Shown here one piece after another: positions 1-34,886 of a stretch of DNA of 34,886 nucleotides. The DNA is from a virus, in the IMG/VR virus record IMGVR_UViG_3300010397_000039, positions 1-34,886 of that record; one strand, 5' to 3'. Under the pieces are notes generated by a model. It did no database searches and was not told the DNA's origin. It was given only the letters and a program-made list of their open reading frames with translations. Each line of letters starts with the position of its first letter. Within the stretch, counting starts at the first letter, position 1. The position numbers were made by a program, and so were the translations under genes.

Positions 1-123
1 GAGATGTTGGTACAACACCCGTATAAGAAAGAGGGAACAAACCATTAAGTCGCTGTGCTCGTGTTCTTTGTGCCATTGCTACTCCTTAAATAAACTCAGT
101 AATAACTACAAGACCAGCAGCTC
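1..123. repeat. Terminal direct repeat, left copy
   Basis: These 123 bases are identical to the last 123 bases of the window. On the minus strand, positions 1-76 are the first 25 or so codons of the S74 fibre gene that is complete at the other end, and 86-123 are the last codons of the glycine-rich adhesin. Reading frames run cleanly across the join, so this is most simply the overlap left when an assembler opens a circular or circularly permuted genome. A genuine short terminal repeat cannot be excluded from sequence alone. Confidence 0.95.
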
Positions 124-1162
124 CGGCACCACCTGCAGCAGCAGAGTTAGTAGCTACAGAAATTGCTCCACTACCACCTCCGCCATATGAAGTTGCTGCA
201 ATTCCCGCAGCTGTTGAACTCTGTGAAAAAGCAGCGGGAGCACCCCCACCAAAAAACGATGATCCCCCGGCACCACTATTTCCAGAAAGTGCTGCCACTA
301 TAGCAAAAGCTGGTCCAGATGGATTCCCAGTCGTGTTGAAATCACCGCTAGAACCAGAGCCACCGCTGGCAAGAGAATTGTTACCTCCTACTGTGGCAGC
401 ACCTCCTTGGGCACCCCCAGAACCACCCGTAGCAGATATCAAAGCTCCTACTGAAGTTGTACCGCCATTACCGCCAGAAGTAGGAGCATTAGTACCGGCT
501 GTTCCCGCAGCACCAATGGTTACTGCTTGAGAAACCCCTATCGTTGCTGCTGCGAAAGTTTTTCGAGCATAGCCACCACCACCACCACCACTTGCTACTG
601 AAAATTGAGCTCCAGTCGTAGCAGGTGTACCGCCGCCACCGCCGCCACCACCAACAACTTCAATAATGCAATACTTCATATTTGCTGTTGGTGTATAGGT
701 ACCGGTTGATGTAAATACTTGAGTAACAGTACTTGAAAATGCACCCGAGGCACCAACTACTTGAAAACTTGGCAATGCTGCAGATCCATTAGACGTAAGA
801 ACAAACCCTGAAGTTGCTAAACCAGTCGATGCTACTTGCAAATTACCAGTCGCTGTAGTTCCCGCACATACCGGCGCATATGCAGTTGTCATGGTAGTTA
901 CACCAGTTCCACCACCAGCAACTACCGCAGTACCGAATACCGGATCTGCTGCGGCACCTTGTGATATTACAGGAACTCCTGATGTTGCACTTGGTGCTAC
1001 TGATGTAATTGCATTAGAAGCACCGCCAACGAGAATATCATGCTGGGTTACAGCATTGCCAGTAAGAGCTGATGTACCATTACCAATCACAACACCAGTA
1101 AGTGTCTGTGCCCCTGTACCACCTTCTACAACTGGCTGAGGAGAAATTCTTTTATATGCCAT
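86..1162 (-). CDS. Glycine-rich tail adhesin / fibre tip protein
   Basis: This encodes 358 residues. The N-terminal half has short fibre-type repeats (VVEGGTGAQTLTG, VVAGGGTGVTTMT), the G-G-T-G motif common in trimeric phage fibres. The C-terminal half (from about residue 170) is dominated by polyglycine runs such as GGGGGGGG and GGSGGAQGG, and ends in a hydrophobic strand (GLVVITEFI). Such glycine-rich domains occur at the tips of phage fibres; the best known is the polyglycine-helix adhesin of T-even-like phage S16. I infer a receptor-binding tip. The start has a GAGG-type ribosome site. The gene lies 2 nt after the preceding fibre gene and, across the contig join, is followed by the S74-chaperone fibre, all on the minus strand. 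The gene family is clear in type but not assigned to a named family. Confidence 0.8.
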   Translation of the reverse strand: MAYKRISPQPVVEGGTGAQTLTGVVIGNGTSALTGNAVTQHDILVGGASNAITSVAPSATSGVPVISQGAAADPVFGTAVVAGGGTGVTTMTTAYAPVCAGTTATGNLQVASTGLATSGFVLTSNGSAALPSFQVVGASGAFSSTVTQVFTSTGTYTPTANMKYCIIEVVGGGGGGGGTPATTGAQFSVASGGGGGGYARKTFAAATIGVSQAVTIGAAGTAGTNAPTSGGNGGTTSVGALISATGGSGGAQGGAATVGGNNSLASGGSGSSGDFNTTGNPSGPAFAIVAALSGNSGAGGSSFFGGGAPAAFSQSSTAAGIAATSYGGGGSGAISVATNSAAAGGAGAAGLVVITEFI

Positions 1163-1164
1163 GA

Positions 1165-2886
1165 TTAATAAACCTCATACGTAGTGCCATTACCAATAAC
1201 ATTGATAGATTCGTATGCCGTATTCATAACAAAAGTAACAGCACCATCAATGTTGACTGCTCCACCAACTGTAGTAACGGTGATATTACTAGCAGCAGCC
1301 GATCCCGTACGATCTTTTATGGTAAATACACGGCCTGACGTAGCAGCATTTGGTAACTGAACCGTTATAACTCCACCAGAACAATCAACGCTAAGATATT
1401 CATCAGTAGCCAGTACGACATAGGGCGTTGTATTAACGTTCGTATACGTTAGATTTGTGGTACCTGAAGAAGCAATCGTAATCGTATTAGCACCAGGTGT
1501 TACCGTAATACCAGTACCTGCTGTTATAGTCGCAGTACCAAGTTGATCTACCGTTCCAGCCGTTCCCATGGTAACTACTTTTGCCGTACTACCTACGTTA
1601 ACGCCATCAATACCCGCAACAAAGCATCTATTTTGTTGATAATTACCACCACCAGAGATACCAATTCTTATCGTATTAGCATCGGCGATATCACCAAGGA
1701 GTCCTCCTCCAATGAGAATGTTATCTGATTGGTTTGCATTATATGCCTGTCCTGTTCCCGTACCCAAAGCTATATTGCGTGAGCCACCGGTCAAACCACT
1801 AAGAGTGCCATCTCCATAGCATATGTTATTGTCGCCCCCAACAAGTGAATTAAGACTCACGGTGCCATAAGCACAGTTTGCCGTTCCGGTAGTTAAAGAA
1901 GCTAATGGCTGAAATCCAAATGCAGAGTTCTGACTTCCCGTTGTAGCTGCCTGCAATGCAGATATACCTACCGCAGTGTTTACTGAACCGTCAGTCAATG
2001 ACTGTAAGCAATGATAGCCAATACCCGTATTAAAGGTCGCATTTGCAGTGGTAAGCGTTAAGTTACCAGCGCTCTCTCCTACAAAAGTATTACCAGTCCC
2101 ATAGGAATGAATGAAATTCAGAGAGTTTACCGTTATTATCCCCACGAGCCCCGAAGCAAGAGTTGATGCCAGATTTATATTACCTGCATCGAGAGTTGCA
2201 TCACCGGTTACCAGATCCAGAGCATTTGCTCCTGTAACGTTGACAAGATCACCAAGTGTAAGGGTATTATCAACTGCTGTTGTTACCGTATTACCAGCAC
2301 CTGATGTATTGATGCCATGAGCACCAAATAGGTTAAGTACACCTAATGCTGGCACTGCTGTTCCTGCGTCTGTAGGGAATGATTCGGCTACTGCACCTGA
2401 AGCAGCAATACTAATAGATCCAGCACCATTGGTTATCGTAATACCCGTACCCGCTGTTAACGTAGATAGTACCGGATCAGCCCCAGCAGAACCAATAGGA
2501 AGCTGACCATTAGCAGCAACGCCTAAGGAAGTGAGTGAACCGGTTGCATTACCCAATTGCAATGCATGATTGGTCGTACCAGATACATTAACGGTAATGG
2601 TATTACCAGCACCGGTCGTATGAATGTTATTGCCACCAAATATATTAAGTACACCTGCTGCTGGAGTTGCAGTTCCTGCATCAGCAGGAAATGAATTAGG
2701 CACTGCTCCTGAATCTGATATGGTTAGTGTATTGGTACCAGGATTACCAGTAACGGTAATATCACCAGAACCAATAATATTAATATTACCTAAAGATGGC
2801 GGTACTGGACCACCTACATTGCCGGTTAGTGTTTGTACAAACCCGGCCGGCCCCGAGTTGTTTATATAACGCCCCGCCTGGCTCAT
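1165..2886 (-). CDS. Tail fibre protein with YadA-like head repeats
   Basis: This encodes 573 residues when started at the ATG preceded by GGAAGGGGATACA; an in-frame GTG five codons upstream overlaps that ribosome site and is unlikely. The N-terminal half repeats a module of the type LTGN-GG-V-PP-x-GNINI followed by NPGTNTLTIS. A central stretch (about residues 265-420) holds repeats such as NTGIGYHCLQSL, NTAVGISALQAAT and NSAFGFQPLASLT. These resemble the left-handed beta-roll head repeats of YadA-type trimeric adhesins and of phage fibres. The C-terminal 90 residues form a separate beta-rich domain ending in NGTTYEVY. Unlike the fibre at 32908-34839 it has no S74 chaperone domain. It shares the NPGTNTLTIS module with that protein, so the two are likely partial paralogues. 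Confidence 0.85.
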   Translation of the reverse strand: MSQAGRYINNSGPAGFVQTLTGNVGGPVPPSLGNINIIGSGDITVTGNPGTNTLTISDSGAVPNSFPADAGTATPAAGVLNIFGGNNIHTTGAGNTITVNVSGTTNHALQLGNATGSLTSLGVAANGQLPIGSAGADPVLSTLTAGTGITITNGAGSISIAASGAVAESFPTDAGTAVPALGVLNLFGAHGINTSGAGNTVTTAVDNTLTLGDLVNVTGANALDLVTGDATLDAGNINLASTLASGLVGIITVNSLNFIHSYGTGNTFVGESAGNLTLTTANATFNTGIGYHCLQSLTDGSVNTAVGISALQAATTGSQNSAFGFQPLASLTTGTANCAYGTVSLNSLVGGDNNICYGDGTLSGLTGGSRNIALGTGTGQAYNANQSDNILIGGGLLGDIADANTIRIGISGGGNYQQNRCFVAGIDGVNVGSTAKVVTMGTAGTVDQLGTATITAGTGITVTPGANTITIASSGTTNLTYTNVNTTPYVVLATDEYLSVDCSGGVITVQLPNAATSGRVFTIKDRTGSAAASNITVTTVGGAVNIDGAVTFVMNTAYESINVIGNGTTYEVY

Positions 2887-2924
2887 TGTATCCCCTTCCA
2901 CGTATTATTTTTCATCGTTTCTCC

Positions 2925-3272
2925 TTAATCTGCGCCGTAAAAGACTGATACATACACGGCGCCCGAAGTGGGAACACCAAGTTGCTTCACATAGATACGA
3001 GAACCTTCAGCAAGGAACCATCCTTGGATAGATGTCGATTTGTTAGAAGATATATCATCCAAGAAGAATCCATTTGATGGCAATGGAAAATGATCGTTAA
3101 TACCATCAAATGAAAACATAAGTGTTGAATCAGTAAGATTCTGAATAAAAAACTGTCGTGCAGGATTGGCAAGTGAGGTTCCTATGCCGGTATATCCCAC
3201 ACCCACAGTGCCAAAGGCTAAAGAGCGAACTGGCTCAGCTGCAAAACGTATTGCTAAACTTTGTAATGCCAT
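2925..3272 (-). CDS. Small beta-sandwich-like virion protein (paralogue B)
   Basis: This encodes 115 residues with no signal peptide or membrane segment and a strand-rich composition. It has the same length as the gene immediately upstream (3274-3621), and the two share a pattern: FIQNLTDSTLMFSFDGINDH here against RIVNQSNIAVFLSWDGVTGH there, followed in both by a basic-polar stretch, G-x-x-IYV and a terminal V-x-x-FY. I infer a tandem duplication. Its place inside the fibre gene block suggests a fibre-attached or tail-decorating role. The ribosome site is AGGAACATAAG. No named function is claimed. Confidence 0.75.
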   Translation of the reverse strand: MALQSLAIRFAAEPVRSLAFGTVGVGYTGIGTSLANPARQFFIQNLTDSTLMFSFDGINDHFPLPSNGFFLDDISSNKSTSIQGWFLAEGSRIYVKQLGVPTSGAVYVSVFYGAD

Positions 3273-3273
3273 C

Positions 3274-3621
3274 TTATGTTCCTAGTGGTTGATAAAAGCC
3301 AACAAGCCATACATCACCTACACCTGCTGCTGGAGCTGTTACATAAATAACTTGGCCTTGTTTAACATTGGCTAGACTATTATTCGGTTGAGAATTGGAT
3401 TGAAAATTATATTCGACACTTGAATTGGCAGCCACAACATCATGACCCGTTACGCCATCCCAACTCAAAAAGACAGCAATATTAGATTGATTTACAATAC
3501 GTAAGAGAATTAAAGGATGAGGAAATCCACCGGCATTAATAGGTAAAAGAAGAGCAGGGTTGATATCTGCTACATCGAAATTATCAATAGGTACAGGAAA
3601 TACATAATTTTTTACTGACAT
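3274..3621 (-). CDS. Small beta-sandwich-like virion protein (paralogue A)
   Basis: This encodes 115 residues and starts at an ATG with a GAGGATAAAC ribosome site. It is strand-rich with a conserved-looking core FLSWDGVTGHDVV and ends in FYQPLGT. It is the apparent paralogue of the adjacent 115-residue gene and is separated from it by one base, so the pair is probably translated together. It is the first gene after a strong leftward hairpin terminator (3671-3709). A TATAAT hexamer on the minus strand (3661-3666) sits between the terminator and this start, without a good -35, so the downstream fibre genes may have their own promoter. Function unknown; a virion role is inferred from position. 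Confidence 0.75.
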   Translation of the reverse strand: MSVKNYVFPVPIDNFDVADINPALLLPINAGGFPHPLILLRIVNQSNIAVFLSWDGVTGHDVVAANSSVEYNFQSNSQPNNSLANVKQGQVIYVTAPAAGVGDVWLVGFYQPLGT

Positions 3622-3670
3622 CGTTTATCCTCGCTTGAATGTCTAATGAACTATGGCGGGATTATATATC

Positions 3671-3709
3671 ACTTCAAGAAAAAGAGCCCCACCATTTGGT
3701 AGGGCTCTT
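3671..3709 (-). terminator. Leftward intrinsic terminator after the 722-residue fibre gene
   Basis: A 12-bp stem with one mismatch (3682-3693 with 3698-3709) closes an ATTT loop. On the minus strand it is followed by TTTTTCTTG, a classic U-tract. It lies just past the fibre stop at 3725. Confidence 0.85.
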
Positions 3710-3724
3710 CTCATTAGTTAATCA

Positions 3725-5893
3725 TTATGCAGCACATGTGAAGTTAGTCCACACTCCCGCAGCTGTGGCAATATACATTCTCGTTACTGCTGAAGCAGCT
3801 GTTGTGTTTATATAAAGATCTCCAACTTGCACGGCAAGACCTCCTGCTGGAGCGCCTGCGCCTGTGTAAATAAATACAGGACCAGGAAGTGCTACAAAAG
3901 CACCACCAAGAGCTACATTACCTGTAGCACCAGCATTGATAGTCGTTACTGATGTTGTATTGGTTGAACCTATATTAACTGTTTTAACACCAGCACCCGT
4001 ACCTACATTGACGGTATTCGCTGTAGCATCATTAGAAATATCAACAGTACCTGTTCCTGTAGCAACAGAGAACGTACCATTGGTTGTGACAATCGCAGAA
4101 CCAGCCGTGCCACTATTGATATTAACTGCACTAGCACCAATTATGTTACCAAGTGTAACCGTATGTGCGATTGCATTTGTACCAACATCGACGCCACCTG
4201 TACCAGCATCAAGAACAAGTTGTGTAGCACCAGTACTATTACCTATCGAAATAACACGAGCACCTGCTGTACCAATGTTAATATTTTGCGATACAGCATC
4301 ATTACCAACACTGATAACACCCGCAGATGAATTAAGTTCAAGGACACCAGCAGAATCGAGAAGTAGAGTATCAGCAGAGGCTACGATAACATCGCCTGTC
4401 GTAGTAGTATTTATTGCAACACCACCAGTACCCGAATTGAGTACCAATCCTGTTGTGCTAGAAACGTTACCGATAGTAATCGTACGTGCCGCTGCACCCG
4501 TACCTATATTGATATTTTGAGCAACGGCATCATTACCAACACTGATAACACCTGCAGAGGAGTTAAGTTCAAGAACTCCCGCTGAATCTATAAGAACTGT
4601 ATCAGAAGAAGCAAGAGTGATGTCTCCAGCACCTGTGGATACGACATTGAATCCACCAGTTCCTGAATTGACGTTAACCGCTGTAGCACCACTTATATTA
4701 CCCATCGTAATCGTACGTGCTGCTGCGCCAGTACCAATATTAATATTCTGAGCAACGGCATCATTGCCAATACCGATAACACCCGCTGAAGAATTAAGTT
4801 CGAGTACGCCTGCCGAGTCTATAAGAACTGTGTCAGCAGAAGTTACAATGACATCACCCGTCGTAGTGGTATTTATGGCAACGCCGCCAGTTCCCGAATT
4901 AAGAACAAGTCCTGTTGTGCTAGAAACGTTACCAATGGTAATCGTACGCGCTGCTGCACCTGTACCTATGTTAATATTCTGAGCAACCGCATCATTACCA
5001 ACAGATATAACACCAGCCGATGAATTCAATTCAAGCACACCAGCTGAATCAAGAAGAAGGGTATCAGAAGACGCAAGAGTTATATCTCCCGCACCTGTTG
5101 ATACAACATGAAATCCACCCGTTCCTGAATTGACATTAACTGCAGTCGCACCAATTATGTTGCCCATTGTAATAGTGTGGGCTACTGCATCAGCACCAAG
5201 ATTAATAGCACCAGTTCCTGAAGTGATAGCTACAGCACCATTTGTAGCAGCGACACTAATACCAGCAGCGCCTGCGACAAGAGCAATACCACCACCACCG
5301 CCAGCTGTTAATGAAAGAGCTGTGGCAGAATTGAGACCAGAAGCAAGGGCAACACCGCCAGATGTAGATGCAATATCAATAGAAGTAGCAGATGTACCTT
5401 GTAAACTACTAATCGCTATTTGTTCAGCTGCACCACCATTTGCTTCGAGCAAGATAGAAGGTGCGCCGTTAAACGTCGATTCAATAATAATCTCAGCGGC
5501 ACTTACAAGATTAAGAGTACCCGTAAATGTTAAGGTGCCACCGATCGTAAGATTGTTAACAACAGTGTTACCTGAGTTATCGACAGTAAAAGCACCAGCG
5601 CCAACATCGATTCCCAAAGCACCAGCGTCGATAGTAAGACCGCCGGTCGTAATATCAACTGAAAGTGCCACAACGTTGCCTGATACCGCGCTCGTGGCCC
5701 AGTTAGCTGAATTGGCACTAATTGAGGAAAGAATCCAAACTGCTCCTGTTAATTCATTATCCCAGATCGTGCCCAACTGAGCCAGGTCCGAGGTTGTAGG
5801 GTCACGTCGTGCAATAATAGGTAACGGAGCTAAAGGGATAAGGTTATCACCTACCCCATACGCTGAAAATTGATTTAAACGTCTGACTGCCAT
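3725..5893 (-). CDS. Long repetitive tail fibre protein
   Basis: This encodes 722 residues with an AAGGAGAC ribosome site. The N-terminal 70 residues (RRDPTTSDLAQLGTIWDN, then WILSSISANSANW) match in pattern the N-terminus of the S74 fibre (RAPTINDSKNFYLGDLW, then WMLVSLVGNNATW), suggesting a common virion-anchoring domain. Residues 233-529 are tandem repeats of 77 residues (231 bp), the first being 66 residues, each starting G-x-DAVA and ending LELNSSAGVI(S/G)(V/I). Two repeat types alternate. The last 50 residues form a distinct cap (QVGDLYINTTAA, MYIATAAGVW). The sequence is rich in Thr, Val, Gly and Asn, typical of beta-helical or beta-roll shafts. No enzymatic domain is visible. It is the first gene of the fibre arm, divergent from the small cluster at 6049. 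Confidence 0.9.
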   Translation of the reverse strand: MAVRRLNQFSAYGVGDNLIPLAPLPIIARRDPTTSDLAQLGTIWDNELTGAVWILSSISANSANWATSAVSGNVVALSVDITTGGLTIDAGALGIDVGAGAFTVDNSGNTVVNNLTIGGTLTFTGTLNLVSAAEIIIESTFNGAPSILLEANGGAAEQIAISSLQGTSATSIDIASTSGGVALASGLNSATALSLTAGGGGGIALVAGAAGISVAATNGAVAITSGTGAINLGADAVAHTITMGNIIGATAVNVNSGTGGFHVVSTGAGDITLASSDTLLLDSAGVLELNSSAGVISVGNDAVAQNINIGTGAAARTITIGNVSSTTGLVLNSGTGGVAINTTTTGDVIVTSADTVLIDSAGVLELNSSAGVIGIGNDAVAQNINIGTGAAARTITMGNISGATAVNVNSGTGGFNVVSTGAGDITLASSDTVLIDSAGVLELNSSAGVISVGNDAVAQNINIGTGAAARTITIGNVSSTTGLVLNSGTGGVAINTTTTGDVIVASADTLLLDSAGVLELNSSAGVISVGNDAVSQNINIGTAGARVISIGNSTGATQLVLDAGTGGVDVGTNAIAHTVTLGNIIGASAVNINSGTAGSAIVTTNGTFSVATGTGTVDISNDATANTVNVGTGAGVKTVNIGSTNTTSVTTINAGATGNVALGGAFVALPGPVFIYTGAGAPAGGLAVQVGDLYINTTAASAVTRMYIATAAGVWTNFTCAA
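4307..5197 (-). repeat. Alternating A/B tandem repeat array inside the fibre gene
   Basis: Repeat units begin (minus strand) at 5197, 4999, 4768, 4537 and, degenerate, 4306. The first is 198 bp and the next three are exactly 231 bp. Units alternate between type B (core GATAVNVNSGTGGF) and type A (core SSTTGLVLNSGTGGV), so the true period is 462 bp. The DNA is similar enough for unequal recombination to change copy number. Confidence 0.9.
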
Positions 5894-5990
5894 GAAAGTC
5901 TCCTTATAAGGATATTAAATAATGTCAGGGTAGACTACCTCCTATCACGAATATAAGCGAAGAATATATACGAAAAATATGATAAAGCGC

Positions 5991-6019
5991 TAGACAAGAG
6001 GGTTTTTATCGTTTAGAGT
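5991..6019 (+). promoter_or_regulatory. Candidate rightward promoter for the small cluster
   Basis: TAGACA, 17 bases, then TAGAGT lies 30 bases ahead of the first rightward gene at 6049. Each hexamer matches 4 of 6 consensus sigma-70 bases, so support is moderate. The intergenic region 5894-6048 is otherwise AT-rich and must also carry any leftward fibre promoter; I see no convincing one. Confidence 0.4.
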
Positions 6020-6048
6020 ATATATATGTATATACCATTGAGGACAAT

Positions 6049-6207
6049 ATGAAGAGAAAAACACCTAAGCGAATCATATTCAATGTAGGAGATGAAACGC
6101 ATAATACCATAAAGATACGAGCCACTAAGCAACGGATTACCATAAGAGAATGGATATTACTTGCTATAATGGCCCAAATTCACAGGGAACAGATCGAGGA
6201 AATCTAA
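6049..6207 (+). CDS. Small ribbon-helix-helix type DNA-binding protein
   Basis: This 52-residue protein starts MKRKTPKRIIFNVGDETHNT. A basic N-terminus is followed by a short beta strand (RIIFNV), then two helices (DETHNTIKIRATKQR, then ITIREWILLAIMAQI). That order and length fit the Arc/MetJ/CopG ribbon-helix-helix fold, in which the strand of a dimer inserts into the DNA major groove. A GAGGACAAT ribosome site precedes the ATG. It heads a rightward cluster of four tiny genes and diverges from the fibre gene, so it may regulate either direction. The fold is inferred from pattern only. Confidence 0.75.
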   Translation: MKRKTPKRIIFNVGDETHNTIKIRATKQRITIREWILLAIMAQIHREQIEEI

Positions 6208-6217
6208 AGGAGAGCGT

Positions 6218-6448
6218 ATGAACTTGAAATGTAAGCAATGCGGTACTGAGTTCACGAAGCGCCGTATACGTATGGATGATCCTAAGTTCTGTTCTCGAAA
6301 GTGTTATATCACCATCCTGCGTTCAGCAAAGTCAGATACTACAACGATTGCTGAAGCGTGCCCTGAAGTGAAAACATGGCGCTGGTGGTCAGTTCTTATT
6401 ATTGCGGTATTTGTGTTAATTAGTTGTCTTGTAATGGTAAGAAAGTGA
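6218..6448 (+). CDS. Zinc-ribbon protein with C-terminal membrane anchor
   Basis: This 76-residue protein has CKQCGTEF near the N-terminus and FCSRKC about 20 residues later, forming a four-cysteine zinc-ribbon pattern. Residues 55-73 (WWSVLIIAVFVLISCLVMV) form one hydrophobic segment followed by RK, which suggests a tail-anchored inner-membrane protein with the zinc domain in the cytoplasm. An AAAGGAGAG ribosome site precedes the start and the stop overlaps the next ATG (TGATG). The pairing of a zinc ribbon and an anchor in 76 residues is unusual. No function is assigned. Confidence 0.75.
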   Translation: MNLKCKQCGTEFTKRRIRMDDPKFCSRKCYITILRSAKSDTTTIAEACPEVKTWRWWSVLIIAVFVLISCLVMVRK

Positions 6449-6549
6449 TGGACACCATCATTGATGTGCTAATGGTCTGTCACTGGATAGGTATTGTGTG
6501 TTTTTTAGTGTTTTTATTAGGGACGTTTATAGTGTGGCTTTTAAAATAA
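6448..6549 (+). CDS. 33-residue single-span membrane peptide
   Basis: The ATG overlaps the stop of the zinc-ribbon gene in TGATG, so translation is probably coupled. The product is almost entirely one hydrophobic span (about residues 12-32, WIGIVCFLVFLLGTFIVWLL) with an acidic N-terminus and a final Lys. It could be a small holin-like or regulatory membrane peptide. Support comes from the overlap, the gene spacing and the coherent hydrophobicity, not from homology. Confidence 0.55.
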   Translation: MDTIIDVLMVCHWIGIVCFLVFLLGTFIVWLLK

Positions 6550-6565
6550 TCCTGTAGGGGGAATT

Positions 6566-6679
6566 GTGAACGAAACGTTATTATTTGAAGTTCTAATAAT
6601 AGTTTGGATGTTTTCATGTTCATGTTCAAATAAAAAAAAATGTATGGAACAAGAACATGAAACTATCTATTACGAATAA
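6566..6679 (+). CDS. 37-residue lipoprotein-like peptide
   Basis: A GTG start is preceded by a strong GTAGGGGGAA ribosome site. The product has a hydrophobic segment (LLFEVLIIVWMF) running into SCSCSNKKK, where Ser-Cys after a hydrophobic stretch resembles a lipobox, then a short charged tail. Tiny lipoproteins of this sort act as outer spanins in some phages, but the N-terminus lacks the usual Lys/Arg, so this is tentative. The last 17 bases overlap the convergent ejection-protein gene. Confidence 0.5.
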   Translation: MNETLLFEVLIIVWMFSCSCSNKKKCMEQEHETIYYE

Positions 6680-7994
6680 TCCTAAAACTTCCTTTGGGTA
6701 TATTTTCTTGTTCATATTTCTGAACAACTTTATCTAATCGAGCAGCACTATGGGCAAAAGCAGTTTTATTGCCTTCAAGAGCCGATTTCATAGCATCTTT
6801 ATAATACTTCTGAGCATGTTTGCTCTTGTAAAGAAGTTCTCCGAGTTCTTGTATTTCTCGAGTGGCGTATGCTATAGGAGAAAGTGCTAAACCAGTGGCA
6901 ACTTTTTGGGGAGCAAAATAAAGACCACCATATAGAAGCTTACTTGTTAGAACGCTCTTTAAATTCTTTTTAAAATCAACATTCTCTTGTAAGAATTGAT
7001 TAACTTTAGAACGATCCTTTAAACCACGTGTTATATCTTTTGATTCCGTATAAGCGTTGTACCATGGTTTATTAGTTTTACCATATTCATCGATAACGTT
7101 TTGAACTTCTTTTTTTAGGTCTGCTAGATAAGGTTTAGCTTGTCTAGGATAAGTATAATCACGGTTTAGTTGATTAATACCTTTTTCAATCTCAACTGCT
7201 TCCCCAATAGGAATTGCCGCAGTACGTGTATATTTACCATCTTTAAAAATACGCTGCGTTCCTTTATCTATAGCTTTTTCAACTGATTCCAAAATATCAG
7301 CAAGCGCTTTCTTGTCAGGTGTCCTTATTCCGCTATCGATATATTTCGTAAGCTTTTTAAGATGAGTTTCTAATGCGGGAATTTCATGCGTTACCGATGG
7401 TGGTATATTTTTTACAATATCATAGGCAGCTTTTTGCTGTTGCTCTAGTGCTTGGCGCCCACCACGTAATCCTGTAGCTAACATGAGACCTAATTTTGTT
7501 CCCTCTTGCGTAATTGGAGAACCACCAAGTTCTTTAACGGCACGAGCTCCTAATGTTCCTATACCAGCGACCTTTGCTGCTTTAGGAACAGCTTGTAACG
7601 CTTTAGTAGTAGCACCTGCTTTAGCTAAACCAGCTGGTCCTGAAATGGGAATCGCAAGCTGGGTCACGAGACCAACAAAGTCATCCCAAGTTTGTTCATT
7701 TTCCCCTTGGGGCTTTAGGTATTCGCCCGTAGCTTTCTCTTGGAATTGTTTAACATTTTCAGATGTAGGAAGTGATATAGGTAATTTTTCTTGCACTTGA
7801 CCATACGTAGGAACCGCGCCCCCAGAAACATAATTAGCAGCACCTAAAGCAGCTTGAGCTATATCACCGGGCAATCCTACGGCTGCTTCACCAATTCGTG
7901 CAGCAGTACGTAAACCAGTTCTTAGAGCAGCACCACCTAAAGACTCTGTAGAATCAGGAGTTCTTTGTTGATTACGTATGATTTTGTAAGGCAT
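6663..7994 (-). CDS. Internal virion / DNA-ejection protein C
   Basis: This encodes 443 residues. It is the last of three consecutive genes after the tail genes, the position of the ejection proteins (gp7, gp20, gp16) in P22-like podoviruses. The N-terminal third is rich in Ala and Gly with amphipathic or hydrophobic stretches (IAQAALGAANYVSGG, LGLMLATGLRGG) that could insert in a membrane; the rest is a Lys-rich helical region. Both termini carry a near-mirrored motif, YKIIRNQ at residues 3-9 and FRIIRNR at the very end. The ribosome site is AGGAAATAATC. Assignment rests on position and composition; no lytic domain is recognisable. Confidence 0.7.
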   Translation of the reverse strand: MPYKIIRNQQRTPDSTESLGGAALRTGLRTAARIGEAAVGLPGDIAQAALGAANYVSGGAVPTYGQVQEKLPISLPTSENVKQFQEKATGEYLKPQGENEQTWDDFVGLVTQLAIPISGPAGLAKAGATTKALQAVPKAAKVAGIGTLGARAVKELGGSPITQEGTKLGLMLATGLRGGRQALEQQQKAAYDIVKNIPPSVTHEIPALETHLKKLTKYIDSGIRTPDKKALADILESVEKAIDKGTQRIFKDGKYTRTAAIPIGEAVEIEKGINQLNRDYTYPRQAKPYLADLKKEVQNVIDEYGKTNKPWYNAYTESKDITRGLKDRSKVNQFLQENVDFKKNLKSVLTSKLLYGGLYFAPQKVATGLALSPIAYATREIQELGELLYKSKHAQKYYKDAMKSALEGNKTAFAHSAARLDKVVQKYEQENIPKGSFRIIRNR

Positions 7995-7996
7995 GA

Positions 7997-9274
7997 TTAT
8001 TTCCTAATCCATTGCTTACCATTCCACTCTAAGGTCTCGCCAGTTTCTTCGTTAATAGCTTGATCTCCCTTTTCAAGATCCTGAGCTTGCGAAAGATCAG
8101 AGACAATATCTGATGTTGATGCACCTGATTTCTCACCCTGTGCAAATCTTTTATTAACTAATGTCTCAAGATTTGCTGGCTGTTCGCCACCATTTTCTTC
8201 TATGATCTTATCTTTTATCGAACCTTTTTGCAGAACTCGTTCAGCATCTTTTATCAACTTATCAACGAGAGTCTTTTGTGTTTCGGGTTTTTGTTCTAGG
8301 TTTGGCTTTTGAGTTAGGGCAAACTTAATTTTGAATCCTGTCGGAATACCAGTTTGTCCTGAAAGTTGTTGAGCTAATTGATTCGAATACTTATCAAATA
8401 ATTGAGATTCTTCATTAAGCAGAACTGTAGGAAACTTTCCTGCAATACCTGCAGCAACTTTATCCGTCGCTAGAGGTTTTTTCATATTCTGTAATGCATC
8501 GAGAGCGACTTCTGCATTATCAACTGCTTTAGTTATACCTTTAAGAAACGGTGCATTCTGAGTATTAATAGCTCTTTGCTTAGCATCAAGTCGTTTTTGT
8601 TCTGCCAATTCTTGTTTTTCTATAGCAGCTGGAGCAGCAGCACCGAGAGCTCGTGCCAATCTCTGCTGATTATTTAATTGTGGCTGTTGCGGTTGAGCGG
8701 GTGCAATCGGTTGCGGTTGTTGCGCTATTTGTTGTCCCTGCATTTGCTGCGGTTGATTCTGAGCTTGATTAGCCAATATCTGTTGCTGTTCCAACGCTTG
8801 CTGTTGTTGCTGAACTTGTTGTTTCTGTTGTGGCGATTTAATGAGACCCTCTAAAAACTGCGGAGCTATGGGCGATGAATAGTTGTTCTCGAGAAGTGAA
8901 GCAATATTACCTTGGCGTTGAGGTTGCGCTTGAAAATATGGTTGTTGTAGTGCTTGCATACCACCCTGAGGATGTTGTAATTGTGGCTGTGGTAAATATT
9001 GTTCTTGCTGTTGATACTGTTGTTGCTCGCCAGGAAATCCTTGTCCCTGTTCAAGATATCTTCCTAAAGCGGGAATTCTTTGTTCGGCTGGAAGCTTTGC
9101 TATAAAACGTGCGGAGATAGGATCAACACCAGCTGAAGTATATTGACGAATATTCTGGTCCTCTTGCATACGTTGAACTTTAGCTTCAGCTAATGTAGCT
9201 AACCCTTCACCAAGACCAGCACCAAGATACGATGCAAAACGTGCTTTAGGATAGCCCTGTACTATATTAGCCAT
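7997..9274 (-). CDS. Glutamine-rich internal virion / ejection protein B
   Basis: This encodes 425 residues. Residues 80-210 are extremely rich in Gln and Pro (QQQQQALEQQQ, AQQPQPIAPAQPQQPQ), a low-complexity linker. The flanks are helical, and the C-terminal part contains a conserved-looking LSGQTGIPTGFKIKFALTQK and ends EWNGKQWIRK. Its start overlaps the stop of the upstream gene by one base (TAATG). By position it corresponds to the middle ejection protein of podoviruses. The repetitive CAA/CAG composition produces long spurious frames on both strands. Confidence 0.7.
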   Translation of the reverse strand: MANIVQGYPKARFASYLGAGLGEGLATLAEAKVQRMQEDQNIRQYTSAGVDPISARFIAKLPAEQRIPALGRYLEQGQGFPGEQQQYQQQEQYLPQPQLQHPQGGMQALQQPYFQAQPQRQGNIASLLENNYSSPIAPQFLEGLIKSPQQKQQVQQQQQALEQQQILANQAQNQPQQMQGQQIAQQPQPIAPAQPQQPQLNNQQRLARALGAAAPAAIEKQELAEQKRLDAKQRAINTQNAPFLKGITKAVDNAEVALDALQNMKKPLATDKVAAGIAGKFPTVLLNEESQLFDKYSNQLAQQLSGQTGIPTGFKIKFALTQKPNLEQKPETQKTLVDKLIKDAERVLQKGSIKDKIIEENGGEQPANLETLVNKRFAQGEKSGASTSDIVSDLSQAQDLEKGDQAINEETGETLEWNGKQWIRK

Positions 9275-10239
9275 TATTGCTCTCCTGCTGGATTATTATT
9301 TTGGCGATTGTAAGCAAAAAGTCGCTGTAGATATTGGTCTACCGGCTCATTAGGTTCTCGCTGAGGAAGATTTGGATCTCTAACTGTTTCCCCTTGAGCC
9401 TTTTTTTGTAAGTAATTTTCGTAACGCTCTTTTTGCTTTTGAGTTTCTTGGGCTTCTTGTGTTTTGCCTTCTTCTTGATAACTATGAATTAACCATGCCA
9501 TTCCAGCTAAAACGGCTAATTCAAACCCTACAACAGCTGCCGCTGTCCCAACTCCTGCAGCAGGAGCTGCTTTAGAGGCGAGCGCTGCTACAGTTCCTGT
9601 GTCCAATCCAGCTTTTGCAAGACTTCCTACAGCGTTTGCCGTTTCGGGATTTTGTAAAGCTTGTACTACATTAGGAGATGATAAAGCTGCAGATTTATCT
9701 TGTTGAGTAGGAGTATAATTTCCTAACCCAAAATATTTCATAAGCCCTTCGCCAGCCAATCTGCCCACTGCACCGGAAGCACTGGATGCTGCACCTTCGG
9801 CTAGTTGTCTTCCGATACCTGCTTGACCAGGAGTATAAACATTCTCAAATGAAGGGGATAATCCATAAGCAAGACGGTTTCTTAAGCCTTCTTCATTGAG
9901 CTGCTGTCCCTTTAATCCGTATTCAGCACCGAGTGCTGCGAGATTAGTTTGAAGATCTGAAGCGGCTGATCCTAAAGCACCTTGAAAGGAACTAGAATTC
10001 GATACCCCACTTCTACCTAGAAAACGTTCAGCTAAACCGGGAACAGTTTGTGTTTTGAATTGTTCAACAGCTCTTTTTTCAATAGGAGCAAAATTAAAAC
10101 TATATGGTTGTTGATTCAAAAGATTGCTTGCAGACCCAAGAACCTGATTCTGAACTCCGATTTGTTCGGGTCTCATCGTAGGCAATTTTTCTATTGTAGA
10201 AGGATAATCTTTGAAAAGATCTGAAATAGGATTTGCCAT
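9274..10239 (-). CDS. Internal virion / ejection protein A
   Basis: This encodes 321 residues. The N-terminal 120 residues are helical with a motif-like FLGRSGVSNSSSFQGALGSAASDLQTNLAALGAEY region (about 95-130) that recurs in ejection proteins of environmental podoviruses. A hydrophobic segment near residues 227-252 (AAAVVGFELAVLAGMAWLI) is long enough to cross a membrane, and a charged, Gln-rich tail follows. Small first ejection proteins of this type (P22 gp7, T7 gp14) are thought to form the outer end of the ejection channel. The ribosome site is AAAGGGACC. Function is inferred from order and architecture. Confidence 0.7.
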   Translation of the reverse strand: MANPISDLFKDYPSTIEKLPTMRPEQIGVQNQVLGSASNLLNQQPYSFNFAPIEKRAVEQFKTQTVPGLAERFLGRSGVSNSSSFQGALGSAASDLQTNLAALGAEYGLKGQQLNEEGLRNRLAYGLSPSFENVYTPGQAGIGRQLAEGAASSASGAVGRLAGEGLMKYFGLGNYTPTQQDKSAALSSPNVVQALQNPETANAVGSLAKAGLDTGTVAALASKAAPAAGVGTAAAVVGFELAVLAGMAWLIHSYQEEGKTQEAQETQKQKERYENYLQKKAQGETVRDPNLPQREPNEPVDQYLQRLFAYNRQNNNPAGEQ

Positions 10240-10309
10240 AGACGGTCCCTTTATTAAGGTAATTTTTAACTACCTACATCCTAAATAGACTCACCATAAT
10301 TTACAATAA

Positions 10310-10846
10310 CTATGTCTGTAGGTATTCAAGGATTACGTAGGTTATAGTGAATGCAGATCTATTTGACCCCGTAATAATCGTTACATTCGTCGCATCAACC
10401 TTTAACTCAATATTATTAGCCAACGTAGGGCTCGCATAAGGAATCGGAATGTAATTGAGTCCTACGGGATCAGTAGAAGAGCCATAAATACGAGTGAAAC
10501 TTGTGTTTGCAGAACATGTTATACCATGTGGCACCGAAGTAGTTCCGGTATTAGGCAATGCACCCCAATTTATTACTTTACGATACACAGACCGGAATGA
10601 TGGAGCTGACATTGTTGCAGAGTTAAGTAGTGGATTGGGAAAGTAACTCTGACCATTAAGTAGTTCATTAACATCATAATAACCGGCATCACGAATATTA
10701 ACCGAGGTCGCCATATTATTAAGATTTTGGTACAAGCGTACTAAAAGCTCTTTAAACTCATCACTTTTTACATCTACTTGATAGATCTCGGAAACATCCC
10801 AGACATTAGTAGTAGGTATTAGAAAACCAAAGGTTTGTGATGCCAT
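10310..10846 (-). CDS. Small tail protein of the podovirus tail module
   Basis: This encodes 178 residues. A helical N-terminal region (SDEFKELLVRLYQNLNNMAT, residues 28-47) leads to a beta-rich C-terminal half with VYRKVINWGALPNTGTTSVP and a final TYVILEYLQT. I recognise this arrangement from uncultured podovirus genomes, where it sits beside the nozzle gene; the C-terminal half looks like a jelly-roll or fibre head. An AAAGGATAACG ribosome site lies upstream and the gene is 9 nt after the nozzle stop. It may be a tail-tip or adhesin subunit; no experimental function is known to me. Confidence 0.7.
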   Translation of the reverse strand: MASQTFGFLIPTTNVWDVSEIYQVDVKSDEFKELLVRLYQNLNNMATSVNIRDAGYYDVNELLNGQSYFPNPLLNSATMSAPSFRSVYRKVINWGALPNTGTTSVPHGITCSANTSFTRIYGSSTDPVGLNYIPIPYASPTLANNIELKVDATNVTIITGSNRSAFTITYVILEYLQT

Positions 10847-10855
10847 CGTTATCCT

Positions 10856-13225
10856 TTATTGCATACGACTTGTTGTTGGCATTGTATAAAGAACCATACC
10901 TTCAAGTTGGAAATCTGACCATGCGATAGTTTGTTGACGTATCTGTGATTTAGCTAAATTAAGATCATCATTAAGGTACATAGAAAGCTGAATACATTCA
11001 CCATCGCTCTGGAAATAAACGGGATGCCATACGCGTTGTGAAGTAAGTTCCAACGGTACCCTTGGATAGGGAAATGTTTCAAGAACTCCGGTGCCTACAA
11101 GAGAACCATTGGCAGCACCATCATCCAATATTGATATCGATGTTGATGATGGAGAATAATCAACTGTTATAGATCCGAAAGGTGTTGTTGTTACACCAAA
11201 ATCTATTCGTTGAAGATACACATTTCTGTCTTTACTTACATACGGGTTCCACTGTTTTGACTTCAACTGAATATTGGACACGCGCGTTGCTGTGCCACCA
11301 CCTGTGTAGACGCCAATCGAATGGGCAACTATTGAAACCGTATTAGCATCAACCACAGAAGCTTGGAATATTCCTTGGTTTGGTGGATAGTCAAAAGTTA
11401 TGCCTTGAGCATTCTCAATGGCGATATAAGAATTCGCTTCAAGATTATGCGCTATAATAGTCAATAATTGTCGTGTATTACCCCCTGTTGGAGCAATGTT
11501 AGTTATTTGAAGAACAGGAGCATTGCGACTTGTATCAGGATCTATAATGAATGTATAACCCTGTTGATTACCCGCGATAACTTGCTGGTAGTTACTTTGC
11601 TCCTCACCACTATCCCATAAGAAATCAGCTTCTTCCCAATTAGTTAATGCTGTAGCCCATGTGACGCTCGTAGATTGGTCGAAATAACCGAAAGCAGTAA
11701 TAGTATCGTCGTTCTGTGCCCATGAACCAGTACGATAGTTATAAACTAATACCTGACTTGGATAAGCAGAACTCGTCTGATGTTGGATGGATGGATAGGT
11801 CCAATAAACCATTTCAGTAAAGTAATCACGAATACCAAACACCCGTTGTATACCAAGATTTTTCTGTGTTATCTGAAAGGTAGTATCCGGGATCTTAGTA
11901 TCAATACGTTCAACATTAGCACCATTACATGCATGAACACCACGTTGACTCATAGTAAGAACGACTTTATCAAAAGGAACGGTAGAAAAGGTCGCTTCAG
12001 ATCCCAGTTCGGTATTAATCTTTTGCCAGCTAAATGGCTCTATCTGATTACCTAGATAAACAAGTTCCCAAGTGCTTTGCTCAAAGTAAACGATCAAACG
12101 ATCTTTTATGAACTCAGCACTAATGATTTCTTCATCAGTAGAAGCATCAAGGAAACCAGCACCATCAGCTATTGAGTTGAACCCACCGGAGGTATCACGC
12201 TGATTGGGTTCATACCACGCATTGTTAACATCAATCGGGCTTCCTAAATGGGAAAATCTACAGCGATTCTTATATTGTGTGTTCGTACTGCCGGGCAACG
12301 TTCCATTATGGTTAGCATTATCATTTTCAATAGTATTAAGAAGCAAAAGTCTGTTATGAAATGGAAGAATAATGCGCGCAGTAAGAATATAAGGACCTGT
12401 ATATTGTACTTGAGGTGCGCCGCCATAACTTGGAAAGAAGTAGAAAGCATGAGGACTATTACCAGCCGCTGAGTTAGAAACCCATGTAGAACCATCACTC
12501 GTCCACCAAATGGGATCATTAACAGAAGCCCCACCTAGTAAACCTAAAGTGAAATTAAAATTAGTTACATAGAGTGTTTTTATATCTGCTGTTATGCCAC
12601 GCCAGTTGGTAGTCCAAAAGAAATTGATATTAGTTCCGGTAAATACTGGTTGACCACCACTTTGTGATCGTGCCCAAGCGCTACCGGTAAATATATAAGC
12701 AAACTGCGTATCAAATGCATAAGCAGGATCATCATTAAATGGATCGGGTGCATCCTCATAAATCGTTAGACCCATAACCGGCAACGCAGGATAGAAATAG
12801 ACGGCAGTTAAGGCTGCTGCACCCTGAATAACAAAGGCCCCTGTTGTTGTATTATAGGTATGTACTGTTGAAGCACCGGTATCAAGCATTACACCAGGAG
12901 CAGCGTTAACAGCAACGGTAAATATCTCATTACCTATAGAAAATGCTTGTCCTACAGCAAATACTTTACCTGGTACAATCCCTGCAATATTACCAGCTCC
13001 ATCAGTCGTTCCAACCTGAACACGCAATCGTGAGAATAGTGGTGCAGTAACAGAACCAAAGGTGCCAGCACCCATAAGTTCTTCACCAAAACGTTTACGT
13101 ACACGACCCCGAAACACATAAGCATTCTGTAAGAGTGCCCACGAATCCTCCGGGATCAACCAAGGCCGCAAATATGTTTCTAATCCTGTATCGAACGGTG
13201 CGATTAAAAACCTATCGAATGCCAT
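10856..13225 (-). CDS. Nozzle-like tail tube protein (T7 gp12 / P22 gp10 type)
   Basis: This encodes 789 residues, started at the ATG behind AAGGAATAAC rather than 14 codons upstream inside the neighbouring gene. It opens with MAFDRFLIAPFDTGLETYLR and PWLIPEDSWALLQNAYVFRGRVRKRFG, an N-terminal signature familiar from uncultured podovirus tail proteins. Repeated Trp/Asp-rich strands (WWTSDGSTWVSN, FYFEQSTWELVY-like) suggest the beta-propeller body of nozzle proteins. Residues about 570-650 contain a small beta domain ending in GVYTGGGTATRV that resembles the domain in 15684-16052 and 16529-17515. It probably closes the short tail below the adaptor. Confidence 0.75.
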   Translation of the reverse strand: MAFDRFLIAPFDTGLETYLRPWLIPEDSWALLQNAYVFRGRVRKRFGEELMGAGTFGSVTAPLFSRLRVQVGTTDGAGNIAGIVPGKVFAVGQAFSIGNEIFTVAVNAAPGVMLDTGASTVHTYNTTTGAFVIQGAAALTAVYFYPALPVMGLTIYEDAPDPFNDDPAYAFDTQFAYIFTGSAWARSQSGGQPVFTGTNINFFWTTNWRGITADIKTLYVTNFNFTLGLLGGASVNDPIWWTSDGSTWVSNSAAGNSPHAFYFFPSYGGAPQVQYTGPYILTARIILPFHNRLLLLNTIENDNANHNGTLPGSTNTQYKNRCRFSHLGSPIDVNNAWYEPNQRDTSGGFNSIADGAGFLDASTDEEIISAEFIKDRLIVYFEQSTWELVYLGNQIEPFSWQKINTELGSEATFSTVPFDKVVLTMSQRGVHACNGANVERIDTKIPDTTFQITQKNLGIQRVFGIRDYFTEMVYWTYPSIQHQTSSAYPSQVLVYNYRTGSWAQNDDTITAFGYFDQSTSVTWATALTNWEEADFLWDSGEEQSNYQQVIAGNQQGYTFIIDPDTSRNAPVLQITNIAPTGGNTRQLLTIIAHNLEANSYIAIENAQGITFDYPPNQGIFQASVVDANTVSIVAHSIGVYTGGGTATRVSNIQLKSKQWNPYVSKDRNVYLQRIDFGVTTTPFGSITVDYSPSSTSISILDDGAANGSLVGTGVLETFPYPRVPLELTSQRVWHPVYFQSDGECIQLSMYLNDDLNLAKSQIRQQTIAWSDFQLEGMVLYTMPTTSRMQ

Positions 13226-13233
13226 GTTATTCC

Positions 13234-13836
13234 TTAATAGCCGATTGCTAAGTATTGGAAGGAGCATGCCGCTGGAACTGCTGTAGTTCGTTGTGAACCA
13301 TAGACATTGAAACCAAGATTGGTGAATGCTGAAAGTCTAACGAAGGTATTGCTATCAAGAGCACTGTTAACAAATGTTGTTATCTGAATGCTAAATACTT
13401 GGTTAAACACAGGTATATCCCCGGCAACGGGAAAGACAATTGCTGTGTTACCGTTGGCATTGCTATTACCCCACATTATCAAGATACCCGATGGTAGATA
13501 TGACCATCCGAAACTATCGTTAGCGGGTGCAGGTGTTGTACTGAGGATAGATGCAGTAATTGACGAAGTAATACCACTCTGACTAATGATAAAAAGCTCA
13601 TTAACACCAGTTACCGGTGATAAGAAGTTATATAACCCTATTTCACCGCCAACAATAACAGGCGCAACGCCTTGAACAGGAAACTCAACAAGAAAGTGTT
13701 TGCCTTGGTCTGGCGAATTAAATGGTACATGGTTTACATTTACAAAGGTATTAATGGCCTGAAAGTTACCAAGCAAGTCAATCTGTGATTGGGATAGCAC
13801 ATCAGTTGATTGCGGAATTGCTGCATTATAGGCCAT
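13234..13836 (-). CDS. Short tail fibre-like protein with gp53-type C-terminus
   Basis: This encodes 200 residues. Residues 20-75 contain INTFVNVNHVPFNSPDQGKH and a beta-rich linker common in phage fibres. The C-terminal 90 residues run from a LPSGILIMWGNS strand through QVFSIQITTFVN to the end FQYLAIGY. The aromatic-x-x-A-I-G-Y ending is typical of the receptor-binding C-terminal domain of many tail fibres (gp53-like domain). It has an AAGGATAGTAATC ribosome site and lies between the HNH gene and the nozzle gene. Confidence 0.75.
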   Translation of the reverse strand: MAYNAAIPQSTDVLSQSQIDLLGNFQAINTFVNVNHVPFNSPDQGKHFLVEFPVQGVAPVIVGGEIGLYNFLSPVTGVNELFIISQSGITSSITASILSTTPAPANDSFGWSYLPSGILIMWGNSNANGNTAIVFPVAGDIPVFNQVFSIQITTFVNSALDSNTFVRLSAFTNLGFNVYGSQRTTAVPAACSFQYLAIGY

Positions 13837-13854
13837 GATTACTATCCTTCAGGT

Positions 13855-14526
13855 TTATATATGCTTCCAAATACGGCGCTTGGCTATATTAGTAATAGTA
13901 GAACAACTAACATTAAAAATCCTAGCTATCGTTGCCGAACCTACAGTCTTATCGTAAAGCTTTCTTATCAACAAAACATCTCTTGGTTTTAATATAATGC
14001 CACCACGACCTTTTGAGATCTGATCTTTTTTATTATCTTGCGTAGTTCCTAACCATAAATGATCCGGATTAACACAAGATGTGTTGTCACAACTATGACA
14101 CACGAATAAATTATCAGTTATTGGGCCCTTAAATAATTTATAAGAAACTCGGTGGGCGAATGTGCTTTTCTCATCTCCAAAACATAAATGCCCATAACCA
14201 CTTCTATTTTTAGCACCAGTCCACAACCAACAGGTGTCAGTTATTTTTACATACCACATGAATCTACATTTGTCAGAACAAAATGCTTTTGCATACTTTT
14301 TATAACAAAGGGTGGTACACGTTAGACATGGATATTGTTTTACTTTTCCAATCAATCGAAGATGCTTATTTACATATAATCTACGCTGAACAGCATTCTC
14401 TTTTTGATATCGCGCAACATCCTTATTACGACAAGGCTTACAAACTGCTCGCCACTTAGTTGGTGCAGCTCGTGAGACATTTTCTTCTGTTAGCATGATA
14501 TCACACTTTTTACATTTCTTAACCAT
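13855..14526 (-). CDS. Free-standing HNH homing-type endonuclease
   Basis: This encodes 223 residues. The N-terminus has CKKC and CKPC pairs (residues 5-8, 29-32) and a second pair CLTC and CSDKC (67-70, 83-87), likely zinc sites. The HNH_3-type core follows: CWLWTGAKNRSGYG (99-112), AHRVSY with His125, CHSC (143-146) and NPDHLWLGT with Asn154 and His157. The C-terminus (about 178-217) is a helix-turn-helix that would read DNA sequence (SATIARIFNVSCSTITNIA). It sits between the adaptor and a fibre gene as an extra gene with a weak ribosome site, the usual situation for mobile HNH genes invading structural operons. All core residues look intact. Confidence 0.9.
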   Translation of the reverse strand: MVKKCKKCDIMLTEENVSRAAPTKWRAVCKPCRNKDVARYQKENAVQRRLYVNKHLRLIGKVKQYPCLTCTTLCYKKYAKAFCSDKCRFMWYVKITDTCWLWTGAKNRSGYGHLCFGDEKSTFAHRVSYKLFKGPITDNLFVCHSCDNTSCVNPDHLWLGTTQDNKKDQISKGRGGIILKPRDVLLIRKLYDKTVGSATIARIFNVSCSTITNIAKRRIWKHI

Positions 14527-14542
14527 AGAGCCCTATTCATAG

Positions 14543-15610
14543 TCACCAACCACCTCCGCCCCAGCCGTAACCGTAATTTCCTACACCAACCTGTTCGGTA
14601 TAGATTGTTGCTGGTCGTTCATTATTGTACTGGACTATGGTTCTTCTTTCAATCAAAGTTTGTTGCTTACGAAACTCCGGCATGATCAGATTTACCGTAT
14701 CCATATCAAGCCTATCTTGAAGTATCTTTATACTAGAACCCAGAGCAATATATTGCCACCATTCATCAAGCTTAGGAGAATTCTGACCTTGTGGTCCAGG
14801 TCCCGCTCCGCTCATCAAGTCTGTAGGTGCAACATAGACCTCAAAATTGATCTTATATGGTTGGTCTGGAACAGGTCGAAGCGTGAATGCGTTGTCATAA
14901 AAAAGCATCGCCTGAGGCAAACTAGGTTGATAGGGAACCGTTTGTGAATTAATTGGTGCACCAGCTGCAGGAGGCGTAGGGAATGTGAGATTGAAAGCGC
15001 CTGTTAAATAGTTAATGGTGCCCGACGGTATTTGCGTATTGGGGTCAATAAGAATACCGGAACCATTAAATGGAACATTCGGTTGATCGATTAAGCTCAA
15101 ACCCGCGTTGTTAATATCAATCGAACTGAAAAGAACTTCATTCGTCAGTATAGGTTGTGATGCATTCTGAAGCGAAAAATTGAGACTGTTGATTGTACCA
15201 ATAAAATTTGTTGTAACGCCATCACCAACTGCACCAATTGATTGAATGTTGCTTATCTTTGGATAGATGGAAAAAAATTGTTCCTGTGATTGAGAATACA
15301 ATACTTCATACCCTGCTATAAATACGGGAGGGTGAATAGTTATGTACTTATTATTAAAATCGAAAAGGGGATTAGTCGCAGGAAGGAAAGCAACATTATT
15401 AATATTCGTTGGATAGACATCCTGAAATGGAGAACAGTAAAAACTAAACTGCGTACGTAAATTGAATGTGCGTAAATGCTCGGGAAAGTCATAGACAACA
15501 AAGGTATTGATATAATCATTAAGCGTATTTGTTGATAATTGCGCTTCAGAAGGCGACCTTGTAAGGCGTCGTACTTTCGTCTGAATATCCTGCAAAGTAT
15601 GTATCGCCAT
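14543..15610 (-). CDS. Head-to-tail adaptor (gp11 / tail tubular A-like)
   Basis: This encodes 355 residues with an AAGGATACG ribosome site. The N-terminus IQTKVRRLTRSPSEAQLSTN and LNDYINTFVVYDFPEHLR, a helical start followed by a long beta region, recurs in uncultured podoviruses next to nozzle genes. The tail end is Gly- and Tyr-rich (GNYGYGWGGGGW). In T7 the equivalent protein forms the dodecameric ring between portal and nozzle. Size is larger than T7 gp11 (196 residues), so an extra beta domain must be present. Assignment is by order and general architecture. Confidence 0.65.
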   Translation of the reverse strand: MAIHTLQDIQTKVRRLTRSPSEAQLSTNTLNDYINTFVVYDFPEHLRTFNLRTQFSFYCSPFQDVYPTNINNVAFLPATNPLFDFNNKYITIHPPVFIAGYEVLYSQSQEQFFSIYPKISNIQSIGAVGDGVTTNFIGTINSLNFSLQNASQPILTNEVLFSSIDINNAGLSLIDQPNVPFNGSGILIDPNTQIPSGTINYLTGAFNLTFPTPPAAGAPINSQTVPYQPSLPQAMLFYDNAFTLRPVPDQPYKINFEVYVAPTDLMSGAGPGPQGQNSPKLDEWWQYIALGSSIKILQDRLDMDTVNLIMPEFRKQQTLIERRTIVQYNNERPATIYTEQVGVGNYGYGWGGGGW

Positions 15611-15683
15611 AATCGTATCCTTAGTAAGACTTGCCTTGAGACCATGCCTAGACTAGCAGACACTACGATATGAAAAAACAATT

Positions 15684-16052
15684 TTATCGATTGGGATTAA
15701 GAACATTAACCGTCGCCCCAGTCAGTATAGAATTTACCTCACCCACAGGGACTGCTTGGGCGCAAGTATTAACATGGGGCGACGGCGCTAAGGGAATGGA
15801 AAATGGTTCAAAAGTAGTCGTATCGAGGGCAATGAAAAATGTCGTGGGAGAATTGACCACGATAGGACCAACAAACTGATCTGCTTGCTGCATGCCACAT
15901 GCAATCGGAATATCCAACCGCATCTGTAAGCCAGTAATATACTGATGAGCAAAACTCGTCGTTACTTGCGCTGGATTAGCTTGCGTTATAGCGGTAATAA
16001 GACGCATAGCTGGTTGGAATATTGGATTTTGAACGGCATAGCAATGAGACAT
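15684..16052 (-). CDS. Small virion protein made of one FCCH-like beta domain
   Basis: This encodes 122 residues. Residues 15-95 align by eye with residues 185-275 of the protein at 16529-17515: ITQANPAQVTTSFAHQYITG here, IAQANPMVVDLSVTADFTVG there, then CGMQQADQFVGPIVV / FGMIELDNLVGNIIA, and AQAVPVGE / AQVVPVGE in both. The pattern (ANP-x-VVT-x-x-H, a central GM, then a D-x-T-x-F strand) is that of the small beta domain called E1 FCCH-like in many phage tail proteins. Role in the virion unknown; it starts 3 nt after the preceding stop. Confidence 0.7.
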   Translation of the reverse strand: MSHCYAVQNPIFQPAMRLITAITQANPAQVTTSFAHQYITGLQMRLDIPIACGMQQADQFVGPIVVNSPTTFFIALDTTTFEPFSIPLAPSPHVNTCAQAVPVGEVNSILTGATVNVLNPNR

Positions 16053-16054
16053 AG

Positions 16055-16468
16055 TTAGATTCCCGTAGCTTCAACAGTTACTAACGGTTTACCTTCAGGT
16101 GTCAAATCATCAACATCAACAAACTCTAAGCTAGAAAATCCTACTCGTCTAACTTTCGATGAGATCTTCGCAACTGGTCTTCCTGATTCGTCAGTCTGGT
16201 ACGCATGTACCGGATACCAGCAATTCTTATTAAGATGTTTAGCAACACCAAGAGGAAGGGTATAAACTTTACCATCTTCTAATGTATAATTTTCTACTTC
16301 GTCTTCTTTATATGCTTTATACGAAAAACTCATCGTTCCACCCGGTACTTCATAAAAATGAAAGATTCCTTTAACCGGTTCACGATCCTTATCACGCATA
16401 TATTTAAGATTAATCTTTGGTTCTTTAACTTCTTTTTTTGTACTTACGTGCTTTTCTTGTAATGACAT
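16055..16468 (-). CDS. Conserved hypothetical virion-module protein
   Basis: This encodes 137 residues with an AGGAGATAAG ribosome site. A Lys/Glu-rich N-terminus leads to KYMRDKDREPVKGIFHFYEV and PGGTMSFSYKAYKED, then YTLPLGVAKHLNKNCWYPVH and VRRVGFSSLEF. I recognise this sequence type as conserved beside capsid genes of uncultured podoviruses. The His/Cys cluster (HLNKNCWYPVH) could bind a metal, though that is speculation. No function is known to me. Confidence 0.7.
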   Translation of the reverse strand: MSLQEKHVSTKKEVKEPKINLKYMRDKDREPVKGIFHFYEVPGGTMSFSYKAYKEDEVENYTLEDGKVYTLPLGVAKHLNKNCWYPVHAYQTDESGRPVAKISSKVRRVGFSSLEFVDVDDLTPEGKPLVTVEATGI

Positions 16469-16485
16469 CTTATCTCCTAGATTAA

Positions 16486-16507
16486 GGAGGAGGAATTACC
16501 CTCCTCC
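16486..16507 (-). terminator. Leftward hairpin between capsid-module genes
   Basis: GGAGGAGG (16486-16493) pairs with CCTCCTCC (16500-16507) around a 6-nt loop, and on the minus strand TTAATC follows. The U-tract is poor, so it may only attenuate. The 8-base arms are also Shine-Dalgarno and anti-Shine-Dalgarno-like, which could lower translation of the next gene. Confidence 0.5.
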
Positions 16508-16528
16508 TGCATTAGCATTACGCCAATA

Positions 16529-17515
16529 TTATATATTACTTACACTAAATGATTTACCGGCTTTCCAGAAAATCAAATCAGCATTAGCTCCCGCAGGGCT
16601 ATTAGCACCAGCTGCAAGGAACATACCAATTTCCATTTGGTTAACCGTAGCATCACCCAAGATATCAGCGCCAAGTGCCAATGCTAATGAAGTATCTTCA
16701 CCAACAGGAACAACTTGTGCAAACGTGAATGGATATAATGCAACAGCCGGAAACACAAATGCACTAAATGCAGTTGAGTCAATATCAACCGAAATCTGGT
16801 TATTAGCAACAGCGATAATATTACCAACCAAGTTATCGAGTTCGATCATCCCAAAAGCAGCTGGTATATGGAATCTAACTTGTTGTCCAACAGTAAAATC
16901 AGCAGTTACTGACAGATCAACTACCATTGGATTAGCTTGCGCAATATTCACGATAAATCTATTTCGTGGATAGAACGGACTATTGAAATTAACTTGACGA
17001 TAGAAACCAGCACCACCAGCAAATCCAGGTGCGTTTGCTAATGCATAACGCATTCTGAAGTTTGCATTAGCATTGACTGTGTCAATTTCAAAGTCAAAGC
17101 CCATAAGGTTTGGTTGAGCTGCTACGTGTGATAAACGAACAACAGAACCTGTTACAAGACCAGCAGTATTACCCGTTGATACCACAGGCTGAACAGCATT
17201 TGTTTCTGCCGTTGTAGCAATTCTAGCCCCAAGAACCGGTGAGACTGCTGGATCGGATGGATCAACGAGAATAAATTGGCCAGCTCCAGAAGCAACGGGC
17301 TGTAATGCGCTCGTAGCTGCAGTTTTAACGTATTGAATACCGGTTGTAAGCATTCCGAGTTGCCAATAGTAGGCTACCGCTTGGTTACCAGCAGCAGTTA
17401 CCATCTGGGTATAATTCCAGACTTCCATCCAGTCGACGCCACCACGCAACGGAATAAATTTACCCGCTCCGTTTGACGTAAAACTACCTTGTTGTATCAG
17501 TGTATTGTATGCCAT
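16529..17515 (-). CDS. Putative capsid decoration / head fibre protein
   Basis: This encodes 328 residues with an AAGGAGAG ribosome site, immediately after the capsid gene. It is a soluble, strand-rich protein beginning MAYNTLIQQGSFTSNGAGKF. Residues 185-275 form the FCCH-like beta domain also seen at 15684-16052 and in the nozzle. It ends in LIFWKAGKSFSVSNI. Position directly downstream of the capsid protein and the lack of any enzyme motif suggest a head decoration, head-fibre or minor capsid role; this is inference. Confidence 0.6.
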   Translation of the reverse strand: MAYNTLIQQGSFTSNGAGKFIPLRGGVDWMEVWNYTQMVTAAGNQAVAYYWQLGMLTTGIQYVKTAATSALQPVASGAGQFILVDPSDPAVSPVLGARIATTAETNAVQPVVSTGNTAGLVTGSVVRLSHVAAQPNLMGFDFEIDTVNANANFRMRYALANAPGFAGGAGFYRQVNFNSPFYPRNRFIVNIAQANPMVVDLSVTADFTVGQQVRFHIPAAFGMIELDNLVGNIIAVANNQISVDIDSTAFSAFVFPAVALYPFTFAQVVPVGEDTSLALALGADILGDATVNQMEIGMFLAAGANSPAGANADLIFWKAGKSFSVSNI

Positions 17516-17531
17516 GTTTAACTCTCCTTAA

Positions 17532-18479
17532 TTACGCTTGAGTTGCGCGTAGGTTGATGACCCATTGGTCATTAGTGATACGCGGGACTTCAGCGAATTT
17601 GTAGCCAACAGATGCATTAAGCGCCAATGGACCATCATATATAGGCGGTCTATAAATAAAACTAGCGCTATAACCATCTTGCTCGATGCAGGCATATGCT
17701 TCCATACCCACACAGAAAATGTTGAATACGTTATTACCAAGTGCTGAAGCATTAGGGCTCACTGATCCGATTGATGAGATCAGGAAGCGAAGGTTACCAA
17801 TTGAACCCCATTCTGAACGCAGTGCATTCATTGGTGATGGATATTGGTTCTTTTGGATGAAGCCAGCAACAGCATCAAGATCACCAGTTAGCTGCGTGCT
17901 GCAAAGAGCAAAGTACGCATCACGAACTGGAGCTGTACCAAACTTATCTTCACCTTCGATGTTATCCATGATCGTGTATGCATTGTTGTTCAACAACGCA
18001 CGAACAACTACATCAACATCAGAACGTGTGATTTCCGTTGGGTTATCACCGTTTACACCACCCGTAGAGTTAATAAATCCTGCAGTACCTGCAAGCATGT
18101 CACGCGTTAGTTGATCTTCGGTTTGACGAAGAGAAACACCAAGACGAGCAGCACATTCATTAAGTACTGGATCTTGGTTTTGAAGCGTAACTTGCTCATT
18201 AAGTTGTACATATGTGCCATAAAAACTAATACGGGCATCAATATCTACAGCAGTAAGCAATTGTGCTGGGGGAGTAACGCCGGTGTTTCCTAATGGAACC
18301 ATCGCCGTTGCAAGAGGATTATATCTACGCATACGAAGCGTTGTACCACCATTACGTGGCATTTGCTTTTTCATCGCAGGTATTTTGTGAATCATATTTG
18401 GAACCGGAACCGAGAGCAGCTTATAGCTAAAGCTTTGCTGAACCGGCGCAGGCAAGACGGTAGACGTTGTTATAGCCAT
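17532..18479 (-). CDS. Major capsid protein, N4-gp56-like family
   Basis: This encodes 315 residues. The motif set resembles the N4-gp56 family of HK97-fold capsid proteins: TLRMRRYNPLATAMVPLGNT (47-66), GVTPPAQ, GTYVQLNEQVTLQNQDPVLN, RLGVSLRQTEDQLTRDML, then FNIFCVGMEAYACIEQDG near the C-terminus. It is shorter than many members and carries a short basic N-arm. A GAGGAATTCGACG leader gives the ribosome site. It is the first gene after a regulatory region with three operator-like repeats and probably heads the late structural transcript. It is separated from its scaffold (21178-22017) by a 2.7-kb accessory island. Confidence 0.85.
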   Translation of the reverse strand: MAITTSTVLPAPVQQSFSYKLLSVPVPNMIHKIPAMKKQMPRNGGTTLRMRRYNPLATAMVPLGNTGVTPPAQLLTAVDIDARISFYGTYVQLNEQVTLQNQDPVLNECAARLGVSLRQTEDQLTRDMLAGTAGFINSTGGVNGDNPTEITRSDVDVVVRALLNNNAYTIMDNIEGEDKFGTAPVRDAYFALCSTQLTGDLDAVAGFIQKNQYPSPMNALRSEWGSIGNLRFLISSIGSVSPNASALGNNVFNIFCVGMEAYACIEQDGYSASFIYRPPIYDGPLALNASVGYKFAEVPRITNDQWVINLRATQA

Positions 18480-18520
18480 CGTCGAATTCCTCGCTAAAGA
18501 TCATTGTGATTACTCGAGTT

Positions 18521-18603
18521 TGACGAAAACTCCGTACGTCAAAATGAGCTTGACGAATGCTCGATACGTCATAAAAACAAGCATGACGAATGCTTTATAC
18601 GTC
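18521..18603. repeat. Three operator-like 20-bp repeats upstream of capsid gene
   Basis: Near-identical 20-mers start at 18521, 18551 and 18584: TGACGAAAACTCCGTACGTC, TGACGAATGCTCGATACGTC and TGACGAATGCTTTATACGTC, with spacers of 10 and 13 bases. The first two extend to TGACG-N11-CGTCA, an inverted repeat, and the third ends CGTCT. A minus-strand TATAAA (18594-18599) lies inside the third copy. The number, symmetry and place argue for binding sites of a dimeric regulator of the late genes. Confidence 0.8.
18594..18599 (-). promoter_or_regulatory. Candidate -10 box for the capsid operon
   Basis: TATAAA on the minus strand, about 115 bases ahead of the capsid start, has no good -35 at 17 bases (GTGAGG). 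This suggests an activated promoter or chance. It is embedded in an operator-like repeat. Confidence 0.35.
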
Positions 18604-18615
18604 TGCAGAAAGATA

Positions 18616-18648
18616 CCCTCACTAGATGACAAGTGCAACTAATGAGGG
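18616..18648. other. Inverted repeat in capsid leader region
   Basis: CCCTCACTAG and CTAATGAGGG form a 10-bp imperfect stem (one mismatch or wobble) with a 13-nt loop. Neither side has a U-tract, so I do not call it a terminator. It sits between the three repeats and the endolysin terminator. Confidence 0.5.
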
Positions 18649-18707
18649 AGGTATGGTACAGGTACGACGAAAAAAAAGGGAAAACGTCGCACGCCGCGCA
18701 ATCTACC

Positions 18708-18744
18708 ATAAAAAACCCCTCAGTAGATAGGGGTCTACTGAGGG
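18708..18744 (-). terminator. Leftward terminator after the endolysin gene
   Basis: A perfect 11-bp stem (18717-18727 with 18734-18744) closes a TAGGGG loop. On the minus strand it is followed by GGTTTTTTAT. It lies 67 bases past the endolysin stop and isolates that gene from the capsid operon. Confidence 0.9.
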
Positions 18745-18810
18745 TCGGAGAGTAAGAAGCATTCTCTTTGCTGAGTCATTAGTCAAAGAGAATCATAGAC
18801 AATGAGCGAT

Positions 18811-19152
18811 TTATAATTCATACATGCGTTCGAAGTGATTTCCGTCTTTGCGTTGAAATCTACCGCCCCAACGATTTTGATGATCAAGATTTTCCCAAAA
18901 AACCCCAAATTTTTCATACTCATCACTTTCAGACATATAGTCACCCTGAAGAGAGAATATATTCAAATCAATGGCAAGCCGTTGGCGATGAAGACTTTTA
19001 ATAATACCTTTACCTTCTTCTGCATATAATTTTGCTTGCTCAGGAGTTCTGTATGCTTCGCCAAGTGTACACGAATAACCAGATGCAAAAATGAAATCAA
19101 TTAACTGTGCAACGCATTCAGCAAAGCGTGCTTGTTGTTCTTGTAATTTCAT
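18811..19152 (-). CDS. M15-family endolysin (L-Ala-D-Glu type peptidase)
   Basis: This encodes 113 residues. The zinc-ligand motifs of peptidase M15 are visible: SLHRQRLAIDL gives His55 and Asp62, and DGNHFE gives His106, preceded by a typical RWGGRF. The segment GYSCTLGEAYRTPEQAKLYA is the substrate-groove region of the family. The protein would cleave the peptide stem of peptidoglycan at lysis. There is no signal peptide, so it needs a holin; two short membrane proteins at 20439 and 20930 are candidates. A GGAGGGC ribosome site precedes the ATG. It has its own promoter and terminator, separate from the structural operon. Confidence 0.9.
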   Translation of the reverse strand: MKLQEQQARFAECVAQLIDFIFASGYSCTLGEAYRTPEQAKLYAEEGKGIIKSLHRQRLAIDLNIFSLQGDYMSESDEYEKFGVFWENLDHQNRWGGRFQRKDGNHFERMYEL

Positions 19153-19175
19153 TATGCCCTCCTGTAAATGCTCAC

Positions 19176-19203
19176 ACTATACTCATATCTTCTGAGTAAG
19201 CAA
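19176..19203 (-). promoter_or_regulatory. Leftward promoter for the endolysin gene
   Basis: On the minus strand TTGCTT, 16 bases, TATAGT (5 of 6 at -10) lies 24 bases before the endolysin start. It diverges from the exported-protein promoter at 19256. Confidence 0.6.
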
Positions 19204-19255
19204 ACGTGTATTTAAATCTGTCACATTCTGAAATTAAATGTTTTTTAAAAGTGTA

Positions 19256-19283
19256 TTGACACGTATTAAAGAACGTATACATT
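19256..19283 (+). promoter_or_regulatory. Rightward promoter for exported-protein genes
   Basis: A consensus TTGACA (19256-19261), 16 bases, TACATT precedes the rightward genes. The leader of about 130 bases before the ATG at 19420 has no other gene that I can support. Confidence 0.6.
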
Positions 19284-19419
19284 GATTTATGGATGTAAGA
19301 GTAAGAGCATAGTTAGCAATGAGTTCAAGTTCCATGGCCTTGTCACCCGTGGCTGTTCTATATCTTTTCACGTCCAAGTAAGCAGTCGTATCATTATCAT
19401 ATCTTTACGAAGGACAATC

Positions 19420-19803
19420 ATGTCTTTACGCAAATTATCGCTTATAGCGGTAACAATCTCTCTTTGTACCCTTGCATCTGCAATGGAAAACTCTAATCAA
19501 CCACAACCATCACCAACTCCAGCACAGCCACAGAAAAGTGTTGCCATTGAAGGACTAAAAGGAGCTGCTATAGCCAAAGGTGGTGTAAGTCTTGTTGGCC
19601 ATGGTGCTATTGCCGTAATAAGTGCAGGCGCCGGTCTTGTTGGTGGTCCTGCTGCAGGATATGGGGCATGGACAGCATTAGAAACCTTCTTTGGTCCCGG
19701 TATCGAAGCATATAGTTATAAAGCTGCTCTTATTGGTTCTGTGGCAGGTGCCTCTAAAGCTGAAGAATATAACGCAGCTCTTAGAGCAGAACCAAAGAAA
19801 TAA
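19420..19803 (+). CDS. Exported glycine-rich protein of unknown function
   Basis: This encodes 127 residues. I start it at the ATG behind GAAGGACAATC; the longer in-frame version adds 46 residues without a ribosome site and would bury the signal peptide. Residues 1-21 form a signal peptide (basic MSLRKL, hydrophobic core, LASA cleavage site before MENSNQ). A Pro/Gln linker (NQPQPSPTPAQPQ) follows. The mature part has small-residue-rich hydrophobic stretches (GAIAVISAGAGLVGGPAAGYGAW and ALIGSVAGAS) resembling glycine zippers, which pack in membranes. Function is unknown; its neighbour at 19826 has a similar build. A membrane-active, envelope-modifying or superinfection-exclusion protein is possible. 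Confidence 0.75.
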   Translation: MSLRKLSLIAVTISLCTLASAMENSNQPQPSPTPAQPQKSVAIEGLKGAAIAKGGVSLVGHGAIAVISAGAGLVGGPAAGYGAWTALETFFGPGIEAYSYKAALIGSVAGASKAEEYNAALRAEPKK

Positions 19804-19825
19804 CTATTACATCTAGGAAGTTACT

Positions 19826-20383
19826 ATGAACTTAAGAATATTATTAGTACTCGTTGTTTCATGCAGCATTATTAGTGCAAGTGAAACCACGCATAATGGA
19901 ATGCGAATTCCAAAGTCAGCCATCCTTGGCAAATCAGCTCTTGGCAAAGCACGCTTGATGCGAGATGAAGAAGGCTTCAAAGTAATCAAAAAGGGAAAGA
20001 GTTTCCCAATTGATCCTACTCTTGTTGAAGCACCGCTTCGCGCAATGAATGATGAGCAACTGGGTAAATATCTTGCGGTTGCTAAGATCGCGGTATCTAA
20101 AACAAGTGACAAGAACTTTGTCCTACGTACACATGTTCCTGGACAAGGCGGTGGTGTTGTCGGCGCAACTATCGGTGCTTGGGCCGGCTATTGCGGTGTT
20201 CAGGCAGGAGCGTTGGGAATTGCAAAACTGATCTCACTACCCTTTGCCGCTGTAAATCCTGCATTAGGATTTACAGTATATGCGGGATGTGCTGTTGCAG
20301 CAAAAATCCTTGCTCAACCCGTTGCTGTTGCTGCTGGAGTTGCTGGCGGCATAACTGTTGGTACTCTAACTGGTCCTGTTTGA
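19826..20383 (+). CDS. Exported protein with C-terminal glycine-rich hydrophobic region
   Basis: This encodes 185 residues. Residues 1-18 are a signal peptide (MNLRILLVLVVSCSIISA, then SETTHN). The middle (25-105) is a basic, soluble region (GKSALGKARLMRDEEGF, PIDPTLVEAPLRAMNDEQLG). From about residue 108 it becomes hydrophobic and Gly/Ala-rich to the end (GGGVVGATIGAWAGYCGVQ, then AAVNPALGFTVYAGCAVAA, then GVAGGITVGTLTGPV), with GxxxG spacing. It follows the other exported gene by 22 nt and is probably co-transcribed, and it is closed by a strong hairpin. No family recognised. The build recalls small membrane-disrupting or envelope proteins. Confidence 0.75.
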   Translation: MNLRILLVLVVSCSIISASETTHNGMRIPKSAILGKSALGKARLMRDEEGFKVIKKGKSFPIDPTLVEAPLRAMNDEQLGKYLAVAKIAVSKTSDKNFVLRTHVPGQGGGVVGATIGAWAGYCGVQAGALGIAKLISLPFAAVNPALGFTVYAGCAVAAKILAQPVAVAAGVAGGITVGTLTGPV

Positions 20384-20394
20384 TAGACCATAAC

Positions 20395-20424
20395 AATAAG
20401 GGCTTGCGAAAGCAAGCCCTTATT
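20395..20424 (+). terminator. Terminator hairpin after the exported-protein genes
   Basis: A perfect 13-bp stem (AATAAGGGCTTGC with its complement) closes a GAAA tetraloop, a very stable combination. The 3' side is U-rich only within the stem (TTATT, then CTAC), so termination strength is moderate. It may also work leftward. Confidence 0.75.
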
Positions 20425-20438
20425 CTACAAAGAGAAAA

Positions 20439-20873
20439 ATGATACGAATATCTGAAAAGCATTGGACACGATTCAAACAAGAATTGCCTGCCATTCTTTA
20501 CCTTTCTGGTATGCAGATATGGCATAACTTCAATTTCCCATTTCTGATATGGACAGGATTTTGGGGACAAACAATTGCTAGTGTATTGGGTATAGCGCTT
20601 TGTACCCTTTTATTTGTGAATGCTCGTGAATGGTTTGTACCTTTTTTTGATGAATGGTTCATAGATGAAGTACCGGATAAGAAACTTCGTTTTAAATTCA
20701 AGATAACTCATCGAATAATCATAGGTTTTTTTATAGCCCTGGAATGGTGGTATATGTGGTACAAAAACTGGTGGAATGTATCCACATCGCACTTTGTAGC
20801 CATTACCTTACACAATTTTATTCTTTACTGGCTTTGGAAAAAAGCAGCTCAAAGACAAAGAAAACAACTTTGA
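20439..20873 (+). CDS. Trp-rich multi-span membrane protein, possible holin
   Basis: This encodes 144 residues with likely membrane segments at about 34-60, 91-107 and 118-133 and many Trp, Phe and Tyr residues (LEWWYMWYKNWW). A charged loop (70-90) and a basic tail (KKAAQRQRKQL) are present. Three spans, a basic C-terminus and proximity to the endolysin fit a holin-like role, but size is large for one. The ribosome site is weak (AAAGAGAAAA). Function is open. Confidence 0.65.
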   Translation: MIRISEKHWTRFKQELPAILYLSGMQIWHNFNFPFLIWTGFWGQTIASVLGIALCTLLFVNAREWFVPFFDEWFIDEVPDKKLRFKFKITHRIIIGFFIALEWWYMWYKNWWNVSTSHFVAITLHNFILYWLWKKAAQRQRKQL

Positions 20874-20929
20874 ATAATTACGACAGGGCTCCCGTGGATA
20901 ACCTTGCCGTTAACACATAAAGAACAGCT

Positions 20930-21127
20930 ATGCATGAATACTGGAACCACGTTAAGAAACAGTTATTAAACTATAGCTTAGTCGTAATCATTTACAGTAT
21001 TTTTTATGGTCTTTCTGTGTACTTCAAAATACGAGAAGCGGAAACTATCTATACACAAGATTTTATCCCTGTATCGATTTTCTTTATCTTCGGCGGTGCT
21101 GCACTAAGTTATTATATGGATAAATGA
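20930..21127 (+). CDS. Two-span small membrane protein, holin candidate
   Basis: This encodes 65 residues with two hydrophobic segments (about 13-31 and 45-61) separated by a charged loop (KIREAETIYTQDF) and a short C-terminus MDK. This topology and size match class II holins. It is the last gene of the rightward island, next to the M15 endolysin in the genome, and runs into a hairpin shared with the convergent scaffold gene. The ribosome site is poor (AAAGAACAGCT). Assignment as holin is inference. Confidence 0.6.
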   Translation: MHEYWNHVKKQLLNYSLVVIIYSIFYGLSVYFKIREAETIYTQDFIPVSIFFIFGGAALSYYMDK

Positions 21128-21130
21128 AAT

Positions 21131-21166
21131 CCCCATATCTAAGAACTAACCAACCTAGACATGGGG
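21131..21166. terminator. Hairpin between convergent island and scaffold genes
   Basis: CCCCAT-x-TCTA pairs with TAGA-x-ATGGGG. The minus-strand exit is ATTTCATTTAT and the plus-strand exit is AAAAAATAG, so leftward termination of the scaffold transcript is the better case. Confidence 0.55.
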
Positions 21167-21177
21167 AAAAAATAGTC

Positions 21178-22017
21178 TTAGTAACCTTTTCTCGCAGCGT
21201 TCATTTCTTTAAGTAACTGTTCTTTAAGTGATGGCGTAAGCCCTTCAGCAAAAGCATTAGCTCTCGATAGTGGTGATTCGCCCTGTTGTGGCGAAACACT
21301 CGTTAGTGGCCGAGGCTTTGCCATGTTCTTAGCTACTTTATCTTTATCATTAAGTGCAGACAAAGCTGATGTCGTTGAATCTTGATGGATGCCAAACTTC
21401 TTCATAAGGGTATAAGCAGAAGCAGCTTGTGCATACATGTCCTTAGTTTGGCTTAATGTATATGCCAATTCAGGATATGCAGCATACAGCGTGGCTACAT
21501 TATCTTTAGAAACAACTTGGTCGAAATCTGGATATTGGGCTTTGATGCGCGCTTCGATTCGTTGTTCTTCTGTTTGCTCTTGTTGCTTCCTGATTTGGTC
21601 TTCTAGTCTCTTAACTTTCCGAGCCATTTTAGACAGATGTTTTCCTTCAGCAAGATCATCATCGCCAATGCGGATCTCATCATCTTCTTCAACGGGTATT
21701 GCAGGCTTTGTAACTTTTGCTTCAAGTTCTGCCAAGCGACGCATAGCGTCATCCCGCTCTCTTTCAACGCGAGCCTTAGCTTCGCGCATCTCACGAAAAT
21801 TCTTCGCAGCATCCGATTCTTTAGACGGTTGAACTTGTTGTACCGGCTCAGGGGCTTCACTGACAGCTTGTACAGTTTCTTCATTCGCTTCAACGGAAGC
21901 TGTTTCAACGGTTTGCTCTTCGACTGGTTCTTGAACTGCAGACTCTGGTTTCTCTTCATATACCGGCTCTGAACTAATGACTTTACCATTAACGTCATAT
22001 TTCACTTCAAATGACAT
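21178..22017 (-). CDS. Head scaffolding protein
   Basis: This encodes 279 residues. It is highly acidic at the N-terminus (EEKPESAVQEPVEEQTVETA), then a charged helical coiled coil (about 65-160: AAKNFREMREAKARVERERD, RKVKRLEDQIRKQQEQTEEQ), then a helical C-terminal part that ends KEQLLKEMNAARKGY. This acidic-coil-basic design and the place after the portal fit scaffold proteins that direct capsid assembly and leave the shell. An AAGGAGCACGT ribosome site is present. In most relatives the capsid gene follows immediately; here 2.7 kb intervene. Confidence 0.85.
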   Translation of the reverse strand: MSFEVKYDVNGKVISSEPVYEEKPESAVQEPVEEQTVETASVEANEETVQAVSEAPEPVQQVQPSKESDAAKNFREMREAKARVERERDDAMRRLAELEAKVTKPAIPVEEDDEIRIGDDDLAEGKHLSKMARKVKRLEDQIRKQQEQTEEQRIEARIKAQYPDFDQVVSKDNVATLYAAYPELAYTLSQTKDMYAQAASAYTLMKKFGIHQDSTTSALSALNDKDKVAKNMAKPRPLTSVSPQQGESPLSRANAFAEGLTPSLKEQLLKEMNAARKGY

Positions 22018-22031
22018 ACGTGCTCCTTATC

Positions 22032-22517
22032 TTAGGTGATTAACATTGGTGTTTCTAACGCTTCTCCGTTTAATTTTTTAGCTTTCTTCATGAGCGTATC
22101 ATCATAGAAATCGAGAATATAGTGAAGAAGATCACGCTCCGAAGGATCAACTTCTAACGCATGATCCCTCAAATGTTCACATGTGTCTTTTGACGGTATA
22201 ACCCATAGGAACTCGAGAGATTCATGCGAAGAAACGAATTTATAAACAGTTTGGTCATAATCCGGTGTAGGGCAGGTAAGTCTACCAAAAAAGTAATGCC
22301 GAACAACGTTCTCAAGAAGTTTCTCTTTTTTAGTAAGAACGACGACATAGAAATCACCGGTAAATAATTTCTTAGAACGGGTAACGCATTCCCATACGTT
22401 ATTCTCGTACTGTTCATGCATTGCCCGTTCAAGTTCTATAACGCTTCGAGTCGGAGCTTCTTGCTGTATAAGATCGGTTGCAATCTTACCGACCGTTTTT
22501 CTATCACGTTGTGTCAT
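22032..22517 (-). CDS. Conserved hypothetical protein of the head module
   Basis: This encodes 161 residues with no signal or membrane segment. Segments such as RAMHEQYENNVWECVTRSKK, YVVVLTKKEKLLENVVRHYF and RLTCPTPDYDQTVYKF recall proteins next to scaffold genes in uncultured podoviruses. The start codon overlaps the stop of the upstream gene (TAATG), so expression is coupled. No function is known to me. Confidence 0.7.
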   Translation of the reverse strand: MTQRDRKTVGKIATDLIQQEAPTRSVIELERAMHEQYENNVWECVTRSKKLFTGDFYVVVLTKKEKLLENVVRHYFFGRLTCPTPDYDQTVYKFVSSHESLEFLWVIPSKDTCEHLRDHALEVDPSERDLLHYILDFYDDTLMKKAKKLNGEALETPMLIT

Positions 22518-22732
22518 TACTTAGCGGGCTCCGATGGTTTATTAGGAGATTGTGCTTCAAAGTTGATATCAATACCGATTTCTTCCTTAATGGCTTCTTC
22601 CGCCATCTTTTCTACAACTATCTCTGCTGATGGATCTGATTTAAGCCAATAGCGGGCTCCAAATCCAGTTATAAGTGAAGCAATAACTATGATAACGGGT
22701 ATAAGCATAGAACCTAAAGAACCCAAAGCCAT
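22517..22732 (-). CDS. Small single-span membrane protein
   Basis: This encodes 71 residues, started at the ATG behind AAGGGAGATAAC; a GTG six codons upstream would place the ribosome site inside the gene. The N-terminal segment (about 5-27, SLGSMLIPVIIVIASLITGFGA) spans the membrane once, followed by an acidic tail (EIVVEKMAEEAIKEEIGIDI) and a Pro/Ser end. Such small proteins occur in podovirus head modules with unknown roles; a holin-like or lysis-timing function is possible but unsupported. Confidence 0.65.
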   Translation of the reverse strand: MALGSLGSMLIPVIIVIASLITGFGARYWLKSDPSAEIVVEKMAEEAIKEEIGIDINFEAQSPNKPSEPAK

Positions 22733-22750
22733 GTTATCTCCCTTGAACAC

Positions 22751-23113
22751 TTATTTTTTGCGTTTAGCGCGAGCTTTGCGAGCCTCACTAAAAGCTATCG
22801 CGAGAGCTTGGCGCCGATTGCTAACTTTAGGTCCCTTTTTTGAACCGCTATGTAGTGCGCCCTCTTTGAACTCGTGCATAACTTTTTTCATTTTGCCTTC
22901 GCCGCGTTCAAGACGACGATGAAGTTTATCTTCTTTTTTACTTACTTTGTCTTCTTTCTTATGAAGCTTAGATTTAGCTTTATGCATCTTGGAATCTTCG
23001 CTTAACATTTCCTTAAGCTTGCCATCATGATGCTTCATCATCTTTTGGTGATGATCTTTTTTTGCCTTATGAAGTTTCATTTTAGCTTTATAGGATTTCT
23101 TAGCCATTGCCAT
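22751..23113 (-). CDS. Lys/His-rich basic protein with DUF6496-like end
   Basis: This encodes 120 residues. The first 80 residues are an unbroken charged helix rich in Lys and His (HKAKKDHHQKMMKHHDGKL). The C-terminal 40 residues, KVMHEFKEGALHSGSKKGPK then RRQALAIAFSEARKARAKRKK, match the pattern I know as DUF6496, found in small bacterial and phage proteins. Extreme basicity suggests nucleic-acid binding, perhaps DNA condensation in the head. An AAAGGAATAGTC ribosome site is present. Confidence 0.75.
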   Translation of the reverse strand: MAMAKKSYKAKMKLHKAKKDHHQKMMKHHDGKLKEMLSEDSKMHKAKSKLHKKEDKVSKKEDKLHRRLERGEGKMKKVMHEFKEGALHSGSKKGPKVSNRRQALAIAFSEARKARAKRKK

Positions 23114-23115
23114 GA

Positions 23116-23451
23116 CTATTCCTTTGATTTTTTGCTTTTAGATTTACGAGCTTCATGTCTCTTTTTAAGCTCAGGATACATTCTGTAAACCTTCGCTTTA
23201 ATGCCTGCAGGGTTTGGTGCAAAATGAGCACGAGCCAAGGCATTACGTGCGTGGGCCAAGTCGGGTATAGGAAAACTATACTTGCTTGCACCGCCTGAAG
23301 CACCAGCGAAATCTTTAGGTTTAACATTTTTATATTTGCCTGCGCTCCCCGAGCCTTTTTTCTTGCGCATTTTTTCTTCAGCGCCGCGAGGAACCTTGAC
23401 GCCTTTAGCAACGACAATTTTCTTCGCTTCTGATTTCTCTGATTTTGCCAT
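23116..23451 (-). CDS. Basic protein with FPIPDxxHARNALAR motif
   Basis: This encodes 111 residues, started at MAKSEKSEAKK; the longer frame (13 extra residues) has no ribosome site. Lys-rich ends flank a core SFPIPDLAHARNALARAHFA then AGIKAKVYRMYPELKKR, a motif common in small phage and bacterial proteins (DUF6582-like) often fused to head or protease proteins. It probably binds nucleic acid or packs in the head. It is separated from the downstream basic gene by 2 nt. Confidence 0.7.
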   Translation of the reverse strand: MAKSEKSEAKKIVVAKGVKVPRGAEEKMRKKKGSGSAGKYKNVKPKDFAGASGGASKYSFPIPDLAHARNALARAHFAPNPAGIKAKVYRMYPELKKRHEARKSKSKKSKE

Positions 23452-23467
23452 AGTAACCCTTATTAAA

Positions 23468-23504
23468 GGGGGCCCGTGTAATTGCGACAAAACACGAACC
23501 CCCC
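23468..23504 (-). terminator. Leftward hairpin within the small-gene operon
   Basis: GGGGG and CGTGT on one side pair with ACACG and CCCCC on the other, with 2-nt internal mismatches and a 12-nt loop. The minus-strand exit is TTTAATAA. It lies between the 50-residue gene and the FPIPD gene and may attenuate. Confidence 0.55.
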
Positions 23505-23510
23505 GAGTTG

Positions 23511-23663
23511 TTATCGACTTAATCGAGTATCTTCAAAGAACAATCGGCGGCGAACATAACGTTCGTGCTCGGACAAATGTTCTTTGACCAAATTAGAAGG
23601 TTTGCCCAAGATAGCAAAAGCTACCTTAGTTGCCTTCTTATTATGGCGTGGCATTATCGGCAT
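23511..23663 (-). CDS. 50-residue basic protein
   Basis: The gene starts with ATG behind GAGGAG at a spacing of about 8 bases and ends in TAA. The product (MPIMPRHNKKATKVAFAILG then KPSNLVKEHLSEHERYVRRR) is soluble and basic with a helical C-terminus. It fills the gap between two other small genes, 3 nt from the upstream stop. No family recognised; the ribosome site and tight spacing make it credible. Confidence 0.65.
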   Translation of the reverse strand: MPIMPRHNKKATKVAFAILGKPSNLVKEHLSEHERYVRRRLFFEDTRLSR

Positions 23664-23666
23664 GGC

Positions 23667-23999
23667 CTACTCCTCTACTTCTCTCGAATCATCGATATAA
23701 GGAGAAGAATAGTAACCCGCGCGAGGATATTCCCGGTGTACAGGTTTCATAGAACAGTTTGCCATAGCATTTCTGTCTTCTTTAACCATACCACCTTCAG
23801 CCATTTCAAGACGACGGCGCTTATCTAAGCCAGCATAAAAAGAACTTTCAATGTCTTCGACCCTCTGATAATCGAATCCACTCCGTTCTAAATCCTTGGC
23901 TCTCATATTGCCGTAGACTTGCATTGCCTCTTCACGATTTATAGGCCGTGTACCACGAGGACCTTCTCGATGACCGAGAACTTTCTTTCGTAGTTCCAT
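23667..23999 (-). CDS. Small protein with EMxxGGMxxEDRNAxAN motif (paralogue 2)
   Basis: This encodes 110 residues with an AGGGGTTT ribosome site. Residues 62-82 (RRLEMAEGGMVKEDRNAMAN) match the upstream neighbour (TQEMEDGGMIEEDRNAIAN), and a Tyr/Asp-rich C-terminus follows. I recognise the motif from uncultured podovirus genomes, always near the portal and scaffold. The N-terminus (ELRKKVLGHREGPRGTRPIN) is unique to this copy. Function unknown. Confidence 0.75.
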   Translation of the reverse strand: MELRKKVLGHREGPRGTRPINREEAMQVYGNMRAKDLERSGFDYQRVEDIESSFYAGLDKRRRLEMAEGGMVKEDRNAMANCSMKPVHREYPRAGYYSSPYIDDSREVEE

Positions 24000-24008
24000 A
24001 GTAAACCC

Positions 24009-24275
24009 CTAGAACATATCAGGGAATTGGCCTTTTTTCTTGTGCTTAGCATCTTCTTTGCGTTGGTGGTCAACACTACGAATCGTATCATCAAGATTAT
24101 AAACACCATAATCATCAGCTGGTTGATAAGCTTTGATCATGACTTCTTGAGGAAGATTAGCGATAGCATTGCGATCTTCTTCGATCATGCCACCGTCTTC
24201 CATTTCTTGTGTACGACGCGCTTCAGGTCCAGCATAGGCACCTTGGCTTCCATCATAGTAACGTTTTTTTGCCAT
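24009..24275 (-). CDS. Small protein with EMxxGGMxxEDRNAxAN motif (paralogue 1)
   Basis: This encodes 88 residues, started at the ATG of MAKKRYYDGSQG behind AGGAGTGCC; the GTG three codons upstream overlaps that site. The central motif EMEDGGMIEEDRNAIANLPQ is followed by a C-terminus with DDTIRSVDHQRKEDAKHKKK. It is the more typical of the two adjacent motif-bearing genes. The Asp-rich, mostly unstructured look suggests a scaffold-associated or head-packaged role, which is inference. Confidence 0.75.
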   Translation of the reverse strand: MAKKRYYDGSQGAYAGPEARRTQEMEDGGMIEEDRNAIANLPQEVMIKAYQPADDYGVYNLDDTIRSVDHQRKEDAKHKKKGQFPDMF

Positions 24276-24337
24276 AGTAGGCACTCCTGTAGAAACTGCA
24301 GCCTAAGCTGCAAGGTTAATCGATCCTCTAACTACAT

Positions 24338-24595
24338 TCATACGCCGTGAGGAACTTCGAGCGCATGCATACGAATCTCTATGTATTTACAGATCAACGC
24401 AAGATCTTCGACATTAAACTTCTCAAGCTTAGCAACCACCTGCTGTAAAGAACGAATACGTTTATAATGGCGTTTCTTATTAGATACGCTCTTACGTATA
24501 AGATAATCAGCAAGCTTTTGTGTTTGCTTATCGACGCTAGGTACTGCGCAGAGAACTAAAGAACTAAAAAGTAACGGTATTAACCATCGCTTCAT
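24338..24595 (-). CDS. Exported small protein overlapping the portal gene
   Basis: This encodes 85 residues. Its ATG overlaps the portal stop (ATGA), so translation is coupled. Residues 1-17 form a signal or anchor (MKRWLIPLLFSSLVLCA); the cysteine after VL makes a poor lipobox. The rest is a basic helical region (KQTQKLADYLIRK, RIRSLQQVVAKLEKFNVEDL). A small periplasmic helical protein could act as a spanin-like factor, but position in the head module is odd for that. Function unknown. Confidence 0.65.
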   Translation of the reverse strand: MKRWLIPLLFSSLVLCAVPSVDKQTQKLADYLIRKSVSNKKRHYKRIRSLQQVVAKLEKFNVEDLALICKYIEIRMHALEVPHGV

Positions 24596-26655
24596 TGAGG
24601 CAATCCTTGTTGGAGTTGTTGTGGGGCTTTGAGGCGGACTGAAAGATCCGCCATTTCTTTATCTTGTTGATCTTGATTTTGCAAAAGTTTGCTCATACGA
24701 AGAAGTTCACCAAGATGTTTCAAGTCAATCGATTCTAGTTCTTTGAGCGCTTTGATCTTATCAAGTAAAGCCGTGTCATCATCTTTATGTGCTTGTGCTC
24801 TACGCTCTACCGCTAAAGCTTGGTTCTCTTGAACACGACTTAACCGTTCTACACCAAGACCACGATCAGCTTCAGCTCTAGCTTGTGACAACTCAATCTG
24901 CGCTTGTTGGAGTTGCATTTGTGTTTGTAGTTGTTGTTGTTGAGCCTGTTGAGCTGCCTGTTGTGACTTCTGTATAGATTCAATGAGTTCTTTTTTATTC
25001 TGTAACGTTGATGCTTCAAGCAATTGATCGTCAGGGATTGGTACGCCAGCTTGCTTCAAATAGATCATCTGAGCGAATTGCATTTGCTTTTGCGTAGAGG
25101 TGTTAACACCTTCTTCGACGGCAGCGTGGTATTTTCCGAAGGCCTTGTTGTAAAACTGTGGCGCCGGTTGCTTACCCTCGAGAATCTTTTGGATCTTTCC
25201 CGGTGTGAAATTAGTCTGAACTACATCAATCATAAGCTTGCCAAGTAACTTCTGTGCGCGATCAAGATTATCAAAAAGAGGTTGTAGTGTTGTAAGCCCC
25301 GCACCTTGTCGAAGCATTGAGAGGATGCCGGCTTTATCATCAACAGCTGAACCCATGAGCTCTTCATTAGCGCCAGAGATCTTGAATATTTCATTACCTA
25401 ATGATTCCGATATCTGCATCATTGATGGTGGTATCGATGGAGCAATGATCTGTTCAACATCTGTCATCTGAGCATCATCTTTTAACGCAATGCCACGACC
25501 TTGACCAGCAGAACTATAAAGGTCTTTAGGATTAATGACGGCGTTCTCTTTGAACTTCCAACCCGAAGTAACCTGCGACTCTAAGATATCAAGTTCAATG
25601 ATCTTGCGACGATTATAGAGATATTGAGCATCACGCAATCCACGTACAACGCCCTGGATACGGTACGGGAAGTAAGGCATTTGCGGATTGTAATAGGCGA
25701 AGACCGGAACGAAAGGATACTGGTCTATACCTAACGGATTAGGACCGTCGTACATAACGCGACCCTGAATAACAACAGCAACTTTAACCGTAGGAACATC
25801 GCTCTCAATAACAGAAACCTGAGGGTACTGTTCTAGGAATATCTTAAGCCGTTCATCATCTTGGCCACGCCATTCCATCGTTTCGCCAGTTTCTGAATCA
25901 AGTAAGAGTTTTTGTTTCCGATAGTCACGATAATAGTACTCATCGTACGTTAATAGTTGCTTATATGCATAGCCATATGATTCAGGCATAAACTGAAACT
26001 TAGCATCTCGGCCAGTTCCTGATTCATTACTTACTAACCCAAGAATCTCATCTTCTTTATCGGGCATGAGCGAGATACATTCTCTACGTGTTAGAAATGA
26101 CCGCTTCCAGATGCCGTTACAATCAGAAAGATCAGCTTTCCTGAAAAAGGGATCAATGAGAAACGCATTGTATGAGCAGTTATCAACCTTGATGTTACCT
26201 GAAACAGGGTCTTCTCGGTAATCCATCCAGAGTTGTAACAAGTTCATACCTGTTACAAGAGATCCATGAAACGATTCTGATATCGTCTCAAGTACACCTT
26301 CCTGGCGGTTTACCCACAAAAGGATCTTCGTAAACTGATCTGCGGTTTCTTGATCACCATTTTCTACGGGAATAACGATCGTTGATTTACGATTGCGGCG
26401 TTGGAAACCGCTAATCATATTAACAACCGGTTTGATATGGTTGAACGTAAACTGACGTCTACGGTTTACCGGAAGATTACCATACAGGTCATTCCATAAT
26501 GTCTGATCGTTTGCCTCGAACCGAGTGTCCTGATCAGCCTCCGACCAAAATTGTTGATTAATGGTAACACTGGAAGCATAAAAGGCCTCCATGCGTGACA
26601 GAAGGCCTTTATGTTGCTCATCGTAATACTGTGGTCCTAGTTCGGGAAAAATCAT
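24592..26655 (-). CDS. Portal protein (P22/T7-like podovirus type)
   Basis: This encodes 687 residues with an AGAGGGATACGCA ribosome site. It matches the long podovirus portal: an N-terminal FTFNHIKPVVNMISGFQRRN then STIVIPVENGDQETADQFTK (residues about 68-112), stem and clip with Tyr-rich strands (DEYYYRDYRKQKLLLDSE), then VVRGLRDAQYLYNRRKIIE and ISGANEELMGS. The C-terminal 130 residues are a Gln/Ala-rich coiled coil (SQQAAQQAQQQQLQTQMQLQ), as in portal barrels. Twelve copies form the DNA channel and bind the terminase. It lies between the terminase and the scaffold. Confidence 0.9.
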   Translation of the reverse strand: MIFPELGPQYYDEQHKGLLSRMEAFYASSVTINQQFWSEADQDTRFEANDQTLWNDLYGNLPVNRRRQFTFNHIKPVVNMISGFQRRNRKSTIVIPVENGDQETADQFTKILLWVNRQEGVLETISESFHGSLVTGMNLLQLWMDYREDPVSGNIKVDNCSYNAFLIDPFFRKADLSDCNGIWKRSFLTRRECISLMPDKEDEILGLVSNESGTGRDAKFQFMPESYGYAYKQLLTYDEYYYRDYRKQKLLLDSETGETMEWRGQDDERLKIFLEQYPQVSVIESDVPTVKVAVVIQGRVMYDGPNPLGIDQYPFVPVFAYYNPQMPYFPYRIQGVVRGLRDAQYLYNRRKIIELDILESQVTSGWKFKENAVINPKDLYSSAGQGRGIALKDDAQMTDVEQIIAPSIPPSMMQISESLGNEIFKISGANEELMGSAVDDKAGILSMLRQGAGLTTLQPLFDNLDRAQKLLGKLMIDVVQTNFTPGKIQKILEGKQPAPQFYNKAFGKYHAAVEEGVNTSTQKQMQFAQMIYLKQAGVPIPDDQLLEASTLQNKKELIESIQKSQQAAQQAQQQQLQTQMQLQQAQIELSQARAEADRGLGVERLSRVQENQALAVERRAQAHKDDDTALLDKIKALKELESIDLKHLGELLRMSKLLQNQDQQDKEMADLSVRLKAPQQLQQGLPQ

Positions 26656-26695
26656 TGCGTATCCCTCTATTCCGCCATAACTTCAGTAAAGGCGA

Positions 26696-26723
26696 ATCAT
26701 ATAAATTACTTTGCCCAAGTCTA
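26696..26723 (-). promoter_or_regulatory. Candidate leftward promoter for the portal-scaffold operon
   Basis: On the minus strand TAGACT, 16 bases, TATGAT (5 of 6 at -10) lies 40 bases before the portal start. The intergenic stretch 26656-26746 has no gene that I can support. Confidence 0.45.
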
Positions 26724-26746
26724 GAATCCTACAGGCTCCAAAGCAA

Positions 26747-27088
26747 CTATTGATTAGTACTTACCGTATCATCAACTTTACAGCCCTTACATGAGCATGG
26801 ACCGTTAAGAATGTTGAGTCCTTCAATGTAGGTCCAGCGATCACGAAACCACTCAAAAAACTGTGCTTGATCTGGGAATTCTTTCTCAGCATCTTCGAGT
26901 GCAGGCTTAAGTAATAACACATAATTGAGCATGCGATGATCGGTACCATTTGGCCCCTGCAAGCGAACCTTCTTATCAGATTCAGATAAAGATTCATCAG
27001 CAAGAATCGCCTGAGCTTCTTTATAAACATTAAATAGATTCTGGATCGACCATGCTACCATGTGTTGGAAAGCTTGTTGTTGTGCCAT
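26747..27088 (-). CDS. Conserved hypothetical protein between portal and terminase
   Basis: This encodes 113 residues with an AAAGGTTAATGT ribosome site. The N-terminus is helical (AFQHMVAWSIQNLFNVYKEA), the middle acidic (EDAEKEFPDQAQFFEWFRDR), and the C-terminus has a compact cysteine cluster, CSCKGC, that may bind a metal. Position suggests a packaging or head-completion accessory. No family assigned. Confidence 0.65.
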   Translation of the reverse strand: MAQQQAFQHMVAWSIQNLFNVYKEAQAILADESLSESDKKVRLQGPNGTDHRMLNYVLLLKPALEDAEKEFPDQAQFFEWFRDRWTYIEGLNILNGPCSCKGCKVDDTVSTNQ

Positions 27089-27099
27089 ACATTAACCTT

Positions 27100-27213
27100 T
27101 CATAAAGTACAAAATATATAAACGCTTACATACAATATCACAAACATAGCACCCACAGAGAACACGGTTATTCCTATAACGGTAGCCACGATCTTCAATG
27201 TTTCTTTATTCAT
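27100..27213 (-). CDS. 37-residue membrane peptide overlapping terL
   Basis: The ATG overlaps the terminase stop in ATGA. The product is a basic start (MNKETLK) then one long hydrophobic segment (IVATVIGITVFSVGAMFVIL to the end). This is a coherent single-span peptide and fills the gap before the next gene, so it is likely real. Role unknown; it could be a holin or a lysis regulator in a packaging operon. Confidence 0.6.
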   Translation of the reverse strand: MNKETLKIVATVIGITVFSVGAMFVILYVSVYIFCTL

Positions 27214-28571
27214 CGTAGGTCGGAAGGGATATCGTCCCTAAATATATTGGGTAGATGTGACTGACTACCGTACCGCGCCTCTTGAAACTGCCGCTCTCTT
27301 TCATCAGGCGACATACTGTCACGAGTCTTTGGCAGTGATATCGCAAGATAGCGCATAGCATCCGCATAATGTGAATTGTAATCATGCAGTGGGTTCGATT
27401 TATATACTTTTTTCTTTGCATCCCATTCCTGACGATAGCCTTCAAGAGACTTGATTAATGGTGCGCACTGCTTCTCATCTATCCATGTCTTCGGCAATGT
27501 TGTACGCACCGCTTCTATACCATCTACAATGCTTAAATCCGGGGCTACAGTAAACGATATACCAAGATGCTTAGCTTTCTCTATCCTCGTCATGCCTGTG
27601 CCAAATTCTTTAACTTTGATATCGTGCGGGGCTATGTGTTTCCCATACTGATACGGCTTAGATTGTAGAACAGAAGCATAGTGTTCTAAACCTTCTTTGT
27701 TTTTGTCATAACAATCTATTATGCGTATCGTTTGTCCAATGACTTGGAAGAAGATGATTGTAGTCGAGTCCCTGATGCCAAGGTCCCACGCGGTGTGGAC
27801 TTTGAAACCTGGTTCCCACGGGACTTGGGCGATTTGGCCTTTGAGGCGCATGCGGTCAAGGCTTTTGGCGTAGTAGGAACCTTCAACGCCCATGTCGAAG
27901 CTGGTGTAGTACTCTTGTTGGATGAGGTCTTCGGACATGATTCCTTCTGCTCGTTCTCGTTCGATTTCATGCAGGGGTATATGTTGAGTATCATCGAGGG
28001 AGAGCTTGTAGCAGAACCAGTCTGGGTTATTTTGAGCGATGTTGTAGAGCTCCCATAAATGGTTTTTACCGCGCGGCGTTGACAAGAAGAGTGCCCATCC
28101 ATCATTGGCGGCAAGTATAGGTCGTAAGTATTGGTACGCTCGCGGGTCTTGTAACGCATACTCTGAGAAGACAATCCCTTGAGGGTTGGTACCGACAAGA
28201 GAATCGTAGTTGTCAGAGCCAACAATCTGAAAGAGTGAGCCATTGGTAAACCTTATTTTCATTTCCTGGGAGTTAATCGATGCTATTACTTCTTTAGGAA
28301 TATACTCCAGGATTCGTTCCCCAGTATTAGTAATCGAATCAAAGAGAATCTTCCTACCTTGTGAGTATGTTGGGAATATATAGTAAATGACACAGGTTTT
28401 TCTTAAAAGGTAGCGAATGCAAAAGTTGAACGCGGTTATATCCTTGCCGGCACGTCGAGGCATGATAGCAAGCACGCGCTTATAACCCTTATTCTCAAGC
28501 GCATCAAGAATAGGAAGCTGATACGGTCGGGGTTTATATTTATTTAGATGTATCTGTGTCGCTACGGTCAT
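27210..28571 (-). CDS. terL: Terminase large subunit (packaging ATPase-nuclease)
   Basis: This encodes 453 residues. The ATPase domain has a Walker A variant MPRRAGKD (37-44), Walker B GIVFSEY (132-138) and the coupling motif STPRGKNH (164-171). The nuclease domain has AWDLGIRDSTT (Asp263), APHD (314-317) and HYADAMRY (Asp404), the acidic triad of the RNase H-like fold. All key residues appear present. The protein translocates genomic DNA into the prohead and cuts it. Its start overlaps the small terminase end by 32 nt, and its stop overlaps the 37-residue membrane gene. Packaging mode (cos or headful) cannot be read from sequence. Confidence 0.95.
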   Translation of the reverse strand: MTVATQIHLNKYKPRPYQLPILDALENKGYKRVLAIMPRRAGKDITAFNFCIRYLLRKTCVIYYIFPTYSQGRKILFDSITNTGERILEYIPKEVIASINSQEMKIRFTNGSLFQIVGSDNYDSLVGTNPQGIVFSEYALQDPRAYQYLRPILAANDGWALFLSTPRGKNHLWELYNIAQNNPDWFCYKLSLDDTQHIPLHEIERERAEGIMSEDLIQQEYYTSFDMGVEGSYYAKSLDRMRLKGQIAQVPWEPGFKVHTAWDLGIRDSTTIIFFQVIGQTIRIIDCYDKNKEGLEHYASVLQSKPYQYGKHIAPHDIKVKEFGTGMTRIEKAKHLGISFTVAPDLSIVDGIEAVRTTLPKTWIDEKQCAPLIKSLEGYRQEWDAKKKVYKSNPLHDYNSHYADAMRYLAISLPKTRDSMSPDERERQFQEARYGSQSHLPNIFRDDIPSDLR

Positions 28572-29115
28572 TTTTTCTTTCTGGTACTAGATCACATGTC
28601 GGTATCTTTTCCATAATCACTATTTGCGGTCCACTTGTAGTTTCTTGCCTATGCTTTTCTCGTAAAGAAGCGCGCCATTCAGCAGCCTCTCGCCATTCCT
28701 TATCGTAGTGTGCCATACTCGTAGCAACGATACCTGAGTCATACTTCTTCTTTAACGCTCCTATCTCACGACGATTGCCTATGATAGTACGAGCATTATT
28801 ATGGGCTTCCTGTAAAGAGGGGAATGTTGAACACCATGTAACCCAGGTAGTTTGTCCAATTCCCTTCTTTAAAAAGAACTGCGAAACCTTCAAAGCTTCA
28901 TCATCATTCTGGGCCCACTCTATGATTTCGGAAGCTAATCTCTGTATTCCTTCATGGTTCATAGGGCACATCTCCTGACTGAAAATATTGAGGTAGTCGA
29001 ACCAGCCGTTTTTTGTTGGAGTTGTATTTGATGTGTTAGGCTCACTGGTTTTAGCTATCTTTTTCTTAACGTAAGATCTCTGAGATGGTGAACTCTGTCC
29101 GGGCTTCTTGGTCAT
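28540..29115 (-). CDS. Terminase small subunit-like protein
   Basis: This encodes 191 residues, started at MTKKPGQSSPS; GTG at 29154 and ATG at 29136 are alternatives, but each increases the overlap with the RusA-like gene. The body has helical, DNA-binding character (GIQRLASEIIEWAQNDDEAL, then QFFLKKGIGQTTWVTWCSTF, then RREIGALKKKYDSGIVATSM). Adjacency to and overlap with terL, and the basic N-terminal arm, point to a small terminase that recognises the packaging site. No strict family motif; assigned by context. Confidence 0.7.
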   Translation of the reverse strand: MTKKPGQSSPSQRSYVKKKIAKTSEPNTSNTTPTKNGWFDYLNIFSQEMCPMNHEGIQRLASEIIEWAQNDDEALKVSQFFLKKGIGQTTWVTWCSTFPSLQEAHNNARTIIGNRREIGALKKKYDSGIVATSMAHYDKEWREAAEWRASLREKHRQETTSGPQIVIMEKIPTCDLVPERKNDRSDTDTSK

Positions 29116-29464
29116 AGGTCTTTTTGCAACTGACATAGGCAATAGAGCTCTCACAGTCGTAAATTATGCCATGCGTAACTGCTTCTAAAAAGTGTACAAG
29201 AGTAAACAATGACGGCGGCATAAGATGACCATCCCCGAGACGAGCTTTGCATTTAGACCGTGCTGTTGATGGTAAGGGAAAGAAAAACATTACCTCAAGG
29301 GTAAGTGCTCCCTCAAATAGTGGCTCATCATTGTGTTGCCGTTGTAGTTCTATTGTAGTTAATAATCGAACTTGTTTGGTAGTACTCCAAGCAATGACAT
29401 CATCCGTACGACGATGTATGAGTGCTTGTGGTAACCCTTTAATAATATAGGTTTTTGATCTCAC
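29066..29464 (-). CDS. RusA-like Holliday junction resolvase fold, active site degenerate
   Basis: This encodes 132 residues from a GTG with a CAGGTGAAGC ribosome site. The pattern follows RusA: ALTLEVMFFFPLPST, then PPSLFTLVHFLEAVTHGIIY and finally KTYDQEARTEFTI. But the family's PD-x-x-N-L-x-K-F motif reads PSLFTLVHF (84-92) and the later DD reads DCE (103-105), so the catalytic acids that hold Mg in RusA are Ser, Thr and Cys here, apart from Asp103 and Glu105. It may be inactive, or use other acids. It lies between the replication-type protein and the small terminase. Confidence 0.7.
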   Translation of the reverse strand: MRSKTYIIKGLPQALIHRRTDDVIAWSTTKQVRLLTTIELQRQHNDEPLFEGALTLEVMFFFPLPSTARSKCKARLGDGHLMPPSLFTLVHFLEAVTHGIIYDCESSIAYVSCKKTYDQEARTEFTISEILR

Positions 29465-29475
29465 GCTTCACCTGT

Positions 29476-30213
29476 CTAGAAGATTTCTTCCCATACGGAA
29501 TCATCATCGACAGGGGATTCTATCAGTGGGTGACGTTTTGTCACGGAGTGAATGACTTCAGATTGAATATTCGGCAACTCGTGACGTGGTGGATGACTAG
29601 CATCCACTATTTTTGGTACGGGTTGAATTTCGCTAAGACCCTGAAGAATAGCTTGTTCCTCGAGAGCGGCCCGTCTTTCCAACCATTCTCGATGCTTTCG
29701 TTGCTTTTCGGCATCCATCTTTTGCCACATGGATATAGAGTACTGCTTTTTCCAAGCGTTTCTGTCTTGCTTCATGCCCTCTTCCTTGTCTCCCTCGCGC
29801 GCGTTAGTTATATAAATATAATTATTATTAACCTTAGAACTATATAGTGTAGCGCCAGGTTTGGTAATGGATAAAATAAGACTCAAAGAGAGTGGTGCTA
29901 ACCACTTAAGTTGGTTCCATAAATGTGAGATACGATAGCTCTCTGCTTTGGCTTCATCCGTAACTACATAAAGACATGTGTTAAATTCACGACGGGTCTT
30001 CTCTATCCAACCATCGTGGAAAAGATCGCTGAGAGCACGGAGTATGGTACTTCGATGAGCACCAAACAATTTTCCGAGTGTTGTGTGTGATACGTAAATG
30101 GGTTTGGATTTGAAACCAAGAAAATAGTGAATCAATCTTAATTTCAGTGGCAAAAGTGCCGCTGGGTTAAGTTTTTCTTGATTTGTGTATGAGTTTTGGT
30201 AATTTGAATTCAT
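29476..30213 (-). CDS. Winged-helix replication initiator-type protein
   Basis: This encodes 245 residues from the ATG at 30213; a TTG nine codons upstream is also possible. Neither has a clear ribosome site. Residues 38-75 form a winged helix-turn-helix, VSHTTLGKLFGAHRSTILRA then LFHDGWIEKTRRE, like the HTH_36 domains of phage and plasmid replication proteins. The remaining 150 residues are linker and coil (EKQRKHREWLERRAALEEQA). With no polymerase or helicase in the genome, it probably recruits host replication proteins to the origin. It follows the XRE-like regulator and is preceded by three dyads. Confidence 0.65.
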   Translation of the reverse strand: MNSNYQNSYTNQEKLNPAALLPLKLRLIHYFLGFKSKPIYVSHTTLGKLFGAHRSTILRALSDLFHDGWIEKTRREFNTCLYVVTDEAKAESYRISHLWNQLKWLAPLSLSLILSITKPGATLYSSKVNNNYIYITNAREGDKEEGMKQDRNAWKKQYSISMWQKMDAEKQRKHREWLERRAALEEQAILQGLSEIQPVPKIVDASHPPRHELPNIQSEVIHSVTKRHPLIESPVDDDSVWEEIF

Positions 30214-30235
30214 ATACAAAGTTAGAGTTTGTATA
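30213..30235. promoter_or_regulatory. Operator-like inverted repeat at the start of the Rep gene
   Basis: TATACAAA (30213-30220) and TTTGTATA (30228-30235) are perfect complements with a 7-nt spacer. The site abuts the ATG of the replication-type gene, so a bound dimer would block its initiation. Confidence 0.6.
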
Positions 30236-30242
30236 AACAATG

Positions 30243-30280
30243 GGCAGGGATGAGCTAAAGTCCCTGCCTATGCTTTTTAT
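30243..30280 (+). terminator. Rightward hairpin terminator in the Rep leader
   Basis: GGCAGGGA (30243-30250) pairs with TCCCTGCC (30261-30268), followed on the plus strand by TATGCTTTTTAT. No rightward gene precedes it, so it would stop antisense transcripts or act as an attenuator in the leftward leader. Confidence 0.5.
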
Positions 30281-30290
30281 AATCTATTTC

Positions 30291-30307
30291 AATATCGCGG
30301 CGATATT
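30291..30307. other. Perfect palindrome overlapping the regulator stop
   Basis: AATATCGC, G, GCGATATT is a 17-bp palindrome that overlaps the stop codon of the XRE-like gene. It is a likely operator for a dimeric regulator. Confidence 0.5.
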
Positions 30308-30566
30308 ACCTCAAAATGGTAGGAAAAATCAAGTCTTCTCCATTTTTCTTTATATATTCATAGATCTTCTCATACGACATAAACCGAGCAATCTTAGGTT
30401 TGCCATGGAGAAAATCTATGAGCATAGGAAAGGATACGTTAAATTCCGTCGCTGCGTGCTTCTTTGTCCAACCCCTGGCCTTTATGTAGGCTTTAACCAA
30501 AATACGAAACTGATCCCTAATTTGCTCGTCTTCGACTATGTCTTGTATGGCTCGCCAATTGTTCAT
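30306..30566 (-). CDS. XRE/Cro-like helix-turn-helix regulator
   Basis: This encodes 86 residues with an AAGGATATAT ribosome site. Residues 31-56 (RGWTKKHAATEFNVSFPMLI then DFLHGKPK) follow the XRE/Cro pattern: helix, turn, recognition helix, then the short L-x-G-x motif. The protein would bind palindromic operators near its own divergent promoter. It is the first leftward gene, and its start lies opposite a rightward early operon. The fold is predicted by pattern; the phage phase (lytic or lysogenic) is not implied, since no integrase is present. Confidence 0.75.
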   Translation of the reverse strand: MNNWRAIQDIVEDEQIRDQFRILVKAYIKARGWTKKHAATEFNVSFPMLIDFLHGKPKIARFMSYEKIYEYIKKNGEDLIFPTILR

Positions 30567-30599
30567 ATATATCCTTATCTAGGTTAGTGATATATATAG

Positions 30600-30648
30600 A
30601 ATATAGTTTGTTTATTAAGTTGACAAGATATAGTTGTATGTCATACTT
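30600..30648. promoter_or_regulatory. Back-to-back early promoters with overlapping -35 boxes
   Basis: Rightward: TTGACA (30620-30625), 16 bases, CATACT. Leftward: TTGTCA (complement of 30621-30626), 15 bases, TATATT (complement of 30600-30605). The two -35 boxes overlap, so polymerase binding to one excludes the other. A TGACA-N13-TGTCA dyad (30621-30643) overlies the site. Confidence 0.65.
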
Positions 30649-30699
30649 TTAATTGCTTATCCTTAAGCCGTTCCCTTGATTGGGGACGATTTCCATAAA

Positions 30700-30745
30700 T
30701 CAACTACTAAGGGTTCGTAATTTTCTACGAACCCCTAGTGGTTGA
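30700..30745. other. 46-nt inverted repeat in the divergent early region
   Basis: Arms of 20 bases pair at 18 positions (GGGTTCGTA with TACGAACCC in the centre, then ACTA with TAGT, then TCAAC with GTTGA), with a 6-nt loop ATTTTC. There is no U-tract after it on either strand. It could be an origin hairpin, a strong operator, or an attenuator ahead of the rightward operon. Confidence 0.75.
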
Positions 30746-30789
30746 ATCTCAAGTATATTTAATTTAAGTAACATACCAGGAATATAAAC

Positions 30790-31002
30790 GTGGATATCAG
30801 AGAAAAAGTATTAAATGATGCATTGACTAAAGAGGAACTAAAATCTGTATGCATCACCCTTTTAAAGCACAATATGACATTATTTTACTACATACAGAGC
30901 CTACAAGATAAATACCCTCAACTTGAGAGGGAAATTAGTAGGTTTATAGATGAATTTGTAGGTCCACATAGTGCTGAATGCACTCAAGAAGAAAAAAAGT
31001 AA
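30790..31002 (+). CDS. Small early hypothetical protein
   Basis: This encodes 70 residues from a GTG with a CCAGGAATATAAAC ribosome site. It is acidic and helical (TKEELKSVCITLLKHNMTLF, then REISRFIDEFVGPHSAEC) with no signal or metal motif. It opens the rightward early operon. No family recognised; credible by start signal, spacing and operon position. Confidence 0.65.
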   Translation: MDIREKVLNDALTKEELKSVCITLLKHNMTLFYYIQSLQDKYPQLEREISRFIDEFVGPHSAECTQEEKK

Positions 31003-31009
31003 AAAAACA

Positions 31010-31222
31010 ATGGCTAGATCACGCGCATCGCGAAAGGAAGTAGCCGAAGCAATACTTAAGTTCTTAGAACGCAAAGGCTTCAATGCCAATGTGGAACTTC
31101 ATAGAAAAGAATGCGACTATGGCAAAGTAGATTATGAAATCTGCGAGATCAATGAACATTGCACCGAAGCATGCTTAGAGAAAGGCAACCGTGGAACCAA
31201 TCATTCAGCGTCTATTAGATGA
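31010..31222 (+). CDS. Small early hypothetical protein
   Basis: This encodes 70 residues from the ATG of MARSRASRKEV; an in-frame start 13 codons upstream would overlap the previous gene and gives only Lys repeats. A basic N-terminus leads to a helix (AEAILKFLERKGFNANVELH) and a Cys/His-bearing C-terminus (CDYGKVDYEICEINEHCTEA). It overlaps the ERF gene start by 32 nt. No function recognised. Confidence 0.6.
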   Translation: MARSRASRKEVAEAILKFLERKGFNANVELHRKECDYGKVDYEICEINEHCTEACLEKGNRGTNHSASIR

Positions 31223-31931
31223 ACTTAAACTTTGCCATGAACGAGAGCTTGAAGCAGAAAGAAAGAAGACAGTAAAAGATTCCTATCAATCTCCAGAAAC
31301 CAAAGATCTTGTAGCAGCATTGGCTAAAGCACAGGGTGAATATCCCATTATTGGGCACAACCGAGAGAATCCGTATTTCAAGAGTGCCTATACTGATCTT
31401 GATACTATCATAAGAACAGTAAGACCGGCTTTATATAAGAATGGCCTAAGCTTGACCCAGGACACACGATTTGATGAAGGTGGGGCTACGATGCTTCACA
31501 CACGTTTATGGCATGCTACAGGGCAATGGATTGAGACGAGGGCTAGAATACTACCGCCTAAGAATGATCCACAGTCATATGGCAGTACACTTACCTATAA
31601 TCGTAGATACTCTATTATGGCATTGTTAGGTATAACCTGTTCTTCAGATCCCGTTGATGATGATGCTGAAGTAGCTATGGTAGATTCACGAGACATGATC
31701 GCTAAAGGTCCCTCAAACAAGTACAATCCAAAAGAGCAGTCAGCTGATACCGTTACCAAAGAACAGCTTGAAGAGTTAGAATATGAGTTAGCTGATTATC
31801 CTGATATTGGTGAGATGGTACTCGATAAACTACAGCTTCAATCGCTTGCTGATATGCCAAAGAGCAAGTATATGGTATCACTACAACGCATCAGAGAAAT
31901 TAAGCAAAAACGTGCCGGCGTCAAACCATAA
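31191..31931 (+). CDS. ERF-family single-strand annealing protein
   Basis: This encodes 246 residues from GTG with GAAAGG upstream. The ERF core spans about 37-155: LVAALAKAQGEYP, then NPYFKSAYTDLDTIIRTVRP, then YKNGLSLTQ, and the signature GSTLTYNRRYSIMALLG (131-147) followed by DPVDDDAE. The family anneals complementary single strands during recombination-dependent replication or repair. The C-terminal 90 residues are an acidic linker and helical end. It is the main identifiable gene of the early rightward operon. Confidence 0.9.
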   Translation: MEPIIQRLLDELKLCHERELEAERKKTVKDSYQSPETKDLVAALAKAQGEYPIIGHNRENPYFKSAYTDLDTIIRTVRPALYKNGLSLTQDTRFDEGGATMLHTRLWHATGQWIETRARILPPKNDPQSYGSTLTYNRRYSIMALLGITCSSDPVDDDAEVAMVDSRDMIAKGPSNKYNPKEQSADTVTKEQLEELEYELADYPDIGEMVLDKLQLQSLADMPKSKYMVSLQRIREIKQKRAGVKP

Positions 31932-31975
31932 TCCGCTTACGCAAACGCTACCGCGGGATAAAATACGAGGACACT

Positions 31976-32167
31976 ATGTCAGACCAACCATCACGCATAA
32001 GCGAACCGCCCATGCTGATACAACGGCATAGTGCACCTAATATCTATGATCATGCACCGGTAGGATCTCAATGCAAAGTCGTTGCACATGATGGATCTTT
32101 CGTGATGTATACCCAAACCAGTAGAGATGAAAATAATCCTCGCTGGGAAATGCTAAAACAAGAATAA
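31976..32167 (+). CDS. Small hypothetical protein
   Basis: This encodes 63 residues with an ACGAGGACACT ribosome site. It is soluble with segments QCKVVAHDGSFVMYTQTS and ENNPRWEMLKQE, suggesting one small beta domain. It closes the early operon before a terminator. No family recognised. Confidence 0.65.
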   Translation: MSDQPSRISEPPMLIQRHSAPNIYDHAPVGSQCKVVAHDGSFVMYTQTSRDENNPRWEMLKQE

Positions 32168-32203
32168 CGTTAGGGACAGTGTAGAAGCACATTGTATTAC
32201 TTC

Positions 32204-32240
32204 CCCCTGTGTAGGATAATCTTACGCAGGGGTATTTTAC
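32204..32240 (+). terminator. Rightward terminator after the early operon
   Basis: CCCCTGTGTA (32204-32213) pairs with TACGCAGGGG (32223-32232) with one U-G pair and is followed by TATTTTACTTT. It stands between the early operon and the two exported-protein genes. Confidence 0.8.
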
Positions 32241-32254
32241 TTTAAGGAGGTACC

Positions 32255-32491
32255 ATGACGAAGCTATTCTTCTCTCTTCTGTTTGTTGCGCCCTTATATT
32301 CTGCCGACAAACAACCTACAACCAACGTTGTTGTCACCACAACACAAACTGTTACACAAGCTAGTAATCATAAAAAGCACGAACGCAAAGCCCATTATAA
32401 AGTTGAGCGTCAGGTTATTCCTGAAAGACCGAAAAATGATGATCAGGTAGAAGCAGGGTGTTGTTGTTTCTTTAGAGACAGTTCAAAGTAA
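32255..32491 (+). CDS. Exported protein with Cys-rich C-terminus
   Basis: This encodes 78 residues with an ideal AAGGAGGTACC ribosome site. Residues 1-17 are a signal peptide (MTKLFFSLLFVAPLYSA). The mature part is a Thr/Val-rich stretch (NVVVTTTQTVTQAS), a basic His/Lys segment and a C-terminal GCCCFFRDSSK. Three adjacent cysteines followed by two Phe are unusual for an export substrate and suggest disulfide, metal or lipid attachment. The downstream neighbour also ends in a Cys cluster. Function unknown. Confidence 0.7.
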   Translation: MTKLFFSLLFVAPLYSADKQPTTNVVVTTTQTVTQASNHKKHERKAHYKVERQVIPERPKNDDQVEAGCCCFFRDSSK

Positions 32492-32500
32492 GGAAATGTA

Positions 32501-32851
32501 ATGAAAGCTCGTCAGGTTATTGGTGTAAGTTTATTGGTTATCTGTATGGCGTTGTTGTGGAATATCTATAGCGTACAAATGGACTTGCCTGCGCATAATC
32601 CACCACTCGTACGCTCACAAGGTGTTCCTGATCTTCATGCTGCTGCCATAGCACAACAAGAACAATTGCTTCTTGATCTTGATGCAGCACTTGATGATGC
32701 GGCATTCCGTTATAGAGTTGCGGGTATTTTCAATAGCCATATACAACAAAACCCTATTCCTGGAACACAGATTGTACCAGCACAACGAACAGAATTAACC
32801 TGGTGGCAAAAGATATGTAAAGCGTGTAATTGTAGTGGTGCACGACGATAG
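32501..32851 (+). CDS. Membrane-anchored protein with Cys-rich C-terminus
   Basis: This encodes 116 residues with an AAGGAAATGTA ribosome site. An N-terminal anchor (residues 5-25, QVIGVSLLVICMALLWNIYS) is followed by an Ala/Asp-rich helix (AIAQQEQLLLDLDAALDDAA) and a C-terminal WWQKICKACNCSGARR. With the upstream exported gene it forms a pair, reminiscent of i-spanin/o-spanin pairs, although the upstream one lacks a lipobox. It could instead modify the cell surface. Confidence 0.65.
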   Translation: MKARQVIGVSLLVICMALLWNIYSVQMDLPAHNPPLVRSQGVPDLHAAAIAQQEQLLLDLDAALDDAAFRYRVAGIFNSHIQQNPIPGTQIVPAQRTELTWWQKICKACNCSGARR

Positions 32852-32887
32852 AATAAAACCCCCTGCACAAACTGTTCATGCAGAGGG
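32851..32887 (-). terminator. Leftward terminator after the S74 fibre gene
   Basis: A nine-position stem with one mismatch (32859-32867 with 32879-32887) is followed on the minus strand by TTTTATTC. It separates the convergent fibre and exported-protein genes. Confidence 0.8.
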
Positions 32888-32907
32888 AAAAAAGGAGTAG
32901 CAAGAGT

Positions 32908-34839
32908 CTATAATTCAGATATTTCAACATTTACTTTGCTAAATCGAACTTCCAAATCAATAAGTCGATCTTCAAGTTCAATAACACGCGCTTTTAACTT
33001 TTGCAACTCATTCAAAAGTAATACCGGTAATTCATGATAGCGAACCGTTTCTGGTTTTCCTTCTTCATTGTAGATACACAAATCAGGGAAGGTAACATCA
33101 ACTTCTTCTGCAATAAGACCACGTTGCACGCCTTTATTATTTGAGTTCTTCCAGCTGAAAGTAACCGGTCTCAGATCCATGATAGGAGATGAATAGTCAT
33201 CCATATCCTCAATGTCATCTTTGTAGCGTTCTGATGAAGATATAGTTCCAAGTTGACCAGCAGAATCGATAAGGACTGCAACAGCATCTGCATTAGTTGT
33301 AGTAACACCACGTATATTGGCAATCTTGGTTTTGTTGCTTTCACCAGCAAGCCCAGTTACACCAGAACCAATACAAATATTACTTGATTCGGCACCTACA
33401 TAAGCACTTCCAGCATTATAACCAATAAGTGTATTATCGGTTCCTGTTAAGAAACTCTGACCAGATTTAGCACCTACAGCGGTATTTCTGAAAGCTGTTT
33501 GAGTTCCAGCATTACCAAGACCCTGCAATGAAATCCAACCCACTGCTGTATTATGATCACCACCAAATAATTGCGATAAAGTAGCACTACCAATAGCTGT
33601 ATTGCCAATACCCGATGCTAATGAAAAAAGTGTCTGATCCCCACATGCTGTATGGGCATCTTGATTAGCCATACCCGTACCAACATAATTACGTAATGCC
33701 GTATTACCAACGGCGGTACATGAGTTAGCTAATGTAGCAACTTCGAACGCTTCACAACCTATTGCTGTATTTGATGCTCCTGTAGTGAGCGCTGTTCCCG
33801 ATGAAACACCCATAACAGTATTGCGCGTAGCGGTTGTCATCGATAGAAGAGTACCAGCTCCAACAGCGGTATTATCTATACCCGAAGCAACAGTATAAGC
33901 AGTATTACCGGAAGCAGAACCGATAAAAGTATTAGCAGTAAGATTAGAACCCCCTCTATTACCAATCCACAAGGTACCCGTTTCGGCTATCCTTCCAACA
34001 TTACTGGTACCTATCGTAATGTTATTACTCTCAGATCCTGTATATGCAGTACCAGAACCTTGACCCACCATGATATTACTAGTACCAGTAAGTAAAACAG
34101 TACCCGAACCTTCACCATAAATAGTATTGTTACCACCAGTGGTTATAAGAGCACCCGATAGCGACCCAACAACTGTATTAGCATTAGCTGTCGTTAAAGC
34201 ATGTAATACAGTCTTACCAAGAGCAGTATTGTTAGATCCTGAAAGTGTTAAATTTCCTGCATTATTACCAATAATTGTATTGCTACTACTATCAGTAACT
34301 GCAAGTTGAAGGGTTGAAGTTCCCGGTGTCCCATTAATAATAACTGAGGATCCGGAACCAAGTGCTGCATGACCTGCGATAACATTGATATTACCAGCTG
34401 TAGGAGGTACTGCACCTCCAGTATCTCCCGTTAAAGTAGAAATAACACCTGTTCCTACAGTTGAGATAGTAAGCGTATGCGTTGCTGGATTACCAGCGAC
34501 ATTGATCGTAGTCGTATCACCTAGAACATTAATATTACCTACACCATCAGGAGATACAGCTCCTCCACTATTACCGGTGAGAGTTTCTAGATCGCCACCA
34601 CCAAAATGAATCCAAGTTGCATTGTTACCTACGAGCGACACTAACATCCATACATTACGAGGATCGGGTGGCTGAACAGAATCATCTAGCCATAGATCAC
34701 CTAAGTAGAAATTCTTCGAATCATTGATTGTTGGTGCTCGATTATCAATAATAAAATTTGGAGGAGATGTTGGTACAACACCCGTATAAGAAAGAGGGAA
34801 CAAACCATTAAGTCGCTGTGCTCGTGTTCTTTGTGCCAT
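32908..34839 (-). CDS. Tail fibre with YadA-like repeats and S74 chaperone domain
   Basis: This encodes 643 residues with an AAGGAGTAGCA ribosome site. The N-terminal 85 residues resemble the 722-residue fibre anchor (RAPTINDSKNFYLGDLW, then VWMLVSLVGNNATW). Next come LTGN-GG-V-P modules, and from about 185 to 500 beta-roll repeats of the type NTALGKTVLHALT, NTVMGVSSGTALT, NTAIGCEAFEVAT. The C-terminal 109 residues are an S74 intramolecular chaperone: SSERYKDDIE (Ser536 and Lys540, the autoproteolysis dyad), GLIAEEV, then a coiled coil (LQKLKARVIELEDRLIDLEV). The chaperone trimerises the fibre and is then cut off. Across the join it follows the glycine-rich adhesin gene. Confidence 0.95.
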   Translation of the reverse strand: MAQRTRAQRLNGLFPLSYTGVVPTSPPNFIIDNRAPTINDSKNFYLGDLWLDDSVQPPDPRNVWMLVSLVGNNATWIHFGGGDLETLTGNSGGAVSPDGVGNINVLGDTTTINVAGNPATHTLTISTVGTGVISTLTGDTGGAVPPTAGNINVIAGHAALGSGSSVIINGTPGTSTLQLAVTDSSSNTIIGNNAGNLTLSGSNNTALGKTVLHALTTANANTVVGSLSGALITTGGNNTIYGEGSGTVLLTGTSNIMVGQGSGTAYTGSESNNITIGTSNVGRIAETGTLWIGNRGGSNLTANTFIGSASGNTAYTVASGIDNTAVGAGTLLSMTTATRNTVMGVSSGTALTTGASNTAIGCEAFEVATLANSCTAVGNTALRNYVGTGMANQDAHTACGDQTLFSLASGIGNTAIGSATLSQLFGGDHNTAVGWISLQGLGNAGTQTAFRNTAVGAKSGQSFLTGTDNTLIGYNAGSAYVGAESSNICIGSGVTGLAGESNKTKIANIRGVTTTNADAVAVLIDSAGQLGTISSSERYKDDIEDMDDYSSPIMDLRPVTFSWKNSNNKGVQRGLIAEEVDVTFPDLCIYNEEGKPETVRYHELPVLLLNELQKLKARVIELEDRLIDLEVRFSKVNVEISEL

Positions 34840-34886
34840 TGCTACTCCTTAAATAAACTCAGTAATAACTACAAGACCAGCAGCTC
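34764..34886. repeat. Terminal direct repeat, right copy
   Basis: Identical to positions 1-123. It carries the start of the S74 fibre gene (up to 34839) and the end of the glycine-rich adhesin gene (34849-34886), which is complete at the other end. Confidence 0.95.

Follow-up and report, generated by a model that had tools for sequence, protein, structure and literature searches.

A variable insertion site and a covarying tandem-unit leader between the putative scaffold gene and the major capsid gene of an uncultured phage

Scaffold and capsid genes normally lie next to each other, which raises the question of what holds them 2.7 kb apart in the viral DNA analysed here (34,886 nt, hereafter the window). 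The major capsid protein (MCP) gene (17532-18479, minus strand; phrog_1357, E 3e-32) is preceded by a Shine-Dalgarno GAGG, read from the sequence, at 18489-18492 on the same strand. The putative scaffold gene (21178-22017, minus strand), kept in relatives, gave no match in a profile search and is identified by its position only, between the MCP gene and a portal gene matching PF16510 (E 1e-75). The leftward endolysin and four rightward genes of the original prediction were all present between these flanks. The endolysin is a 113-aa M15 peptidase (18811-19152) on the minus strand, that of the head genes; it matched PF13539 (E 8e-7; 29.9 bits, curated cut-off 25) and phrog_1768 (E 2e-11), and has the family's H...D and H residues, with nothing unusual.

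The four rightward genes, all on the plus strand, encode ExpA (127 aa, 19420-19803), ExpB (185 aa, 19826-20383), TM1 (144 aa, 20439-20873) and TM2 (65 aa, 20930-21127). As had been predicted for two exported proteins with glycine-zipper-like segments, ExpA and ExpB have N-termini that by eye resemble signal peptides, and contain glycine-rich hydrophobic stretches. Both fell into one cluster; the N-terminal domain of ExpB is conserved, its hydrophobic C-terminus varies from one close relative to another, and its predicted structure, of low confidence (pLDDT 62.7), gave no fold match at E<=0.001. Hydrophobic segments, two of them in TM2, agree with the membrane location proposed for TM1 and TM2, the coding scores of which were weak in a simple gene caller. 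Searches of Pfam, PHROG and NCBIfam gave no above-cut-off match for any of the four proteins, and no sign of a holin or pinholin.

Terminators had been expected at both edges of the island, and such hairpins were found there, both oriented for leftward transcripts. The left one, an intrinsic terminator after the M15 gene (18717-18744, minus strand; 11 pairs, T-rich tail), gives the endolysin the terminator of its own that had been proposed for it; the promoter proposed along with it was not recovered, no site being above the scan threshold. The right one, a terminator-like hairpin after the scaffold gene (21130-21167, minus strand; 12-bp stem, 14-nt loop, tail TTTCATTT), escaped the standard terminator scan because of its 14-nt loop. 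A hairpin terminator followed the scaffold gene in 49% of the loci, against 4% of shuffles. Within the island, a perfect 13-bp palindrome with a GAAA loop (20395-20424, no strand assigned), also terminator-like, lies after ExpB. A promoter-like match ahead of the rightward genes (TTGACA-16-TACATT, 19256-19283, plus strand; 10/12 match) is weak evidence, since promoter-like matches were rarer in this region than in shuffles.

The site was then compared in 75 loci having both flanks, some of whose contigs are duplicates. It was empty in 39 of them (gap 155-415 nt, no called gene) and occupied in 36 (gap 0.5-4.9 kb), with contents that were nearly always different and included M15, GroES-GroEL, SPFH, Dcm, helicase, homing nucleases and secreted proteins. 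The flanking scaffold and MCP genes were conserved while the content of the site varied, and the gene set of the window was not common to all 75 loci, as a core set would be, so that the accessory nature of the region was upheld. In 14 loci the site contained M15, which invariably shared the strand of the head genes and had varying partners, and relatives of ExpA and ExpB were found at other places in other genomes.

The original prediction had gone further and taken the 2.7 kb for one independent lysis/export cassette, possibly exchangeable as a whole. The terminators on both sides speak for this, as does the M15-ExpA-ExpB-TM2 order that the window has in common with its two nearest relatives, L083 and L084. 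However, members of the set occur separately and elsewhere, many unrelated inserts occupy the same site, and TM1 had no match in any fetched relative, L083 and L084 included, where two small membrane ORFs are called in its place. The single cassette is therefore largely refuted, and we consider it improbable; the scaffold-MCP gap is instead a hot spot that collects genes piecemeal.

Phage accessory insertions such as morons and those associated with homing endonucleases are independent genes that sit between conserved structural genes and bring terminators of their own. The island resembles them in lying between structural genes with terminators, and homing endonucleases are among the relatives' inserts; it differs in that the site sits in a normally near-closed gap, and in that some of its inserts code for GroES-GroEL, SPFH and secreted proteins. 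Nothing on point was found in open-access papers on an insertion hot spot between scaffold and capsid genes. The stretch showed no DNA similarity to named phages, and the named distant relatives reached by protein search have an MCP identity of at most ~27% and nearly adjoining scaffold and MCP genes (a gap of 11-22 nt in phages Y3 and Page). The MCP has 493 relatives in IMG/VR, about 500 loci being matched from one MCP query. Relatives also occurred in MAG contigs in a host-by-prophage search, although these may be co-binned free phage, which makes any host inference only suggestive.

Between the insertion site and the MCP gene lie a predicted promoter and an array of pseudoknot-like units, neither of which figured in the original prediction. 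The predicted MCP promoter (TTGCAC-17-TATCTT, 18610-18638, minus strand) ends its -10 box 6 nt before unit 1, which is predicted to begin at the 5' end of the MCP transcript. The three units of the window, all on the minus strand, are unit 1 (GACG TATA AAGCA TT CGTC A TGCTT, 18579-18603), unit 2 (GACG TATC GAGC ATT CGTC AA GCTC, 18546-18570) and unit 3 (GACG TACG GAGTT TT CGTC A AACTC, 18516-18540). Two to five such tandem units of ~25 nt were present in nearly every relative of the clade, at the same position and together with the MCP Shine-Dalgarno, with typically 31-45 nt from the end of the array to the ATG.

Each unit contains two interleaved helices with strong covariation. The outer pairs of S1, for which units had not been selected, were Watson-Crick in 63%, against 20% in permutations (max 31%), and S2 reached at least 4 bp in 72% of units against 13% (max 20.5%). 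When the choice of units relied solely on CG[TC]A and a TCG 15 nt further along, the seven highest-ranking column pairs were exactly the two interleaved helices. Helix covariation was 0.561 versus 0.207 in shuffles (0/500), slid versions reaching at most 0.205, and the residues CG-YA...U-CG were conserved. A nested-only fold of the window leader was no better than shuffles (z -0.25), so the case for the array rests on covariation. The loop that would cross the first helix, between A2 and B2, is only 1-2 nt long, which is tight for a classical coaxial H-type pseudoknot, and the helices may hence be alternatives; the unit may form a mini-pseudoknot or two mutually exclusive hairpins.

The array was strongly tied to the start of this gene family. 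Leaders carried 1.69 units each, compared with 0.26 after shuffling and 0.24 for control windows, and unit density was 2.5 per kb in leaders versus 0.01 elsewhere (~250-fold), with none in antisense; the array was present even before MCPs only ~40% identical. In IMG/VR-wide pattern scans, 87 of 156 matches fell 0-400 nt upstream of this MCP family, while 57 fell elsewhere, several being clear MCP starts (split genes, contig ends) and many being chance matches in GC-rich coding DNA. In a sister clade with a scaffold-MCP gap of 14-58 nt the array was not found before the MCP, but units lay near the scaffold start in 12/30; a strict scan of the named distant relatives revealed no array before the MCP. 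A recognisable sigma70-like promoter often preceded the array in relatives, the promoter score peaking at 6-7 nt from unit 1, where 33% and 22% of leaders passed the threshold, against about 2% at other distances. The promoter of the window is weak by consensus and has the spacing of this peak.

We consider it probable that the island is what an accessory insertion site happens to contain at present, the site being located between a scaffold gene that ends in a terminator and a capsid unit that is transcribed autonomously and has a tandem-unit RNA leader. The MCP gene would be transcribed from its own sigma70-like promoter, into an mRNA that starts with the tandem units, and its expression would be independent of read-through from the scaffold gene, so that foreign genes could come and go without disturbing capsid synthesis. 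Most probably the array works in cis, at the RNA level, and would cover the 5' end of the capsid mRNA. The variable site with its fixed flanks, the covarying interleaved helices, the promoter spacing and the tie to the MCP or scaffold start are computational results; we infer mRNA protection or switching, as well as any ligand or protein acting on it.

The 3' strand of the last unit can often also pair with the Shine-Dalgarno. The helix between the last-unit tail and the Shine-Dalgarno region scored 5.03, against 4.15 in permutations (sd 0.13) and 3.58 for the first-unit tail; in the window, CGAG (18490-18493) can pair with CTCG (18515-18518) over only 4 bp, and the pairing is weaker still in L083. 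This suggests that the array may serve as a translational switch: its 3' strand can pair within the unit or, alternatively, with the Shine-Dalgarno region, and the last unit would thereby gate access to the latter. Tentatively, the array could belong to a new class of translational switches made of tandem pseudoknots, which would set the timing or the amount of capsid synthesis, with last-unit B1 and the Shine-Dalgarno competing for one strand and a stabilising phage or host factor setting the output; such an array would move with its promoter between scaffold and capsid genes and be kept across ~40%-identical MCPs. A bistable switch, in which a unit folds into one hairpin or the other but never both, with the last unit toggling the Shine-Dalgarno, would suit the sterically tight A2-B2 loop and the pairing of the last unit's B2 with the Shine-Dalgarno region, but units too far away to toggle it retain both helices and the tandem repetition is left without explanation, making this reading rather doubtful. 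We are similarly hesitant about a mere 5' stabiliser that blocks 5'-dependent decay for a high capsid yield: the array begins at the predicted +1 before a gene needed in most copies, and unit number varies from 1 to 8, as if dose rather than precise form mattered, but neither the Shine-Dalgarno pairing nor the conserved CG-YA...U-CG residues are accounted for.

Two known elements resemble the array. The leader of gene 32 in T4, T2 and RB69 has a single pseudoknot ahead of the region where translation of a highly expressed protein is initiated, separated from the start codon by an A+U-rich stretch and bound by the ssDNA-binding protein gp32, and was described in a 2010 review as perhaps the only viral pseudoknot in translational autoregulation (PMC3014915). 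The interleaved helices of the array, also in a phage mRNA leader, would resemble this arrangement if they form pseudoknots, but here there are two to five tandem, much smaller units, a capsid gene and a tail complementary to the Shine-Dalgarno. STAXI (Rfam RF01728), reported from Escherichia, is a small pseudoknot in two or usually three tandem copies, with UUCG in its repeats, near ssb, topoisomerase, antirestriction and integrase genes (PMC2864571). The array likewise has tandem, interleaved, covarying helices, with an A2 that begins with CUCG or UUCG, but its units lie before the MCP or near the scaffold start and not at DNA-manipulation genes. A direct RF01728 search did not match the array, nor did it match the control genomes, and the published STAXI primer sequence had no match in IMG/VR. 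Rfam gave no relevant match in the window (17400-22100, E<=1) or in 17 relatives (E<=0.5 or 0.1), and open-access papers offered nothing on point about tandem pseudoknots in phage capsid leaders. The MCP leader is apparently an undescribed RNA element.

Since an action as ssDNA was at one time proposed for the similar-looking STAXI (PMC2864571), the element could instead work at the DNA level or in the form of an antisense transcript, for instance as a protein-binding or packaging signal. Loop lengths on the complementary strand fit a classical H-type pseudoknot better, and the balance of G-U over A-C changes (11 vs 6) does not fix the strand. However, the promoter spacing holds in the MCP sense only, with no antisense promoter peak at the array in the relatives' leaders; the units are tied to the MCP or scaffold start, the Shine-Dalgarno pairing is in sense, and helix sequences vary with pairing kept, which duplex-binding proteins do not need. 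We regard this explanation as very unlikely.

If the RNA reading is correct, an RNA structure absent from Rfam governs the capsid gene in a large group of uncultured phages. It would be a second kind of phage mRNA pseudoknot with a proposed role in translation control, of which very few are on record. The boundary formed by promoter and array would then explain why accessory genes are found in the scaffold-capsid gap here and not in the sister clade. Control of capsid dose is a general problem of virion assembly, and the compact repeated units could easily be tested in a reporter.

A search of IMG/VR with the major capsid protein (MCP) of the window yielded 493 relatives, 80 of which were fetched as loci (L numbers, with coordinates after the colon counted within each locus) together with relatives of the M15 endolysin, and the putative scaffold and MCP genes were placed in them by tblastn. 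The gap between the two genes measured 155-415 nt with no called gene in 39/75 loci, and 529-4,859 nt in the other 36, nearly all with ORFs, although these counts are not independent, because near-duplicate contigs are included. An M15 endolysin occupied the gap in 14 loci, and other contents were a GroES-GroEL operon (L046:3522-5407, L068:4954-6850 and L070:7794-9690), an SPFH (Band 7) protein (L055 and L056), a Dcm methylase (L007), sulfotransferase-like and HAD proteins (L006), a helicase (L069), a thymidylate-synthase-like protein with a signal-peptide-like N-terminus (L005:8506-9489), a tRNA (L031), LAGLIDADG proteins (L041, L066, L067 and L076), and numerous small proteins whose start is signal-like and which carry a single hydrophobic segment. 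M15, ExpA, ExpB and TM2 recur in L083 and L084, the window's nearest relatives, while TM1 had no match in either, two small membrane ORFs being called in its place. The original prediction of an exchangeable cassette thus holds for a variable region and fails for a single unit: since the inserts differ and L083 and L084 carry only part of the set, the site is a hot spot that acquires its genes piecemeal.

The window, an IMG/VR virus record of 34,886 bases, derives from a phage with a P22-type portal (PF16510, E = 1e-75). Rechecked gene calls agreed with the predicted island (18481-21177), located between MCP (17532-18479, minus strand) and scaffold (21178-22017, minus strand), with the endolysin at 18811-19152 (minus strand) and ExpA (19420-19803), ExpB (19826-20383), TM1 (20439-20873) and TM2 (20930-21127) on the plus strand. 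Terminators were confirmed at both edges, the left one (18717-18744) being clear and the right one (21130-21167), overlooked by the standard scan, consisting of a hairpin in which a 14-nt loop caps the 12-bp stem and a T-rich tail follows; hairpins of this type followed the scaffold gene in 49% of the 75 loci versus 4% of shuffles. The promoter attributed to the endolysin, which shares its strand with the head genes, found no support above the scan threshold. A 223-aa HNH-like ORF (13855-14526, minus strand; assigned by eye only) was observed among the structural genes, and at the window's right end (31976-32851, plus strand) three more small ORFs, two with signal-like N-termini, possibly form a second accessory site.

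The M15 endolysin exceeded the Pfam cut-off, and ExpA and ExpB fell into one protein cluster. Comparison of ExpB with L083:8788-9330 and L084:1740-2282 revealed a conserved N-terminal domain and a hydrophobic C-terminal part that varies among these close relatives, that of L084 resembling the one in ExpA. Profile searches gave no naming match for either protein, and the low-confidence structure model of ExpB had no fold matches; roles in export, pore formation or exclusion would be a guess.

Tandem units of about 25 nt, with the form A1-YA..-B1-..U-A2-AN-B2, were detected within 260 nt upstream of MCP, at empty and filled sites alike, and lie on the minus strand at 18579-18603, 18546-18570 and 18516-18540 in the window. 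Four tests favour a structure. Leaders averaged 1.69 units, while dinucleotide shuffles had 0.26 and control windows 0.24. With the helix test anchored solely on CG[TC][AT] and a TCG further on, the outer A pairs were Watson-Crick in 63% of cases versus 20% when permuted (maximum 31%), and, where the A helix formed, the B helix reached 4 bp or more in 72% versus 13% (maximum 20.5%). Among 39 distinct units picked by anchor and spacing alone, the column pairs ranking first to seventh corresponded exactly to two interleaved helices, and 85.5% of the pairs were formed versus 65.6%. Covariation in these units was 0.561 versus 0.207, a value reached by 0/500 shuffles and by no slid version (at most 0.205); kinship among sequences can raise these values, but it is equally present in the slid controls, and the permutations concur. 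Because the loop after A2 has only 1-2 nt, a tight fit for a coaxial H-type pseudoknot, the two helices of a unit are possibly exclusive hairpins rather than coexisting. Nested folding of the window leader was not significant. Strict units had a density of 2.5 per kb in leaders versus 0.01 per kb per strand elsewhere, with none antisense. In L281:4589-4755, seven 24-nt units of near-identical sequence lie in direct tandem, and another GACG-type unit apparently comes after them.

Throughout IMG/VR, 87/156 matches to the unit pattern were located at most 400 nt upstream of the window's MCP family; several others could be recognised as MCP starts where the gene is split or the contig ends, and many of the remainder are chance matches in GC-rich coding DNA. 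Units also preceded MCPs of about 40% identity in MAGs (L293 and L295). A sigma70-like -10 box over threshold ended 6-7 nt before unit 1 in 33% and 22% of 45 leaders, and at other distances in about 2%, with no such peak in the antisense direction; the MCP transcript would start at unit 1. The window's promoter (TATCTT, with TTGCAC 17 nt upstream) matches the consensus weakly.

In a sister clade the scaffold-MCP distance was 14-58 nt, inserts in the gap were not seen in nearly all loci, and no array was found before MCP. Strict units occurred near the scaffold start in 12/30 loci, mostly directly before its Shine-Dalgarno, a count in which a few matches inside the scaffold gene may be due to chance. 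A second conserved element, CTTGAT...ATCAAG, was noticed in sister loci L087 and L095, upstream of the scaffold gene and about 760-830 nt upstream of MCP, enclosing a pseudoknot-looking sequence, e.g. CGTG A GTC CACG TTAGT GAC. In the distant phages Y3 and Page the distance was 11-22 nt, and the strict scan gave no units.

STAXI, in which a pseudoknot occurs in two or three copies (PMC2864571), is likewise a repeated small fold, but the gene context of the array differs, and the array was excluded as STAXI with moderate confidence; Rfam gave no match for the array, the RF01728 control likewise giving no signal. In the T4 gene 32 leader there is one pseudoknot, to which the gene's own product binds (PMC3014915), whereas the window leader has tandem units. 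Searches of the open-access literature turned up no phage capsid gene with a leader of tandem pseudoknots.

The MCP gene itself was interrupted in many relatives, near codon 12-14 or inside, by sequences with LAGLIDADG-like ORFs (L041:8689-9261, L066:1405-1974, L076:9329-9916 and, on the opposite strand, L083:11012-11560; also L091/G004 contig C388), and one Parachlamydia MAG copy was in about five pieces. Around the junctions the sequence looks group I-like by eye, and Rfam gave no match for the intervening sequences. MCP relatives were present in 8/234 Chlamydiota genomes (MAG loci L087, L090, L091 and L291-L295), versus one comparably strong match among 398 Pseudomonadota and one among 235 genomes from the order to which L089 belongs; this over-representation is only a hint of a possible host, given that the genomes are mostly MAGs, where phage contigs are not binned reliably, and that the comparison covers these three groups.

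The tail of the last unit paired with the Shine-Dalgarno region with a mean longest helix of 5.03 versus 4.15 when permuted (sd 0.13), and with at least 6 pairs in 38% versus 10%; the mean for the first-unit tail was 3.58. In the typical pairing, CUUAAG...CUUAAGG, the CUU is also the B2 of the unit, so unit folding would compete with masking of the Shine-Dalgarno, which the pairing pattern suggests as the working mode; in the window, only CUCG pairs with CGAG. If transcription ends after the scaffold gene and MCP is driven by its own promoter, the gap content would have no effect on capsid expression, and genes may insert here because capsid expression is spared. The sister clade, with no promoter and array between the two genes, has a closed gap, a correlation rather than proof. 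The leader array is more surprising than the island, and can be tested directly.
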